From Streptomyces sp. NBRC 109706 (lineage in GTDB: Bacteria > Actinomycetota > Actinomycetes > Streptomycetales > Streptomycetaceae), in assembly GCF_000974485.1 (NCBI RefSeq), contig NZ_BBOM01000005.1, positions 666,289-730,288 of the forward strand: a DNA stretch of 64,000 bases. Direction: 5' to 3'. The notes beneath the pieces were generated by a model. It was not told the DNA's origin, made no database searches, and saw only the letters and a list, made by a program, of their open reading frames with translations. Below are positions 1 to 64,000 of this stretch, piece by piece. Made by a program: the position numbers and the translations under genes. Positions within the stretch are counted from its first letter, which is position 1; each line of letters starts with the position of its first letter.

Positions 1-321
1 CTCCATCACCAGCCAGGGGCGCCCGTCCTCGATCACCAGATCGTGCAGGGTGATCACGGCCGGGTGCCCGATCCGGCCGGCGGCGGTCGCCTCCCGGCGC
101 ATCCGGGCGAGCGCGCGCTCCCGGCGCGCCGGCTCGATGGACTCGGGCAGCCGGGGCTCCTTGACGGCGACCTCGCGGCCCATGACCTCGTCCCTGGCCC
201 GCCAGACGGTGCCCATGCCGCCCTGGCCCAGGCGCTCGACCAGCAGATAACGGCCGCCGAGGCGTCTGCCCCTGGCGTCCGCCAGCGCATAGTGCGGGAT
301 GGCACCCGCGCCTTCGTTCAC
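1..321 (-). CDS. Ser/Thr protein kinase, N-terminal fragment (gene runs off left edge)
   Basis: These are the first 107 residues of a Hanks-type Ser/Thr protein kinase; the rest lies outside the window. Visible are the glycine-rich loop GQGGMG (residues 32-37), the ATP-anchoring lysine in VAVK (51-54), helix C, and the hinge ending PWLVME, so the N-lobe looks catalytically competent. The start is taken as the GTG at 321, which opens VNEGAG and leaves 20 residues before the kinase fold; its ribosome binding site is weak. It is the third of three co-oriented kinase genes, 42 bp after the pseudokinase stop, so co-transcription is likely. From memory, a kinase cluster (SCO4775-4779) near guaB in S. 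coelicolor is linked to sporulation; membership here is inferred from context. Confidence 0.85.
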   Translation of the reverse strand, partial: MNEGAGAIPHYALADARGRRLGGRYLLVERLGQGGMGTVWRARDEVMGREVAVKEPRLPESIEPARRERALARMRREATAAGRIGHPAVITLHDLVIEDGRPWLVME

Positions 322-363
322 GCGCCCCCGCTCGCTGATCCACGACGGTCGAAGAGACAAGCC

Positions 364-3300
364 CTAGCCGGCCGGGCGATAGCGGTCCGCCGTGACGTCG
401 TAGATGTCGGCAAGCCGCTCCTCCAGATCGGCCGGGCCCAGCACCTGGAACACATGGTAGTCCGTGCCGATCAACAGCACCCGGTTGAACGCGATCAGCT
501 CCTGGTCCCCCCGGAACCAGGTGAAGATCCCCTCGGCCATCTGCACATCGCCCAGCCTGGTGTCGACCAACCCCCGCTGTCCACCGAATCCGTAGTCCCG
601 GAACTCCGCCAACTCGGGCTGGTGGACGAGCTGGTACTCCCGTGGGGTGAAACCGGTGTCCTCGACGCTCTCCCGGCCCGGCACCACCAGGAGCTGGCTG
701 TCGCCGTCCGAATAGACGATCTGCCCCAGCTCGTTGGGGGCCTGGCGCTGCCAGCCCGCCGGCACGACCAGCGCGAAACCGGCCTCGTCCGTGAGCAGTT
801 CGTAGCCGTCGGGCAGCGCCCCCGGATCCCGGTCCTGCTCGGTGGGGGACGGCTGGGTGGCGTCCTCGCCGGGCTCCGCCGCCTCGTCCTCGCCCTCCGC
901 GCCGCCGGCCGGATCCCCGTCCTCAGGAGCCGGCGAGGCGTCCGTGCCGCCGTGCGGGGCGGCGGCGTCCGAACCGGTGCCCTCGCTTGTCGCGCTGTCG
1001 CCTTCCTCGTCCCCCGGCGCGGTCGCCAGCACATAGGCGATCGCGCCGACCAGCCCGAGCAGCACCAACCCCAGCAGCAGCCGGCCCAGCCGGCGGGGCG
1101 GGCGCTCCCCGCGCGGGCGCCGGCGCGGGCCGACCACCTCACCACGGCGGCGCAGGATCGGCAGCCGCCTGGGGTCGGCCGGGCGGCCCGGCTCCAGCGC
1201 CGGCGGCGGCACCGTGGCCGTGCGGCGGCCGACATCGGGCTCGGGCGCCCCGCGCAGCAACGACCGCAGCCAGCCGCGCAACGCCTCGGCGCTGGGCCGC
1301 TCCGTGGGGTCCTGCCGCAGCAGGGACTCGACGATGGGGCGGAGCGCGCCGCAGTCCTCGGCGAACGCGGGCTGCTCGGCGCAGACCGCCTGCACCAACT
1401 CGGCGGCGCTGTCCTCCGGATAGGCCGGATGCCCCTGCACGGCGCGGAACAACAGGGCGCCCAACGCCCAGAAGTCGGCCGCCGGGCCGACCGGTGGGGC
1501 CAGCCGCCAGTGCTCGTAGACGGGGCCCGCCTGCTCCGGCGCCCAGCGCTCCGTGACGGCGCCCACCGTCTGAATGCGCGCCTGCCGCGCGCGCTCGGCA
1601 CCCAACGCGCTGTCCGGGCCCCGGTAACGGGACACCTCGGCGGCGGCCGACCAGGCCGGTTGGGCGGCCTCCTGCCACTGCGGCTCGGGCGCCGGCGACG
1701 GGGGGCCGGGGCGGTCGTCCGTGGGGAGGAGGGCGCCCTCCGGGGCGGGCACGGCGTTCTCGGTGGGTACGGGGCTCTCGGCGGGTACGGGGCTCTCGGC
1801 GGGTACGGCGCTCCGGGTGGGGGCGGCCTCGATGGCCAGGGGCTCGTCCCGGTCGTCGACGGGCGGCGTGGGCCTGGCCGGCTCCGTCAGCTCCCAACCG
1901 GTGCGCACGGGCGGGCTGGGGCGGCGGGCGCCGGGCAGATCGGTGGGGCTGACGCCCGGGGGGCGCGCGGACATGTTGGCGCGCCGTGCCGCTCCCGCGC
2001 GGGCGCCGGCGCGGTAGGCCGCGATGGCGCCGCTGCGCGCGGCGCGCTCGGCCCGCTCGACGCGCTCCGCCCGATCGGCCGGCGGGCCCGCCGTCGGCGG
2101 CTCGGGAGGACGGCCGCCCTGCGGCCGACCGCCGGCGCCGCCCTCGAAATCCCAACTGGACGGCAGCTGATCCCGGCCCTGCTCGGGCCGGGGCGCCGGA
2201 ACGCCGGACCGGCCGGCGGGCGCGGCGGGCGGAACGCCGGCGGGACCGTCGTCCCACCGTTGGTAACCCTCGGGCAACTCACCGCCCGTCGGCGGGTGTT
2301 CGGGCTCGAAGCCGGGCGGCAGACCGGCCTGCTCGCGGCCCCGCGCTGCCGGCGCGTCGTCCCTGCCGGGCGGCGCGTCGTCCCTGGTGAAGCCGGCCGG
2401 CCACTGGGGCTGCCGCTGGGCATCGCCCCAGTACCCGGCGCCGGCGGGCGTGCCGGGCGGCGTGCCCTGCTGGACCCCCGGCGGCGGATAGGCGGCGCCA
2501 TAGCCGGTGGAGATGGCGGGGCCGTGCCCCTCGTCGCCGGGCCGCGGCTCCACCGGGCCCTCGTCCGGAACGTCCCACGGCCGGGCCACGACGGGCCCGG
2601 CCGACGCCTCGGCATCGGCCGGCTCGGCCTCCCGCTCCCAGCCGGTGGACGGCTGGGCCTCCCACGACGGCCCGCCGATCTCCGCCGGAGCCGGAGCCGG
2701 CTCAGGCGTCGGCGGCGGCTCGGGGGCGCGCGGCGTCGGATGGGCGGCGAAGGTGTCCGGGATATCGGACGCGGGCAACGGGTCGTAGCCGCAGAGGACT
2801 TCCTCGGCGGCGCCGGCCGCCAGGCCGGTCAGCACGGCCCGCCCGTCGTCGCAGATCATGACCGTGCGGGCGGTGACATTGCGATGCGTCCAGCCGTGCG
2901 CGTGCACGATGCGCAGCGCGGCCAGCAGATCGGCGGCCACCTCGGCCGCGCGATAGGGGCCCAGGCTCTCCTCCGCCAGCAGCGCGGCCAGCGGCCGGGC
3001 CGGCACTAACTCGCTGACGATCCAGAGCCCGTCGCCCTGCACAAAGACGTCGAAGACCTGATCGAGCCTCGGATGGTCGGGCAGCCCCGCCGCGGCCGTC
3101 GCCGCCTCGACGGCCCGCCGCACCACCGGATCGTCCGGCGTTCTGGTGGCCCGCTCGCTCGCGCCACGGCCGGCGCCGAACGAACCACCGCGCCGCCCGT
3201 CACCGTCGACCAGCTCGGCGTCCACCACCTCGGGCAACGGCACCTGCCGCACCAGGACTTCCTGACCGCTGGCGGTGTCGAACGCCCGTGACTCGACGAA

Positions 3301-3372
3301 CTCGAACTCGTCCGATGGGGTTTGCGGCAGCCGATAGCGATCGGCCAGCAGCCGCCCCGCGTACTTCTCCAC
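364..3372 (-). CDS. Membrane-anchored pseudokinase with large disordered insert in the activation segment
   Basis: This 1002-residue protein is built on the Ser/Thr kinase fold but looks inactive. There is no glycine-rich loop, the ATP lysine is Arg42 (VLVRQV), the HRD motif is HRN (163-165), and DFG is replaced by LTG (181-183). An APE motif appears only at 611-613, so roughly residues 195-600, rich in Pro, Gly and Ala, sit where the activation segment should be. C-lobe helices follow (about 620-710), then one membrane segment (about 763-785), an acidic linker and an extracytoplasmic domain (about 860-1002) resembling that of the neighbouring kinase. The start is a GTG with a strong GGGGAGG site. 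It follows the active kinase by 120 bp. A regulatory or scaffold role is inferred. Confidence 0.85.
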   Translation of the reverse strand: MEKYAGRLLADRYRLPQTPSDEFEFVESRAFDTASGQEVLVRQVPLPEVVDAELVDGDGRRGGSFGAGRGASERATRTPDDPVVRRAVEAATAAAGLPDHPRLDQVFDVFVQGDGLWIVSELVPARPLAALLAEESLGPYRAAEVAADLLAALRIVHAHGWTHRNVTARTVMICDDGRAVLTGLAAGAAEEVLCGYDPLPASDIPDTFAAHPTPRAPEPPPTPEPAPAPAEIGGPSWEAQPSTGWEREAEPADAEASAGPVVARPWDVPDEGPVEPRPGDEGHGPAISTGYGAAYPPPGVQQGTPPGTPAGAGYWGDAQRQPQWPAGFTRDDAPPGRDDAPAARGREQAGLPPGFEPEHPPTGGELPEGYQRWDDGPAGVPPAAPAGRSGVPAPRPEQGRDQLPSSWDFEGGAGGRPQGGRPPEPPTAGPPADRAERVERAERAARSGAIAAYRAGARAGAARRANMSARPPGVSPTDLPGARRPSPPVRTGWELTEPARPTPPVDDRDEPLAIEAAPTRSAVPAESPVPAESPVPTENAVPAPEGALLPTDDRPGPPSPAPEPQWQEAAQPAWSAAAEVSRYRGPDSALGAERARQARIQTVGAVTERWAPEQAGPVYEHWRLAPPVGPAADFWALGALLFRAVQGHPAYPEDSAAELVQAVCAEQPAFAEDCGALRPIVESLLRQDPTERPSAEALRGWLRSLLRGAPEPDVGRRTATVPPPALEPGRPADPRRLPILRRRGEVVGPRRRPRGERPPRRLGRLLLGLVLLGLVGAIAYVLATAPGDEEGDSATSEGTGSDAAAPHGGTDASPAPEDGDPAGGAEGEDEAAEPGEDATQPSPTEQDRDPGALPDGYELLTDEAGFALVVPAGWQRQAPNELGQIVYSDGDSQLLVVPGRESVEDTGFTPREYQLVHQPELAEFRDYGFGGQRGLVDTRLGDVQMAEGIFTWFRGDQELIAFNRVLLIGTDYHVFQVLGPADLEERLADIYDVTADRYRPAG
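1738..1809 (-). repeat. Short tandem repeat inside the pseudokinase insert
   Basis: Four imperfect 18-bp units encode a run of VPAESP / VPTENA type hexapeptides, around residues 522-545 of the pseudokinase. They lie in the disordered insert, so copy number could vary between strains without affecting folding. Confidence 0.7.
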
Positions 3373-3492
3373 AATGCCTCCCCACCACGTGCCCGCCCGC
3401 CGAACGCTTCCCCACGATACGGGGATCGGCGCCCTCGCGGCTACGGTCCGTCAACTGGCGCTTCTTCTCCGTCCCCGCCCCCTCGGACGGGG

Positions 3493-6141
3493 TCAGTCCA
3501 TCGGTTGGAACGTCTGGAACGCCGTCTCCCGCAGCGTGCGACAGGTGTTGTCGTCCCAGGCGTCCGCCGGGCACGTGATCATGATCGCGTAGCCCCGGTT
3601 CTCGTCGACCCGGAAACCACGGTTGAGCACCCGGACTCTTTCCCCGTTCTCATCCCTTTCGAACTGCCAGTCAGCAACGGTCGGATAGTCCCGCCATTCG
3701 ATCGTTTCGATGCTGATCTGCTCATAGTTGGTGCTGTTTCCGCGCACCGCCGGCTCCAACTCCCGCCAGGCACGCTCCGCGTCATCGCCCGGACTGCTGT
3801 TGAAGTCCACCTGAACCTTGAACGGCTCCCCCGGCGCTGAGCTGTATATCGCGCCGGAGTTCCGCCCGGCCGTGCCCACCCGCTCCCAGTCCCCCGGCAG
3901 GGACATGCGGAAGCGGAACTCGGAGTCGACCACCTCGGCATAGCCCGTCGGGCTGTCGGGCCGCGCGTCGGGATCGTTCTCGGGGGCCGTCCCCGGCGGA
4001 CCGTCGTCCGCGCCCTCGGCATCGCCCTGCCCCTCGTCCTCGCCCGGTGCGCCGGCGCCCCCGTCGTCCGCCCCCTCGCTCTCCGAGCCCTCGCCGCCCT
4101 CCGAACCCTCGGCGCCCCCGCCGTCGGCGGCGCCGCCCTCGGACTCGGCGTCAGGCCCGGGGTCGTTCTCCTCGCCCTGCTGCCCCTCGGCGGTCTGCTC
4201 CTGCCCCTCGGAACCGCCGCCGCCCTCGCTGTCGTCACCGCTGTTCAGCCAGAGCACCACCGCCGTGGCCAGCACCACGAGGGCCACCAGCACGGCGCCG
4301 ATCGCCAGCGCCAGCCGACTGCGGTCGCTTCCGCCCGGGGGCGATGCCTGCGGCTGCACCGACCCGCGCGGGCCGTCCCCGCCCAGGGAGGCGTCGGCCT
4401 CCGACCGCGCCGCGGCCGACGAACCCGCCTCCTCCGCCGGGACGTTCGCCGCCCCGGCCTTCTCGGCCTTCTCGAACTTTCCGGCTCCGCCGGCCCCCGG
4501 GCGGCCGCCGACCACCACCGTCAGATGATCGGTGGTGGAACCGTTCCCGCCAGCGCCGCCGTCCAACGCCGCCTGCAACGCCGCCCGCACCCGAGGCTCG
4601 GCGGGCCGCTCCTCCGGCTTCTTGCGCAGCAGCTCCATGATCAGCCCGCTCAGCTCGCCGGCCTGGCTCGGCGGCGGCACCGGATCGTGCATCACGGCCG
4701 CCAACGTCGCGATGGCGGACCCCTCGTCATAGGGCGGACGCCCCTCCACACAGCAGTAGAGCAGTGCGCCCAGCGACCACATGTCCGCCGGCGGCCCCGG
4801 GGAAGCGCCCCTGGCCCGCTCGGGCGAGATATAGGAGGGCGCGCCGACCAGCATGCCGGTCGACGTGATCGACGGATCCCCCTCGACCTTGGCGATGCCG
4901 AAGTCCGTGAGCACCACCCGCCCTTCGGCGTCGGCCACGATCACATTGGACGGCTTGACGTCCCGGTGCAGAATGCCGGCACCGTGCGCGTCGCGCAGCA
5001 CGTCCAGCACGGCCAGCCCGATCTCGGCGGCCCGACGGGGCGTCATCGGCCCTTCCTGCCGAATCAGATCGGCCAACGAGCGGCCCTCGATCAGCTCCAT
5101 CACGATCCATGGCCGGGAGCCCTCGTCGACCACGTCATAGATGGTGACCACGCCTCGGCTGCGTATCGTGGCGATGGCCTTCGCCTCCCGCAACGTGCGG
5201 GTGATCATGCGCTTGCGCTCGGCCTCCTCCACCCCGGGCGAGAGCCGCAGCTCCTTGACGGCGACCGACCGCCCCAACACCTCGTCCTGCGCCCGCCACA
5301 CCGTGCCCATCCCGCCACGCCCGACGACCGCGCCCAACCGATAACGCCCCTTGAGCAACCGCCCACCCCGCGCCGCGTCGGCACTCTCCGCGCCTCCCGC
5401 GCCGGCCCCCCGCGGCCGCCCAACCCGCGTCGTCCCCCGGTCCTCCGGCTCGGGCTCCGGCTCGGACTTTCCTGACCGCCCCACCCGCGTCGTCCCCAGG
5501 TCTTCCGCCACGGGCTCGGGCTCGGCCTTCTCCGCACGCCCGATCCGCGTCGTGCCCCGGTCCTCCTGCACCGGCTCGGCCTTGGCCTTCCCCAGCGGCG
5601 CCACCCGCGTCGTGCCCCGATCCTCAACCACCGGCTCCGCCTCGGCCTTCCCCGGCCGCCCCACCCGCGTCGTACCCCGATCCTCAACCACCGGCTCGGA
5701 CTTCGCCTTCCCCAGCGGCGCCACCCGCGTCGTGCCCCGATCCTCAACCACCGGCTCGGACTTCGCCTTCCCCAGCGGCGCCACCCGCGTCGTGCCCCGA
5801 TCCTCAACCACCGGCTCCGCCTCGGCCTTCCCCGGCCGCCCCACCCGCGTCGTACCCCGATCCTCAACCACCGGCTCCGGCTTTGCCTTTGCCTTTGCCA
5901 GCGGCGCCACCCGCGTCGTGCCCCGGTCCTCCGCGCTGGTTGCGGACTCCGGCCCGGAGGCGCCGTCAGCAGCCGCACCCCCCGGCCCGCTCGCGCCGTC
6001 GGCGCCACCCGCGCCACCCGCGTCGTCCGTCGCCGGAACAACCGCCTCACCACCCGGCGCGGCTGACGCCTCGCCGGCGTCGGCGCCGGCGTCCGGCTGA
6101 CGGCGCAGCCTCGACTCGTCTTCCCCGTTGTGCTGGCCCAT
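3493..6141 (-). CDS. Receptor-type Ser/Thr protein kinase with nine N-terminal EDRGTTRV repeats
   Basis: This 882-residue kinase keeps all catalytic motifs: GRGGMG (274-279), VAVK (293-296), HRD (392-394), DFG (413-415) and SPE (439-441). Before the kinase domain, residues 71-245 hold nine copies of a 20-residue repeat starting EDRGTTRV, each offering a Thr-Thr pair in a basic/acidic setting. After the kinase come a Gly/Ala/Glu-rich linker, one membrane helix (about 609-632), an acidic stalk and a secreted domain of about 140 residues with two cysteines. The predicted topology is kinase inside, sensor outside. The ATG start has a GGAGGGG site 8 bp upstream. It is the first of three minus-strand kinase genes. 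It lacks the PASTA repeats of PknB, so its ligand is unknown. Confidence 0.92.
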   Translation of the reverse strand: MGQHNGEDESRLRRQPDAGADAGEASAAPGGEAVVPATDDAGGAGGADGASGPGGAAADGASGPESATSAEDRGTTRVAPLAKAKAKPEPVVEDRGTTRVGRPGKAEAEPVVEDRGTTRVAPLGKAKSEPVVEDRGTTRVAPLGKAKSEPVVEDRGTTRVGRPGKAEAEPVVEDRGTTRVAPLGKAKAEPVQEDRGTTRIGRAEKAEPEPVAEDLGTTRVGRSGKSEPEPEPEDRGTTRVGRPRGAGAGGAESADAARGGRLLKGRYRLGAVVGRGGMGTVWRAQDEVLGRSVAVKELRLSPGVEEAERKRMITRTLREAKAIATIRSRGVVTIYDVVDEGSRPWIVMELIEGRSLADLIRQEGPMTPRRAAEIGLAVLDVLRDAHGAGILHRDVKPSNVIVADAEGRVVLTDFGIAKVEGDPSITSTGMLVGAPSYISPERARGASPGPPADMWSLGALLYCCVEGRPPYDEGSAIATLAAVMHDPVPPPSQAGELSGLIMELLRKKPEERPAEPRVRAALQAALDGGAGGNGSTTDHLTVVVGGRPGAGGAGKFEKAEKAGAANVPAEEAGSSAAARSEADASLGGDGPRGSVQPQASPPGGSDRSRLALAIGAVLVALVVLATAVVLWLNSGDDSEGGGGSEGQEQTAEGQQGEENDPGPDAESEGGAADGGGAEGSEGGEGSESEGADDGGAGAPGEDEGQGDAEGADDGPPGTAPENDPDARPDSPTGYAEVVDSEFRFRMSLPGDWERVGTAGRNSGAIYSSAPGEPFKVQVDFNSSPGDDAERAWRELEPAVRGNSTNYEQISIETIEWRDYPTVADWQFERDENGERVRVLNRGFRVDENRGYAIMITCPADAWDDNTCRTLRETAFQTFQPMD
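5407..5931 (-). repeat. Nine tandem 60-bp repeats encoding EDRGTTRV units
   Basis: Nine 60-bp units lie in perfect coding register. Some copies are almost identical: the unit at 5701-5760 differs from 5761-5820 at only two bases, and 5641-5700 differs from 5821-5880 at two. Two unit types alternate (APLGKAK and GRPGKAE after the TTRV core), which suggests block duplication and gene conversion. Confidence 0.95.
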
Positions 6142-6248
6142 GCGTGCGTCCCCTCCGGCTTCCCCGCCCCATTGTCACCCATGCGGCTGACATCCGGGCC
6201 GCAGGGCGACCCGCCCGGCGCCGACACCGCCGGGCGGACCGAAGTGGA

Positions 6249-7979
6249 TCAGAGGGGAACCGTGTCGGGGGCGCCCAACCTGGCGGCGTCCGCCGTCTGG
6301 TCGTCGGGCTGCAGCTGCGACTCCCGTTCGGCCTCCACCCGCTTCAGGTAGTGCTGGACCTCGCGTTCCACCTGTTCGTCCGACCAGCCGAGCACACCAC
6401 CCATCAACTCGGCGCACTCCCGCGCGCTTCGCGTGCCTCGGTCGAAGGTCTCGATTGAGATACGAGTCCGCCGGGTGAGGACGTCCTCCAGATGTCGGGC
6501 GCCCTCGTGCGAACAGGCGTACACGATTTCGGCCTTGAGATAGTCGTCGGCGGCCGGCAGTGGTTCGCCGAGTCGGGGGTGGGCGACGACCAGGTCGAGC
6601 AGTTCCTGGGTCAGCGCGCCATAGCGGCGGAGCAGGTGTTCGACCCTGGCCTCGTGCAGTCCGGCCCGGGACGCGATCCGCGCCCTGGCGTTCCACAGCG
6701 CGGCGAAGCCCTCCGCGCCCGCCAGCCGGATCTCCTCCGTGCAGCAGTCGGCTACGCGTTGGTCCAGCCCGTGCACCGCCGCGTCAACCGCGTCCTTGGC
6801 CATCACCCGATAGGTGGTGTATTTGCCGCCGGCCACCACCACCAGGCCCGGCACCGGATGGGCGACGGTGTGCTCCCGGGAGAGCTTGCTGGTGGCATCG
6901 GACTCGCCGGCCAGCAGCGGGCGCAGCCCGGCGTAGACGCCCTCCACATCGTCCCTGGTGAGGGGCACGGCCAGCACCGAGTTGACGTGTTCCAGCAGAT
7001 AGTCGATGTCCGCGCTGGACGCGGCCGGATGCGCCTTGTCCAGGTCCCAGGCGGTGTCCGTGGTGCCCACGATCCAGTGCCTGCCCCAGGGGATGACGAA
7101 GAGGACGCTGGTCTCGGTGCGCAGGATCAGCCCGGTCGACGAGTGGATGCGGTCCTTGGGGACGACCAGGTGGATGCCCTTGGACGCGCGGACGTGGAAC
7201 TGTCCGCGTTCGGCGATCATGCCCTGGGTGTCGTCGGTCCAGACGCCGGTGGCGTTGACGACCTGTTTGGCCCGGATCTCATAGCTCCGGAAGTCCCCGG
7301 CGCTCCCGCCGTCCCCGCTCTCCAGGTCGAGGACCCGGACCCCGACCACGCGTTCGCCCTCCCGCAGGAACTCCGTGACCCGGGCGCGGTTGGCCACCCG
7401 GGCGCCGTAGCTGGCGGCGGTGCGCACCAGGGCGGCGACGAACCTGGCGTCGTCGACCTGCGCGTCGTAGTACTGCAACGCCCCGACCAGCGCGTCCTTC
7501 TTGAGGCAGGGCGCGACCCGCAGCGCGCGGGTGCGCGTGAGGTGACGGTGTCTCGGCAGGCCGCGGCCGTGGCCCGAGGAGAGCGACATCGCGTCATAGA
7601 GCGCGACGCCTGAGCCGGCATAGAGACGCTCCCAGCCCCGGTGTTGCAGGGGGTAGAGAAAGGGGACGGGGCGGACCAGATGCGGCGCGATCCGGTTCAG
7701 CAGCAGTCCGCGTTCCCGCAGCGCCTCCCTGACCAGCGCGAAGTCCAGCATCTCCAGGTATCGCAGGCCGCCGTGGATGAGCTTGCTCGACCGGCTCGAC
7801 GTGCCGGAGGCCCAGTCCCTGGCCTCGACCAGACCGGTGGACAGGCCGCGGGTGGTGGCGTCGAGCGCCGTTCCCGCGCCGACCACTCCGGCGCCCACCA
7901 CCAGGATGTCCAGCTCCCGTTCGGCCATTCGAGCGAGCGCCTCGGCTCGCTGTTCCGGCCCTAGCACCGCTGTCTTCAC
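6249..7979 (-). CDS. glpD: Glycerol-3-phosphate dehydrogenase, FAD-dependent
   Basis: This 576-residue enzyme oxidises sn-glycerol-3-phosphate to dihydroxyacetone phosphate and passes electrons to quinone at the membrane. The FAD-binding GAGVVGAG lies at residues 29-36, followed by the GTSSRSSKLIHGGLRYLE signature of GlpD; full length is retained and the C-terminal helical domain is present. The start is a GTG with an AGGGAGG site. It is transcribed towards the kinase cluster but ends about 107 bp before the first kinase start, so it may be separate. No glpF or glpK lies beside it in the window. The assignment is secure from sequence. Confidence 0.97.
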   Translation of the reverse strand: MKTAVLGPEQRAEALARMAERELDILVVGAGVVGAGTALDATTRGLSTGLVEARDWASGTSSRSSKLIHGGLRYLEMLDFALVREALRERGLLLNRIAPHLVRPVPFLYPLQHRGWERLYAGSGVALYDAMSLSSGHGRGLPRHRHLTRTRALRVAPCLKKDALVGALQYYDAQVDDARFVAALVRTAASYGARVANRARVTEFLREGERVVGVRVLDLESGDGGSAGDFRSYEIRAKQVVNATGVWTDDTQGMIAERGQFHVRASKGIHLVVPKDRIHSSTGLILRTETSVLFVIPWGRHWIVGTTDTAWDLDKAHPAASSADIDYLLEHVNSVLAVPLTRDDVEGVYAGLRPLLAGESDATSKLSREHTVAHPVPGLVVVAGGKYTTYRVMAKDAVDAAVHGLDQRVADCCTEEIRLAGAEGFAALWNARARIASRAGLHEARVEHLLRRYGALTQELLDLVVAHPRLGEPLPAADDYLKAEIVYACSHEGARHLEDVLTRRTRISIETFDRGTRSARECAELMGGVLGWSDEQVEREVQHYLKRVEAERESQLQPDDQTADAARLGAPDTVPL

Positions 7980-8155
7980 CGCTGCCTCCCTGGCGTTCGG
8001 TCACGTCCGCTGCCTGGCTGTCGCTCTCCGCTGTTCCGGTGCTCCACCGCTTCGTCGCCGGTCCGCCAGCGGCCGACACTCGTTGTCGATCGTCTCCCAT
8101 TTCGCCCGGTTTGGCGCGTCTCGTCGGCCCGGTCGGCCCCCTCAATCCCCCGTAT

Positions 8156-8182
8156 CTGTCATATATGCCCGTAACCTGACAG
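8156..8182. promoter_or_regulatory. Inverted repeat between glpD and the dehydrogenase-like gene
   Basis: CTGTCA at 8156-8161 is matched by TGACAG at 8177-8182 with 15 bp between. It lies in the divergent spacer and could be an operator for either gene, but six-base arms arise easily by chance. Confidence 0.25.
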
Positions 8183-8236
8183 GTAGTGCATATGCCCTCC
8201 CTGGGGAGCGGCAGAAGGAAAGGGAGCCGCCCGCGT

Positions 8237-9466
8237 ATGCCCGCTGATCTCGCCGTTCTCGGTCTTGGGCCGCTGGGCCTGCCCGCCGCCCAGGCCGCCA
8301 CCGCCGCCGGCATCGGAACCGTTGCCTTCGTACCGGATGCCCGGATCGCCGCCGGCTTGAACGCCGGTCGGCCACCCGCCGACGGTTCGCTCACCGCGCC
8401 CGCGCTACGCCGGATGGTGGCCGGGGGCTTCCACGCGTCCAGCGACCCCGTCGTTCTCGGCCGGGTGCGCACCGCGCTGATCTGCGCGGCGACGCCGCCG
8501 GGCGAGCGGCGGACCCTCGATCTGAGCGCCGTCAGGGAGGCGGCCAGCACCCTCGCGTCCCGGCTGCGCCCGCGCACGCTGGTGGTGCTCGAATCCACCG
8601 TGCCCCCCGGCGCCACCCAGCAGGTGGTGCGCCCCCTGCTGGAAGCGGGCTCGGGGTTGCGCGCCGGGCGCGACTTCCAGCTGGCGCACGCCCCCGGTCG
8701 GCTCGCCCCCGGCGGCCCGGGCGGCTACGCCGGCACCCCCCGGGTGATCGGCGGCCTCACCCCCGCCTGCACGGAGGCAGCGGCGGCCTTCTACGGCCGG
8801 CTCACCGACAAGGTGGTACGGGCGCGCGGCGTGCTGGAGGCGGAGACGGTGAAGGTGCTGGAGACCAACGTCCAGCACGTCAACATGGCGCTGATCAACG
8901 AGATGACGGTGTTCTGCCACGAGTTGGGCATCGATCTGTGGGACGTGGTGCGCTGCGCCGAGACCAGGCCGGTCGCCCCGCACGGCTTCCGCCCAGGCCC
9001 CGGGGTCACCGGCCTCGGCGCGCCCGTCAACCCGGGGAACCGGCTACGGCTGGTGGAGCTGGCCCGCGAACTCAACGACCGGATGCCCAGCTATGTGACC
9101 CAGCGGGCCACCGCGCTGCTCAACGAACACGGAAAGTCCGCGCGCGGCGCCCGGATCCTGCTGCTGGGCGTGACCTACCGGCCCGATCTGCCGGATCTGG
9201 AACGCGGCCCCGCCCGGGAGATCGCCTCCCGGCTGCTGGGCCTGGGCGCCCAGCTGAGCTTCCACGACCCGTTTGTCACCGAATGGCGGCTCGCCGGCCG
9301 CCAGGTGCCCCGCGCCGACGCGCTCTACGAGTCGGCCGCCACCGCCGATCTGACGCTGCTGCTGCAGCACCACGGCACCTACGACCTCCAGGGCCTGGCG
9401 GCAAAGGCGCAGCTGCTCTTCGACACCAGGGGCGCCACCCCGGCCGGCGCGGCCCACCGCCTCTGA
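8237..9466 (+). CDS. UDP-glucose/GDP-mannose dehydrogenase-like protein lacking the catalytic Cys
   Basis: About 409 residues with the full three-part layout of nucleotide-sugar 6-dehydrogenases: an N-terminal Rossmann fold (LGLGPLGLPAA), the central helical domain (ETVKVLETNVQHVN), and a C-terminal substrate-binding domain. The hallmark GGHCIPVDP loop reads VTGLGAPVNP here, so the nucleophilic Cys and the preceding His are missing; the usual APER segment reads HAPGR. Four-electron oxidation to a uronic acid therefore seems impossible, leaving NAD/sugar binding or another reaction. The start is uncertain: ATG 8237 opens directly on the Rossmann strand, while in-frame GTG 8186 and ATG 8192 exist upstream. 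It is divergent from glpD and convergent with guaB3. Confidence 0.85.
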   Translation: MPADLAVLGLGPLGLPAAQAATAAGIGTVAFVPDARIAAGLNAGRPPADGSLTAPALRRMVAGGFHASSDPVVLGRVRTALICAATPPGERRTLDLSAVREAASTLASRLRPRTLVVLESTVPPGATQQVVRPLLEAGSGLRAGRDFQLAHAPGRLAPGGPGGYAGTPRVIGGLTPACTEAAAAFYGRLTDKVVRARGVLEAETVKVLETNVQHVNMALINEMTVFCHELGIDLWDVVRCAETRPVAPHGFRPGPGVTGLGAPVNPGNRLRLVELARELNDRMPSYVTQRATALLNEHGKSARGARILLLGVTYRPDLPDLERGPAREIASRLLGLGAQLSFHDPFVTEWRLAGRQVPRADALYESAATADLTLLLQHHGTYDLQGLAAKAQLLFDTRGATPAGAAHRL

Positions 9467-9536
9467 AGCCGCCTACGAAGGCGCTTCTGAAACCGCCTCC
9501 GAACGACGGCCGGGACGGCGGGCCCGCCGGGAACCG

Positions 9537-10652
9537 TCAACGGGAACGGGCGACCATGACCTCGACGCGCTGGAACTCCTTCAGCTCCGAATAGCCGGTG
9601 GTCGCCATCGCGCGGCGCAGCGCGCCGAAGAAGTTCATCGAACCGTCGGGCGTGTGCGAGGGGCCGGTCAGCACCTCGCGGGTGGTGCCCACCGTGCCCA
9701 GATGCACCTTCTTGCCGCGCGGAACGTCCTCGTGCACGGCCTCCATGCCCCAGTGGTGTCCCCGGCCCGGCGCGTCGGTGGCCCGGGCGAGCGGCGAGCC
9801 CATCATCACGGAGTCCGCGCCACAGGCGATCGCCTTGGGCAGATCCCCCGACCAGCCGACGCCACCGTCCGCGATCACATGCACATAGCGGCCGCCGGAC
9901 TCGTCCAGATAGTCCCGCCTGGCCGCCGCCACATCGGCCACCGCCGTGGCCATCGGCACCTGGATGCCCAGCACGTTGCGGGTGGTGTGGGCGGCGCCGC
10001 CGCCGAAGCCGACCAGCACGCCGGCCGCTCCGGTGCGCATCAGATGCAGCGCCGCCGTGTAGGTGGCACAGCCGCCGACGATCACCGGCACGTCCAGCTC
10101 GTAGATGAACTGCTTGAGGTTCAACGGCTCGGCGGCGCCCGACACGTGCTCGGCCGAGACGGTGGTGCCCCGGATCACGAAGATGTCCACGCCGGCGTCC
10201 AGCACCGCCTTGGAGAACTGCGCTGTCCGCTGCGGCGAGAGCGCGGCCGCCGTGACCACGCCGGCGTCCCTGACCTCGCGGATCCGCTGGAAGATCAGCT
10301 CTTCCCTGATGGGCTCCGCGTAGATCTCCTGGAGCCGCCGGTTGGCGCGCTCCTCGTCCAGCTCGGCGATCTCGGCCAGCAGCGGCTCCGGATCGGCGTA
10401 GCGGGTCCACAGCCCTTCGAGGTTGAGCACCCCGAGGCCGCCCAGCTCGCCGATGTGGATCGCCGTCCTGGGCGAGACCACCGAGTCCATCGGCGCGGCG
10501 AGGAAAGGCAGTTCAAAGCGGTAGGCATCGATCTGCCACGCGATCGAGACCTCCTTCGGGTCGCGGGTGCGGCGACTCGGCACCACGGCGATGTCGTCGA
10601 AGGCATAAGCGCGCCGGCCGCGCTTGCCGCGCCCGATCTCGATCTCAGTCAC
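9537..10652 (-). CDS. guaB3: GuaB3-type IMP dehydrogenase/GMP reductase family protein
   Basis: This 371-residue TIM-barrel protein belongs to the IMPDH/GMPR family but has no CBS domains, which is typical of GuaB3. The catalytic loop GPGSICTTR of true IMPDH reads GGGAAHTTR here, with His222 replacing the nucleophilic Cys. IMP-site residues such as APMDSV (53-58) and DGGVGWSGD remain. Known GuaB3 proteins have debated activity, so the reaction is left open. It starts 67 bp downstream of guaB, which suggests one transcript. The start is an ATG just after the upstream spacer. Confidence 0.93.
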   Translation of the reverse strand: MTEIEIGRGKRGRRAYAFDDIAVVPSRRTRDPKEVSIAWQIDAYRFELPFLAAPMDSVVSPRTAIHIGELGGLGVLNLEGLWTRYADPEPLLAEIAELDEERANRRLQEIYAEPIREELIFQRIREVRDAGVVTAAALSPQRTAQFSKAVLDAGVDIFVIRGTTVSAEHVSGAAEPLNLKQFIYELDVPVIVGGCATYTAALHLMRTGAAGVLVGFGGGAAHTTRNVLGIQVPMATAVADVAAARRDYLDESGGRYVHVIADGGVGWSGDLPKAIACGADSVMMGSPLARATDAPGRGHHWGMEAVHEDVPRGKKVHLGTVGTTREVLTGPSHTPDGSMNFFGALRRAMATTGYSELKEFQRVEVMVARSR

Positions 10653-10719
10653 AGGTAGAGCCCTTCCATGCGATGTGCGTCCCCAGTATCGCCGACGGTC
10701 GCGAGACCGGCCGGCTCGC

Positions 10720-12288
<1,569 letters not shown>

Positions 12289-12327
12289 TCAAATGGCCGG
12301 GGTGTCCAGCTTACGACCCCTGAACCA

Positions 12328-12374
12328 CCCCGTCGGCCCAACCGCCCCCGGGGGGGGCGGTTGGGCCGACGGGG
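12328..12374 (-). terminator. Perfect 22-bp hairpin upstream of guaB
   Basis: The left arm 12328-12349 pairs perfectly with 12353-12374 around a three-base loop. There is no T-run, so it resembles the tailless hairpins common in actinomycetes. It may stop readthrough from the sigma gene, or act in a guaB leader if transcription starts upstream of it. Confidence 0.6.
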
Positions 12375-12439
12375 GTACGGCCGGCCTGCCTGCCAGGCCA
12401 AGACCGGCACGGCGGACCGACCAGCAAGTGACCTCCCGG

Positions 12440-12745
12440 ACCGGAGACACAAACCCAAACCGACCAACGGGCCGTAGGGCCGGCCAGTACCCCCCGGGCC
12501 CGAGCCGGCGGACGGGCCGGAGCCGGCCGGCGGGGCGGACGGATCGGCCAGTACCCCCCGACCGGGCGGCCGAACACAAACCGGCAACCGGCCGGCACCA
12601 GCCGAGGGGCCGAGGGTCCGGCCAGTCCCCCCCCGGACCAAGGACACAAACCCAAACCGCCGAGCGGGCCGGAGCCAACCAAGCGGGACGGACAGGCCGG
12701 CCAGTGCCCACGGCCCGGACCAACGGCACAAGCCCAAACCGGCCG
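12440..12745. repeat. Degenerate direct repeats in the guaB upstream spacer
   Basis: The core CACAAACCCAAACCG recurs at 12448, 12645 and (one change) 12727, with a shorter form near 12575. A second core GGCCAGTNCCCCC recurs at 12482, 12546, 12620 and 12699, and GGCCAGTG again near 13109. Units are 64-80 bp apart and diverged, which suggests old tandem duplication. Confidence 0.75.
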
Positions 12746-12779
12746 ACGGGCCGGTGCCCGGTCTGATCGGCCACCGACA

Positions 12780-12916
12780 ACTACTCGGCGACAAGCCGTA
12801 CCCGCACACCAGCGGCCCGGCCGCCGCACGCCCGACGAACGCCCCCCGCCGGGCAGCCAGCCGGGACGGCGAGCGACCAAAGCACGCGACTACTCGGCAA
12901 CAAGTTGTACCCGCAC
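12780..12916. repeat. Pair of 28-bp direct repeats
   Basis: A 28-bp block beginning ACTACTCGGC and ending TACCCGCAC occurs at 12780-12807 and 12889-12916, 109 bp apart, with about four mismatches. It forms a second repeat family in the same spacer. Confidence 0.75.
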
Positions 12917-13099
12917 GTCGGCCAAGGGGCCTCGCCGGCCGGCGGAGCCGGTCGGTGAACCGCAGCACGCGGCTACCCGGCCTCGCCCAACCCACCAGCG
13001 GCCAGAAACGTCAGTCGTCGCCCCGACCGCCAGCCGAGCCGCCTACCGCAGCCCGCCGGTGGCATAGCCCGAGTGGCCAACGACCCAGTGGCCAACGAC

Positions 13100-13675
13100 T
13101 CAGCGGCCGGCCAGTGCGCGGAGGCGGCTGAGAGCGCGGTGTTGGGCCACCCGCACCGCGCCGGGGGACATCCCGAGGCGGTGCCCCGTCTCCTCGGCCG
13201 TGAGGCCGACCGCGACCCGCAGCAGCACCAGCTCGCGCAGGTGCGCCGGCAGGTTGGCCAGCAGCTTTCTGGCCCATTCGGCGTCGCTGCTGAGCAGCGC
13301 CCGCTCCTCCGGGCCGAGCGAGTCGTCGGGCCGCTCGGGCATCTCGTCGGAGGGGATCGCCATGCTGCCCGGGTGGCGCAGCGCGGCTCGTTGCAGGTCG
13401 GCGACCTTGTGCTGGGCGATGGCCACCACAAAGGCGTCGAAGGGACGCCCGGTGTCCCGATAGCGGGGCAGGGCGCAGAGCACCGCGAGGCATACCTCCT
13501 GGGCGAGGTCGTCCACGAAGTGACGAGCCTCTCCCGGAAGCCGCGAGAGTCTGACCCGGCAGTAGCGCAGCGCCAGCGGATGAACGTGGGCCAACAGATC
13601 GTGCGTGGCCTGGGCATCGCCCGTGGCGGCGCGATGGGCCAGGGCGGCAATCGCCGAGGTGTCGTCATCGCGCAT
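13100..13675 (-). CDS. shbA: ECF-like RNA polymerase sigma factor (SigD/ShbA type)
   Basis: The protein has about 191 residues with sigma region 2 ([20 protein letters not shown], then a region 2.4 helix) and region 4 ([23 protein letters not shown]... with a helix-turn-helix ending ALSRLRAL). Its place beside guaB, bldM and whiD matches S. coelicolor SCO4769 and M. tuberculosis sigD. The S. griseus relative ShbA drives transcription of the principal sigma factor gene hrdB; this link is from memory and synteny. The ATG at 13675 (MRDDDTSA) fits family N-termini; an open frame reaches back to 13807, and GTG 13690 is an alternative. No anti-sigma gene follows. Confidence 0.85.
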
Positions 13676-13735
13676 CGGTCCATGGTGCACCCCCGCCGGC
13701 CGGTCCGTGGCCTCAGCGGTGGAGTTGTGCACCGA

Positions 13736-13743
13736 AGCGTTAT
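13736..13743 (-). promoter_or_regulatory. Possible -35-like ATAACGCT motif upstream of the sigma gene
   Basis: On the minus strand ATAACGCT lies about 60 bp before the proposed sigma factor start and resembles the GTAACG core reported for SigD-type promoters. No convincing -10 follows, so autoregulation is only a suggestion. Confidence 0.2.
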
Positions 13744-13922
13744 GCGCGGGAGCGCTGAAGGTCACTTTCCTGGCCCTCCCCTTCACACCCGGCTGGCTCG
13801 TCCCCAAGGAGCTTCATGCCTCAAGGATGCGGCACCGGTGGACCGTTTGCGCCCCGCTCCCCACCGGACGGGGTGGCAGCCGCCTGGCGAACACCCCGTC
13901 CAAACCCGTGAACCGGGTGCGG

Positions 13923-14534
13923 TCAGCGGACCAGACCCCAACGAAAACCCAAGGCCACAGCGTGTGCGCGGTCCGAGGCGCCCAGCTTCTTGAACAGCCG
14001 GCGGGCATGTGTCTTGACCGTGTCCTCGGAGAGAAACAACTCCCTGCCGATCTCGGCGTTGGACCGGCCGTGGCTCATGCCCTCCAGCACCTGGATCTCC
14101 CGGGCGGTGAGGGTGGGAGCGGCGCCCATGTCCGAGGAGCGGAGCCGCCGGGGGGCGAGCCGCCAGGTCGGATCGGCCAGGGCCTGGGTGACCGTGGCCC
14201 GGAGTTCGGCGCGGGAGGCGTCCTTGTGGAGATAGCCGCGGGCGCCGGCGGCGACGGCCAGTGCCACGCCGTCGAGATCCTCGGCGACCGTCAACATGAT
14301 GATGCGGGCGCCGGGGTCGGCCGAGAGCAGCCGGCGCACCGTCTCGACGCCGCCGAGGCCGGGCATCCGGACGTCCATCAGGATGAGATCCGACCGGTCG
14401 GCGCCCCAACGGCGGAGGACTTCCTCGCCGTTGGCCGCCGTCGTGACCCGCTCGACGCCGGGCACGGTCGCCACCGCGCGGCGGAGCGCCTCCCGGGCGA
14501 GGGGGGAGTCGTCGCAGACAAGGACAGAAGTCAT
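13923..14534 (-). CDS. bldM: Developmental response regulator BldM
   Basis: The 203-residue protein matches BldM almost word for word: an N-terminal receiver domain opening MTSVLVCDDSPLARE with Asp54 at the phosphoacceptor position, and a C-terminal LuxR-type helix-turn-helix (LTAREIQVLEGMSHGRSNAE, SEDTVKTHARRLF). In Streptomyces it works without a partner kinase, as a homodimer early in aerial growth and as a heterodimer with WhiI late in sporulation. The ATG has a GGAGGG site 5-10 bp upstream. It is divergent from whiD across 337 bp and lies upstream of the sigma gene, which it may share transcripts with. Identification is from recall of the family sequence. Confidence 0.97.
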   Translation of the reverse strand: MTSVLVCDDSPLAREALRRAVATVPGVERVTTAANGEEVLRRWGADRSDLILMDVRMPGLGGVETVRRLLSADPGARIIMLTVAEDLDGVALAVAAGARGYLHKDASRAELRATVTQALADPTWRLAPRRLRSSDMGAAPTLTAREIQVLEGMSHGRSNAEIGRELFLSEDTVKTHARRLFKKLGASDRAHAVALGFRWGLVR

Positions 14535-14871
14535 GGCCGCCCTCCGCAGCTGATGCGCGTCACCTTGAGCCTCCAGGGAGTTTGAGTCGTCATCCGTGGC
14601 GATCGACAACCGCGCCAACCGCCTCCGCCCTCTCAACGATGGTCACCCGAAAGAGTTACGGCTTCCAACCTCACAGCATCAGCACTGTACGTGACCGTCC
14701 CATCACCCATCGACCGGGGTCCGGGAAACACGCCGGGCGTTGATATTTGCCCTATTTAGACCTTCTTTTCCGCTTTGAGGTGTCTCAAGCTATATTCAGC
14801 TGGTAGTCATATTTACATCTACTTTTCCTGGTCTGGTCTCGATGACGACTCGATGACGATGGGACACTGTC
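14535..14871. promoter_or_regulatory. Divergent bldM-whiD promoter region
   Basis: This 337-bp spacer must carry the promoters of both developmental genes. About 14735-14830 is strikingly AT-rich for this genome. A TTGAG-N4-CTCAA inverted repeat (14775-14788) is followed two bases later by TATATT, a good -10 candidate for whiD. No confident WhiG-type promoter was found for bldM. Confidence 0.6.
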
Positions 14872-15189
14872 ATGGCAGATTTCTCCCGCCTTCCGGGCCC
14901 CAACGCCGACCTGTGGGACTGGCAGTTGATGGCCGCCTGCCGAGGCGTGGACAGCTCGCTCTTCTTTCACCCGGAGGGGGAACGCGGCGCCGCGCGCAGC
15001 GCACGGGAGGAGGCGGCGAAGGAGGTGTGCGCACGCTGCCCGGTCCGCACCGAGTGCGCGGCACACGCGCTTTCCGTGCGTGAGCCCTACGGCGTGTGGG
15101 GCGGACTGACCGAGGACGAGCGCGAGGAGCTGCTGGGCCGGGCCCGGCGCGGCCTCGCCGACTCCGGGGGTCAGCGTCCCCGTCCCTGA
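14872..15189 (+). CDS. whiD: WhiB-family iron-sulfur transcription regulator WhiD
   Basis: At 105 residues this is a full-length WhiB-like protein. The four cluster ligands are Cys23, Cys53, Cys56 and Cys62 (the C-x29-C-x2-C-x5-C pattern), followed by the G-V/I-W-G-G turn (GVWGG) that contacts sigma region 4 and a basic C-terminal tail. The N-terminus MADFSRLPGPNADLWDWQL is characteristic of WhiD, which is needed for late sporulation septation and spore maturation in S. coelicolor and binds a [4Fe-4S] cluster sensitive to NO and O2. ATG start with a weak GGGA site. It is divergent from bldM. Confidence 0.96.
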   Translation: MADFSRLPGPNADLWDWQLMAACRGVDSSLFFHPEGERGAARSAREEAAKEVCARCPVRTECAAHALSVREPYGVWGGLTEDEREELLGRARRGLADSGGQRPRP

Positions 15190-15218
15190 GCCCGGGGGCG
15201 AGCCGATACGGTCGGCAC

Positions 15219-16013
15219 ATGACAACGGCATTGGTGACGGGAGCCACCGCGGGCATCGGCGCCGCCTTCGCCCGACGGCTGGCGCGGGACGGCCTCGATC
15301 TGGTGCTGGTGGCCAGGAACGGCGAGCGACTGGCGGCGCAGGCGGCCGAGTTGAGCGAACGGCACGGCGTGAAGGCGGTGGCGCTGCCGGCGGATCTGGC
15401 CACCGACGAGGGCATCGGCGCGGTGGAGGAGCGGCTGGCGGATCCGGCGCGCCCGGTGGACCTGCTGGTCAACAACGCGGGCTTCGGCCTCGGCGGCGGC
15501 TTTCTGCGCGCGCCGTTGGCCGACGAGCTGCGGATGCTGCGGGTGCACTGCGAGGTGGTGCTGCGGCTGACCTCGGCGGCCGTCCCCGGGATGCGCCGGC
15601 TGGGCCGGGGCGGGGTGGTGAACGTGGCCTCGGTCGCGGCCTTCGTGCCGCGCGGCACCTATGGCGCGTCCAAGGCGTGGGTGGTGCGGTTCACCGAGGG
15701 CGCGGCGCTTGAGCTGACCGGCAGCGGGGTGCGGATGATGGCGCTCTGCCCGGGGTTCGTCCGCACCGAGTTCCATCAGCGGGCCGAGATGGACATGTCG
15801 TCACTGCCGCGTTGGATGTGGTTGGACGCCGACCGGGTGGTGGCGACGGCGATGCGGGATCTGGCCAGGCGGCGGGTGGTCTCCGTGCCCGATCTGCGGT
15901 ACAAGGCGCTGCTGGGTGCGGCGCGGGTGCTGCCGGTGGCGGCTCTGGGGCGGGTCTCGGCGCGTGCCGGGCGGGACTTCGGGCCGCGTCGCAGGGACGA
16001 TCCACGCCGCTGA
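15219..16013 (+). CDS. Short-chain dehydrogenase/reductase
   Basis: This is a 264-residue classical SDR. TGATAGIG (residues 7-14) binds the nucleotide, NNAG lies on strand 4, and the catalytic Ser and YxxxK (YGASK) are present, followed by the PGFVRTEF segment. The Arg-rich residues after the second strand (VARN) favour NADP(H). The C-terminus is long and basic. The substrate is unknown; distant DltE/YqjQ-like SDRs share this length. It begins 29 bp after whiD on the same strand and may be read through from it. The ATG is the first start consistent with the fold; its ribosome site is poor. Confidence 0.9.
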   Translation: MTTALVTGATAGIGAAFARRLARDGLDLVLVARNGERLAAQAAELSERHGVKAVALPADLATDEGIGAVEERLADPARPVDLLVNNAGFGLGGGFLRAPLADELRMLRVHCEVVLRLTSAAVPGMRRLGRGGVVNVASVAAFVPRGTYGASKAWVVRFTEGAALELTGSGVRMMALCPGFVRTEFHQRAEMDMSSLPRWMWLDADRVVATAMRDLARRRVVSVPDLRYKALLGAARVLPVAALGRVSARAGRDFGPRRRDDPRR

Positions 16014-16117
16014 GGCGCGGCGGCGCGCACCCCCACCCAAAGCGATAAATCGGTCAAACTGCCTGTAGCACCTAAACTGGACTCCGCCAGGGATATGTCG
16101 CACCCCATGGACGGGCC

Positions 16118-16813
16118 ATGACTTTCGTACAGGTAATCGAACTCTCCACCGGTCGGGTCGACGAGCTCAACCGGCTGCTGGACGCCTGGCTCACGGCCTC
16201 CCAGGGCGAGCGCACCGCGAACCGGCTGGTGCTGGCCAGGGACCTGGGCAACCGCTCGCGTCTGCTGCTGGTCGTCGAGTTCCCGTCCCGCGAGGCCGCG
16301 CAGCGCAACTCGGATCTGCCGGACACCGAACGGGTCTTCCGCCGGCTGGTGGCGCTGTGCGAGGACGTGCCGCGGTTCACCGATCTCGAAGTGCTGCGGG
16401 ATGTCCGCGACAACAAGACGACGGTGCGCCGCTATCTGGACGAGGTGATCAACGCGGGCGCGCTGGGCGTGGCCGACGAGCTGTGCGCGCCCGACTTCCG
16501 CGAGCACGATCCGGCCAGCGCCAACGAACCGCAGGATCTGGCGGACTCCAAGGCCGCGGTGGCCCGCTGGCTGGCGACACTGCGGCCGTCCTTCGTGATC
16601 GAGGACCAGCTGGCCGACGGCGATCTGGTGAGCACCAGGTTCACCGTCACCGGCACCCACAGCGGGGAGTTCATGGGGCTCGGCCCGACCGGCCGGCCGG
16701 TGCGGGTGACGGGGCAGGTGACCCACCGTTTCGAGCACGGGATGCTGGCCGAGGCGTGGTGGAACTGGGACCAGTCGGGGCTGCTCTCCCAGCTGGGCGT
16801 GGTTGCCCTCTGA
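16118..16813 (+). CDS. SnoaL-like (polyketide cyclase/ester cyclase fold) protein
   Basis: The 231-residue protein has two parts. Residues 1-95 (MTFVQVIEL..., ending DLEVLRDV) look like a dimeric alpha/beta barrel, as in ABM-type domains. Residues about 100-230 match the SnoaL/NTF2-like fold (VRRYLDEVINAG, LCAPDFREHDPA, DGDLVSTRFTVTGTHSGEFMG). SnoaL folds catalyse aldol cyclisation or serve as binding pockets; no biosynthetic cluster lies nearby, so the role is open. It is preceded by a 104-bp spacer that likely holds its own promoter and followed by a strong terminator before groEL. Confidence 0.85.
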   Translation: MTFVQVIELSTGRVDELNRLLDAWLTASQGERTANRLVLARDLGNRSRLLLVVEFPSREAAQRNSDLPDTERVFRRLVALCEDVPRFTDLEVLRDVRDNKTTVRRYLDEVINAGALGVADELCAPDFREHDPASANEPQDLADSKAAVARWLATLRPSFVIEDQLADGDLVSTRFTVTGTHSGEFMGLGPTGRPVRVTGQVTHRFEHGMLAEAWWNWDQSGLLSQLGVVAL

Positions 16814-16850
16814 CGCCGCTCGGCCCATGATCCCTCAGGGCCCAGCGGAA

Positions 16851-16895
16851 CGGCCGGGCCGGGACCACCCGTCAGCGGTGGTCCCGACCCGGCCG
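16851..16895. terminator. Bidirectional terminator hairpin between SnoaL-like gene and groEL
   Basis: Arms 16851-16869 and 16877-16895 pair over 19 bp with a single mismatch and a seven-base loop. It sits in the gap between convergent genes and can end transcription from both sides. Confidence 0.85.
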
Positions 16896-16914
16896 TCGTG
16901 GCGCGGGTGCGCGG

Positions 16915-18585
<1,671 letters not shown>

Positions 18586-18682
18586 TCAGGCCGCGCACCG
18601 GCCGCTGGGATTACGCCGCGCCCCGGCCCCGGCGTGAGAGTTCAGCACGGGTACGGGGCGCGGCGCGGCAAGCGTCGGGCGC

Positions 18683-18991
18683 TTACTTCTCGACGATCGC
18701 GAGCACGTCGCGGGCCGAGAGGACGAGGTAGTCCTCGTTGTTGTACTTGACCTCGGTGCCGCCGTACTTGCTGTACAGCACGATGTCGCCGACCTTGACG
18801 TCGAGCGGCAGGCGGTTGCCGTCCTCGAAGCGCCCCGGGCCCACGGCCAGGACGGTGCCCTCCTGGGGCTTCTCCTTGGCGGTGTCCGGAATGACCAGGC
18901 CGGAGGCCGTGGTCTGCTCGGCGTCGAGCGGCTGGACCACGATGCGGTCCTCAAGCGGCTTGATGGCAACCTTGGAACTGGCGGTCGTCAC
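18683..18991 (-). CDS. groES: Co-chaperonin GroES
   Basis: The 102-residue 10-kDa co-chaperonin caps Gro[14 protein letters not shown], the mobile loop around [17 protein letters not shown] and the KYGGTEV strand are all present. The start is a GTG with a strong GGGGGAGG site eight bases upstream. It is the first gene of the groES-groEL1 operon, with a consensus promoter and two CIRCE operators upstream. Confidence 0.98.
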
Positions 18992-19092
18992 GATCCGACC
19001 TCCCCCTTCGGAGATCTCACGGGGTTATCTATGGCTGGATGGCGACCTGGAGGACCCGTCGTCGCGGGTGCCGAGTCCGCCCGTCGCACGTT

Positions 19093-19119
19093 CTGGCACT
19101 CCTTGAGTGAGAGTGCCAG
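19093..19119. promoter_or_regulatory. CIRCE element 1 (groES-proximal HrcA operator)
   Basis: CTGGCACTC-N9-GAGTGCCAG is a perfect inverted repeat matching the CIRCE consensus. It lies just downstream of the predicted -10 box, around the transcription start, ideally placed for repression by HrcA. Confidence 0.95.
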
Positions 19120-19124
19120 CCACG

Positions 19125-19153
19125 ACATTAGGCGGGAGTTAGCACTCAGTCAA
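19125..19153 (-). promoter_or_regulatory. groES-groEL1 promoter
   Basis: On the minus strand TTGACT (-35) and TAATGT (-10) are separated by exactly 17 bp. The -35 box lies inside the spacer of the upstream CIRCE element, so HrcA binding would block RNA polymerase directly. Confidence 0.85.
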
Positions 19154-19165
19154 CTAGAGTGCCAG
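19139..19165. promoter_or_regulatory. CIRCE element 2 (distal HrcA operator)
   Basis: TTAGCACTC-N9-GAGTGCCAG is a near-perfect CIRCE repeat centred 46 bp from the first, overlapping the -35 box. Two operators imply tight or cooperative HrcA repression. Confidence 0.95.
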
Positions 19166-19218
19166 CGCGGCGGCCGGCCGGGTCCCGCCGGGGGCCCGTT
19201 TCCGAGCCCCGGCCGGGG

Positions 19219-20337
19219 TCAGAGGTAGTCCTCGAGGCGGGCGACGGCGAAGCCCTGTTCGGTGGCCGTGTCCAGCAACCGGCGGACCATGTCGGTCATA
19301 TCGGCCCCCCACTCCCGCTTGCCCCTGAAGTGGGTGAGCACGATGTCCCCCGGGTGGAACCTCTGGTCCGGGCGCCCGAACTCGATCCGGTCGGGGAACG
19401 CCTCGGCCGCCCAGAGCGGCACCACCTCGATGCCGCATTCGGCGGCGGCCCGCAGGGTGTTCTCGTCATAGGCCCCGTAGGGCGGCCGGAAGAGCACCGG
19501 GCGGTGGCCCAACTCCCGTTCCAGAATGGTCTGTTGACCGCAGATCTCGGCCCGCTGCTCGGCCGGCGTGAGCCGGTTCATCTCCCGGTGGTTGATGGAG
19601 TGGTTGTGCATTCCGTAGCCCTCGCGCTGGGCCTGGCGGAAGTAGTCGTAGTTCTCGCGGGCCACCTGGTCAGCGAGGAAGCCGCTGACCGGAACCTCCA
19701 GTTCGCGCAGCATGTCGAGCAGTCTCGGGTCCTTGTCGGCGCCGTCGTCGATGGTGAGGAAGATGACCTTCTGGTCCGTCGGCACCTGGACGATCACCGG
19801 CGGCAGGCCCTCGCCGGTAAGATGCCCGGGCTCGGTGGTGAGTCGGGGCTTCTCCTCGGGGGGCGCGGGAGCGCGCAGCGGCGCGTGGCGCAGTTTCCAC
19901 GCCTTGACGGCCGCCTCCCGGCGCGCCTCGGCGCGCTCCAGGCCCTCGGCGTACGCCCCCAACGATTCGGCGATACCGGGCGCCTGGACGCGTTGCGGGG
20001 TGCCGAAGGCCAGCTCGCCGAGCACGGTCGGGGCGATCATCTCGGCGGTCAGGGTGCGCCAGCGCGGCTCCTCGTCCGGCGGGTCGGTCCAGAACGGGGG
20101 CGGCAGTCCGACGCCCGAGCAGACCACGGCGAGCATCGTCGCGCCGCCGAGTGCCCCGTAGCGACGCAGCACGGCGCGGGCGCGGACGGGGGTCAGCCGG
20201 CCGCGTGGCGGGATCTCGTCTCGGGGCTTGGTCGGGCGGGGCCTGGCGTGGCGGGCCTTGGCATGGCGGGGCGCTCGGCCTTGGGGAAGGAAACGAACCA
20301 GCCATTCATTTTGTCCTACTTGTCTGATTAGTTTCAT
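19219..20337 (-). CDS. Polysaccharide deacetylase family protein (NodB domain)
   Basis: The 372-residue protein has a basic cytosolic N-terminus, one membrane or signal-anchor segment (about 65-82) and an extracytoplasmic NodB domain in the last 200 residues. NodB motifs are visible: TIDDG (metal and catalytic Asp), HSINH (metal His pair), RPPYG, and THF near the end. It probably removes N-acetyl groups from a cell-wall sugar polymer. The N-terminal 60 residues are Arg/Pro-rich. The ATG at 20337 is the first start of an open frame that continues upstream; its ribosome site is weak. It is divergent from the methyltransferase gene. Confidence 0.85.
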   Translation of the reverse strand: MKLIRQVGQNEWLVRFLPQGRAPRHAKARHARPRPTKPRDEIPPRGRLTPVRARAVLRRYGALGGATMLAVVCSGVGLPPPFWTDPPDEEPRWRTLTAEMIAPTVLGELAFGTPQRVQAPGIAESLGAYAEGLERAEARREAAVKAWKLRHAPLRAPAPPEEKPRLTTEPGHLTGEGLPPVIVQVPTDQKVIFLTIDDGADKDPRLLDMLRELEVPVSGFLADQVARENYDYFRQAQREGYGMHNHSINHREMNRLTPAEQRAEICGQQTILERELGHRPVLFRPPYGAYDENTLRAAAECGIEVVPLWAAEAFPDRIEFGRPDQRFHPGDIVLTHFRGKREWGADMTDMVRRLLDTATEQGFAVARLEDYL

Positions 20338-20401
20338 GGTTCGGGATGGTGCCACCGCTCCCGGCGACTCCCCGGCAGCCCGCCCCGACGGCGGGGGCAG
20401 A

Positions 20402-21619
20402 ATGACCCGGGTGGCCCCACCCCCCGACACCCCCGACGCCTCGCCGAACGCGGTCGAGACCTTCGCCGCCCTGCTCACCGACCCCGGGCAACGGCTGCTC
20501 GACCAGCTCCGCTCGATCACCCCGGCCGAGGAGCTTTCCGCCGCCACCCGGCTGCGCCGGGACCACCCGCCCGAACTGGTCGCCGCCGCGCTGGGCCAGG
20601 CCCGGCTACGGCAGCGGGCCGCCGCCAAGTTCGGCGCCGACGCCGCGCTGATGTACTTCACCCCCGACGGGGTGGAACAGGCCACCAGAACCGAGGTCGC
20701 CGACCGGCGCGCCGCCAGACTCGCCGGCGCCGGATCCGGTTCGGCTCGGGTGGCCGATCTCTGCTGTGGCGTCGGCGGCGACGCCATCGCGCTGGCGCGC
20801 GCCGGGGCGCGGGTCCTCGCCGTCGACCGCTCCCCGCTGACCTGCGCCGTCGCCCGCGCCAACGCGGCCGCGCTGGGCCTGGCCGACCGGATCGAGGTAC
20901 GGGAGGCCGCCGTCGAGGACATCGACGTCCGGGGCTTCGACGCGGCCTTTGTCGATCCCGCCAGACGCGGCGGCCGGGGCCGGGTCTTCGACCCGGAGGG
21001 CTACTCCCCGCCGCTGTCCTGGGCGACCGCGCTGGCCGCCCGACTCCCCCGCGCCGCGCTGAAGATCGCGCCGGGCGTCCCGCACGAGGCGATCCCGCCG
21101 ACGGCCGAGGCCGAGTGGGTCTCCCACCGGGGCGAGGTCAAGGAGGCGGTGCTGTGGTTCGGCGCGGACACCGCGCCCGGCACCCGCCGGGCCACCGTGC
21201 TGCCCGGCGGCCACAGCCTCACCGGCTCCCCCGACCCGGCCCCGACGGGCGCCCCCGGGCGCTACCTCTACGAACCGGACGGCGCGGTGATCAGGGCGGG
21301 ACTGGTCGGCACGGTGGCCGAAACCCTTGAGGCCCGGCTGCTCGACCCGAGCATCGCCTATCTGACCTGCGACCGCCCGACCCCCACCCCGTACGCGACC
21401 GGCTACGAGATCACCGACGTGCTCCCGTTCCACCTCAAACGCCTGCGGGCGCTGGTGCGGGAACGGGACATCGGCACCCTCACCGTCAAGAAGCGCGGCT
21501 CGCCCCTCACCCCCGAGGAGCTGCTGCGCCGCGTCAAACCCCGCGGCCGCGCCACCGCCACCGTCTTCCTCACCCGCGTCGCCGACGCCCCCAGCATGCT
21601 GATCGGCCACCCCCTGTGA
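20402..21619 (+). CDS. Class I SAM-dependent methyltransferase with THUMP-like domain
   Basis: The 405-residue protein has an N-terminal helical part, then a Rossmann methyltransferase domain with the SAM-binding VADLCCGVGGDAIALA (about 116-131), AVDRSP and a DPAR motif (FVDPARRGGR) in place of the DPPY of many N-methyltransferases. The C-terminal 100 residues (FHLKRLRALVRERDIGTLTVKKRG) match the THUMP-like domain seen in actinobacterial relatives. An RNA substrate is likely but unproven. ATG 20402 has a GGCGGGGG site; ATG 20336 is an in-frame alternative. A 281-bp gene-free stretch follows. Confidence 0.85.
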   Translation: MTRVAPPPDTPDASPNAVETFAALLTDPGQRLLDQLRSITPAEELSAATRLRRDHPPELVAAALGQARLRQRAAAKFGADAALMYFTPDGVEQATRTEVADRRAARLAGAGSGSARVADLCCGVGGDAIALARAGARVLAVDRSPLTCAVARANAAALGLADRIEVREAAVEDIDVRGFDAAFVDPARRGGRGRVFDPEGYSPPLSWATALAARLPRAALKIAPGVPHEAIPPTAEAEWVSHRGEVKEAVLWFGADTAPGTRRATVLPGGHSLTGSPDPAPTGAPGRYLYEPDGAVIRAGLVGTVAETLEARLLDPSIAYLTCDRPTPTPYATGYEITDVLPFHLKRLRALVRERDIGTLTVKKRGSPLTPEELLRRVKPRGRATATVFLTRVADAPSMLIGHPL

Positions 21620-21900
21620 GCCTGCGGCGCTGAGCCGCGGCCCCTGCGGGGCCGGGGTGGGCGCGAGGAAGGTAGGCGGGGAAAGCGGGCCGACGGGCGG
21701 GGGCCCACGCCAGGGCAGGCCCGGGCAGGAGACCAGGCAGCGAACCGGGGAAGGCAGAGCGGTGAGCCCCGGGGGAGACGGAGCGGAGCGACGGGCCGGG
21801 CCGACAGGCGGGGCTCACGCCGAGCCCGGGGATGTGGGGTGGCAGATCGACGGGCGGGCGTCGGCGCTCGGCCTCCGCCCGGGCAGGGCAGGGCACCGGC

Positions 21901-22152
21901 TCAGTTGGGCACCGGGGTGAAGCGCCAGTGGTGGGGTGGGCGGGCGAGCAACGCGGCCGGCGGGGAGGGGAGTTGGGGAAGGTCGGGGGTGTCGGTCGGC
22001 CACCAGGTGAGGACCAGCACGCGGTCGCCGGGAGCGGTGAACGTCTCGCGACGGTCCGGCGCCGGGTCGAGGGACCGGGCGCGGGCCCAGGCCAGCAGTT
22101 CGGCGCCGCGCCCCGGGGCGGCCTTCGCCTCCCACATCAGCGTGACCGGCAT
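21901..22152 (-). CDS. Small conserved protein translationally coupled to tsaD
   Basis: The 83-residue protein opens [20 protein letters not shown], with a first strand and helix like those of small dimeric alpha/beta-barrel (ABM-type) proteins, followed by LTWWPTD and a His/Trp-rich end. The ATG overlaps the tsaD stop as ATGA, so it is translated with tsaD. No catalytic motif is visible and I cannot assign a function; a stress or antibiotic-monooxygenase-like fold is a guess. It is the last gene of the tsaB-rimI-tsaD unit. Confidence 0.75.
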   Translation of the reverse strand: MPVTLMWEAKAAPGRGAELLAWARARSLDPAPDRRETFTAPGDRVLVLTWWPTDTPDLPQLPSPPAALLARPPHHWRFTPVPN

Positions 22153-23207
22153 CAGCGCGCCGCCCCCGCCGGGGCCAGCGGTTCGGTCACCGGGAGCGAG
22201 GAGTCGGCCGGCAGATCGAGCGGGGACGGGGGGCGGTTTCTGGCCACCATCTCGGCGCCCAGCGCGGCGACCATCGCCCCGTTGTCCGTGCACAGCCCCG
22301 GGCGCGGCACCCGCAGGGTGATGCCGGCGGCGGCGCACCGTTCCTCGGCCATCGCGCGCAGCCGGGTGTTGGCGGCGACGCCGCCGCCGATCATCAGATG
22401 GTCCACGCCCTCGGCGCGGCAGGCGCGGATCGCCTTGCGGGTCAGCACATCGGTGACCGCCTCCTGGAAGGAGGCCGCCACATCGGCGACCGGCACGTCG
22501 ACGCCGGCCCGGCGTTGGGTCTCCACCCAGCGCGCCACCGCCGTCTTCAGCCCGGAGAACGAGAAGTCGAACGGCGCGTCCCTCGGCCCGGTCAGCCCGC
22601 GCGGGAACGCGATGGCCGCCGGGTCCCCCCGGCGCGCCTCGCGGTCGATCGCCGGGCCGCCGGGGAAGCCGAGGCCGAGCACCCGCGCCACCTTGTCGAA
22701 CGCCTCACCCGCCGCGTCGTCGATGGTGGCGCCCAACGGGCGGACGTCCGTGGTGATATCGGGCGCCAGCAGCAGCGAGGAGTGGCCGCCGGAGACCAGC
22801 AGCGCCATCGTCGGCTCGGGCAGCGGGCCGTGTTCCAGCTGGTCGACGCAGATATGCGAGGCCAGATGGTTGACGCCGTAGAGCGGCTTGTCCAGGGCGT
22901 AGGCGTACGCCTTGGCCGCCGAGACGCCGACCAGCAGCGCGCCGGCCAGCCCAGGGCCGGCGGTGACCGCGATCCCGTCCAGATCGGTCGCCGCGACCCC
23001 GGCCCGGGCCAGGGCCCGTTCGATGGTGGGGACCATCGCCTCCAGATGCGCCCGGCTGGCGATCTCCGGCACCACCCCGCCGTAGCGGGCGTGCTCGTCC
23101 ACGCTGGACGCGACGACGTCGGCCAGCAGCGTGGTCCCTCTGACCACGCCGACGCCCGTCTCGTCGCAGGAGGTCTCGATGCCCAGGACCAGTGGTTCGT
23201 CAGCCAT
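22152..23207 (-). CDS. tsaD: tRNA N6-adenosine threonylcarbamoyltransferase TsaD
   Basis: The 351-residue ASKHA-fold enzyme transfers threonylcarbamoyl to A37 of ANN-decoding tRNAs (t6A). [10 protein letters not shown] opens the protein, the metal-binding HLASH (about 116-120) lies between the lobes, and SGGHSSLL, the FPGGPAID segment and [11 protein letters not shown] are present. The start codon lies inside the last bases of rimI (8-bp overlap), so translation is coupled. TsaB, encoded two genes upstream, is its required partner. Confidence 0.98.
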
Positions 23208-23706
23208 TCCTCAGGACTTCCGTCGTGTCGCCTCGAACGGCGAGTTCCTTGCGCATCACCAGCGCGTCCCGGTTGCCCGGCTGGTAGTAGCCGCGCCGGA
23301 CGCCGATCCGCTGGAAGCCGAAGCGGGCGTAGAGCCGCTTGGCCGGTTCGTTGTCCACCCGGACCTCCAGCATGACCTCCCGGCAGCCGAACGCCTCGGC
23401 GCCCTCGATCAGCCGGGTCAGCAGTCGGGCGCCGAGCCCGGTGCCCTGGTGGGCGCCGGTGACGGCGATGCTCATCACCTCGGCGGTGTCGCCCGCCACG
23501 GCCAGGCCCGCGTAGCCGGCGAGGCCCACCTCGTCCGGCGCCTCGGCGACCACATAGTCGCGGGTCGGCCCTGGGCCGCCGGCGCCGGCCAGTTCGGACC
23601 AGAACATCCCGGCCGACCAGGCGTCCTGAGCGAACAGCTCGGCTTCGAGGGCCAGCACAGGATCGATGTCCCACCAGCGCATCGCGCGCAGTACGACGTC
23701 CGTCAT
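23200..23706 (-). CDS. rimI: Ribosomal-protein-alanine N-acetyltransferase RimI
   Basis: The 168-residue GNAT acetyltransferase shows the acetyl-CoA pyrophosphate loop [13 protein letters not shown] (Q/RxxGxG/A) and the C-terminal [16 protein letters not shown] strand typical of RimI, which acetylates the N-terminus of ribosomal protein S18. It is fused to the t6A operon by overlaps on both sides: ATGA with tsaB and 8 bp with tsaD. Some actinobacterial RimI proteins act on other targets, so the substrate is inferred. Confidence 0.93.
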
Positions 23707-24392
23707 CGGCGGGCGACCGCCTCCGCCGGCGGCGGGGTGACCGCCTTGTAGCCGGCCGGCTCCCTGGCGTCCGGGCGGCGCAGATAGAGCGGCTGGGGCG
23801 GCTCCGGCTCGGCGCCTGCCGCGAGCCGGCGCGCGGCGACGGCGGCCAGCGCGCCCGCCGAGGCGTACGCCGGCAGATCGGGGCGCGCGCCGGGGAACGC
23901 GTCCGGGTAGAGCGCCCCGCCCGCGCCCACCACCGGACGCCCCGCGATCCGTCCGGCGATCTCGGCCGGCTTGTCGACGGCCGGGCCCTCGACCCGGGTC
24001 ACGGCGTCCGTGTAGCCGGCCCAGTAGACCTCCTTGCGGCGCGCGTCCGTCGCCACCACGAACGGCTCGTCCAGGCCGGCGGCGAACGCGATGCCGTCCA
24101 GCGTGCAGACGCCGTACACCGGCAGCGAACGGGCCGCGCCCAGCGCCGCGGCCGTCACCAGGCCGACCCGCAGCCCCGTGTACGGCCCGGGACCGGTGCC
24201 GGCGACCAGGCCGTCGACCTGGGCGAGCCCGCGCCCGGCCGAGGTCAACACCCGGTCGACGGCCGGCATCAGCAACTCCCCGTGTCTGCGGGCGTCCACC
24301 CGCTCGACGGCGGCGAGCACCCGGTCCTCGTCCGCGTCGTACAGGGCGACGGTGACGGCCGGGGTGGCGGTGTCCATGGCGAGCAGCAGCAC
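23703..24392 (-). CDS. tsaB: t6A biosynthesis protein TsaB
   Basis: The 229-residue protein is an inactive ASKHA-fold partner of TsaD in the TsaBDE complex. LLLAMDTATPAVTVAL at the N-terminus and GPGPYTGLRVGL are diagnostic; the C-terminal half is shorter and variable, as usual. The start is a GTG followed by CTG CTG CTC. It is the first gene of the unit and lies 140 bp from the divergent YkuD-like gene; the shared spacer carries a direct repeat of TCGCGAA(T/A)GGCGGCA at 24477 and 24511. Confidence 0.95.
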   Translation of the reverse strand: MLLLAMDTATPAVTVALYDADEDRVLAAVERVDARRHGELLMPAVDRVLTSAGRGLAQVDGLVAGTGPGPYTGLRVGLVTAAALGAARSLPVYGVCTLDGIAFAAGLDEPFVVATDARRKEVYWAGYTDAVTRVEGPAVDKPAEIAGRIAGRPVVGAGGALYPDAFPGARPDLPAYASAGALAAVAARRLAAGAEPEPPQPLYLRRPDAREPAGYKAVTPPPAEAVARR

Positions 24393-24532
24393 GCAGCAAG
24401 CGTACGGCTCCGGCGGGGTGTCACCGACGCCTGGTAGCGTCGACGGGCGCGGAAGCGCAGTCCCGCGAGCGTTCCGTCGCGAATGGCGGCACGCGCGGGC
24501 GGCATTCGAATCGCGAAAGGCGGCAACGAACC

Positions 24533-25132
24533 GTGGCGCGCCACAGCTCAGGCTCCGGCTCCGGGGTCTTCGTCACCGCACTGACCGCAGCGGCCCTCGC
24601 CGTCGTCGGCTTCTTCGCGTACCAGGCGTCCGCCGCCGACAACTGGCCGCCCAGCACCCCGGCCGCGCCGCCCGCCGAGGAGACCGGCGACAACGCGGAC
24701 GGCGGCGCCGAGGGCGAAGTCGCTGACGAACAGCCGGCGTTGCCGACCGAGTCGGGCACGGGCCGCCGGGTGGTGTACTCGCTGGAGCAGCGGCGGATCT
24801 GGCTGGTCGACGAGAGCGAGGACGGCGCCGGCGAGGCCGTCACCCGGACCTACGAGGTCTTCCCCAGCTCCCAGAACCCCGCCCCCGGCACCTACGCGAT
24901 CACCTCGCGCTGGGAGCAGGGCACCGGCTCGGACGGCGTCGCGATAGAACACTCGGTGATCTTCCACACCGGCGACGACGGCACGGTGTTCGGCTTCTCG
25001 GCGGCGATCGACGGCTCCACGCCCAACCCGGACGCCGACCAGCGCACCGGCGCCGTCCGTCAGACCCGCGCCGACGGCGAGGTGATGTGGGAGTTCGCCA
25101 CCGAGGGCTCCCGCGTCGTCGTGGTGCCCTGA
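24533..25132 (+). CDS. Membrane-anchored YkuD-like protein lacking the catalytic Cys/His
   Basis: The 199-residue protein has an N-terminal membrane or signal segment (about 12-33), an acidic linker and one domain (79-199). That domain begins like an L,D-transpeptidase (RRVVYSLEQRRIWLVDES, TYEVFP, PAPGTYAITSRW) and ends like one (RADGEVMWEFATEGSRVVVV). Where active enzymes have SHGC(V/I)R, this has RTGAVR (171-176), so both the His and the Cys nucleophile are gone. It may bind peptidoglycan peptides without cross-linking them; that is inference from the fold. The GTG start has an AAAGGCGG site. It interrupts the t6A genes, running opposite to tsaB and tsaE. Confidence 0.75.
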   Translation: MARHSSGSGSGVFVTALTAAALAVVGFFAYQASAADNWPPSTPAAPPAEETGDNADGGAEGEVADEQPALPTESGTGRRVVYSLEQRRIWLVDESEDGAGEAVTRTYEVFPSSQNPAPGTYAITSRWEQGTGSDGVAIEHSVIFHTGDDGTVFGFSAAIDGSTPNPDADQRTGAVRQTRADGEVMWEFATEGSRVVVVP

Positions 25133-25156
25133 CCCGGCCCCGGACCACAGCCGGCG

Positions 25157-25669
25157 TCAGCCGGCCAGGCCCGCCGCCAGGTCCACGCCCTGCCAACGGG
25201 GGCCCACGCCACGGAAGGTGACCTCGCGGGGATCGTCCCCGGCGTCGGCCGCCGTCGGGGCGCGGTGGATCACCACGTGCAGCCGGTCGTCGGCCAGCTC
25301 CTCGACGCGGTCCTCGCCCCACTCCACGACCACCACCGACTCCGGCAGCGCCACGTCCAGATCCAGGTCCTCCATCTCGTCCAGGCCGCCGCCGAGCCGG
25401 TAGGCGTCCACATGGACCAGCGGCGGCCCGTCGGCGAGCGGGGGGTGCACCCGGGCGATGACAAAGGTGGGCGAGGTGACGGCGCCCCGCACCCCGAGCC
25501 CGGCGCCGAGACCCCGGGTGAACGTGGTCTTGCCGGCGCCCAACTCGCCGCTCAGCAGCACCAGATCGCCGGCCCGCAGCAGTCCGGCCAGCCGCCGGCC
25601 GAGATCGGTCATCTCCTCGGGCGTCGGCACCGTGCGGTGCGTCGAGGTCTCAGTCAGCTGGTGGCCCAT
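25157..25669 (-). CDS. tsaE: tRNA threonylcarbamoyl-AMP pathway ATPase TsaE
   Basis: The 170-residue P-loop ATPase helps turn over the TsaBD complex in t6A synthesis. SGELGAGKTTFTRGL is the Walker A region, SPTFVIAR is the switch, HVDAYRL carries the conserved Asp, and VVVEWGEDR resembles the Walker B/Trp motif. It overlaps the alpha/beta-hydrolase gene by 20 bp and is separated from tsaB only by the divergent YkuD-like gene. Function by family is secure. Confidence 0.96.
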   Translation of the reverse strand: MGHQLTETSTHRTVPTPEEMTDLGRRLAGLLRAGDLVLLSGELGAGKTTFTRGLGAGLGVRGAVTSPTFVIARVHPPLADGPPLVHVDAYRLGGGLDEMEDLDLDVALPESVVVVEWGEDRVEELADDRLHVVIHRAPTAADAGDDPREVTFRGVGPRWQGVDLAAGLAG

Positions 25670-26789
25670 GGGAGCCGATGCTACGCGTCAGCAGCTCGGC
25701 GAGATGCGCGTTCACCAGCTCGGGGGCCTCCAGCGGCACCAGATGGCCGGCGCCCGGCAGCGTCACCGAGGTGGCGTCGGGCAGCTCGGCGGCGATCCGC
25801 TCGCTGTGCCCCGGTGGCGTGATCTCGTCCCCCGCGCCGACCAGCACCAGCGTCGGCAGCTCCTCGGCGAGCGCGCGCAGCGTGGTCAGCGCGTCCCAGG
25901 TGGCGTGTTCGGCGAACGCCGGGTAGAACTCGGCGACCACATCGATCGGCACCGACTCGATCAGCCGCTCGGCGAACCTGGCGACGCCCGGGTCGACCGC
26001 GTCGGGATCGCCGAAGGAGTAGCGGCGGATCAGCCCCGCGTAGAGGTCGCCGACCGTGCGGCGGCCACGTTCCACCAGCTCGGCCTGGGAGCCCAGGGCG
26101 CGCAGCACCCCCGGCAGCACCCGGCGCGCGGCGCGCACGGCGAGCGGCGGGAAACCGTAGGTGACCTGCGTCAGATCGCCGGCCGATGTGCTCAGCAGGG
26201 CGACGCCGGCGACCCGGCGGGCGACCAGGTCGGGGAAGCGCTGCACCAGCGCCATCACCGTCATGCCGCCCATCGAGTGCCCGACGAGCACGATCGGCCC
26301 CTCGGGCGCGGCGGCCTCCAGCACCGCGCGCAGATCGCGGCCCAACTGGTCGATGGGCAACGGCTCCCCGCGCTCCCGTTGCGCGCGCCCCGGCGCGGAA
26401 CGGCCGTGCCCGCGCTGGTCCCAGTAGACGGCGCGCACCCGGCCGCGCAGCGCGGCACGTTGGAAGTGCCACACGTCCTGGGAGAGGCAGTAGCCGTGGC
26501 AGAACACCACGGTCGGGCCGACCGCCGCCGCGCCGGGGTCGCCTATCTCGTCTATCTCGTCCATCTCGTCTACGGGATCGTCTATCTCGTAGTGGAGCGC
26601 GGTGCCGTCGTCGGCTATCGCCGTGCCCGGGGTGCCGCGCAGGCTGCCGAACGGACCGGCCGCGTCCAGCGCCTGCCGGGCCTGGCGGCGCACCGTGCGG
26701 CTGACGGTGAGCCGTTCCACCGCGACCGTGGTGGCCACGGCGCCCAGTGCGACGCCGGCGATCCCGACCCGCCTCGCCCAACCGTTCAT
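25650..26789 (-). CDS. Alpha/beta hydrolase with N-terminal membrane anchor
   Basis: The 379-residue protein has an N-terminal hydrophobic segment (about 5-25), then an alpha/beta-hydrolase fold: oxyanion region FCHGYCLS, DQRGHGRS, the nucleophile elbow GHSMGG, the acid in GAGDEITPP and the final GAGHL His. The cap domain is helical. A run of acidic residues (DDPVDEMDEIDEIGD) comes from a short DNA repeat. Substrate unknown; its constant place between alr and tsaE hints at a housekeeping lipid or ester role. It overlaps tsaE by 20 bp and begins 7 bp after the alr stop, so the three genes likely form one operon. Confidence 0.9.
   Translation of the reverse strand: MNGWARRVGIAGVALGAVATTVAVERLTVSRTVRRQARQALDAAGPFGSLRGTPGTAIADDGTALHYEIDDPVDEMDEIDEIGDPGAAAVGPTVVFCHGYCLSQDVWHFQRAALRGRVRAVYWDQRGHGRSAPGRAQRERGEPLPIDQLGRDLRAVLEAAAPEGPIVLVGHSMGGMTVMALVQRFPDLVARRVAGVALLSTSAGDLTQVTYGFPPLAVRAARRVLPGVLRALGSQAELVERGRRTVGDLYAGLIRRYSFGDPDAVDPGVARFAERLIESVPIDVVAEFYPAFAEHATWDALTTLRALAEELPTLVLVGAGDEITPPGHSERIAAELPDATSVTLPGAGHLVPLEAPELVNAHLAELLTRSIGSHGPPAD
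26542..26590 (-). repeat. 9-bp tandem repeat inside the hydrolase gene
   Basis: Five imperfect copies of TCTATCTCG (plus strand), interrupted by TCTACGGGATCG, encode repeated Asp-Glu-Ile/Met/Val triplets. The unit keeps the reading frame, so copy number can change without breaking the gene. Confidence 0.85.
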
Positions 26790-26796
26790 CCGGCGC

Positions 26797-28011
26797 TCAC
26801 CCCGTCGGCTCCCCCGGCGCGGGCTCGGCCCCGTGGTAGACGCGGGGGACGCGCGGCCCGATCCGGGTGACGATCTCGTAGCCGATGGTGCCCACCGCGC
26901 GCGCCCAGTCCTCCACCGTCGGCTCGCCCCGGTCGCCGGGGCCGAAGAGCACCGCCTCGTCGCCGACGTCCGCGGTGTCCCCGCCGAGGTCCACCACGAA
27001 CTGGTCCATCGCGACCCGCCCCGCCACCGTCCGCCACTTCCCGGCGACCAGCACCGGGCCGCTGCCCGAGGCGTGCCGGGGAACGCCGTCCGCGTAGCCG
27101 GCCGGCACCAGCGCCAACGTGGTCGGGCCCGGGGTGGTGTAGTGGTGGCCGTAGCTGACGCCGTGCCCGGCCGGCACCCGCTTCACCGAGGCCAGCGCGG
27201 CGCGCAGCGTCATCACCGGGCGCAGGCCGAAGTCCTCCGGCACGCCGACCTCGGCGGACGGCGAGAGCCCGTAGATCGAGACGCCGGTGCGCACCAGGTC
27301 GTAGTGCGCGTCGGGCAGCGTCAACGTGCCGGGCGAGTTCGCCAGATGGCGCACCTCGGGACGGAGCCCGGCCCGCTCGGCGGTGGCCAACGCCTCGGCG
27401 AACACGACCTGTTGGGCCTTGATCGACGGATGCCCCGGCTCGTCGGCGCAGGCCAGGTGCGACCAGAGCCCGGTGACCCGCACCTCGCCCGACGCCTCGG
27501 CGGCGCGGGCGGCGGCGACCAGCGCCGGCCAGTCGGCCGGCGCCGAGCCGTTGCGGCCCAGGCCGGTGTCGGCCTTGAGCTGCACCCTGGCCGTCCGGCC
27601 GGCCGCGCGGGCGGCCTCGGCGGCCGCGTCCAACGCCCACCGGGCGCTCACCGAGACATCGATATCGGCCTCGACCGCCTGCCGCCAGGGCCCGCCGGGC
27701 GTCCACAGCCAGCACAGCACCCGGCCCCGGTCGCCGGCCGCGCGCAGCGCCAGCGCCTCGGCCGGCGTGGCCGTGCCCAGCCAGCCGGCGCCGGCGGCGC
27801 GGGCCGCGCGGGCGCACGGCAGCATGCCGTGGCCGTAGCCGTCGGCCTTGACCACGGCCATCAGCTCGGCGCCGCCGGTCAGCCGGCCGCGCAGCGCGCG
27901 CACGTTGGCGCGCAGGGCGGCCAGGTCGATATCGGCGCGCAGCGCCTGGCTCTCCGACAATCCCGCCGCCGGTGGTTCCGGGGGGTGTTCTGGGGGTGAA
28001 TGGACGTTCAT
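26797..28011 (-). CDS. alr: Alanine racemase
   Basis: The 404-residue PLP enzyme interconverts L- and D-alanine for peptidoglycan. AVVKADGYGHG carries the PLP lysine (Lys55), SIYGLSPSAE and the C-terminal Tyr-bearing GVSYGHHY motif are present, and VMTLRAALASVKRVPAG is typical. The ATG at 28011 is preferred because it gives a family-length N-terminus and a GGTGGG site; the frame stays open to 28110. It heads the minus-strand unit alr-hydrolase-tsaE and diverges from nnr. Confidence 0.96.
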   Translation of the reverse strand: MNVHSPPEHPPEPPAAGLSESQALRADIDLAALRANVRALRGRLTGGAELMAVVKADGYGHGMLPCARAARAAGAGWLGTATPAEALALRAAGDRGRVLCWLWTPGGPWRQAVEADIDVSVSARWALDAAAEAARAAGRTARVQLKADTGLGRNGSAPADWPALVAAARAAEASGEVRVTGLWSHLACADEPGHPSIKAQQVVFAEALATAERAGLRPEVRHLANSPGTLTLPDAHYDLVRTGVSIYGLSPSAEVGVPEDFGLRPVMTLRAALASVKRVPAGHGVSYGHHYTTPGPTTLALVPAGYADGVPRHASGSGPVLVAGKWRTVAGRVAMDQFVVDLGGDTADVGDEAVLFGPGDRGEPTVEDWARAVGTIGYEIVTRIGPRVPRVYHGAEPAPGEPTG

Positions 28012-28108
28012 CGCCCACCAGTGTCGCAGGAGCCCGCCGGACGGAAGGACAGGTCCGACGGGTGCGGGGGCCGTGCCGGCGCCGGGCGCGCGGGCCAGAC
28101 TGGATCCC

Positions 28109-29590
28109 ATGAGGACTGCTTACCGAGCGCAGACCGTGCGCGACGCCGAACAAGCCCTGCTGGCACGGCTCCCCGACGGCACGTTGATGAACCGCGCCGC
28201 GGCCGGCCTGGCGGCCGTCTGCGCCGGGGCGCTCACGTCCGGCACGTCCGGTGGACGGCGCGGCGGGGCCCGGGTGGTGCTGCTGGTCGGCAGCGGCGAC
28301 AACGGGGGCGACGCGCTGTTCGCCGGCGCCCGGCTGGCCCGCCGGGGCATCGGCGTGACGGCGCTGCTGCTGACCCCCGACCGGGCGCACCGGCGCGGGT
28401 TGGCCGCGCTGCGCGCCGCCGGCGGGCGGAGCCTCGCGGTCGCGGACACGGCGGAACGGGAGCTGACCGCGCTGCTGGGGCGGGCCTCGCTGGTGGTCGA
28501 CGGGATCGTCGGCATCGGCGGCCGGGGCGGACTGCGGCCGGCCGCCGCCGAGTTGGTGGCGCTGGTCGAGCGGAGCGGGACGCCGGTAATCGCCGTCGAC
28601 CTGCCCAGCGGCGTCGACGCCGACACCGGCGAGGTGACGGGCCCCGCCGTGCGCGCCACCGTCACCGTCACCTTCGGCACCCACAAGCCGGGCCTGCTGA
28701 TCGACCCGGCGCGGAGCCACGCCGGCGAGGTGCGGCTGGTCGACATCGGCCTCGGGCCGCTGCTGCCGGCCGAGCCCGAGGTGGCGGCGCTGACCCCGGC
28801 GGAGGTCGGCGCGCTGCTGCCGCGCCCGACGGCGGAGAGCGACAAGTACCGGCGCGGCGTGCTCGGCGTGGCCGCCGGCTCCGCCCGCTACCCGGGCGCC
28901 GCGGTGCTCACCGTGGGCGGCGCGCTGCACGGCGGCGTCGGCGCGGTGCGGTACACGGGCCCGGCCCGCGACGCGGTGATCGCCCGCTATCCGGAGGCAC
29001 TGGTCAGCTCCGGCACCCCGGCCGAGGCGGGCCGGGTGCAGGCGTGGACGGTGGGCCCCGGTCTCGGCGACCACCCCGAAGCGGCACGGGTGCTGGACGA
29101 GGCGCTGGCCGCCGATGTGCCGCTGCTGCTCGACGCGGACGGGCTACGCGGACTTGACCCGGCCAGGGTCCGCGCCCGCTCGGCGCCGACCCTGCTCACC
29201 CCGCACGCGGGCGAGGCGGCGGCCCTGCTGGGCCACGACCGGGCCCGGGTGGAGGCGCAACGGTTGGCGTCCGTACGGGAGTTGGCGGAACGTTTCGGGG
29301 CGACCGCGCTGCTGAAGGGCTCCACCACGGTGATCGCCGACCCGGCGGGCGGCCCGGTGCTGGTCAACGACACCGGCACCCCGTGGCTGGCGACCGCCGG
29401 CAGCGGCGACGTCCTCTCCGGCCTGGCCGGCGCCCTCCTCGCGGCCGGCCTCCCGGCCCACCACGCGGCAGCCGTAGCCGCCCACCTCCACGGCCACGCC
29501 GCCCACCTCACCCCCCTCCCCCCCACCGCCTCCACCCTCACCCAATCCCTCCCCACCGTCTGGCAAGAACTCCTCCCCCCGACCCCCTGA
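28109..29590 (+). CDS. nnr: Bifunctional NAD(P)H-hydrate epimerase / ADP-dependent dehydratase
   Basis: The 493-residue fusion repairs damaged NAD(P)H hydrates. The N-terminal YjeF_N epimerase domain (about 1-220) has GSGDNGGDALFAG and VDLPSGVD; the C-terminal YjeF_C dehydratase domain has TPHAGEAAALLG, LLKGSTTVI and the nucleotide-binding TAGSGDVLSGLAGALLA. ATG 28109 starts the known N-terminal RTAYRAQTVRDAEQALL. The C-terminal tail is Pro-rich. It is divergent from alr and followed by a 466-bp gene-free stretch. Confidence 0.96.
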   Translation: MRTAYRAQTVRDAEQALLARLPDGTLMNRAAAGLAAVCAGALTSGTSGGRRGGARVVLLVGSGDNGGDALFAGARLARRGIGVTALLLTPDRAHRRGLAALRAAGGRSLAVADTAERELTALLGRASLVVDGIVGIGGRGGLRPAAAELVALVERSGTPVIAVDLPSGVDADTGEVTGPAVRATVTVTFGTHKPGLLIDPARSHAGEVRLVDIGLGPLLPAEPEVAALTPAEVGALLPRPTAESDKYRRGVLGVAAGSARYPGAAVLTVGGALHGGVGAVRYTGPARDAVIARYPEALVSSGTPAEAGRVQAWTVGPGLGDHPEAARVLDEALAADVPLLLDADGLRGLDPARVRARSAPTLLTPHAGEAAALLGHDRARVEAQRLASVRELAERFGATALLKGSTTVIADPAGGPVLVNDTGTPWLATAGSGDVLSGLAGALLAAGLPAHHAAAVAAHLHGHAAHLTPLPPTASTLTQSLPTVWQELLPPTP

Positions 29591-30056
29591 CAACGCACCA
29601 CCACGCGGAGCGCTAGCCACGCGCCGCGCTCGCCACGCGGGCCAGGCAGGGGGCAGGGGCGCGCTCTCCGCGCGGGCCGGCGCGGTGAGGCCACGCCGTG
29701 GCGGGCCGGCGGCGGGGGGCCGGCCACCGGGCCGGGGACCACAGCCACAACCCGCCGCGCGGGCCGGCACCGTGGCCGCGCCGCGCACTCGCTGCACATG
29801 CCCGGCGGCGGCGCAGCCGCTCCGGGCGGGCGCAACACCGACCGCCGAACGCCCCAGGCCGGCAGCGGACCTGCCACCCCCACCGGACAGCGGCAACACG
29901 CGACGCACTCGCCACGGGAGCCACCGCACGAAGCACACGACGTCCGGGCCCGGCCACATCCGCCGCCGCCCGGTCCAGCGGCAAAGCCGCCGCGCGCCGC
30001 GCCGCGCGGACCCGCCAGCCGCTCGCGAGGGTGGGCGGGTGGGCGGGGCCGCGCGG
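29591..30056. other. GC-rich spacer between nnr and acpS
   Basis: A 466-bp gap lies between convergent genes. It is extremely GC-rich with many short CGCG-containing inverted repeats (for example CCGCGCGGGC) but no clean single terminator. Open frames on both strands have no credible start, ribosome site or family resemblance. I see no gene in it. Confidence 0.6.
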
Positions 30057-30434
30057 CTAGGCCGCTTGGCCCTCCGCGATGACCACCGCGGAGGCGACGC
30101 CCGCGTCGTGGCTCAGGGAGATGTGCCAGCCGGTGACACCGAGGGCCGCCGCGCGGGCCGCGACCGTGCCGCGTACTTCGAGTCGGGGGCGGCCGGACTC
30201 CGTCTGGATCACCTCGGCGTCCGTCCAGCGCATTCCGCCCGGCGCGCCCAGCGCCTTGGCCAGGGCTTCCTTCGCGGCGAACCTGGCCGCCAGCGAGGCG
30301 ACGCCGCGCCGTTCGCCGCTGGGCAGCCACAGCTCCGCCTCGACGAAGAGCCGGCGCGCCAACTCGGGTGTCCGTTCCAGGGATCGGCCGAACCGTTCGA
30401 TCTCGGCCACGTCGATGCCCACGCCCACGATCAT
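30057..30434 (-). CDS. acpS: Holo-[acyl-carrier-protein] synthase
   Basis: The 125-residue AcpS-type phosphopantetheinyl transferase activates the fatty-acid ACP with Co[13 protein letters not shown] (metal-binding Asp) and [14 protein letters not shown] (WxxKEA-type catalytic Glu) are intact, as is the C-terminal [13 protein letters not shown]. Its ATG overlaps the stop of the GlmS-like gene as ATGA, so the two are translated together. This is also the order acpS follows after glmS in related genomes. Confidence 0.97.
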
Positions 30435-31090
30435 GCGTGCAGCACGCCCCCCTCGGCGTCGGTGATCTCGCATCTGACCTCGTCCCACTCCCGGCGCAGC
30501 AGCACGATCTGCTCGCCCGGCGTGCCGGCGAGCGACAGCACCTCCCCCGGCGGTCGGGCGCCGAGCGCCGCCTCGTCCGTGGCGACCAGCGCCTCGCCGA
30601 CGCCGAGGCCGACCGTCAGCGGCAGCCCGCGGCGGGCCGCGACCAGGGTGTCGGGGGCGTCCGCGTGCAGGGCCAGCAGCGCGAAGTCGCCGCGCAGCGC
30701 GCGGCAGACCTGGCGCATCGCCTCGGCCGGTTCGGCCGCCGAGGAGAACGCCTCGGCGAAGAGCCGCGCCACCGCCTCGCCGGGGGCGCGGCCGTCGGCC
30801 GTCGGCTCGCCGGCCAGCGCCACGGCGACCCGGCCCGCGTCGTCCAGCCGGGGGCGGCCGGCGAGGCCGAGGCCGCAGCCGCCGCTCGGCGGCGGGCGCA
30901 GCCGCAGCGCCTCGCTCAGGGCGGCCAGCGGCCCGTCGGCCGCGCAGGTCGCCAGGCCACCGCCGTCGGCCAGCACGGCGACGCCCCAGGCGTCGCGTTC
31001 CGGCCCGTCCGGCCGGCCGAGATCGGCCAGTTGGGAGAGCACCACATCGAGGGCCGACCGCACACCCGTGTATCCGACGATCCCGCACAT
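30431..31090 (-). CDS. Degenerate GlmS-like glutamine amidotransferase domain (no isomerase domain)
   Basis: The 219-residue protein aligns end to end with the N-terminal glutaminase domain of Glm[18 protein letters not shown] keeps the catalytic Cys after the initiator Met, and [14 protein letters not shown]-like [18 protein letters not shown] and [14 protein letters not shown] match. The RWATHG glutamine loop and the HNG and TDTE motifs are deleted or replaced, and the entire sugar-isomerase half (about 370 residues) is absent. Glutamine hydrolysis therefore looks lost. It sits where glmS lies in related genomes, divergent from coaA and coupled to acpS. It could be a relic, a Cys-dependent Ntn hydrolase with a new role, or a regulator of real GlmS. 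Confidence 0.8.
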
Positions 31091-31148
31091 GTCGGCAGCG
31101 TATCGGGGGCGCCGTGAGCCCCGTGGCGGCGGACGGAACAATGGGCGG

Positions 31149-32099
31149 GTGGCCATCTCACCGTCGTCCAGGCGCCCCGCGCGCCCGACCCCCTATGTCG
31201 ACCTGTCCCGCGCCGCGTGGAGCCGTCCACCGGACGGCGAGGCGTCGCCGCTCAGCGCCGAGCAGGTGGAGCGGCTGCGCGGGCTCGGCGATGTGATCGG
31301 CCTGGCGGAGGTCAGGGAGGTCTATCTGCCGCTGGCCGAGCTGCTGCGGCTGCATATCGACGCGGCCCGGCAGCTGCGCGGCCGGGTGGGCGCCTTTCTC
31401 GGCGGCCCGCAGCCGGCCACCCCGTTCGTGGTGGGCATCGCCGGCAGCGTGGCGGTCGGCAAGTCCACGGTGGCCAGGCTGCTGCGCGCGCTGCTGGCGC
31501 AGGGCCCGGAGGAGTACCGGGTCGCGCTGGTGCCGACCGACGGGTTCCTGCTGCCCAACGCCGAGTTGGAGCGGCGTGGACTGCTGCGCCGCAAGGGGTT
31601 CCCCGAGTCCTACGACCGGCGGGCGCTGACCCGGTTCGTGGCCGAGGTGAAGTCGGGGCGCGCCGAGGTGCGCGCCCCGGTGTACTCGCATCTGGTGTAC
31701 GACATCGTGCCGGGTGAACGGGAGATCGTGCGGGCGCCCGACATCCTGATCCTGGAGGGGCTCAACGTGCTCCAGCCGGCGCCGCCCGGACGGATCGGCG
31801 TCGCCGACTACTTCGATTTCTCGGTGTATGTGGACGCCGGCACCACGGACATCGAGAGCTGGTATCTCCAGCGTTTTCTCGCGCTGCGCGCCACCGCTTT
31901 CCGCGATCCGCGTTCCTATTTCCGAAAGTACGCGGAAATCTCCGAGGAAAAGGCGTTGGACTTCGCGAAGGACACCTGGCGGGAGGTCAACGGGCCGAAT
32001 CTGGTGGACAATATCGCGCCCACCAGGGGCCGCGCCTCGCTGGTGCTCCGCAAGGGGCCCGACCACTCGGTGCAGGGCCTGCGGCTGCGCAAGCTCTGA
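31149..32099 (+). CDS. coaA: Type I pantothenate kinase
   Basis: The 316-residue P-loop kinase phosphorylates pantothenate, the first step to Co[13 protein letters not shown] (97-107) is the Walker A, YDIVPGE and [12 protein letters not shown] are family signatures, and [10 protein letters not shown]-type substrate residues follow ([11 protein letters not shown]). The start is a GTG with a weak GGGCGG site. It lies beside acpS, which uses CoA, so CoA making and use are neighbours. It converges on glmM with a 28-bp gap. Confidence 0.97.
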
Positions 32100-32127
32100 G
32101 GCCAGGACCGGAGAAGAGCCGCGCCGG

Positions 32128-33486
32128 TCAGCCCAGCGCCGACTTGACGACGTCGGCCAGCCCGGCGGCGACCGCCCGCGCCTGCGCCGCGTCCGCCGCC
32201 TCCACCATGACCCGGACCAGCGGCTCGGTGCCCGAGGGCCGCAGCAGCACCCGGCCCGTCTCGCCGAGCTGCCGCTCGGCCTCGGCGACCGCCTCGGCCA
32301 GCTCGCGGCTCTCCGCGACCCGGCCGCGGTCCACGTCCCGCACGTTGATCAGCACCTGCGGCAGCCGTTCCATCACGCCGGCCAGCTCCGCCAGCGGGCG
32401 GCGGGTGGCGGCGGCCCTGGCGGCCAGCAGCAGCCCGGTGAGGGTGCCGTCGCCCGTGGTCGCGTGGTCCAGCACGATCACATGGCCGGACTGTTCGCCG
32501 CCCAGCGAGTAGCCGCCGCGCTTCATCTCCTCCAGCACATAACGGTCGCCGACGGCCGTCTGCTTGAGGTCGATGCCCTCGCGGTCCATGGCCAGGGTGA
32601 AGCCCAGGTTGGACATCACGGTGGCGACGACGGTGTTGTGCCGCAGCGTGCCGGCCTCCCGCATCGCCAGGCCAAGCACGGCCAGGATCTGGTCCCCGTC
32701 GACCTCGGCGCCGGCGCCGTCGACGGCCAGGCAACGGTCCGCGTCGCCGTCCACCGCGATGCCCAGATCGGCGCTGTGGCTCAGCACGGCGTCCCGCAGA
32801 TGCTCGAGATGGGTGGAGCCGCAGCCGTCGTTGATGTTGAGCCCGTCGGGCTTGGCGCCGATGCTGATCACATCGGCGCCGGCGCGGGCGAACGCCTCGG
32901 GCGCCACCCGGGAGGCGGCGCCGTGGGCGGTGTCGATGACCACCTTGAGGCCGTCGATCCGGTTGGGCAGCACGCCCACCAGATGCGACACATAGCCGTC
33001 GAAGCCCTCGGTGTACTCGGTGACGCGGCCGACGCCGGCGCCCACCGGGCGGTCCCAGGACTGGCCGGCCGCGTGCTCCCGGTAGCAGGTCTCGATCCGG
33101 TCCTCAAGATCGTCGGCCAGCTTGTGGCCGCCCCTGGCGAAGAACTTGATGCCGTTGTCCGGCATCGGGTTGTGGCTCGCGGAGAGCATCACACCGAAGT
33201 TGGCGCCCAGCGCGCCCGTCAGATAGGCCACCGCCGGCGTGGGCAGCACGCCGACCCGCAGCACGTCGACGCCGGCGGAGGCGAGACCGGCGACCACGGC
33301 CGCCTCCAGGAACTCGCCCGAGGCGCGTGGGTCGCGGCCCACCACCGCGGTCGGTCGACGGCCGTCGGGACTCTTCGATCCGGTCAGCACCTGGGCCGCC
33401 GCGACCGACAGGCCGAGCGCCAGCTCAGCCGTCAGATCCTCGTTGGCGACACCGCGTACACCGTCCGTACCGAAGAGTCGTCCCAC
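32128..33486 (-). CDS. glmM: Phosphoglucosamine mutase
   Basis: The 452-residue enzyme converts glucosamine-6-P to glucosamine-1-P for UDP-GlcNAc. [11 protein letters not shown] opens the protein, the phosphoserine loop is [11 protein letters not shown] (Ser104), the metal loop is DGDADR and the C-terminal phosphate loop is [15 protein letters not shown]. The GTG at 33486 is chosen because a GGAGG site lies 8 bp before it; an upstream in-frame GTG at 33507 would place that site inside the gene. It is downstream of rplM-rpsI but behind a terminator. Confidence 0.97.
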
Positions 33487-33553
33487 TGTTCTTTCCTCCG
33501 AGTTCACCCACGCGGCCCGTGACCGTTATTCCTGTCGACCCTATAAAAGGGGG

Positions 33554-33585
33554 CGCCCCGGCAGCACGGAAGTGCTGCCGGGGCG
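33554..33585 (-). terminator. Intrinsic terminator after rpsI
   Basis: Arms 33554-33567 and 33572-33585 form a perfect 14-bp stem with a GGAA-type loop. On the minus strand the stem is followed by CCCCCTTTTATAG, a good T-rich tail. It ends the rplM-rpsI transcript before glmM. Confidence 0.9.
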
Positions 33586-33606
33586 TCTGCAAAATCCTGC
33601 CAGCGA

Positions 33607-34119
33607 TTACCGCTTGCTGTACTGGGTCCCCTTACGGGCCTTCTTCAGACCGGCCTTCTTCCGCTCCACCGCACGGGCGTCACGGGTCAGGAATCCGGCC
33701 TTCTTCAGCGCACCGCGGTTGTTCTCCACGTCCGCCTCGTTCAGCGCACGGGCCACGCCGAGACGCAGCGCGCCGGCCTGTCCGGAGATGCCGCCGCCGG
33801 CGATGCGGGCGACCACGTCATAGCGCTCGTCGAGCTCCAGCACCTTGAACGGCTCGTTCACGGACTGCTGGTGCACCTTGTTGGGGAAGTACCCCTCCAG
33901 CGTGCGGCCGTTGATGCGCCACTTGCCGGAGCCGGGGATGATCCGGACCCGGGCGATGGCGTTCTTGCGGCGGCCGGTCCCGGCGCCGGGGAGCGGGTCA
34001 CCGAAGCGGGCGTTCAGCTGCTCGCCGGAGGCGGCGAACTCCTCACCCGTGCTCTCGGTGGTGTACTCCTCGACCTCGGGGACCTCGGCGTCCAGGTTCT
34101 CGGGGGTGGTCTCGGCCAC
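33607..34119 (-). CDS. rpsI: 30S ribosomal protein S9
   Basis: The 170-residue S9 has an acidic N-terminal extension of about 40 residues, common in actinobacteria, before the core [14 protein letters not shown]. The tail ends [12 protein letters not shown], whose terminal Lys-Arg reaches the P-site tRNA. The start is a GTG with GGAGAA. It forms the rplM-rpsI operon with a 40-bp gap. Confidence 0.98.
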
Positions 34120-34159
34120 GATTCTCCTCAGATTCTCTTCGCTTGGGGCTGTGGCCGGA

Positions 34160-34603
34160 CTACTGCGCGACCTGGGTGATCTCGAACGGCACGGGGCGCT
34201 GGGCCGCGTGCGGGTGGTCGGGCCCTGCGTAGACCTTCAGCTTCGAGAGCATCTGACGGCCCAGGGTGTTCTTGGGGAGCATCCCCTTGACGGCCTTCTC
34301 CACCGCGCGCTCCGGGTTCTGCTCCAGCAGGTCCCCGTAGCGCACCGAGCGGAGACCGCCCGGGTAGCCGGAGTGGCGGTAGGCGAGCTTCTGGGTCCGC
34401 TTGTTGCCGGACAGGTGCACCTTGTCGGCGTTGACGATGATGACGAAGTCACCGGTGTCAACGTGCGGCGCGTACACCGGCTTGTGCTTGCCCCGCAGAA
34501 GGGTGGCGGCCTGGGAGGCCAGTCGGCCCAGGACGACATCGGCAGCGTCAATGACGTGCCACTGACGCTGGACGTCGCCTGGCTTGGGGCTGTACGTACG
34601 CAC
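34160..34603 (-). CDS. rplM: 50S ribosomal protein L13
   Basis: The 147-residue L13 has the standard start [24 protein letters not shown], the [14 protein letters not shown] block and MLPKNTLGR near the end. GTG 34603 is selected by homology; the frame stays open far upstream but that part is antisense to the ABC-F spacer. A 239-bp upstream spacer should hold its promoter, and contains GATAAT and several AT-rich patches. Confidence 0.98.
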
Positions 34604-34813
34604 GGGTCGTAGCCTTCGCTTTTCAGTGAGTGGTTCCTGACAAGGCCACCCGGCGAGCGGACAGGATTGGTCGTTCTCCGGTGACGCAACCGGGTACTGA
34701 ACCCCTGGCAACCATCCTGGTGGACCGGCGCTGGGCCCCTCACGTGAGATAGAGCAAGCCAAACGCATTATCGACCAGGCAGAATACCGCGCTCCCGCCG
34801 GACGGGTCAAAAC

Positions 34814-34844
34814 GAGCCCCGGGGGCCCCGGGGGAACCGGGCTC
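34814..34844 (-). terminator. Probable terminator of the ABC-F gene
   Basis: On the minus strand GAGCCCGG ... CCGGGGCTC can fold, with G/C blocks between, and the stem is followed by GTTTTGA. The first arm includes the stop codon of the ABC-F gene. Confidence 0.55.
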
Positions 34845-36462
34845 AGCGCGCCCGCCGCACCCGGCGTTCGTCCCAGACCGGCTCGGCCGTCTCCCGCACC
34901 CGGCCGTCCGACCCGAAGACCAGGAACCGGTCGAAGGAACGGGCGAACCAGCGGTCGTGGGTCACCGCGAGCACCGTCCCGTCGAACGCCTCCAGACCGT
35001 CCTGGAGTGCCTGCGCGCTCTCCAGGTCCAGGTTGTCCGTCGGCTCGTCCAACAGCAGCGCGGTGACCCCGCACAGCTCCAGCAGCAGGATCTGGAAGCG
35101 CGCCTGCTGGCCGCCGGAGAGCCGGTCGAAGCGCTGCTCGGCCTGCCGGTCCAGCTCGTAGCGGCGCAGCGCCGAGGTGGCCGCGCCCCGGTCCCTGGCG
35201 TGTTCCTTCCAGAGGATGTCGAGCAGCGTCCGGCCCATCAGCTCGGGATGCGCGTGGGTCTGCGCGAAATGCCCCGGCACCACCCGGGCGCCCAGCTTCC
35301 AGGCGCCGGTGTGCGCCACCGACTCGCCGGCCAGCAGCCGCAGGAAGTGCGATTTGCCCGAGCCGTTGGAGCCCAGCACCGCGACCCGCTCGCCGTAGAA
35401 GACCTCCAGGTCGAACGGCCGCATGAGCCCGGTCAGCTCCAGCCCCTCGCAGGTGACCGCGCGCACCCCGGTGCGGCCGCCGCGCAGCCGCATCGTGATC
35501 TCCTGCTTGCGCGGCGGCTCCTGCGGCGGCCCGGCCTCCTCGAACTTCCGCAGCCTGGTCTGTGCCGCCTTGTACCGCGAGGCCATGTCGTCGCTGCGCG
35601 AGGCGTACTGCCGCATGTCGACGACCAGCTTCTTCAGCCGCGCGTGCTGTTCGTCCCAGCGCCGCCGCAGCTCCTCGAACCGCTCGAAGCGCCGCTCCCG
35701 CGCCTCGGGGTAGGTGTCGAACCCGCCGCCGTGCACCCATACGTCGGAGCCGGCCGGTCCCGGCTCCACGCTGACGATCCGGTTGGCGGCCCGGGCCAGC
35801 AACTCCCGGTCGTGGCTGACGAAGAGCACCGTCTTCGCCGTCTCCGCCAGCCGCTCCTCCAGCCACCGCTTGCCCGGCACGTCCAGATAGTTGTCGGGCT
35901 CGTCGAGCAGCAGCACCTGATCGGTGCCGCGCAACAGCGCCTCCAGCACCAGCCGCTTCTGCTCACCGCCCGACAGCGTGCGCACCTCGCGCCATCTGGC
36001 CTGCTCGAACGGGACGCCGATGGCCGCCGTGGTGCAGATGTCCCAGAGCGTCTCCGCCTCGTAGCCGCGCGCCTCGCCCCAGTCGGACAGCGCCTGGGCA
36101 TAGGCGAGTTGGGCCGGCTCGTCGTCGTTCTCCATCATCGCCAGCTCGGCGGCGTCCAGCGCCTCGGCCGCCTCCCGCAGCCGGCGTTCCGCGACCGAGA
36201 CCAGCAGGTCCCGCACGGTGCGCTCGTCCCGGACGCTGCCCACGAACTGCGGCATCACGCCGAGGCCGCCGCTGACCGTCAACGTGCCCCCGTGCGGCGT
36301 CAACTCGCCGGCGGCCAGCCGCAGCAGCGTCGTCTTGCCCGCGCCGTTGGCCCCGACCAGCGCGGCGATCTCGCCCTCGCCGACCCGGAACGACACGTCC
36401 GCCAGCAGCGTCCTGCCGTCCGGTAGGTGGTACTCGACGTGTGCCGCCTCGATATGCCCCAT
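34843..36462 (-). CDS. ABC-F family ATP-binding protein
   Basis: The 539-residue protein has two ABC domains and no membrane segments. Walker A sites GANGAGKTT (37-45) and GSNGSGKS, signatures LSGGEQKR and LSGGQQAR, Walker [12 protein letters not shown] and [11 protein letters not shown], and the charged linker [14 protein letters not shown] are visible. ABC-F proteins act on ribosomes, for factor-independent translation control or antibiotic protection. The linker is short to medium. Its place beside ribosomal genes is consistent but not proof. The ATG gives a standard N-terminus; the frame remains open upstream without homology. Confidence 0.93.
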
Positions 36463-36586
36463 CCGGCGAAGTCTGCCGGGCGCGGTCGACGGGCGCCAAC
36501 CGGATTTGGCACGGCTTCTCCCGCCCCGGCCGGTTCCGCCGGGACCGGGCGGTGCACACCGCCACGACCGCATTAAGATGCCGCCC

Positions 36587-37501
36587 ATGAGCCAAGGGCA
36601 GGGGGGACCCCAGTGGGTCCCCGGGGGAGACGCGCGGCCGGACTGGAACGCGCTGGCCGCCGACGCGGACCGCAAGAAGTCCCGTAAGCGCTGGACCATC
36701 ATCGGCACCTGCGTGGGCGCGGCGGCCGCGATCGGCATCGCGGTGGCCCTCGCCATCGTCAGCCAGGGCGACGACAAGGGCGGCGACAGCGCCGGGCCGA
36801 CCGCCACCCTGCCGGAGGCCACCGGTTCGGACGACGCCGAGCCGACGTTCGGCGAGACCACCCTGCCGCCCATCCCCTCGGCCAGGGAGTTCATCAGCGA
36901 CGCCGACAAGGACATCGCGCCGTTCGACGTCGCCGGCTTCTACGGCGAGGAGCCGCTGGAGGCCGGCGACCGTTCCTACGCCCTGGTCGCCAGCGACGCC
37001 GGCGAGGACTGCGCCGCCCTGGTCACCGGCGATCTGGGCGGCCAGCTCACCGAGCAGGGCTGTGTCGCCCTGCTCCGCGCCACCTTTGTCGGCGGCGGCG
37101 TGGGCGTCACCGTCGGGGTGGCGCAACTGCCGTCCGAGGAAGCGGCGTTGGCGGTGCACGGCGCCGATGTCTCCGGCACGTTGCAGGTGCTGCCCGGCGG
37201 CGACGCCGGCGCCCTCTGCGACCGGGGCGGCTGCCGCACCACCCGCAACCAGGTCGGCCGCTATGTCTACTTCGCCATCGCCGGCAACGCCGACGGCTCC
37301 CCCGACAGCGGCGACGGCACCCCCGCCCAGCAGGCCGCGCGGGACGGCAACGACCACGCCTTCGCGCGGATCATCAAGCGCGGCGAGGTCCAGGCGTCCG
37401 CCTCGGCCAGCGCCCTGGTGGAGGAGCGGCAGCGCAACCGGGAGAACGGCGGCGAGGACCAGAACGAGGACGCAGCCGCAGACGCAGGGGCGGACGGCTG
37501 A
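36587..37501 (+). CDS. Membrane-anchored protein of unknown function
   Basis: This is a 304-residue protein that I do not recognise. It has a short hydrophilic N-terminus, one membrane helix (about 36-58), a Pro/Thr/Asp-rich linker and an extracytoplasmic domain with four cysteines (in EDCAALV, EQGCVALL, GALCDRGGCR) that could form disulfides, then a charged Gln/Glu/Asn-rich tail. Such architecture is common for Streptomyces surface proteins. ATG 36587 is chosen; ATG 36578 in frame is possible. It converges on truA with a 16-bp gap and diverges from the ABC-F gene. Confidence 0.8.
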   Translation: MSQGQGGPQWVPGGDARPDWNALAADADRKKSRKRWTIIGTCVGAAAAIGIAVALAIVSQGDDKGGDSAGPTATLPEATGSDDAEPTFGETTLPPIPSAREFISDADKDIAPFDVAGFYGEEPLEAGDRSYALVASDAGEDCAALVTGDLGGQLTEQGCVALLRATFVGGGVGVTVGVAQLPSEEAALAVHGADVSGTLQVLPGGDAGALCDRGGCRTTRNQVGRYVYFAIAGNADGSPDSGDGTPAQQAARDGNDHAFARIIKRGEVQASASASALVEERQRNRENGGEDQNEDAAADAGADG

Positions 37502-37517
37502 CGCCGGGCAGCGGCCG

Positions 37518-38363
37518 TCAGCCCCGCTCCCCCAGGGTGCGCAGCGTCCGGGCCTCCCGGTTCCGGTCGGCCAGCAGATCGTCCGCCGGGTAGGCCACCT
37601 CCTCCAGCGTCAGCCCGTGCGGGCGCACCACATGCACCGCCGAATCGCGCACCCCGCCGGTCAGCACCCGCGCCGGCCAGTCGGGCGGCCGGTGTCCGTC
37701 GCCGACGAAGAGCAGCGCGCCCACCAGCGCCCGCACCATGTTGTGGCAGAACGCGTCGGCCCGCACGGTGCCCTCGACCACCCCGTCAGGATCCCGCCGC
37801 CACTCAAGCGTCAGCAGCCGACGGATGGTGGTGGCGCCCTCCCGGCGCTTGCAGTACGCCGCGAAATCGTGCTCGCCCAGCAGCAGCCGGGACGCCTCGT
37901 TCATCGCGTCGACGTCCAACGGCCAGTTGTGCCAGAGCACATGGCCGCGCCGCAACGGGTCGACGCCGCCCGGATGGTCGCTCACCCGGTAGGCGTAGCG
38001 CCGCCACAGCGCGGAGAACCGCGCGTCGAAGTGCGCCGGCGCCTCCGTGACCCGCCACACCCGCACATCGTGCGGCAGCCGCCCGGCCAACCTGCGGAGC
38101 AACCGCTCCCGTTGCTCGGCCCACACCTCGACCGGCAGATCCACATGGGCCACCTGCCCCCGCGCGTGCACCCCGGCGTCCGTCCGGCCGGCCACCGTCA
38201 GCTCGGGCGCGGTCTCCGCCCGGGTGACCACCCGCAGCGCGTCCTCCAGCTCCTGTTGCACGGTGCGGCGGCCCCGCTGCCGCGCCCAACCGGAGAACTC
38301 CCGCCCGTCATACGCCAGATCGAGCCGCACCCGCACCGACTCGGGCCGCGCTTCCTCGTCCAC
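37518..38363 (-). CDS. truA: tRNA pseudouridine synthase TruA
   Basis: The 281-residue enzyme makes pseudouridine 38-40 in the tRNA anticodon arm. [17 protein letters not shown], the catalytic [11 protein letters not shown] (Asp62) and [13 protein letters not shown] are diagnostic. The GTG start has AAAGGAA upstream and gives the family N-terminus. It lies directly after rplQ, but a strong hairpin separates them. Confidence 0.97.
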
Positions 38364-38396
38364 GCCGTTCCTTTCACGCGTCGCGCCCACGGACAA

Positions 38397-38424
38397 GGGC
38401 CCGCCCCCTCGCGGGGGCGGGCCC
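38397..38424 (-). terminator. Terminator after rplQ
   Basis: GGGCCCGCCCCC (38397-38408) pairs perfectly with 38413-38424 around a TCGC loop, 28 bp past the rplQ stop. It marks the end of the ribosomal superoperon before truA. Confidence 0.85.
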
Positions 38425-38451
38425 GTCACACACACCGGGGGAAGGGGGACG

Positions 38452-38943
38452 TCAGTCCTCCTTCTTCTCCTCGGCCTGCTCGTCCTTGGCCTCGGTGCTC
38501 TCGGCCGGCTTCTCGGCGGCCTGCTGCTCCTTGACGGCGCGCTTGGTGGCGCCCTCGGCCTCGTTCACCGCGGTCTGCTGCACGGTCAGCGCCTCGACCA
38601 GCTCGATCACGGCCATCGGGGCGTTGTCGCCACGACGGGGACCGATCTTGGTGATCCGGGTGTAACCGCCGGGGCGGTTCTCGTACCGGGGGCCGATCTC
38701 GGTGAAGAGGGTGTGCACCACGCTCTTGTCCCGGATGGTCTGCATCACCTGGCGACGGTTGTGCAGATCGCCCTTCTTGGCCTTGGTGATCAGCCGCTCC
38801 GCGACCGGACGCAGCCGGCGGGCCTTGGCCACCGTGGTGGTGATCCGGCCGTGCTCGAACAGCGCGGTGGCGAGGTTCGCGACCATCAGGCGCTCGTGGG
38901 CGGGGCTACCGCCGAGCCTGCGGCCCTTCGTGGGCGTCGGCAT
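38452..38943 (-). CDS. rplQ: 50S ribosomal protein L17
   Basis: The 163-residue L17 keeps the core [32 protein letters not shown] and the GGYTRI strand. The C-terminal 45 residues form an acidic/basic Glu-Lys-Ala extension typical of actinobacteria and absent in E. coli. The AGGAGA site is strong. It is the last ribosomal gene of the superoperon, 89 bp after rpoA. Confidence 0.98.
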
Positions 38944-39032
38944 CTTTCTCTCCTGTCATTCTGCACCGGCCGTATCAGGTACCGGTGTCAGCCGTCCGGG
39001 ACGGACGTCCCGGAAGTGTTCGCGCCAGCGAC

Positions 39033-40055
39033 TCAGTACTGCTCGGTCTCGGCGAAGCCGGTGTCGCCCTCGTCCTCCGCGCCGAACGCGTCGGCGGCGG
39101 TGGTCGGGTCGAATCCGGGCGGGCTGTCCTTGAGGGCCAGACCCATGCCGGCCAGCTTGGCCTTGACCTCGTCGATCGACTTGGCGCCGAAGTTGCGGAT
39201 GTCCAGCAGATCCGCCTCGGACCTGGCCACCAGCTCGCCCACCGAGTGGATGCCCTCGCGCTTGAGGCAGTTGTAGGAGCGGACGGTCAGCTCCAACTCC
39301 TCGATCGGCAGCGCCAGATCGGCCGCCAGCGCGGCATCCGTCGGGGACGGGCCCATGTCGATGCCCTCGGCGTCGACGTTCAGCTCACGCGCCAGGCCGA
39401 ACAGCTCGACCAGGGTCTTGCCGGCCGAGGCCATGGCGTCCCTGGGGCGCATGGCCTCCTTGGTCTCGACGTCGACGATCAGCTTGTCGAAGTCGGTGCG
39501 CTGCTCGACACGGGTCGCCTCGACCTTGTACGTGACCTTCAGCACCGGGCTGTAGATGGAGTCCACCGGCACCCGGCCGATCTCCTGGCCGGCCGCCTTG
39601 TTCTGCACCGCGGAGACATAGCCACGACCGCGCTCGACGGTCAGCTCCATCTCCAGCTTGCCCTTGTTGTTCAGGGTGGCCAGCACCAGGTCGGGGTTGT
39701 GCACCTCGACACCGGCGGGCGGCGCGATGTCGGCGGCGGTCACCAGGCCGGGGCCCTGCTTGCGCAGGTACATCACCACGGGCTCGTCGTGCTCCGAGGA
39801 GACGACCAGCTGCTTGATGTTGAGGATCATGTCCGTGACGTCCTCCTTGACGCCCGGCACGGTGGTGAACTCGTGCAGCACCCCGTCGATCCGGATGCTG
39901 GTGACGGCGGCACCGGGGATCGAGGAGAGCAGCGTGCGCCGCAGGGAGTTGCCGAGGGTGTAGCCGAAGCCCGGCTCCAGCGGCTCGATGACGAACCGGG
40001 AACGGAACTCGTCCACGACCTCTTCGGTCAGGGAAGGACGCTGAGCGATCAGCAT
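39033..40055 (-). CDS. rpoA: RNA polymerase alpha subunit
   Basis: The 340-residue alpha subunit dimerises to nucleate RNA polymerase assembly. The N-terminal domain has [20 protein letters not shown], and the C-terminal domain has [16 protein letters not shown] and [15 protein letters not shown], which contact UP elements and activators. ATG 40055 (MLIAQRPSL) is the conserved start with a GGAG site. It lies between rpsD and rplQ. Confidence 0.99.
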
Positions 40056-40185
40056 GAGATGAACTCCAGTCTTCGGCACCCGCTATTTGATGCCGAACCA
40101 GATGGATACGTGCTGTGCGGTGGTTCCAGGGTACGGGCGCCGCCGGGTGAGCCGAGTCACCCGGCGGGCGCACCGCGCGGAACCG

Positions 40186-40812
40186 CTACTTCGAGTACAG
40201 CTCGACGATCAACTGCTCCTGCACCTGGGTGTCGATCACCTGGCGCTCGGGCAGCGCGTGGACCAGGATCCGCAGCCCGGAGGGCACGATCTCCAGCCAC
40301 GCCGGCACGGTCCGCTCGCCCGCCTCCGCCTGCGCCACCTGGAACGGCGTCAGCGGACGGGACGACTCCCGCACCTCGACGATGTCGGACGGCGAGACCC
40401 GGGCGGACGGGATGTCGGTCTTCCTGCCGTTGAGCAGGATGTGCCCGTGCCGGACCAACTGGCGAGCGTGGTCACGGGACTTGGCGAAGCCCGCCCGGTA
40501 CACCACGTTGTCGAGCCGGGACTCCAGAATGCGGAGCAGGTTCTCACCCGTCTTGCCCGACTGCCGGTTGGCCTCGCCGTAATAGCCCCGGAACTGCTTC
40601 TCCAGGATCCCGTAGATGCGCGCGCACTTCTGCTTCTCGCGCATCTGCAGGAGGTACTCGCTGTCCTTGGTGCGCCCGCGTCCGTGCTCACCCGGGGGGT
40701 AAGGACGGATCTCGATCGGGCACTTCGCGCTATCGCACTTGGCTCCCTTGAGGAAGAGCTTCTGCTTCTCCCGACGGCAACGCTTGCAGTCGGCCCCGGT
40801 GTATCGCGCCAT
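40186..40812 (-). CDS. rpsD: 30S ribosomal protein S4
   Basis: The 208-residue S4 initiates 30S assembly and autoregulates many alpha operons. The N-terminal zinc-type residues [23 protein letters not shown] form the C+ version, then come the S4 RNA-binding motif ([23 protein letters not shown]) and the expected C-terminus ELYSK. An AGGAGA site precedes the ATG. Confidence 0.98.
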
Positions 40813-40854
40813 TGTTCTCTTGTTTCTCCTACTTCGACTCGCGATCCGAACGGA

Positions 40855-41259
40855 TCAGACGCGGCGGCGCTTCGGCGGGCGGCAACCGTTGTGCGGCGTG
40901 GGCGTCACGTCCTGGATCGAGCCGACCTCAAGGCCGGTGGCCTGGAGGGAACGGATCGCGGTCTCCCGGCCGGAACCGGGGCCCTTCACGAACACGTCCA
41001 CCTTGCGCATGCCGTGCTCCTGCGCGCGCCGAGCGGCGTTCTCCGCGGCCATCTGGGCGGCGAACGGCGTGGACTTGCGCGAGCCCTTGAAGCCGACATG
41101 GCCGGCGGAGGCCCAGGAGATCACGTTGCCGGTGGGGTCGGTGATCGAGACGATGGTGTTGTTGAACGTGCTCTTGATGTGGGCGTGCCCGTGAGCGACG
41201 TTCTTCTTTTCCTTCCGGCGCACCTTCTTGGCGCCGGCCGTACGGCCCTTTGGAGGCAT
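40855..41259 (-). CDS. rpsK: 30S ribosomal protein S11
   Basis: The 134-residue S11 forms part of the platform of the 30S subunit. [33 protein letters not shown] and the C-terminal [18 protein letters not shown] are fully conserved. It is flanked by rpsM and rpsD with gaps of 69 and 42 bp. Confidence 0.99.
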
Positions 41260-41328
41260 GTAGCTCTCTCACTCCCGTGGAGGTGGTCGGTCCTGCTGGA
41301 ACGGACCGGTGGTCAACGTCCTAGCGGA

Positions 41329-41709
41329 CTACTTCTTGCCCGGCTTCTTCTTGCCGGCGATCGCGCGACGCGGACCCTTGCGGGTACGCGCGTTGGTCTT
41401 GGTCCGCTGACCGTGCACCGGCAGACCGCGACGGTGCCGCAGACCCTCGTAGCACTGGATCTCGACCTTGCGACGGATGTCGGCCTGGATCTCCCGACGG
41501 AGGTCACCCTCGGTCCTGATGTTGTTGTCCACGTAGTCGCGGATCTTGACGAGGTCCTCCTCGGCCAGATCGCGAACGCGGGTGTCCGGGTTGACCCCGG
41601 TGCTGGCCAGGGTCTCCTTGGAGAGGGTGCGCCCAATGCCGAAGACATAGGTGAGGGCGACCTCGATGCGCTTTTCGCGCGGGAGGTCAACGCCGGCGAG
41701 GCGTGCCAT
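41329..41709 (-). CDS. rpsM: 30S ribosomal protein S13
   Basis: The 126-residue S13 contacts the P-site tRNA and the intersubunit bridge. [45 protein letters not shown] and a Lys-rich end KKKPGKK are typical. It lies 190 bp after rpmJ, the second largest gap within the superoperon, which leaves room for an internal promoter. Confidence 0.99.
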
Positions 41710-41899
41710 GTATTGGCTCCTGTGGATATTCGGAGGTCTGCCGCAGCACCGTTCCCGTAAGACTCTTGAGCATTACGAGCCGGGTCCCCGGCCTCCGACC
41801 GGGGGTGTCGTCCCCGCGCCGAGCGAGGGGTCGGGTGTCTGCGTATCTACTTGTTGTCGCTGTCGTCGCGGCGAAGAGTGCTGCGGGTCGTGCGGTGCG

Positions 41900-42013
41900 T
41901 CAGCCCTGGCGCTGCTTGTGGCGCAGGTTCTCGCAGATGACCATGACGCGCCCGTGGCGGCGGATCACCTTGCACTTGTCGCAGATCTTCTTGACGCTCG
42001 GCCTGACCTTCAT
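41900..42013 (-). CDS. rpmJ: 50S ribosomal protein L36 (zinc-binding form)
   Basis: The 37-residue L36 reads [20 protein letters not shown] and continues to [11 protein letters not shown], with Cys11, Cys14, Cys27 and His32 as the zinc ligands of the C+ form. Many actinomycetes also carry a zinc-free paralogue under Zur control, which would lie elsewhere. It follows infA by 34 bp. Confidence 0.97.
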
Positions 42014-42047
42014 GGCGTGAGGCTCTCCGGGTCTCGATCTGTGGGTT

Positions 42048-42269
42048 CTACTTGTAGCGGTAGACGATCCGCCCGCGCGTCAGGTCGTAGGGAGACAGCT
42101 CCACCACGACCCGGTCGTCGGGAAGGATACGGATGTAGTGCATCCGCATCTTGCCGCTGATGTGCGCGAGGACCTGGTGCCCGTTCTGCAACTCCACCTT
42201 GAACATGGCGTTCGGGAGAGACTCGACGACCGTGCCCTCGATCTCGATGGCCCCTTGTTTTTTGGCCAT
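42048..42269 (-). CDS. infA: Translation initiation factor IF-1
   Basis: The 73-residue OB-fold factor binds the 30S A site during initiation. [20 protein letters not shown] and the end [17 protein letters not shown] match the family. The ATG at 42269 is chosen by homology; the open frame reaches further upstream. A 135-bp gap separates it from map and may contain the alpha-operon promoter. Confidence 0.98.
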
Positions 42270-42404
42270 ACTTGAGCGCTTCACCTTCCGGGATCGGCTA
42301 CCTGGATGGCCCTGGGCAGACGGGTGCACCAGGACCGACGAATCAGTCTACGACAGCGCACCCGAAAAGACGAATCAGTGATCCATTCCCCAGGTTGGAG
42401 ATCA

Positions 42405-43253
42405 TCATGCCAGGGGATCGGGAGCGGTCGTCACGCCGAGCGCGGCCAGCCGGGCCCTGCCACCGTCCACGGCGGTCAGCACCAGCGGCCCTTCCTCGGT
42501 GACCGCCACCGAGTGCTCCCAGTGCGAGGCCCAGGTGCCGTCGTTGCTCTTGACCGTCCAGTCGTCGGACAGCACATGGGTCTTGGGGGTGCCGAGCGTG
42601 AGCATCGGCTCGATCGCCAGGCAGACGCCGGGCACCAGCTTGAGGCCCTTGCCGCGCCGCCGGTCGACGTAGTTCAGCACATGCGGGTCCATGTGCATCT
42701 CGCTGCCGATGCCGTGCCCGCCGTACCCCTCGACGATGCCGTACTTGCCGGACGGGGGCAGCGGCTGGCGGCGCACATAGGTCTCGATCGCCCGGGACAC
42801 GTCCACCAGGCGGTTGCCCTTGCGCACGGCCGCGATGCCGGCCCAGAGCGACTCCTCGGTGACCCGGTTCAGCTCGGCCAGCTGGGCCGGCCGGCCGCCC
42901 TCGGGCTCGCCGCCGACAAAGACCGTCAGCGCGGCGTCCGCGTGCCAGCCGTCGACGATCGCGCCGGCGTCGATGGAGAGCAGGTCCCCGTCCTTGAGGA
43001 CGGTGGCCTCGTCCGGGATGCCGTGCACCACCACATCGTTCACCGAGGTGCAGATGTTGCCCGGGAAGCCGCCGTAGCCCAGGAAGTTGGGCTTGGCGCC
43101 GCGCTCGACGAGCACCTGGGCGGCGATCCGGTCGAGATCCGCGGTGGTCGCCCCCGGCACGGCGGCCTCGGCACACCTGCGGTGTATCTCGGCCACCACC
43201 AGACCGGCCGCGCGCATGCGGGCAATCTGTTCCGGGGTCTTGATCTCCACCAT
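42405..43253 (-). CDS. map: Type I methionine aminopeptidase
   Basis: The 282-residue metalloprotease removes initiator Met. Metal ligands are seen in SIDAGAIVDGWHADAALT, GHGIGSEMHMDP, AIEPMLTLG and the C-terminal HSVAVTEEG. The ATG has an AAAGGAAA site. It follows adk by 81 bp in the secY-adk-map group; nascent-chain processing and export genes are thus together. Confidence 0.98.
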   Translation of the reverse strand: MVEIKTPEQIARMRAAGLVVAEIHRRCAEAAVPGATTADLDRIAAQVLVERGAKPNFLGYGGFPGNICTSVNDVVVHGIPDEATVLKDGDLLSIDAGAIVDGWHADAALTVFVGGEPEGGRPAQLAELNRVTEESLWAGIAAVRKGNRLVDVSRAIETYVRRQPLPPSGKYGIVEGYGGHGIGSEMHMDPHVLNYVDRRRGKGLKLVPGVCLAIEPMLTLGTPKTHVLSDDWTVKSNDGTWASHWEHSVAVTEEGPLVLTAVDGGRARLAALGVTTAPDPLA

Positions 43254-43334
43254 CGGATGTTTCCTTTCGGCGCCGGCGGTCGGCCGGCCGTCAGCCGGCC
43301 TCGGGCCGGCGGGGCACCAGCGGGCTGCGGCCGG

Positions 43335-43988
43335 TCAGCCGTTCGTCGGCAGGACCTCAAGGGCCCGCCGCGTCACCTCGGGCACCGGGGCCAGCGCCGA
43401 GATGGTGGAGACCAGCCCCTGCTCGCGGTAGTAGTCGATGATCGGCTCGGTCTCCTCGTGGTAGAGGGCCAGCCGCTTGCGCACCGTGTCCGCCTGGTCG
43501 TCGTCCCGCTGGTACAGCTCGCCGCCGCAGACGTCGCAGACGCCCTCCTGGCGCGGCGGGTTGTTCACCACATGGAAGACATGCGCGCTGTCCTTGCGGC
43601 ACATCCGGCGGCCGGCGATGCGCTTGACCACCTCGTCCTCGGGGACCTCCAGGTCCAGCACCGCGTCGAGCCTGAGCCCCGCCTCGGCGAGCGAGGCGTC
43701 GAGCGACTTGGCCTGCCCGATGTTCCTCGGGAACCCGTCGAGCAGGAAGCCGTCCGCGGCGTCCGGCTGGGCCATCCGGTCGGCCGCCATCGCGACGGTG
43801 AGATCGTCCGGTACGAGCCCACCCTCGCGCATGATCGACTCGACCTGGCGCCCCAGCTCCGTGCCCTCGCTGATGTTGGCCCGAAACAGATTGCCGGTGG
43901 AGATGTGCGGGACACCGAGCTGCTCGGCGAGCAGCGCCGCCTGTGTGCCCTTGCCCGCACCCGGCGGTCCGACGAGGACGATGCGCAT
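43335..43988 (-). CDS. adk: Adenylate kinase
   Basis: The 217-residue enzyme equilibrates ATP, ADP and AMP. The P-loop is GPPGAGKGTQ (residues 8-17), the AMP-site GFPRN is present, and the long LID domain includes CDVCGGELYQRDDD with a zinc-ribbon-like pair. Its ATG overlaps the secY stop by one base (TGATG), so translation is coupled. Confidence 0.98.
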   Translation of the reverse strand: MRIVLVGPPGAGKGTQAALLAEQLGVPHISTGNLFRANISEGTELGRQVESIMREGGLVPDDLTVAMAADRMAQPDAADGFLLDGFPRNIGQAKSLDASLAEAGLRLDAVLDLEVPEDEVVKRIAGRRMCRKDSAHVFHVVNNPPRQEGVCDVCGGELYQRDDDQADTVRKRLALYHEETEPIIDYYREQGLVSTISALAPVPEVTRRALEVLPTNG

Positions 43989-45310
43989 CAGCGGAGGAAC
44001 CCTTCGTAATTTCGCTGGTGGAGCTGGCTCTCGATCTGCCGCACCGTTTCCAGGCCGACGCCCACGATGATCAGGATCGACGTGCCACCGAACGGGAAGT
44101 CCTGTTGCGCGTTGAACATCACCAGAGCCAGCGTGGGCACCAGGGCGATCAGACCGAGGTACAGCGAGCCGGGCCAGGTGATCCGGTTCAGCACGTAGCT
44201 CAGGTATTCGACCGTGGGCCTACCTGCCCGGATACCCGGGATGAAACCACCATACTTCTTCATGTTCTCGGCCACGTCCTCAGGGTTGAACGTGATGGCC
44301 ACATAGAAGAAGGCGAAGAAGACGATCAGCAGGAAGTACGTGGTGATGTAGTACGGATGGTCGCCCTCGGCGAAGTACCGCTCGACCCAGTCCGTCCAGC
44401 CGCCCGAGTCGCTGCCGGCGAACTGCACCAGGAGCTGCGGGATGTACAGCAGCGAGGAGGCGAAGATCACCGGGATCACACCGGCCTGGTTGACCTTGAG
44501 CGGGATGTAGGTGGAGGTACCGCCGTAGGAGCGGCGACCGATCATCCGCTTGGCGTACTGCACCGGGATCCGGCGCTGGGCCAGCTCGACGAAGACCACC
44601 AGGCCGACCATGGCGAGCCCACAGGCGACCACGGTGCCGAACTCGATCCAGCCGTCGGCCAGGCTGCCCTGCTGCTTGATCTGCCAGAGCGAGGCGGGGA
44701 AGCCGGCCGCGATGGAGACGAACATCAGCATGGACATGCCGTTGCCGATGCCGCGGTCGGTGATCAGCTCGCCCATCCACATGATCAGCGCGGTGGCCGA
44801 GGTGAAGGCGATCACCATCACCAGCGTGGTGAAGATCGAGTCGTCGGGGATGATCTCGTTGGCCACGGTGCACTGCGGGAAGAGGGTGCCACTGCGGGCG
44901 GTCGCCACCAGGCCGGTGGCCTGCAACACCGCGAGCGCGATGGTGAGATAGCGGGTGTACTGGGTGATCTTGGCCTGCCCCGACTGGCCTTCCTTCTTCA
45001 GGGCCTCAAGGCGCGGGATGACCACGACCAGCAGCTGGAGGATGATGCTCGCCGTGATGTACGGCATGATCCCCAGCGCGAAGATGGTGAGTTGCAGCAG
45101 CGCACCACCGCTGAACATGTTGACCAAACCGAAGAGCCCGGACCCCGCTCCCGCTTCGGCCTCTTTCACACATTGATCGACGTTCTGAAAGCTGACGCCA
45201 GGCACGGGTACGTGCTGGCCCAACCGGAACAACACGACGATGCCCAGAGTGAAGAGCAGCTTTTTACGCAGATCAGGCGTTTGAAACGCCCGGGCGAACG
45301 CGGTGAGCAC
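43988..45310 (-). CDS. secY: Sec translocon channel subunit SecY
   Basis: The 440-residue protein has ten membrane helices and forms the protein-conducting channel with SecE and SecG. The plug region near the N-terminus, GIMPYITASIILQLL, the cytosolic loop with IPVQYAKRMIGRRSYGG, and the final NYEGFLR are conserved. The start is a GTG. A 195-bp gap after rplO, the largest in the superoperon, may carry a promoter for secY-adk-map. Confidence 0.99.
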   Translation of the reverse strand: MLTAFARAFQTPDLRKKLLFTLGIVVLFRLGQHVPVPGVSFQNVDQCVKEAEAGAGSGLFGLVNMFSGGALLQLTIFALGIMPYITASIILQLLVVVIPRLEALKKEGQSGQAKITQYTRYLTIALAVLQATGLVATARSGTLFPQCTVANEIIPDDSIFTTLVMVIAFTSATALIMWMGELITDRGIGNGMSMLMFVSIAAGFPASLWQIKQQGSLADGWIEFGTVVACGLAMVGLVVFVELAQRRIPVQYAKRMIGRRSYGGTSTYIPLKVNQAGVIPVIFASSLLYIPQLLVQFAGSDSGGWTDWVERYFAEGDHPYYITTYFLLIVFFAFFYVAITFNPEDVAENMKKYGGFIPGIRAGRPTVEYLSYVLNRITWPGSLYLGLIALVPTLALVMFNAQQDFPFGGTSILIIVGVGLETVRQIESQLHQRNYEGFLR

Positions 45311-45505
45311 GGCTCCTCCTGCACCCCGCGCGTCAGGCGAGGGGTTAGGGTCTTGAACTCCAACGGATATGACAGATCAGGTCTGGCGGCGGCACAACGA
45401 CCGCCACCTTACCGGCGGATGGGCTCGGCCGGAACGACTGACCGGGGATGCCTGCTCTCAGGCACCCCCGGTCACTCAGTTCACCGGCCGAAGATCCACC
45501 GGGTT

Positions 45506-45994
45506 TCAGGACAACTCGGTCACGGAGCCACCGGCCGCCGTGATCTTCTCCTTGGCAGAACCGGAAACCGCGTCGACCGTCACGGTCAGCGCCACCGAGA
45601 TCTCGCCGGTGCCGAGCACCTTGACGAGTTCGTTCTTGCGCACGGCGCCCTTGGCCACCAGATCGGCGACGGTCACCTCGCCACCCTCCGGGTAGAGGGC
45701 GGCCAGCCGCTCGACGTTCACCACCTGGTAGTTCTTGTGCGCCGGGTTCTTGAAGCCCTTGAGCTTGGGCAGCCGCTGGATCAGCGGCAGTTGCCCGCCC
45801 TCGAAGCCGACCCGGACCTGGTACCTGGCCTTGGTGCCCTTGGTACCGCGACCGGCGGTCTTGCCCTTGGACGCCTCACCACGACCCACCCGGATCTTGG
45901 CCTTCTTGGCACCGGGAGCGGGACGCAGGTCGTGCAACTTCAGCGGGCCGGACGACTCGTCCGCGCCGGCGTTCCCCTTGGCGAGGTCAGCCAC
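45506..45994 (-). CDS. rplO: 50S ribosomal protein L15
   Basis: The 162-residue L15 has the Gly/Lys-rich loop [40 protein letters not shown] and the C-terminal globular domain. The start is a GTG one base after the rpmD stop, so reinitiation is expected. It closes the ribosomal part of the spc section before secY. Confidence 0.98.
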
Positions 45995-45995
45995 T

Positions 45996-46178
45996 TCAGT
46001 CCACCTCCTCGACCGTCACCAGATGCCGCACGGTCTTGGCCATGCCACGGATCTCCGGCCGGTCTTCCTTGAGCACCACGTCGTTGATCCGCCGCAGCCC
46101 GAGCGAGCGCAGCGTCTGCCGGTGGTTCTGCTTGGTCCCGATCCGGGACTTGACCTGGGTGATCTTCAGCTGCGCCAT
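45996..46178 (-). CDS. rpmD: 50S ribosomal protein L30
   Basis: The 60-residue L30 reads [21 protein letters not shown] and has the [13 protein letters not shown] helix. The ATG overlaps the rpsE stop by one base (TGATG). A GTG one codon upstream is possible but the ATG fits other family starts. Confidence 0.97.
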
Positions 46179-46777
46179 CACGCACCCACCCCGGCACGGG
46201 CCCGCAGCAGAGCGGCGGGGGCCACGTCCTCAAGCGGCAGACCACGGCGGGCCGCGATCTCCTCGGGGCGCTGCAGCCCCTTCAGGGCGGCAACCGTGGC
46301 GTGCACGATGTTGATCGGGTTCGACGAACCGAGCGACTTGCTCAGCACGTCGTGGATGCCGGCGCACTCCAGCACGGCGCGCACCGGACCACCGGCGATC
46401 ACACCGGTACCGGGCGAGGCGGGCTTGAGCAGCACCATCCCGGCCGCTTCCTCACCCTTGATCGGGTGCGGAATCGTGCCCTGGATGCGGGGGACCTTGA
46501 AGAAGTGCTTCTTCGCGGCCTCCACGCCCTTGGCGATGGCGGCCGGCACCTCCTTGGCCTTGCCGTAGCCGACACCGACGGTGCCGTCACCGTCGCCCAC
46601 CACGACCAGCGCGGTGAAGCTGAAGCGACGACCACCTTGAACTACCTTGGCGACACGGTTGATCGCGACGACGCGCTCGACGTACGCGGTCTTCTCGGCG
46701 GCTGAGCCACCGTCCCGACCCTTACGATCCCGCCGCTCGCCACCGGCGCCGCCACCGCGACGCTGGGGTCCAGCCAT
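46178..46777 (-). CDS. rpsE: 30S ribosomal protein S5
   Basis: The 199-residue S5 has a Gly/Arg-rich N-terminal extension of about 30 residues, then [29 protein letters not shown], the double-stranded-RNA-binding-like domain, and GTIPHPI. The ATG is preceded by AAGGTAGTT. It is coupled to rpmD by a one-base overlap. Confidence 0.98.
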
Positions 46778-46814
46778 TGGAACTACCTTTCTCGAATCTT
46801 CAGACGGGACCGGC

Positions 46815-47198
46815 TCAGAACTTGAGCCCGGCCTCGCGGGCGGCGTCCGCCAACGCGGCGACCCGGCCGGCGTACTTGTTGCCACCGCGGTCGAACACGA
46901 CGCTCTCCACGCCGGCGGCCTTGGCACGCTCGGCGACCAGGGCGCCGACCTGCTTGGCCTTGTCGCTCTTCGCGCCGTCCACCCCACGGATGGAGACGTC
47001 GAGCGAGGAGGCCGAGGCCACCGTGTGCCCCTTGGAGTCGTCCACCACCTGCGCCACCATGTGGCGGTTGGAGCGGGTGACCACCAGACGCGGCCGCTCG
47101 GCCGTACCCGAGATCTTCTTCCGGATACGGATGTGACGCCGCTTGTGAGCGGCCCGCTTCCGGGCGTCGCCCTTGGCGATCTTGACACCGTATGCCAT
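46815..47198 (-). CDS. rplR: 50S ribosomal protein L18
   Basis: The 127-residue L18 binds 5S rRNA. The basic N-terminus ([19 protein letters not shown]) and [26 protein letters not shown] are diagnostic. It starts two bases after the rplF stop. Confidence 0.99.
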
Positions 47199-47200
47199 GG

Positions 47201-47740
47201 CTACTTACCAGCCTTTCCGACCTTGCGGCGGATGACTTCGCCCTCGTACTTGACGCCCTTGGCCTTGTACGGGTCGGGCTTCCGCAGCTTGCGGATCTTC
47301 GCCGCGACCTCGCCGACCTTCTGCTTGTCGATGCCCTCGACGCTGAACCGCGTCGCGTTCTCGACCTTGAAGACGATGCCTTCCGGCGGCTCCACCAGGA
47401 TCGGGTGGCTGTAGCCCAGGGAGAACTCCAGGTTGGAGCCCTTGGCCTGGACGCGGTAGCCGACGCCGCTGATTTCGAGCTTCTTGATGTATCCCTGCGT
47501 CACACCGGTGATCATGTTGGCCACCAGGGTGCGGGACAGTCCGTGCAGCGCACGGTTGCGGTTCTCGTCGTTGGGCCGGGAGACGACGATCACGCCGTCG
47601 TCGCCCTTGGCCACCTCGATGGGCGCGGCGATGGTCTGCGACAGGGTGCCCTTGGGACCCTTCACCGCGACCACGGCGCCATCGATGGTGACGTCCACGC
47701 CGGCGGGAACCTGGATGGGCTGCTTGCCAATACGCGACAT
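47201..47740 (-). CDS. rplF: 50S ribosomal protein L6
   Basis: The 179-residue L6 opens [20 protein letters not shown] and has the duplicated fold with [10 protein letters not shown] and the C-terminal [16 protein letters not shown]. The ATG at 47740 has a GGAGGAGA site; the frame extends nine codons further upstream. Confidence 0.99.
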
Positions 47741-47763
47741 GTGCTCTCCTCCGTTCCCTTCCG

Positions 47764-48162
47764 TCACCAGACGTAGGCGAGGACTTCCCCGCCCACGTTC
47801 TTCTTCTGAGCTTGCTTGTCGGTCAGCAGACCGTGCGACGTGGAGATGATCGCCACGCCGAGACCGCCGAGCACCCGGGGGAGCGCGGTGGACTTCGCGT
47901 AGACCCGCAGGCCCGGCTTCGAGATGCGCTTGATGCCAGCGATCGAACGCTCGCGGTTCGGGCCGTACTTCAGCTCGAGCACGAGGGCCTTGCCCACCTG
48001 GGCGTCCTCGGTCTTCCAGCCGGTGATGTAGCCCTCCTGCTGGAGGATCTCCGCGATATGCGTCTTGATCTTGCTGTGCGGCATCACCACGGTGTCGTGG
48101 TAAGCCGAGTTCGCGTTACGCAGACGGGTCAGCATGTCTGCGATGGGATCGGTCATGGTCAT
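47764..48162 (-). CDS. rpsH: 30S ribosomal protein S8
   Basis: The 132-residue S8, a primary 16S rRNA binder, reads [18 protein letters not shown] with the conserved end GGEVLAYVW and STSHGLLTD. In E. coli S8 represses the spc operon. The ATG at 48162 matches actinobacterial starts. Confidence 0.99.
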
Positions 48163-48246
48163 AGAACGGCCTTGGGCCTCTCTCACCGGGGTTTCCGCAG
48201 GCTCCCCCGGGAGGGGGAGCCCGCCGGACCTACGGCGTAGTCGGTC

Positions 48247-48432
48247 TTACCAGGAACTCTTGGTGACGCCCGGCAGTTCGCCACGGTGTGCCATCTCCCG
48301 CAGGCACACGCGGCACAGGCCGAACTTGCGGTACACGGAGTGCGGCCGGCCACAACGCTGGCAGCGGGTGTACCCACGCACCGAGAACTTGGGCTTGCGC
48401 TCGGCCTTGGCGATAAGAGCCTTCTTAGCCAT
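48247..48432 (-). CDS. rpsN: 30S ribosomal protein S14, type Z (zinc form)
   Basis: The 61-residue S14 has the zinc ribbon CQRC...CRVC and the C-terminus LPGVTKSSW. This is the short zinc-dependent version; a longer zinc-free paralogue is expected elsewhere. It lies between rplE and rpsH. Confidence 0.98.
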
Positions 48433-48475
48433 AGCTCACGCCTCCTTGTTTCGATACTCAGCCATCGTGCGCGCC

Positions 48476-49039
48476 TCAGGCTTCCTTGAACGGGAATCCG
48501 AGGTGGCGCAGCAGGCTGCGACCCTCGTCATCGGTGTTGGCCGTCGTGACCACGGTGATGTCCATGCCGCGCACCCGGTCGATACGGTCGGGGTCGATCT
48601 CATGGAACATGACCTGCTCGGTCAGGCCGAACGTGTAGTTGCCCTTGCCGTCGAACTGCTTGGGCGACAGGCCGCGGAAGTCACGGATCCGGGGCAGCGC
48701 CAGCGACAGCAGGCGGTCCAGGAACTCCCACATCCGGTCGCCGCGCAGCGTCACATGGGCGCCGATCGGCTGCCCCTCGCGCAGCTTGAACTGCGCGATG
48801 GACTTACGGGCCTTGGTCACGGTCGGCTTCTGGCCGGTGATCGTGGCGAGGTCGCGCACGGCGCCCTCGATCAACTTGGAGTCGCGGGCGGCGTCGCCCA
48901 CACCCATGTTGACCACGATCTTGGTCAGTCCTGGCACCTGCATGACGTTCGCGTAGGCGAACTCCTCACGCAGCTTGCCGCTGATCTCTTCGCGGTACCG
49001 CGTCTTGAGACGCGGCGCGGTCGTGGTGGCAGTGGTCAT
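48476..49039 (-). CDS. rplE: 50S ribosomal protein L5
   Basis: The 187-residue L5 binds 5S rRNA and contacts the P-site t[38 protein letters not shown] and FPFKEA at the end are typical. The first ten residues are Thr-rich (TTATTTAP). It overlaps the rplX stop by one base. Confidence 0.99.
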
Positions 49040-49362
49040 CAGATGTCCTCACCGGTTCGGCGGGCGACGCGGATCTTGTTGCCGTCCTCGTCGAAGCGGA
49101 AGCCGATCCGGGTGGTGACCTTCTTGCCGTCCTTCTCCACCAGCAACTGCACGTTGCTGACGTGGATCGGGGCCTCGGTGGTGATGATGCCACCGGTCTT
49201 GGAACCACGCGCGGTCGTACCGGCCTTGGTGTGCTTCTTGACCCGGTTGACACCCTCGACCAGAACGCGGTCCTCGCGGGGGAAGGCCACGATGACCTTG
49301 CCCTGCTTGCCCTTGTCCTTGCCGGTGATGACCTGGACCAGGTCGCCCTTCTTGATCTTCAT
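49039..49362 (-). CDS. rplX: 50S ribosomal protein L24
   Basis: The 107-residue L24 is a KOW-domain assembly initiator. [20 protein letters not shown], then [12 protein letters not shown], and a C-terminal [20 protein letters not shown] are visible. It starts three bases after the rplN stop. Confidence 0.99.
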
Positions 49363-49365
49363 CGG

Positions 49366-49734
49366 TTACAGCACCTCCGGCGCGAGGGAGATGATCTTCA
49401 TGAACTTCTTCTCGCGCAGCTCACGGCCCACCGGGCCGAAGATACGGGTGCCCCGCGGGTCGCCGTCGTTCTTGAGAATGACGGCGGCGTTCTCGTCGAA
49501 CCGGATGTACGAACCGTCCGGGCGGCGGCGCTCCTTGACGGCACGCACGATGACCGCCTTGACGACGTCACCCTTCTTCACGTTGCCACCGGGGATCGCG
49601 TCCTTGACGGTGGCGACGATGACGTCACCGATGCCCGCGTAGCGGCGCCCAGATCCGCCGAGCACGCGGATGCAGAGGATCTCCTTCGCACCCGTGTTGT
49701 CGGCGACGCGCAGTCGCGACTCCTGCTGGATCAT
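49366..49734 (-). CDS. rplN: 50S ribosomal protein L14
   Basis: The 122-residue L14 reads [20 protein letters not shown], with VKAVIVR, the [13 protein letters not shown] strand and the tail [10 protein letters not shown]. It begins the spc part of the superoperon with no gap large enough for a separate promoter after rpsQ (three bases). Confidence 0.99.
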
Positions 49735-49737
49735 TGG

Positions 49738-50022
49738 TTACTTCGCCTTCTCCAGAATCTCCACGACGCGCCAGCGCTTGGTCGCGGAAAGCGGACGGGT
49801 CTCCATCAGAAGAACGCGGTCGCCAACGCCCGCGGCATTCTGCTCGTCATGCGCCTTGAGCCTGTTGGTACGGCGGATGATCTTCCCGTAGAGGGCGTGC
49901 TTGACCCGGTCCTCGACAGCCACGACGACGGTCTTGTCCATCTTGTCGCTGACCACCAGGCCCTCACGGGTCTTCCGCCGGCCGCGCTCGGTCGTCGTCT
50001 CAGTCACAGTCTTCTCACTCAT
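49738..50022 (-). CDS. rpsQ: 30S ribosomal protein S17
   Basis: The 94-residue S17 has the OB fold with [37 protein letters not shown] and an N-terminal Thr/Glu extension. It overlaps rpmC by one base. Confidence 0.99.
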
Positions 50023-50273
50023 CAGGCGTTCTCCACCGCCTCGACAGCCTCAGCCGGCTCCACCGACTCGATACCGAGCTCGCGCTCGCGCATCAGGGTG
50101 TAGACCCGGGCGATGTCCTTACGGACGGCCTTCAACCGGCTGTTGTTCTCCAGCTGACCGGTGGCCGCCTGGAAGCGAAGCCTGAACAGCTCCTCCTTCG
50201 ACTCACGCAGCTTCTCAACCAGCTCCTGGTTGTTCAGCTCGCGCAGCTCGGAGGACTTGGTACCGGCTGCCAT
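50022..50273 (-). CDS. rpmC: 50S ribosomal protein L29
   Basis: The 83-residue L29 has the two-helix core [20 protein letters not shown] and [20 protein letters not shown] near the tunnel exit, with an acidic Glu/Ala C-terminal extension of about 15 residues. The ATG at 50273 overlaps the rplP stop by one base. Confidence 0.98.
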
Positions 50274-50692
50274 CACGCCTCACCTGCCTCGCGCCGGACG
50301 ATCCGGCACTTCATCGGAAGCTTGTGCGCGGCGCGGGTGAGCGCCTCACGGGCAATCTTCTCGTTCGGGAACGACAGCTCGAACATCACGCGTCCGGGCT
50401 TGACGTTGGCCACCCACCACTCCGGCGAACCCTTACCGGAACCCATGCGGGTCTCGGCCGGCTTCTTGGTCAGCGGGCGGTCCGGGTAGATGTTGATCCA
50501 CACCTTGCCACCACGCTTGATGTGCCGGGTCATCGAGATACGTGCTGCCTCGATCTGCCGGTTGGTGACATAAGCGCCGGTGACGGCCTGGATGCCGTAC
50601 TCACCGAAGGAGACCTCGGTACCACCCTTGGCCGCCCCGCTGCGCTTGGGGTGGTGCTGCTTGCGGTACTTGACCTTGCGAGGGATCAGCAT
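50273..50692 (-). CDS. rplP: 50S ribosomal protein L16
   Basis: The 139-residue L16 lies near the A-site tRNA elbow. [40 protein letters not shown] and the Arg-rich tail are conserved. It starts three bases after the rpsC stop. Confidence 0.99.
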
Positions 50693-50695
50693 GGC

Positions 50696-51568
50696 TCAGC
50701 TCTCCCCTCCGGCAGAGCCGGACGATTGGTTGGAGCCGCTGGCGCCCTCGGCGGCCGGAGCTGCCGCAGCTGCTTCGGACTTGGGGGCCTCGGCCGCCGG
50801 AGCGCTCTGCTGCTGCGGCCTACGGCCACGGCCACCGCGCTCGCCGCGACCACCACGGGCCGGACGGTCGCCGCCGGGGCCGCCACCGCGCGCGGGACGG
50901 TTGCCCGCCCGGGCGGCCGCGTTCTCGGCGCGCACCTCGGCGATGTTCTTCACATCGCCCTTGTAGATCCACACCTTGACGCCGATGCGACCGAAGGTGG
51001 TACGGGCCTCGAAGAAGCCGTAGTCCACGTTGGCGCGCAGCGTGTGCAGCGGGACCCGACCCTCGCGGTAGAACTCGGAGCGGGACATCTCGGCCCCACC
51101 CAGTCGACCACCGCACTGGATCTTGATGCCCTTGGCACCGGCCTTCATCGTGCTCTGCATCGACTTGCGCATCGCACGACGGAACGAGACCCGGGAGGAC
51201 AGCTGCTCGGCGACCGCCTGGGCCACCAACTGGGCGTCCAGCTCCGGGTTCTTCACCTCAAGGATGTTGAACTGGATCTGCTTGCCCGTGAGCTTCTCCA
51301 GGTTGCCCCGGAGCCGGTCGGCCTCGGCACCCCGGCGACCGATGACGATGCCGGGCCTGGCGGTGTGGACGTCGACGCGGACCCGGTCCCGGGTGCGCTC
51401 GATCTCCACCTTGGAGATACCGGCCCGCTCCATGCCCTGGGTGAGCATCTTGCGGATCGCGACATCTTCCTTGACGTAGTCCTTGTAGAGCTTGTCGGCA
51501 TACCACCGCGACTTGAAGTCGGTCGTGATGCCGAGACGGAACCCGTGCGGGTTTACCTTCTGGCCCAT
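50696..51568 (-). CDS. rpsC: 30S ribosomal protein S3 with long RG/Ala-rich tail
   Basis: The 290-residue S3 has the KH domain ([21 protein letters not shown]) and the S3 C-terminal domain ([27 protein letters not shown]). The last 70 residues are a low-complexity Arg-Gly then Ala/Glu/Ser tail ([20 protein letters not shown]), longer than the 233-residue E. coli protein. It overlaps rplV by one base. Confidence 0.98.
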
Positions 51569-51915
51569 TACCGGGTTCCTTCCTTGCTGCCGAGGACCAC
51601 GGTGATGTGGCTTGTCCGCTTGCGAATCCGGTACGCGCGTCCCTGCGCGCGCGGCCGGAACCGCTTCAGCGTGGGGCCCTCGTCCACGTACGCCTCTTTG
51701 ACGTACAACGTTTCGGCGTCCGGGTGGTTGTGGTTGTGCACGGCGTTGGCGATGGCGCTGTCGAGCACCTTGCCGACCGGCACGCTGGCTGCCTGCGGGG
51801 TGAAACGCAGGACCGCCTGAGCCTCCGAGGCATCCTTGCCACGGATGAGGTCCACCACACGGCGGGCCTTCATGGGCGTGACGCGGATGTACCGCGCCTG
51901 GGCCCTGGCTTCCAT
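51568..51915 (-). CDS. rplV: 50S ribosomal protein L22
   Basis: The 115-residue L22 lines the exit tunnel. [19 protein letters not shown] opens the protein, with the tunnel loop and [23 protein letters not shown] 51915 has a GAAGGGA site; the upstream in-frame ATG at 51951 would add 12 residues not found in relatives. Confidence 0.97.
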
Positions 51916-51967
51916 GGTCGTCCCTTCGGTGTTTGTCGGGGAGTCGGTCATGATCTGCACACCCCGC

Positions 51968-52249
51968 TCAGCGACGCCGCGACTTGCGGTCGTCCTTCAC
52001 GTGACCCCGGAAGGTGCGGGTCGGCGCGAACTCGCCGAGCTTGTGCCCGACCATCGACTCCGTGATGAACACCGGGACGTGCTTGCGGCCGTCGTGCACC
52101 GCGATCGTGTGGCCCAGCATCGCCGGGATGATCATCGAGCGACGAGACCAGGTCTTGATGACGTTCTTGGTACCGGCTTCGTTCTGGACGTCCACCTTCT
52201 TGATCAGGTGGTCGTCGACGAAGGGTCCCTTCTTGAGACTGCGCGGCAT
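51968..52249 (-). CDS. rpsS: 30S ribosomal protein S19
   Basis: The 93-residue S19 sits in the 30S head. [42 protein letters not shown] and the C-terminal basic tail match the family. It follows rplB by 11 bp. Confidence 0.99.
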
Positions 52250-52260
52250 CGACCTGCTCC

Positions 52261-53097
<837 letters not shown>

Positions 53098-53134
53098 TTC
53101 TTAGTCCTCGTCCGGTATCGGACGACCGGATCTC

Positions 53135-53467
53135 CTAGGAGACCGGGCCGCCGAAGATGTCGATGCTGTCGCCCTCGGCCAGGGTCACGATCGCGCGCTT
53201 GGTGCTGGCGCGACGGCCGTAACCGGTACGGGTGCGCTTGCGCTTGCCCTGACGGTTGATCGTGTTGACGCCGAGCACCTTGACCGCGAAGACCGCCTGG
53301 ACGGCCTGCTTGATCTGGGTCTTGTTCGCCCGGGGGTCGACGATGAAGGTGTACTTGTTCTCGTCGAGGAGCGCGTAGCTCTTCTCCGACACGACCGGCT
53401 TGATCAGGATGTCGTGGTGGGAGGAGAACTCCTTGCTGGAGAACTCGGCGATGGTTGCGTCGCTCAT
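53135..53467 (-). CDS. rplW: 50S ribosomal protein L23
   Basis: The 110-residue L23 docks SRP and trigger factor at the tunnel exit. [20 protein letters not shown] and [12 protein letters not shown] are typical. The stretch before ILIKP is about 20 residues long. Its ATG overlaps the rplD stop by one base. Confidence 0.99.
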
Positions 53468-54144
53468 CAGGCGTCGCTCCCTTCGGGCGTCTTGTCGAGC
53501 GCCACGGCACCGGCGGCCCGGCCGGCCACGAAGCGGTCGAACGCGGCCTTGGTGAAGACCACGTCGTCGGAGTCGACGACGTCGTAGGTGTTCAGCTGGC
53601 CCGGGTCGATGATGTGCACCTGCGGCAGGTTGCGCGCCGACAGCCAGGAGGCGTTGTCCGCGCGCTCGGCGACCAGCAGGACCTTCTTGCGGTCGCTGAT
53701 CTTGCCCAGCAGGGACTTGGCGGCCTTGGTCGAGACCTCGCCGTCCACCACGCCGCTGACCACGTGCACGCGGTCGTGCCGGGCGCGGTCGGTGAGGGCG
53801 CCACGCAGGGCGGCGGCCTTCATCTTCTTCGGGGTGCGCTGGCTGTAGTCACGCGGCACCGGGCCGTGGACGACGCCACCGCCGGCGAACTGCGGCGCAC
53901 GGACGGAACCCTGACGGGCGCGGCCGGTGCCCTTCTGGCGGTACGGCTTCTTGCCACCACCGCGGACCTCGCCACGCGTCTTGGTCTTGTGCGTGCCCTG
54001 GCGGGCGGCGGCGAGCTGGGCGACGACGACCTGGTGGATCAGCGGAACGCTGACCTTGGCGTCGAAGATCTCCGCCGGAAGCTCGACGGAGCCTGCCTCC
54101 TCACCCGCGGGCGAAAGAATGACGATGCTCTTTGGGGTACTCAT
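53467..54144 (-). CDS. rplD: 50S ribosomal protein L4
   Basis: The 225-residue L4 extends a loop into the exit tunnel: [46 protein letters not shown] and the C-terminal domain are intact. In E. coli L4 represses the S10 operon; the same has not been shown here. It follows rplC by 7 bp. Confidence 0.99.
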
Positions 54145-54151
54145 GATTACC

Positions 54152-54796
54152 TCAGGCCCCCTTGGCCGCGGAACGGACCAGGACGAGGCCGCCGTTGGGA
54201 CCGGGCACCGCGCCCTTGATGAGGAGCAGGCCCTTCTCCACGTCCACGGCGTGGACGGTCAGGTTCTGGGTGGTGACGCGCTCGTTGCCCATCCGACCGG
54301 CCATCCGCAGGCCCTTGAAAACCCGGCCCGGGGTGGCGCAGCCGCCGATGGAACCAGGCGAGCGGTGCTTGCGCTGGGTGCCGTGGGAGGCGCCGAGGCC
54401 GGCGAAGCCGTGACGCTTCATCACACCGGCGGTGCCCTTGCCCTTGGTGGTGCCGGTCACGTCGACGCGGACGCCGGAGTCGAACACCTCGGCCGTGACC
54501 TCCTGGCCCAGGGTGTACTCGGCGGCGTCGGCGGTCCGCAGCTCTACCAGGTGGCGGCGCGGGGTGACGTCGGCCTTGGCGAAGTGGCCCTTGAGGGGGC
54601 GGTTCACCTTGCGCGGGTCGATCTCGCCGAACGCGATCTGGACGGCCTCGTAGCCGTCCCTGTCGTTGGTGCGGACCTGGGTGACAACGCAGGGCCCGGC
54701 CTTGACCACGGTGACTGGGACGACGCGGTTGTTCTCGTCCCAGACCTGGGTCATGCCGAGCTTCTCGCCCAGGACGCCCTTGATCTGCTTGGTCAT
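54152..54796 (-). CDS. rplC: 50S ribosomal protein L3
   Basis: The 214-residue L3 reaches to the peptidyl transferase centre. [18 protein letters not shown] and [15 protein letters not shown] carry the loop with the Gln that is methylated in other bacteria. It follows rpsJ by 13 bp. Confidence 0.99.
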
Positions 54797-54809
54797 CTCT
54801 ACCGGCCTC

Positions 54810-55118
54810 TCAGAGCTTGATCTCGATGTCGACGCCGGCCGGCAGGTCCAGGCGCATCAGCGAGTCAACGGTCTTGGGGGTCGGGTCGAGGATGTCGATC
54901 AGCCGCTTGTGGGTGCGCATCTCGAAGTGCTCGCGCGAGTCCTTGTACTTGTGCGGCGACTTGATGACGCAGTACACGTTCTTCTCAGTGGGCAGCGGCA
55001 CCGGGCCCGCGACCGACGCTCCCGTGCGGGTCACCGTCTCGACGATCTTCTTCGCCGAGTTGTCGATGACCTCGTGGTCGTAGGCCTTGAGCCGAATGCG
55101 GATCTTCTGTCCCGCCAT
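54810..55118 (-). CDS. rpsJ: 30S ribosomal protein S10
   Basis: The 102-residue S10, also known as NusE, opens the S10 operon. [37 protein letters not shown] and [10 protein letters not shown] are fully conserved. The ATG at 55118 is chosen by homology; the frame stays open upstream to 55301 but is not conserved. A 393-bp non-coding region precedes it. Confidence 0.99.
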
Positions 55119-55511
55119 GGCTACTTCGTAGTCCTGTCTCTTTGTCAACGCTCTGGAACCCGGCGTCACCCCTGCCCCACGACTTCCCGACCCACGCGGT
55201 CGGGCGTGTCGTACTCGTTCCCAGATTTCGCCACAGAGGTTTCCTCTGCGAGGAGTGGGGGGAGAACTTCCACCGGGTGCCTGGCCGTAAGCCCCGCCCA
55301 CGCTTCCCGGAAGATCTCGGTATTTCCATCCCTACCCCGGCTGACCAGGGCATTCATGGGATGACGAATACAGTGAGACTCGCTTCCGGTCCTCCCGGCG
55401 GGAGGCGCGCAGCATCGGCTGTCAACCGAGCAACCTGGTCAGTGTGCCATAGGGCCCCTGGCCCCCGCCAATCGGGCGGTATGTCCCACCTGCGGCGCAG
55501 GCCCCGCGGGC
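55119..55511. promoter_or_regulatory. S10 operon upstream region
   Basis: These 393 bp lie between the symporter stop and rpsJ and must hold the promoter of the S10-spc-alpha transcript (minus strand) and the end of the symporter transcript. I see a small CAGAGG-TTT-CCTCTG hairpin at 55234-55248 and no credible gene. No clear -35/-10 pair was confirmed. Confidence 0.5.
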
Positions 55512-56972
55512 TCAGCCCGGCAGGTGCAGTCGGAGCACCGCGCGCTCGGCCCATTCCGTCGGGGTGCCGCGCAGCGAAACCCCCACCATCACGGCGAACG
55601 CCAACGGCACCGTCCAGGCCGCCGGTTGGGCGAGCAGCACCACCAGCCAGCCCGGGCCGCCGTCCGTCAGCACCGAGGCCAGCGCCGCGCCGGTGGCCGC
55701 GCAGACCCCGGTGGCCAGCCCCGAGGCGGCGCCGGCCGTGGTCAGCCCGCGCCACCAGATGCCCAGCACCAGCAGCGGACAGAACGTCGAGGCGGCCACG
55801 GCGAACGCCCAGCCGACCGCCACGTTGATGTCCACACTACGGGCCGGCAACGACAGGGCCACCGCCACCGTCGCCCCGGCCACCACGGCCCAGCGCAGCC
55901 GGGGCACCGTCGCCCGGGACAGATCGTGCGAGAGGCCGCCGGCCAGCGCCATCAGCAGCCCGGACGAGGTGGAGAGGAAGGCGGCGAAGGCACCGGCCGC
56001 CACCACCGCCGTCAACAGCGAGCCCCAGGCGCCGGGGACGATCTCCCCCGGCAGCACGACGGTGACCATGTCGGTGTCCCCGCCGTGCACCAGCTCCGGG
56101 GTGAACACCCGTCCCAGCAGCCCGTAGACGGCGGGGAAGAGATAGAAGACGCCCAGCAGCACGATCACGCCGACCGCGACCCGGCGGGCCGCCTTGGCCG
56201 TGGGGCTGGTGTGGAAGCGCATGATCACATGCGGCAGCCCCACGGCGCCCAGCGTGGTGGCCAGCAGCACGGACCAGGTGGCCAGCAGCGGCGCCCCCGA
56301 GCCGTCCAGGTCCAGCAGCGGCCGGCTCCAGTCGTCGTCGACGTCGAAGCGCAGCGCCTCGGCCCGCGCCCCGCCGCCGGCGTGCACCACCAGGAAGATC
56401 GCCGGCACCGCGATGAAGAGCAGCTTCACCCCGTAGTGGAACGCCTGCACATAGGTGGCCGACCGCATCCCGCCGGCCGCGATGGAGACGCTCACCACCA
56501 ACCCGGCGAGGACCACGCCCACCCAGTAGGGGGTGCCGCTCACCGCGTGCAGCACCATCCCGGCGCCCTTGAACTGCGGCACCAGATAGAGCCACATGAT
56601 CACCAGAACGATCACCGCGCAGAGCTTCCTGATCCGTTCCGAACCCAACCGGTAGTCGGCGAAGTCCGGGACGGTATAGGCGCCCGAGCGGCGCATCGGC
56701 CCGGCGACCAGGGCGGCGACCGCCACATAGCCGGCGGTGAAGCCGACCGCGTACCAGAGGGTGCCGACGCCGTTCTTCAGCATCAGCCCGGCCAGGCCCA
56801 GCACCGAGGCGGCCGAGACGTACTCCCCCGCGATGGCCATCGCGTTCCAGCCGGGCGCGACCCGTTGCGAGGCCACCAGGAAGTCGGGCGTGGTACGGGC
56901 GGCGCGCACCCCGTAGGCGCCGATGACCACGCTCACCACGAAGAGCAGCCCGATCGCCGCGAGACCGATCAC
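55512..56972 (-). CDS. Sodium/solute symporter (SSS family, MctC/ActP-like)
   Basis: The 486-residue permease has about 12-13 membrane helices. The N-terminal ARTTPDFLVASQRVAPGWNAMAIAGEYVSAASVLGLAGL matches the monocarboxylate/acetate branch of the SSS family, and GLPHVIMRFHTSPTAKAARR is its typical mid-protein loop. Substrates are probably short monocarboxylates such as acetate, pyruvate or propionate. The GTG start overlaps the DUF485 stop as GTGA. It is the last gene of a four-gene set with a LytS/LytTR pair, which suggests substrate-induced expression. Confidence 0.88.
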   Translation of the reverse strand: MIGLAAIGLLFVVSVVIGAYGVRAARTTPDFLVASQRVAPGWNAMAIAGEYVSAASVLGLAGLMLKNGVGTLWYAVGFTAGYVAVAALVAGPMRRSGAYTVPDFADYRLGSERIRKLCAVIVLVIMWLYLVPQFKGAGMVLHAVSGTPYWVGVVLAGLVVSVSIAAGGMRSATYVQAFHYGVKLLFIAVPAIFLVVHAGGGARAEALRFDVDDDWSRPLLDLDGSGAPLLATWSVLLATTLGAVGLPHVIMRFHTSPTAKAARRVAVGVIVLLGVFYLFPAVYGLLGRVFTPELVHGGDTDMVTVVLPGEIVPGAWGSLLTAVVAAGAFAAFLSTSSGLLMALAGGLSHDLSRATVPRLRWAVVAGATVAVALSLPARSVDINVAVGWAFAVAASTFCPLLVLGIWWRGLTTAGAASGLATGVCAATGAALASVLTDGGPGWLVVLLAQPAAWTVPLAFAVMVGVSLRGTPTEWAERAVLRLHLPG

Positions 56973-57358
56973 CCCTGCCGCCCCGCCCCCGGGGCGCCGT
57001 CGCGCTCAAGGCGCTCCACCCGACGCACATGCCGCACCGCGATCACCAGCAGCACCGGATAGGTGCCGCCCATCAACAGCAGCCAGGAGACCGGCACTTC
57101 GGCGACGGTCAGCCGGCTGAGCACCGGCAGCGCGGCGAGCAGCCCGCTCAGCCCGAAGAGCACCGTGCCGAGCAGCCCGAGGGTGCGCGCCGCCTGCCGC
57201 CGCTGGCGGGCGAAGAGCGCCCGGGCGGCGTCCGTGGAGTCCCGCTCGTCGGGGCCCGGGATGGTCGGCGGCAGCAGATGCTGCGCCGGGCGGTGCCGTC
57301 TGGCCAGCGCGATCCTGGTCTGTGGGCTGGTGATCCGCACCCGGCGGGGCGCGCTCAT
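56969..57358 (-). CDS. Small membrane protein paired with the symporter (DUF485-like)
   Basis: The 129-residue protein has a basic/Arg-rich N-terminus and two membrane helices (about 58-80 and 89-107). Its position directly before the symporter, with overlapping codons, matches the DUF485 partner of ActP/MctC systems. The sequence is diverged from the other DUF485 protein in this window. It probably stabilises or assists the permease; the mechanism is unknown. It follows the response regulator by 4 bp. Confidence 0.75.
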   Translation of the reverse strand: MSAPRRVRITSPQTRIALARRHRPAQHLLPPTIPGPDERDSTDAARALFARQRRQAARTLGLLGTVLFGLSGLLAALPVLSRLTVAEVPVSWLLLMGGTYPVLLVIAVRHVRRVERLERDGAPGAGRQG

Positions 57359-57362
57359 CGGC

Positions 57363-58121
57363 TCACTCCTCGTCCCGCACCGCGGCCAGCAGCTGCTCCT
57401 TGAGCGCCCTGGCGTGCCGCCGGCTGACCGGCACATCGCCGGCCGGGGTGCGCGCCAGCAGCCCCGAGGAGCTGCTGACCCAGAGGTCGCGGACCCAGCG
57501 GATGGCCACCAGATAGCCCCGGTGCGCCCGGACGAAGCCGGCCGGCGCCCACACCTCCTCCAGATAGCTGAGGGATATCCGGATCAGATGGGTCTCCTCG
57601 GCGGTGTGCAGCCGGACGTAGTCCCCGTGCGCCTCGGCGTACTGGATGTCGTCGCGGTGCACGAACACCGTGTGCCGGCCGTTCTCCACCCGGACCACGG
57701 ACAGCTCGTCGCTGTGCGGGGCGCGCGGCGCGGCCGGCGGCGGGCGGTGCAGGGCGCCGGCCCTGGCGACCGCCTCGGCCAGCCGCTCGGGGCGGACGGG
57801 CTTGAGCAGGTAGTCGATGGCGCCGATGCCGAAGGCGTCGACGGCGTGCTGTTCCGACGCGGTGACGAAGACGATGGCCGGCGGTGCGGAGAGCCGGCCC
57901 AGCACCCGGGCCACCGCCATCCCGTCGAGGCCCGGCATCGAGATGTCGAGGAAGACCGCGTCGAAGGCGGCCTCGCCCAGCAGGCGGACCGCGCTCTCCC
58001 CGCCGTCCGCCTCGCTGACCTCGCCGATCTCGGGCAGCGCCGTCAGCATGGCGGCCAACTCCCTGCGGGTGAACGTCTCGTCCTCCACCACCAGGGCACG
58101 CAGTCGGGTCTCGGCGGTCAC
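57363..58121 (-). CDS. LytTR-family response regulator
   Basis: The 252-residue protein has an N-terminal receiver (VVEDETFTRRELAAML, phosphoacceptor Asp59 in AVFLDISMPG, Lys in YLLKPV) and a C-terminal LytTR DNA-binding domain (about 145-250; FVHRDDIQYAEAHGDYVRLHT, FVRAHRGYLVAI). The GTG start overlaps the stop of the histidine kinase as GTGA. It likely controls the downstream DUF485-symporter pair, as in pyruvate-sensing LytS/LytTR systems of other bacteria; that analogy is inference. Confidence 0.93.
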   Translation of the reverse strand: MTAETRLRALVVEDETFTRRELAAMLTALPEIGEVSEADGGESAVRLLGEAAFDAVFLDISMPGLDGMAVARVLGRLSAPPAIVFVTASEQHAVDAFGIGAIDYLLKPVRPERLAEAVARAGALHRPPPAAPRAPHSDELSVVRVENGRHTVFVHRDDIQYAEAHGDYVRLHTAEETHLIRISLSYLEEVWAPAGFVRAHRGYLVAIRWVRDLWVSSSSGLLARTPAGDVPVSRRHARALKEQLLAAVRDEE

Positions 58122-59209
58122 CGCGCGGCCACTCCTCGTCTGAATCGGGGCACCCGGATGACGACCTTGGTGCCGCTGTCCGGCGCGGTCTCGATCACCA
58201 GCCCGTACTCGGGCCCGTAGACCGCCCGCAGCCGCATGTCCACATTGGCCAGGCCGACCCGGCGACGCTGTTCGTCCAGCGGCTCGCCCCCGGTGGCCGC
58301 GTGTTCCCCGGCGAGCACCGCCTGGGCGAACTCCGGTCGCATCCCCACCCCGTCGTCCTCCACCTCGATCACACACAGCGGGCCCTCGCCGAAGCCGGAG
58401 ACCTGGATGGATCCGGGCCCCGGCTTGGGCTCGAGGCCGTGCCGGACGGCATTCTCCACGATGGGCTGGATCACTAGGAAGGGAATGACGACGGGCAGGA
58501 TCTCGGGCGCCATCCGGACGGTCAGCTCCATCCGGTCGTCGAAGCGGGCGCGTTGCAGTTCCAGATAGGTCTGGATGGCCTGCAGCTCCTCGGCGACGGT
58601 GGCGTAGTCGCCCTTGGTGGAGAAGCTGTAGCGCAGATAGTCGGCGAAGTCGCTGAGCAGGGCCCTGGCCCGGTCCGGGTCGGTGCGCACCCGGGCGCCG
58701 ATCACGGCCAGCGCGTTGTGCAGGAAGTGCGGGGATATCTGGGCGCGCAGGGTGCGCAGTTCGGCCTGGGCGATCCGGCCCCTGGCCCGGCGCAGCGCGG
58801 CGTGGTCGAGGGAACGGGCCACCAGCGCGGCCACGGCGGTGACCTCGGCCTCGGCGCCGCCGCGCACCAGCAGCCCGCCGGACAGCTCGCCGGCGACCAG
58901 CAGCGGGACGGCCGACCAGGGCGGCCGGTGCACGGGGCTGCCGTCCTCGTAGGACTGGGCGAGCAGCGCGCCCGAATCGGCGTCGGTGGGCTCGGGCCCC
59001 GCCACGGCGACCGGGCCGCCGAGGTCGGCGAGGAGCACGCTGTCGGCGCCGAGCAGCCTGCGCAGCCGTCGGGCGGCCTGGCCGGCACCGCGTCCGGTGA
59101 GGCCGTCGCGGAGGTCGTCGTCCAGCTCCTGGACGGCGGTCAGCAGGCGCGCGATGCTCCGCGTGTCCTCGCCCTGTTCGGCCCTGCGCCGCCGTCTGCC
59201 ATCCAGCAT
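58118..59209 (-). CDS. Soluble LytS-type sensor histidine kinase
   Basis: The 363-residue protein has no membrane segments. Residues about 20-140 look like a GAF-type sensor, the His-kinase box is LRAQISPHFLHNALAVI (His161), and the ATPase domain has IQPIVENAVRHGLEP and DDGVGM. Typical LytS kinases have five or more membrane helices; this one must sense a cytosolic signal or a partner. It heads the four-gene unit with its response regulator, DUF485 protein and symporter. Confidence 0.92.
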   Translation of the reverse strand: MLDGRRRRRAEQGEDTRSIARLLTAVQELDDDLRDGLTGRGAGQAARRLRRLLGADSVLLADLGGPVAVAGPEPTDADSGALLAQSYEDGSPVHRPPWSAVPLLVAGELSGGLLVRGGAEAEVTAVAALVARSLDHAALRRARGRIAQAELRTLRAQISPHFLHNALAVIGARVRTDPDRARALLSDFADYLRYSFSTKGDYATVAEELQAIQTYLELQRARFDDRMELTVRMAPEILPVVIPFLVIQPIVENAVRHGLEPKPGPGSIQVSGFGEGPLCVIEVEDDGVGMRPEFAQAVLAGEHAATGGEPLDEQRRRVGLANVDMRLRAVYGPEYGLVIETAPDSGTKVVIRVPRFRRGVAAR

Positions 59210-59313
59210 GGCCCGAACCTAGCCCAGAGGGCCGTTCCGCTGTAGGGAAACGACCGCCCCTTCCTGGCCGAACGGGGTCGAATCGCGGCTGCGTCCGCGA
59301 AGCTACCCGCGGG

Positions 59314-60318
59314 TCACTCGGGCAACGGCCGGTGGATCGGGCAGGGGCCGTAGGGATCGAGATCGCTGGGCCTGGGCGTCTCCGGGCCGTCGGGGCCGAT
59401 CCGGATCAGCCGCTCCACCCTGATGATCTGGAACCTGCGGCCCAGCACGGTGATCTCGTCGCGGCGCGGGCGGGCGCGGAACTCCTCGGCGGCCTCGGCG
59501 TAGACCCGGGCGTCGTCCTCGGACACCTCCTGGCCCAGCTTGGGCAGGAACTCGGCCAGATAGTCGTAGAGGGTGGCGCGTGCCTCGTGGGGGCTCGGCT
59601 GGAGCGCGGCCATCGGCTCCCAGGAGGAGCGTTTGCGCTCCGCGAAGGTGAAGGTGGCGGGGAGCAACACCACTCCGGGGTGGGTGGCCAGCGCGGTGGC
59701 CGAGTCGGCCCGCGCCTCGGCGGGGATCCGGGGCGCCTCGTAGCGCAGCCCGAGCAGTTCCATCCGCTGGATGGACTCCATGATCCCGGTGGGTCTGGCG
59801 TGGTCGACCAGCAGGCCCCTGGTGCGGCTGGGCGAGGAGCGGCGCTCGCCCCAGGAGAGGTCGGCGGCCGGCTCGTCGGGGTCGGTGGGGCGTGGCCCCT
59901 CGATGCCGTCGGGGCCGATCCTGGCGAACTCGTCGCCGCGCACGATCCGGTAGCGGGTGTCGCCGACGGTCAGCTCGTTGACCGGCTCGCGCTCCAACCG
60001 GGAGACGGCTTCCCGCAGTTGGGCGCGGAGCCGATCGCCGGGGGCGGTCTCGTCCCTGGCCCGGAACCAGAGGTGGGAGTTGAGCCCGTCGCGCGCGTGC
60101 TGGGCGAAGCCGTCGGTGACGTCGTCGAGCAGCCGCCAGGCGGGGCCGTCCTCGGGGCGCTGTTCGGCGAAGCCGAAGACGGGGCCCCGGATGACCACAT
60201 GGGGGTAGCGTTCCGCGGCTCTGATCGCGTCCTGTTCGGTGACCTCGGAGACGGGATCCTCCCGCCTGGTCACCCGGAAGGTGAGGTGACGCGGTGCGTT
60301 CCTCTGGTGATCCGCCAT
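59314..60318 (-). CDS. DUF5954-like protein with internal duplication
   Basis: The 334-residue protein resembles actinobacterial DUF5954 proteins; function unknown. Two related halves can be seen: each has a strand/helix block, then a (V/L)(G/L)xR(F/Y)xI(V/I)R segment, and each ends FARIGPDGIEGPRPTDPDEP or LIRIGPDGPETPRPSDLDPY. No signal or membrane segment is present. The ATG at 60318 is the first start. It is flanked by larger gaps on both sides, so it is probably transcribed alone. Confidence 0.75.
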   Translation of the reverse strand: MADHQRNAPRHLTFRVTRREDPVSEVTEQDAIRAAERYPHVVIRGPVFGFAEQRPEDGPAWRLLDDVTDGFAQHARDGLNSHLWFRARDETAPGDRLRAQLREAVSRLEREPVNELTVGDTRYRIVRGDEFARIGPDGIEGPRPTDPDEPAADLSWGERRSSPSRTRGLLVDHARPTGIMESIQRMELLGLRYEAPRIPAEARADSATALATHPGVVLLPATFTFAERKRSSWEPMAALQPSPHEARATLYDYLAEFLPKLGQEVSEDDARVYAEAAEEFRARPRRDEITVLGRRFQIIRVERLIRIGPDGPETPRPSDLDPYGPCPIHRPLPE

Positions 60319-60460
60319 ATGCCCAGTGTGACGGTATCCGCGCTCTCCGTCCGGGGATTCCCCAAAGCCCCCACCTTTCGGGGGGCTAGCTTGCCCCCAT
60401 GTTCACGACGTTCACGCATCTCCGGGTTTCCCGGCGACGGCGGCCGGTGGTCGGGGGGCG

Positions 60461-61114
60461 TCAGTAGCCGACGGTGAAGCGGCGGCCGATATGGGCGGGC
60501 TGTTCGATCTCGTCGACCACGGCCTTGGCGTAGTCCTCGGTGGAGATCCAGCTCCGGCCGTCCTCGTCGATCACCAGCTCCTCCAGCGCCGTGCGGTAGG
60601 CGCCCTTGCGCACCCCCGACTCGATCTGGGCCGCCGGGCTGAGGTTGGTCCAGCGGACCTCGCTGGCGATGCTCCGCAGATAGTCGAGCGCGGCCCCGTG
60701 CGACCGCATGATCCGCACCACCTGGTCGGGGAGGCCCGGGGTGTCCCAGAGCTGACCGCCTTCGGGGGTGCGCAGCGAGCCGGCGCCGCCGACCATGATC
60801 AGCCGGGGTGCCTCGGCGCCCAGCGCGTGCAGCCCGGCGACCAGCGCCTGCGCCGACGGCTCGATCAGCGCCTCATGCCCCTCGGCATCGTTGCCGCCCA
60901 CCGCGCTGACCAGCGCGTCCTGTCCGCGCGCGGCCACCGTGACGCTGGCCGGGTCGAGCACGTCGCCGCCCAGCACCTCAAGCGCGGGGTGGCTTCTGGT
61001 GACCTTCGCCGGATCGCGTACCACCGCCGTCACCTGGTGCCCCCGGTCCAGTGCCTCGCTCACCACCCGGTGGCCGATGCTGCCCGAGGCGCCGAAGACC
61101 GCGATCCTGGCCAT
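60461..61114 (-). CDS. NAD(P)-binding atypical SDR (NmrA/YhfK-like)
   Basis: The 217-residue protein has the nucleotide-binding FGASGSIGHRVV at residues 6-17, an Arg for NADP in VVRDPAKV, and the LIMVGGAGSL strand of NAD(P)H-binding reductases such as YhfK or BVR-B relatives. It lacks the YxxxK of classical SDRs. A role in redox sensing or reduction is possible; the substrate is unknown. ATG 61114 gives the family N-terminus and has AAGGGCGG upstream. Confidence 0.85.
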   Translation of the reverse strand: MARIAVFGASGSIGHRVVSEALDRGHQVTAVVRDPAKVTRSHPALEVLGGDVLDPASVTVAARGQDALVSAVGGNDAEGHEALIEPSAQALVAGLHALGAEAPRLIMVGGAGSLRTPEGGQLWDTPGLPDQVVRIMRSHGAALDYLRSIASEVRWTNLSPAAQIESGVRKGAYRTALEELVIDEDGRSWISTEDYAKAVVDEIEQPAHIGRRFTVGY

Positions 61115-61259
61115 GACGAAACCGCCCTTTCGCGAAGCGGCGCCCGCCCGTCGGGGCACCCCCGCCAGCGTGCCACCGCCCGGGCCGCGCCCGGCCGTTC
61201 CACCAGCGACCGCGTGTCGCGGCGTCGGAACGAGGCGACGGAACAGCGGCGGACGCGAA

Positions 61260-61308
61260 GGCGCCCGGGGCCTTGTCGGGGAAGGGCAGAGACAAGGCCC
61301 CGGGCGCC
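61260..61308 (-). terminator. Terminator after the ActP-type symporter gene
   Basis: An 18-bp perfect stem (arms 61260-61277 and 61291-61308) with a 13-base loop lies 40 bp past the stop codon. It ends the DUF485-symporter transcript. Confidence 0.85.
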
Positions 61309-61348
61309 GGGGGTGGGGCGAGATACCCCCGTGGGATGGTCCGATCCG

Positions 61349-63046
61349 TCAGTGCTTACTGGCTCGCTCGGCTCCGGCGCCGGTGAGGGCCCGCACCTGA
61401 AGCTTGGCGAACCGATCGGGATCGGACTCCTTGGACATGAGGGTGCCGACGACGGCACAGAGCAGACCGAGCGGGATGGACACCAGGCCCGGGTTCTCCA
61501 GGGGGAACCAGGAGATGTCCACGCTCTTGGGCAGCAGCGCCAGGTTGTTGCCCTCCGCGTCGACCTTGCCGGACACCACCGGCGAGAAGAGCACAAGGCC
61601 GACGGAACCGACCAGGCCGCCATAGATGCCGGCCACCGCGCCCGCCGTGTTGAACCGCTTCCAGAAGAGGCTGAAGAGGATCACCGGCAGGTTGGCCGAG
61701 GCCGCGATGGCGAAGGCGAGGGCGACCAGGAAGGCGACGTTCAGATCCTGTGCGAACACCGCCAGCACGATGGAGACCACGCCCACGCCGATCGCGGCGA
61801 ACCTGGCGACCCTGACCTCCTCCTGCTCGCTGGCCTTCCCGCCGCGCAGCACCGCGTTGTAGAAGTCGTGCGCCAGCGAGGAGGACGAGGCGATGGTGAG
61901 CCCGGCCACCGTGGAGAGGATGGTGGCGAACGCGACCGCGGCGATCAGCGCCAGCATCACCGCCCCGAGGAAGTCCCCGCCGAAGTGGGCACCGACCTCC
62001 TCGGCCAGCTGTGGCGCGGCCGTGTTGCCCGCCGAGTTCTGTGCGGTGATCGCCTCTTTTCCGACCAGTGCGGCGGCGCCGAAGCCCAGGATCAGGGTCA
62101 GCAGGTAGAAGGTGCCGATCAGGCCGATGGCCCAGTTGACGGACTTCCGCGCGGTCTTGGAGTCCGGCACCGTGTAGAAGCGGATCAGGATGTGCGGCAG
62201 ACCGGCCGTGCCCAGCACCAGGGCCAGGCCCAGGCTGATCAGGTCCAGCTTGTTGACCAGGGTCTGCCAGGTGTCCCCCGCGACCTCGACGCCATAGCGC
62301 TGGCCGGGTTCGAGGAACGCGTTCCCCACCCCGCTGGCGTCCGCCGCGTCGTTCATCAGCGAGCCGATGTTGAAGTCGTAGATCGCCAACACCAGCAGGG
62401 TGACCAGCAGTGCGCCGCCCATCAGCATCACGGCCTTGACGATCTGCACCCAGGTGGTGCCGGTCATGCCGCCGAAGGAGACATAGGTGATCATCAACAG
62501 GCCGACGAGCACGATGCCGACGATCTTCGCGGTGTCGGCGCTCATCCCGAGGTAGGTCTCGCCCTCCTCGATGCCGAGCAGCAGCGCCACCAGAGCGCCG
62601 GCGCCGACCATCTGCGCCAACAGGTAGAAGATCGAGACGGTCAGCGTCGAGATCGATCCCGCGGTCCGCACCGGGCGCTGGCGCATCCGGTAGGAGACCA
62701 CGTCGGTCATGGTGAACCGGCCGGAGTTCCGCAGGAGTTCGGCGACCAGCAGCAGCGCCACCAGCCAGGCGACCAGGAAGCCGATCGAGTAGAGGAACCC
62801 GTCGTAGCCGTAGAGCGCGATCATGCCGGCGATGCCCAGGAACGACGCGGCCGACATGTAGTCGCCGCCGATCGCGAAGCCGTTCTGGATGCCGCTGAAG
62901 CCACGGCCGCCGGAGTGGAAGTCGGTGGCCGTCTTGGTCTGCCGGCTGGCCCAGATGGTGATGCCCAGCGTGCCGGCGATCAGCAGGCCGAACAGGATGA
63001 GGGTGATGATTCGTTCGTCGGAGTTGTCCGCCGCGATGGTGATCAT
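61349..63046 (-). CDS. Cation/acetate symporter (ActP/MctC type)
   Basis: The 565-residue SSS-family permease has about 13-14 membrane helices. TATDFHSGGRGFSGIQNGFAI, DYMSAASFLGIAGMIALYGYDG and GLPHILIRFYTVPDSKTARKS are hallmarks of acetate/monocarboxylate symporters. Sodium- or proton-coupled uptake of acetate, pyruvate or propionate is expected. ATG 63046 overlaps the DUF485 stop as ATGA. It is a diverged paralogue of the symporter at 55.5 kb. Confidence 0.92.
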   Translation of the reverse strand: MITIAADNSDERIITLILFGLLIAGTLGITIWASRQTKTATDFHSGGRGFSGIQNGFAIGGDYMSAASFLGIAGMIALYGYDGFLYSIGFLVAWLVALLLVAELLRNSGRFTMTDVVSYRMRQRPVRTAGSISTLTVSIFYLLAQMVGAGALVALLLGIEEGETYLGMSADTAKIVGIVLVGLLMITYVSFGGMTGTTWVQIVKAVMLMGGALLVTLLVLAIYDFNIGSLMNDAADASGVGNAFLEPGQRYGVEVAGDTWQTLVNKLDLISLGLALVLGTAGLPHILIRFYTVPDSKTARKSVNWAIGLIGTFYLLTLILGFGAAALVGKEAITAQNSAGNTAAPQLAEEVGAHFGGDFLGAVMLALIAAVAFATILSTVAGLTIASSSSLAHDFYNAVLRGGKASEQEEVRVARFAAIGVGVVSIVLAVFAQDLNVAFLVALAFAIAASANLPVILFSLFWKRFNTAGAVAGIYGGLVGSVGLVLFSPVVSGKVDAEGNNLALLPKSVDISWFPLENPGLVSIPLGLLCAVVGTLMSKESDPDRFAKLQVRALTGAGAERASKH

Positions 63047-63483
63047 GCCGCGTCTCCCTTCCTGGCGCCAGGAACCACCGGCTGACCCTCGAGCTCGTCC
63101 CGCAGCTCGTCGGCGAGCGGGTCGAAGCGGCGGTTGGCGTAGCGCGAGTAGAGGATCGCGATACCGAACGTCGTAACAAACTGCAACAGACCAAAGAACA
63201 AGGCGATATTGGCGCTGCCGACGACCTCGGTGGACATCACACCGCGTGCGTAGACGGACATCACCACATAGAGCAGATACCAGGAGAGAAAGGCGATGCT
63301 GGCCGGGACCACGAAGCGCAACAGGCGGGTGCGCAGCTCGTGGAACCGCGGATCCTCGTGCATCACGGCGGAGCGGGCTTCCAACTCGGCCTCGGGGTTG
63401 GGACTTTCGGCCGCTGGCTCGGGATCCCCACGCTCGGCGGGCTGGGGAGGCTCGCTGGAATCGGGGGCGGAGTGTGTCGCCAT
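63043..63483 (-). CDS. DUF485 membrane protein
   Basis: The 146-residue protein has an acidic/Pro-rich N-terminus, then HEDPRFHELRTRLLRFVVPAS and two membrane helices (about 58-80 and 89-112), ending in SRYANRRFDPLADELRDELE; this is the classic DUF485 pattern. It is translated with the downstream symporter through an ATGA overlap. The ATG has a GGAG site. Confidence 0.9.
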   Translation of the reverse strand: MATHSAPDSSEPPQPAERGDPEPAAESPNPEAELEARSAVMHEDPRFHELRTRLLRFVVPASIAFLSWYLLYVVMSVYARGVMSTEVVGSANIALFFGLLQFVTTFGIAILYSRYANRRFDPLADELRDELEGQPVVPGARKGDAA

Positions 63484-63832
63484 CGACGGCTCCTTCGGGA
63501 AACGGTCCGGGAGGGGAAGCCCGGGGGTACTCCTGGGAAATCTCGGGGACCTCGGACAATCGCTGCCCACGAAATGTAAGGAGCGTCACAGGCCCGGGGC
63601 ACGGCCTTGGCGGGGCCGCTCGACGAACGGTCGATTTCCGCGCCGAGCGGGCGCCGGAGCGCGGCCCAAGGGTCGACGAGGGGCCGGGGGCCGGGCCGGC
63701 CGGCGGCGGGACCGCCCCGCACTCTTCCCGGTCGGGAACGTTTCCGACAGACGTGGGGGCCCCGGATCCGCCGCACGGTGGCGGCGGGCCCGGGGCCCCG
63801 ACGGGTGCTCGCGATCGACGGCGAGCGTCAGT
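63484..63832. other. Gene-free region between tuf and the DUF485 gene
   Basis: These 349 bp hold the promoter of the DUF485-symporter operon and the tuf terminator; I see no gene. The segment nearest the DUF485 start contains AAATGTAAGGAGCG and other AT-richer patches. Confidence 0.5.
63756..63799 (-). terminator. Terminator after tuf
   Basis: A long stem of GGGGCCCCGG with CCGGGGCCCC, extended by seven more pairs after a small mismatch, lies 34 bp past the tuf stop. No T-run is needed for such G/C stems in actinomycetes. Confidence 0.8.
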
Positions 63833-64000
63833 TCACTTGATGATCTTGGTGACCTGACCGGCGCCCACGGTCCGACCACCCTCACGGATGGCGAACTTCA
63901 GGCCCTCCTCCATGGCGATGGGCTGGATCAGCTCAACGCGCATCTCGGTGTTGTCGCCCGGCATGACCATCTCGGTGCCCTCGGGGAGGTGCACCACACC
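63833..64000 (-). CDS. tuf: Elongation factor Tu, C-terminal fragment (gene runs off right edge)
   Basis: The last 55 residues of EF-Tu are visible: [20 protein letters not shown], then [20 protein letters not shown] and the end [14 protein letters not shown]-Tu delivers aminoacyl-tRNA to the ribosome. The remainder and presumably fusA-rpsG-rpsL lie upstream beyond the right edge. The end sequence KIIK with TGA fits actinobacterial tuf1. Confidence 0.97.

Follow-up and report, generated by a model that had tools for sequence, protein, structure and literature searches.

In the window, the stretch of 64,000 nucleotides from Streptomyces sp. NBRC 109706 that was analysed here, the site between coaA and acpS holds an intact gene for the glutaminase domain of GlmS and nothing of its isomerase half. 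Why is such a piece of a central enzyme kept? It may be decaying, it may have become another enzyme, its reading frame may serve only the gene behind it, or the protein may have taken up a non-catalytic role. We use GlmS1 as a label for the GlmS copy at the coaA–acpS site.

The truncated glmS1 gene and its locus

The features of the locus are the following, in window positions.

28109–29590, plus strand: nnr-like gene, presumably for NAD(P)H-hydrate repair
30057–30434, minus strand: acpS, holo-ACP synthase; its first codon and the stop of truncated glmS1 overlap in ATGA
30431–31090, minus strand: truncated glmS1, a pseudo-glutaminase of 219 residues with the GlmS glutaminase-fold domain only
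30446–30454, minus strand: GAGGGGGGC in the last codons of the truncated gene, a possible ribosome-binding site of acpS, found by eye
30467–30484, minus strand: clade hairpin motif DEVRCE, residues 203–208 of the truncated gene, from the clade alignment
31097–31102, minus strand: −10-like TACGCT, 6 nt 5′ of the truncated glmS1 ATG; TAnnnT is shared by the truncated and intact glmS1 genes compared
31149–32099, plus strand: coaA (so named in the earlier note too), divergent neighbour, presumably pantothenate kinase; start codon uncertain
32128–33507, minus strand: glmM, presumably phosphoglucosamine mutase

The protein of truncated glmS1 begins with MCGIVGYTG and its frame is intact. It aligns with the glutaminase domain of intact GlmS1 up to about residue 236 and then ends. 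The linker and both SIS isomerase domains are absent, and the same holds for all nine genomes found to carry such a gene. A full glmS1 lies between coaA and acpS in four (G004, G036, G364 and G226) of the six glmS1 comparison genomes followed over a wider stretch. In G198 the order is the same but a frame change splits glmS1; in G012 glmS1 precedes acpS and no coaA was found within the stretch. A contig of Streptomyces sp. 2131.1 (L154) also carries a full glmS1 followed by acpS; this intact glmS1 is the best among the 80 contig matches listed for the truncated gene, none of which is more than 44% identical. The comparison genomes thus bear out the earlier note, made from the window alone, in placing a truncated GlmS at the usual glmS site. 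The 219-residue frame shows the MCGIVGYTG start with its nucleophilic Cys that the note had read there, and alignments to intact GlmS1 confirm that the isomerase half is gone and the glutamine-pocket motifs are broken. The note had also allowed for a full glmS at this site, the short gene being an error; no full glmS is there.

Family models match the protein in part. NCBIfam NF001484, with a cut-off of 381 bits, scores 69.7, and the partial match to TIGR01135 (GlmS), 62.2 bits, falls short of the curated cut-off of 418 bits for the full-length protein. No Pfam family was found for it up to E=1. A sequence search of the PDB puts GlmS at the top (1xff, E 5.6e-10). Plasmid records gave no tblastn match at 1e-5, and no truncated or orphan GlmS domain is described in the titles and abstracts listed by the literature searches. 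An RNA element at the locus was also considered and dropped, since positions 29500–32200 give no Rfam match at gathering scores.

Loss of the glutamine pocket and a new hairpin motif

We take the glutamine pocket to be formed by Arg26, the RWATH loop, the Asn of HNG and the Asp of TDTE, with residues numbered as in the intact genes compared here. Arg26, Trp74, Thr76 and Asn100 (HNG) are lost in all nine truncated genes. Gly101 is kept in all nine, Cys1 in eight, Arg73 in five, Asp125 in three and His77 in one. The window gene retains the Cys nucleophile after Met1 and none of Arg26, Arg73, Trp74, Thr76, His77, Asn100 and Asp125. The loops that held the lost pocket residues vary in length and contain no conserved replacement, and the middle region of the truncated genes is variable and partly of low complexity.

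The single change at Cys1 is an Arg in G144, a draft assembly and the only one for this case; apart from it the first strand, MCG[IM]VGY, is conserved. The G144 branch has an omega of 0.17 versus 0.22 elsewhere (2dlnL 0.66), which shows no relaxation. The presence of Cys1 in eight genomes, Arg73 in five and Asp125 in three leaves room for some chemistry.

A set of 20 intact GlmS1 domains has 146 invariant columns; the truncated genes keep 41 of these in all nine cases and 26 in no case. The truncated genes also share a hairpin with the motif D-E-V-R-x-E, in which D203, R206 and E208 are present in nine of nine and E204 and V205 in eight; none of those 20 intact domains has it.

Predicted fold

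The AlphaFold2 model of the truncated protein, built with 53 relatives, has a pLDDT of 92.2 and a pTM of 0.90. Aligned by VIA-align to the glutaminase domain of E. coli GlmS (1xff), it gives a Z of 28.9 and 1.7 Å over 204 residues; PurF, human GFAT-1 and EgtC rank next. The aligned relatives, all GlmS proteins, steer the predicted fold, and the model from the single sequence reaches a pLDDT of 42, so that the modelled fold depends on the alignment. From the model we infer that the truncated protein would fold as an Ntn alpha-beta-beta-alpha domain like that of 1xff.

Promoter element and coupling to acpS

The truncated gene is open in all nine genomes, which are separate assemblies, and disrupted in none. 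Its length ranges from 219 to 263 codons, and therefore several indels have occurred, all of them in frame. It overlaps acpS by 4 nt (ATGA or GTGA) in nine of nine. The same overlap is found in 14 of the 37 intact genomes where the script located the acpS start. The junction of the truncated gene and acpS is G-rich in the seven junctions matched.

All nine truncated genes have TAnnnT followed by 6 nt and the ATG. All 50 intact glmS1 genes compared have the element before the ATG as well, with a spacing of 6 nt in 26 and 7 nt in 24; it reads TAGGCT in 33 of the 50. A −10-like element so near the ATG suggests a leaderless transcript.

Selection on the protein

Omega was estimated with an MG94-type codon model of our own, with nucleotide frequencies taken from third positions. 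For the truncated gene omega is 0.214 over nine taxa and an omega of 1 is rejected (2dlnL 317.6); over eight genomes the values are 0.202 and 297. Smaller sets give 0.119 (G180 and G061), 0.151 (clade A), 0.224 (three B genomes) and 0.199 (seven genomes). The acpS genes of the same seven genomes have an omega of 0.076, the coaA genes of four genomes 0.061, and the glutaminase domains of intact GlmS1, in three sets of four, 0.053–0.062. Constraint on the truncated gene is partly relaxed, its omega being three to four times that of the intact domains. Residues 126–195 have an omega of 0.062 in clade A, like intact domains, and of 0.142 over eight genomes.

The estimator was checked with 16 four-taxon simulations. 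It returned 0.81–1.05 for neutral sequences, 0.69–0.81 for neutral sequences on a less GC-rich spectrum, and 0.12–0.17 where the true omega was 0.15. Pairwise NG86 ratios are 0.26–0.68 for seven truncated genes, 0.08–0.29 for acpS and 0.06–0.14 for coaA, all below 1. They exceed the omega of the codon model, which we attribute to the strong GC bias, a feature that NG86 does not take into account.

Intact genes have a second-position GC of 0.46, and in the truncated genes it has increased to 0.51–0.62; a neutral gene simulated on a 95% GC spectrum reaches 0.92. Of 400 eight-tip trees simulated on the spectrum with the strongest GC bias, 29.5% stayed free of stops, so on such a spectrum the absence of stops alone is weak evidence. 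On spectra of 80%, 70% and 50% GC the stop-free fraction was 0.000.

The protein of the truncated gene is under purifying selection, and neither neutral evolution nor disrupted frames, the marks of a pseudogene, are found.

Occurrence and age of the truncation

A first draw of the genus contained 36 genomes besides that of the window; each of them had a glmS1-type match whose open frame spans 544 residues or more, and a second GlmS match. The larger draw of the genus comprised 392 genomes, including that of the window (G000), and was first searched at E≤1e-24, which 360 of the 392 match. Among the matches listed, at least seven are truncated (G000, G180, G061, G144, G295, G145 and G210), with 253–319 residues between stops; the remaining matches listed have frames of at least 603 residues.

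The 32 genomes without a match at this threshold, 20 of them and another 12 named from gaps in the match list, were searched separately. One further truncated gene was found, in G369. Seven genomes (G008, G068, G163, G198, G202, G386 and G399) have glmS1-type matches; in G163, G198, G202 and G399 these are pieces in different frames, either lesions or assembly errors. In G198, a genome in one contig, glmS1 (L274, 7096–8939) is more than 90% identical to the reference and changes frame after about codon 41, which may be a real lesion or a sequencing error. Another 23 genomes have one weaker match each, and G300, an assembly of 1770 contigs, has none. Twelve of the 23 single matches are of the GlmS2 type, with at least 55% identity to GlmS2 of G000. 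We infer the same type for the other 11, where some assemblies are fragmented. In total, at least eight of the 392 genomes carry the truncated gene and 24 show no glmS1.

The draw of the order, 391 genomes, yielded a ninth truncated case, G570, at E≤1e-35, a threshold that would overlook copies as diverged as G369. The junction pattern, run on 375 genomes, recovered the first seven cases and no others; it is not complete, since it missed G369.

In a 41-genome tree from up to nine concatenated proteins, of which many comparison genomes contributed few, the eight truncated genomes of the genus are monophyletic with an ultrafast bootstrap of 100. G137, which has no glmS1, is sister to this clade, and G226, with an intact gene, comes next. 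With G570 included, FastTree places the nine truncated genomes in one clade with a support of 1.0. Identity among the nine proteins is as low as 51%, and therefore the truncated state is old. The truncation predates the divergence of the nine sampled genomes.

The remaining GlmS and the SIS-only protein

Glucosamine-6-P has to be supplied by another GlmS, as the earlier note expected, and the genome search found it. In G000 (7.74 Mb in 26 contigs, completeness 100) exactly one GlmS exceeds the family cut-off, G000:C22:277396-279210, outside the window. It retains Cys1, RGYDS, HTRWATHG, HNGI, TDTE and SQSGET. The other eight genomes likewise have one GlmS each above the cut-off, elsewhere in the genome. 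We assign the remaining enzyme of eight of the nine genomes to the GlmS2 type; its motifs are intact.

One source (PMC4398421) reports both glmS1 and glmS2 of Streptomyces coelicolor as members of the DasR core regulon, and another (PMC13170358) names SCO2789 of this species GlmS2. GlmS2 of Streptomyces is the paralogue type taken to remain in the clade, with intact motifs in those eight genomes. It is a full-length enzyme at a different locus, whereas the truncated gene is a domain at the glmS1 site.

A 350-residue GlmS-like SIS isomerase protein without a glutaminase domain is encoded at G000:C22:211138-212145 (L002). Such a protein is encoded in all nine truncated-gene genomes. It is also listed in one piece in nine of 14 comparison genomes; three of these nine carry an intact glmS1 and the remaining six lack glmS1.

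Loss of glmS1 elsewhere in the genus

In eight genomes without glmS1 the gap between coaA and acpS is 127–666 bp, and four truncated-gene queries gave no match in it at E 1e-3. TAnnnT lies directly before the acpS start in G147, in G237 and in the group G208/G071/G129/G074, all without glmS1. In G229 the element and an ATG stand a short distance upstream of acpS and form a very short ATG leader. No TAnnnT element was seen before acpS in G162, G112 and G137, also without glmS1, and in G117, G187 and G105 the scripted call of the acpS start is doubtful. In these genomes glmS1 thus went without leaving a recognisable remnant, and in some lineages acpS seems to have taken over its promoter. The loci with a captured-looking element 5′ of acpS are L123, L128, L133–L136 and L121. 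G159 and G192 have neither glmS1 nor a good acpS orthologue (best E 1e-10 and 2e-9); either contigs are missing or acpS was replaced.

A probable retained pseudoenzyme and its alternatives

The sequences display what is expected of a pseudoenzyme, namely loss of catalytic residues with purifying selection kept. We regard it as reasonably probable that the truncated gene is a pseudoenzyme retained for a non-catalytic role, probably binding. In the ancestor of the clade a deletion would have taken the GlmS1 linker and both SIS domains. What is left is a glutaminase domain that ends at the acpS start, and a single deletion is suggested by the tree together with the junction that the genes share. 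The complete GlmS elsewhere is the sole one remaining in each of the nine genomes. The orphan domain has retained the old promoter element and the ATGA or GTGA coupling to acpS. The glutamine pocket has been lost, and purifying selection has held the scaffold, mainly its C-terminal half, and the new hairpin motif. Given the loss of the pocket and the selection on scaffold and hairpin, the domain would be translated, take the Ntn fold and bind a protein or ligand instead of hydrolysing glutamine. As a guess, the likeliest partner would be either GlmS2, contacted by surfaces that the domain has from GlmS1, or AcpS, which shares its message. A more specific proposal, which we put forward tentatively and hold to be rather doubtful, is that the dead GlmS1 domain is a regulatory subunit that binds GlmS2 or AcpS with the DEVRxE hairpin as the contact and thereby ties the supply of amino sugar for the cell wall to the activation of acyl carrier protein.

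Coupling to acpS, which the earlier note had pointed out together with the intact frame, stands in all nine genomes, and it could itself explain the gene if the frame were kept solely as a translational leader that brings ribosomes from the old glmS1 promoter to the acpS start by way of ATGA. The invariable 4-nt overlap, the kept promoter element and the possible ribosome-binding site in the G-rich last codons agree with such a leader. Several genomes without glmS1 have TAnnnT directly before acpS, and therefore acpS can probably use that promoter. However, a leader requires an open frame and not a sequence, and omega is 0.21 for the gene and 0.06 for residues 126–195 in clade A (0.14 over eight genomes). 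Nor is a leader of 219–263 codons needed, as glmS1 was lost elsewhere with the element moved to acpS. Loss elsewhere without a retained domain makes its retention in nine of nine genomes of the clade the more telling against a mere leader, which we consider unlikely. An active enzyme in which Cys1 serves as the Ntn nucleophile on another amide or thioester is, in our view, quite improbable. Cys1 in eight of nine genomes and the otherwise conserved first strand would suit it, but Arg26, Trp74, Thr76 and Asn100 are lost in all nine, the loops offer no conserved replacement, and G144 has no Cys1 and yet no relaxation. The new amidohydrolase that the earlier note suggested has become unlikely on the same evidence, and we prefer its other suggestion, a regulator, seen as a pseudoenzyme with a binding partner.

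Decay has in its favour the raised second-position GC and the variable, partly low-complexity middle region. Against it, and against an assembly artefact, omega is far below 1, frames are open in nine separate assemblies, and a derived motif is conserved in the clade; we reject neutral decay on the omega and the undisrupted frames, and give decay or artefact very little probability. The earlier note was right to suspect selection (omega 0.21, 2dlnL 318 against neutrality). Its early fossil of gene loss does not fit a truncation that predates the split of nine genomes and has no disrupted copy, and the frameshifted relatives it had envisaged are absent among the eight other genomes, as are stops. 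A split GlmS, in which the truncated protein feeds ammonia to the SIS protein at G000:C22:211138-212145, would account for the presence of the latter in all nine truncated genomes. That protein type, however, also occurs in nine of 14 comparison genomes, beside intact glmS1 and without glmS1, and therefore did not arise with the split; the pocket residues are gone as well. The split was rejected on this distribution and is the most improbable of the readings. A retained pseudoenzyme remains the preferred reading.

Comparison with known class II domains

The truncated protein shares with the GlmS glutaminase domain (1xff, 3ooj) common descent, genome position, the modelled fold (Z 28.9) and, in eight of nine genomes, Cys1. 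Unlike that domain, it is free-standing without isomerase domains, has the DEVRxE hairpin and lacks the four pocket residues. The free-standing class II types EgtC (4zfk), 1te5 and 3mdn are also single Ntn domains, of about 220–260 residues (Z 14.5–19.5). They are separate families, whereas the truncated gene is a shortened GlmS1 that still occupies the glmS1 locus; EgtC is termed a hydrolase in its PDB title (4zfk). The N-domains of beta-lactam synthetase (1jgt, Z 12.3) and carbapenam synthetase (1q15, Z 9.3) have a class II glutaminase-type fold. In these synthetases the glutaminase activity was lost and the domain kept. Their dead domain is still fused to the synthetase domain, whereas the truncated GlmS1 has lost its synthesising half.

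A paralogue of a central enzyme may die as an enzyme and yet survive as a protein, and the clade offers a replicated case. Genomes of the genus offer three states side by side, glmS1 intact, its dead domain retained, and glmS1 lost with no recognisable remnant, which makes the reason for retention testable. Annotation by domain, as a class II glutamine amidotransferase, would misassign the function of the truncated gene.

Gene order beyond acpS

The nnr-like gene (28109–29590 in the window) is inverted in each of the nine truncated genomes (the others at L261–L266, L290 and L295) and there converges on acpS. It is codirectional with acpS in all eleven comparison genomes examined.
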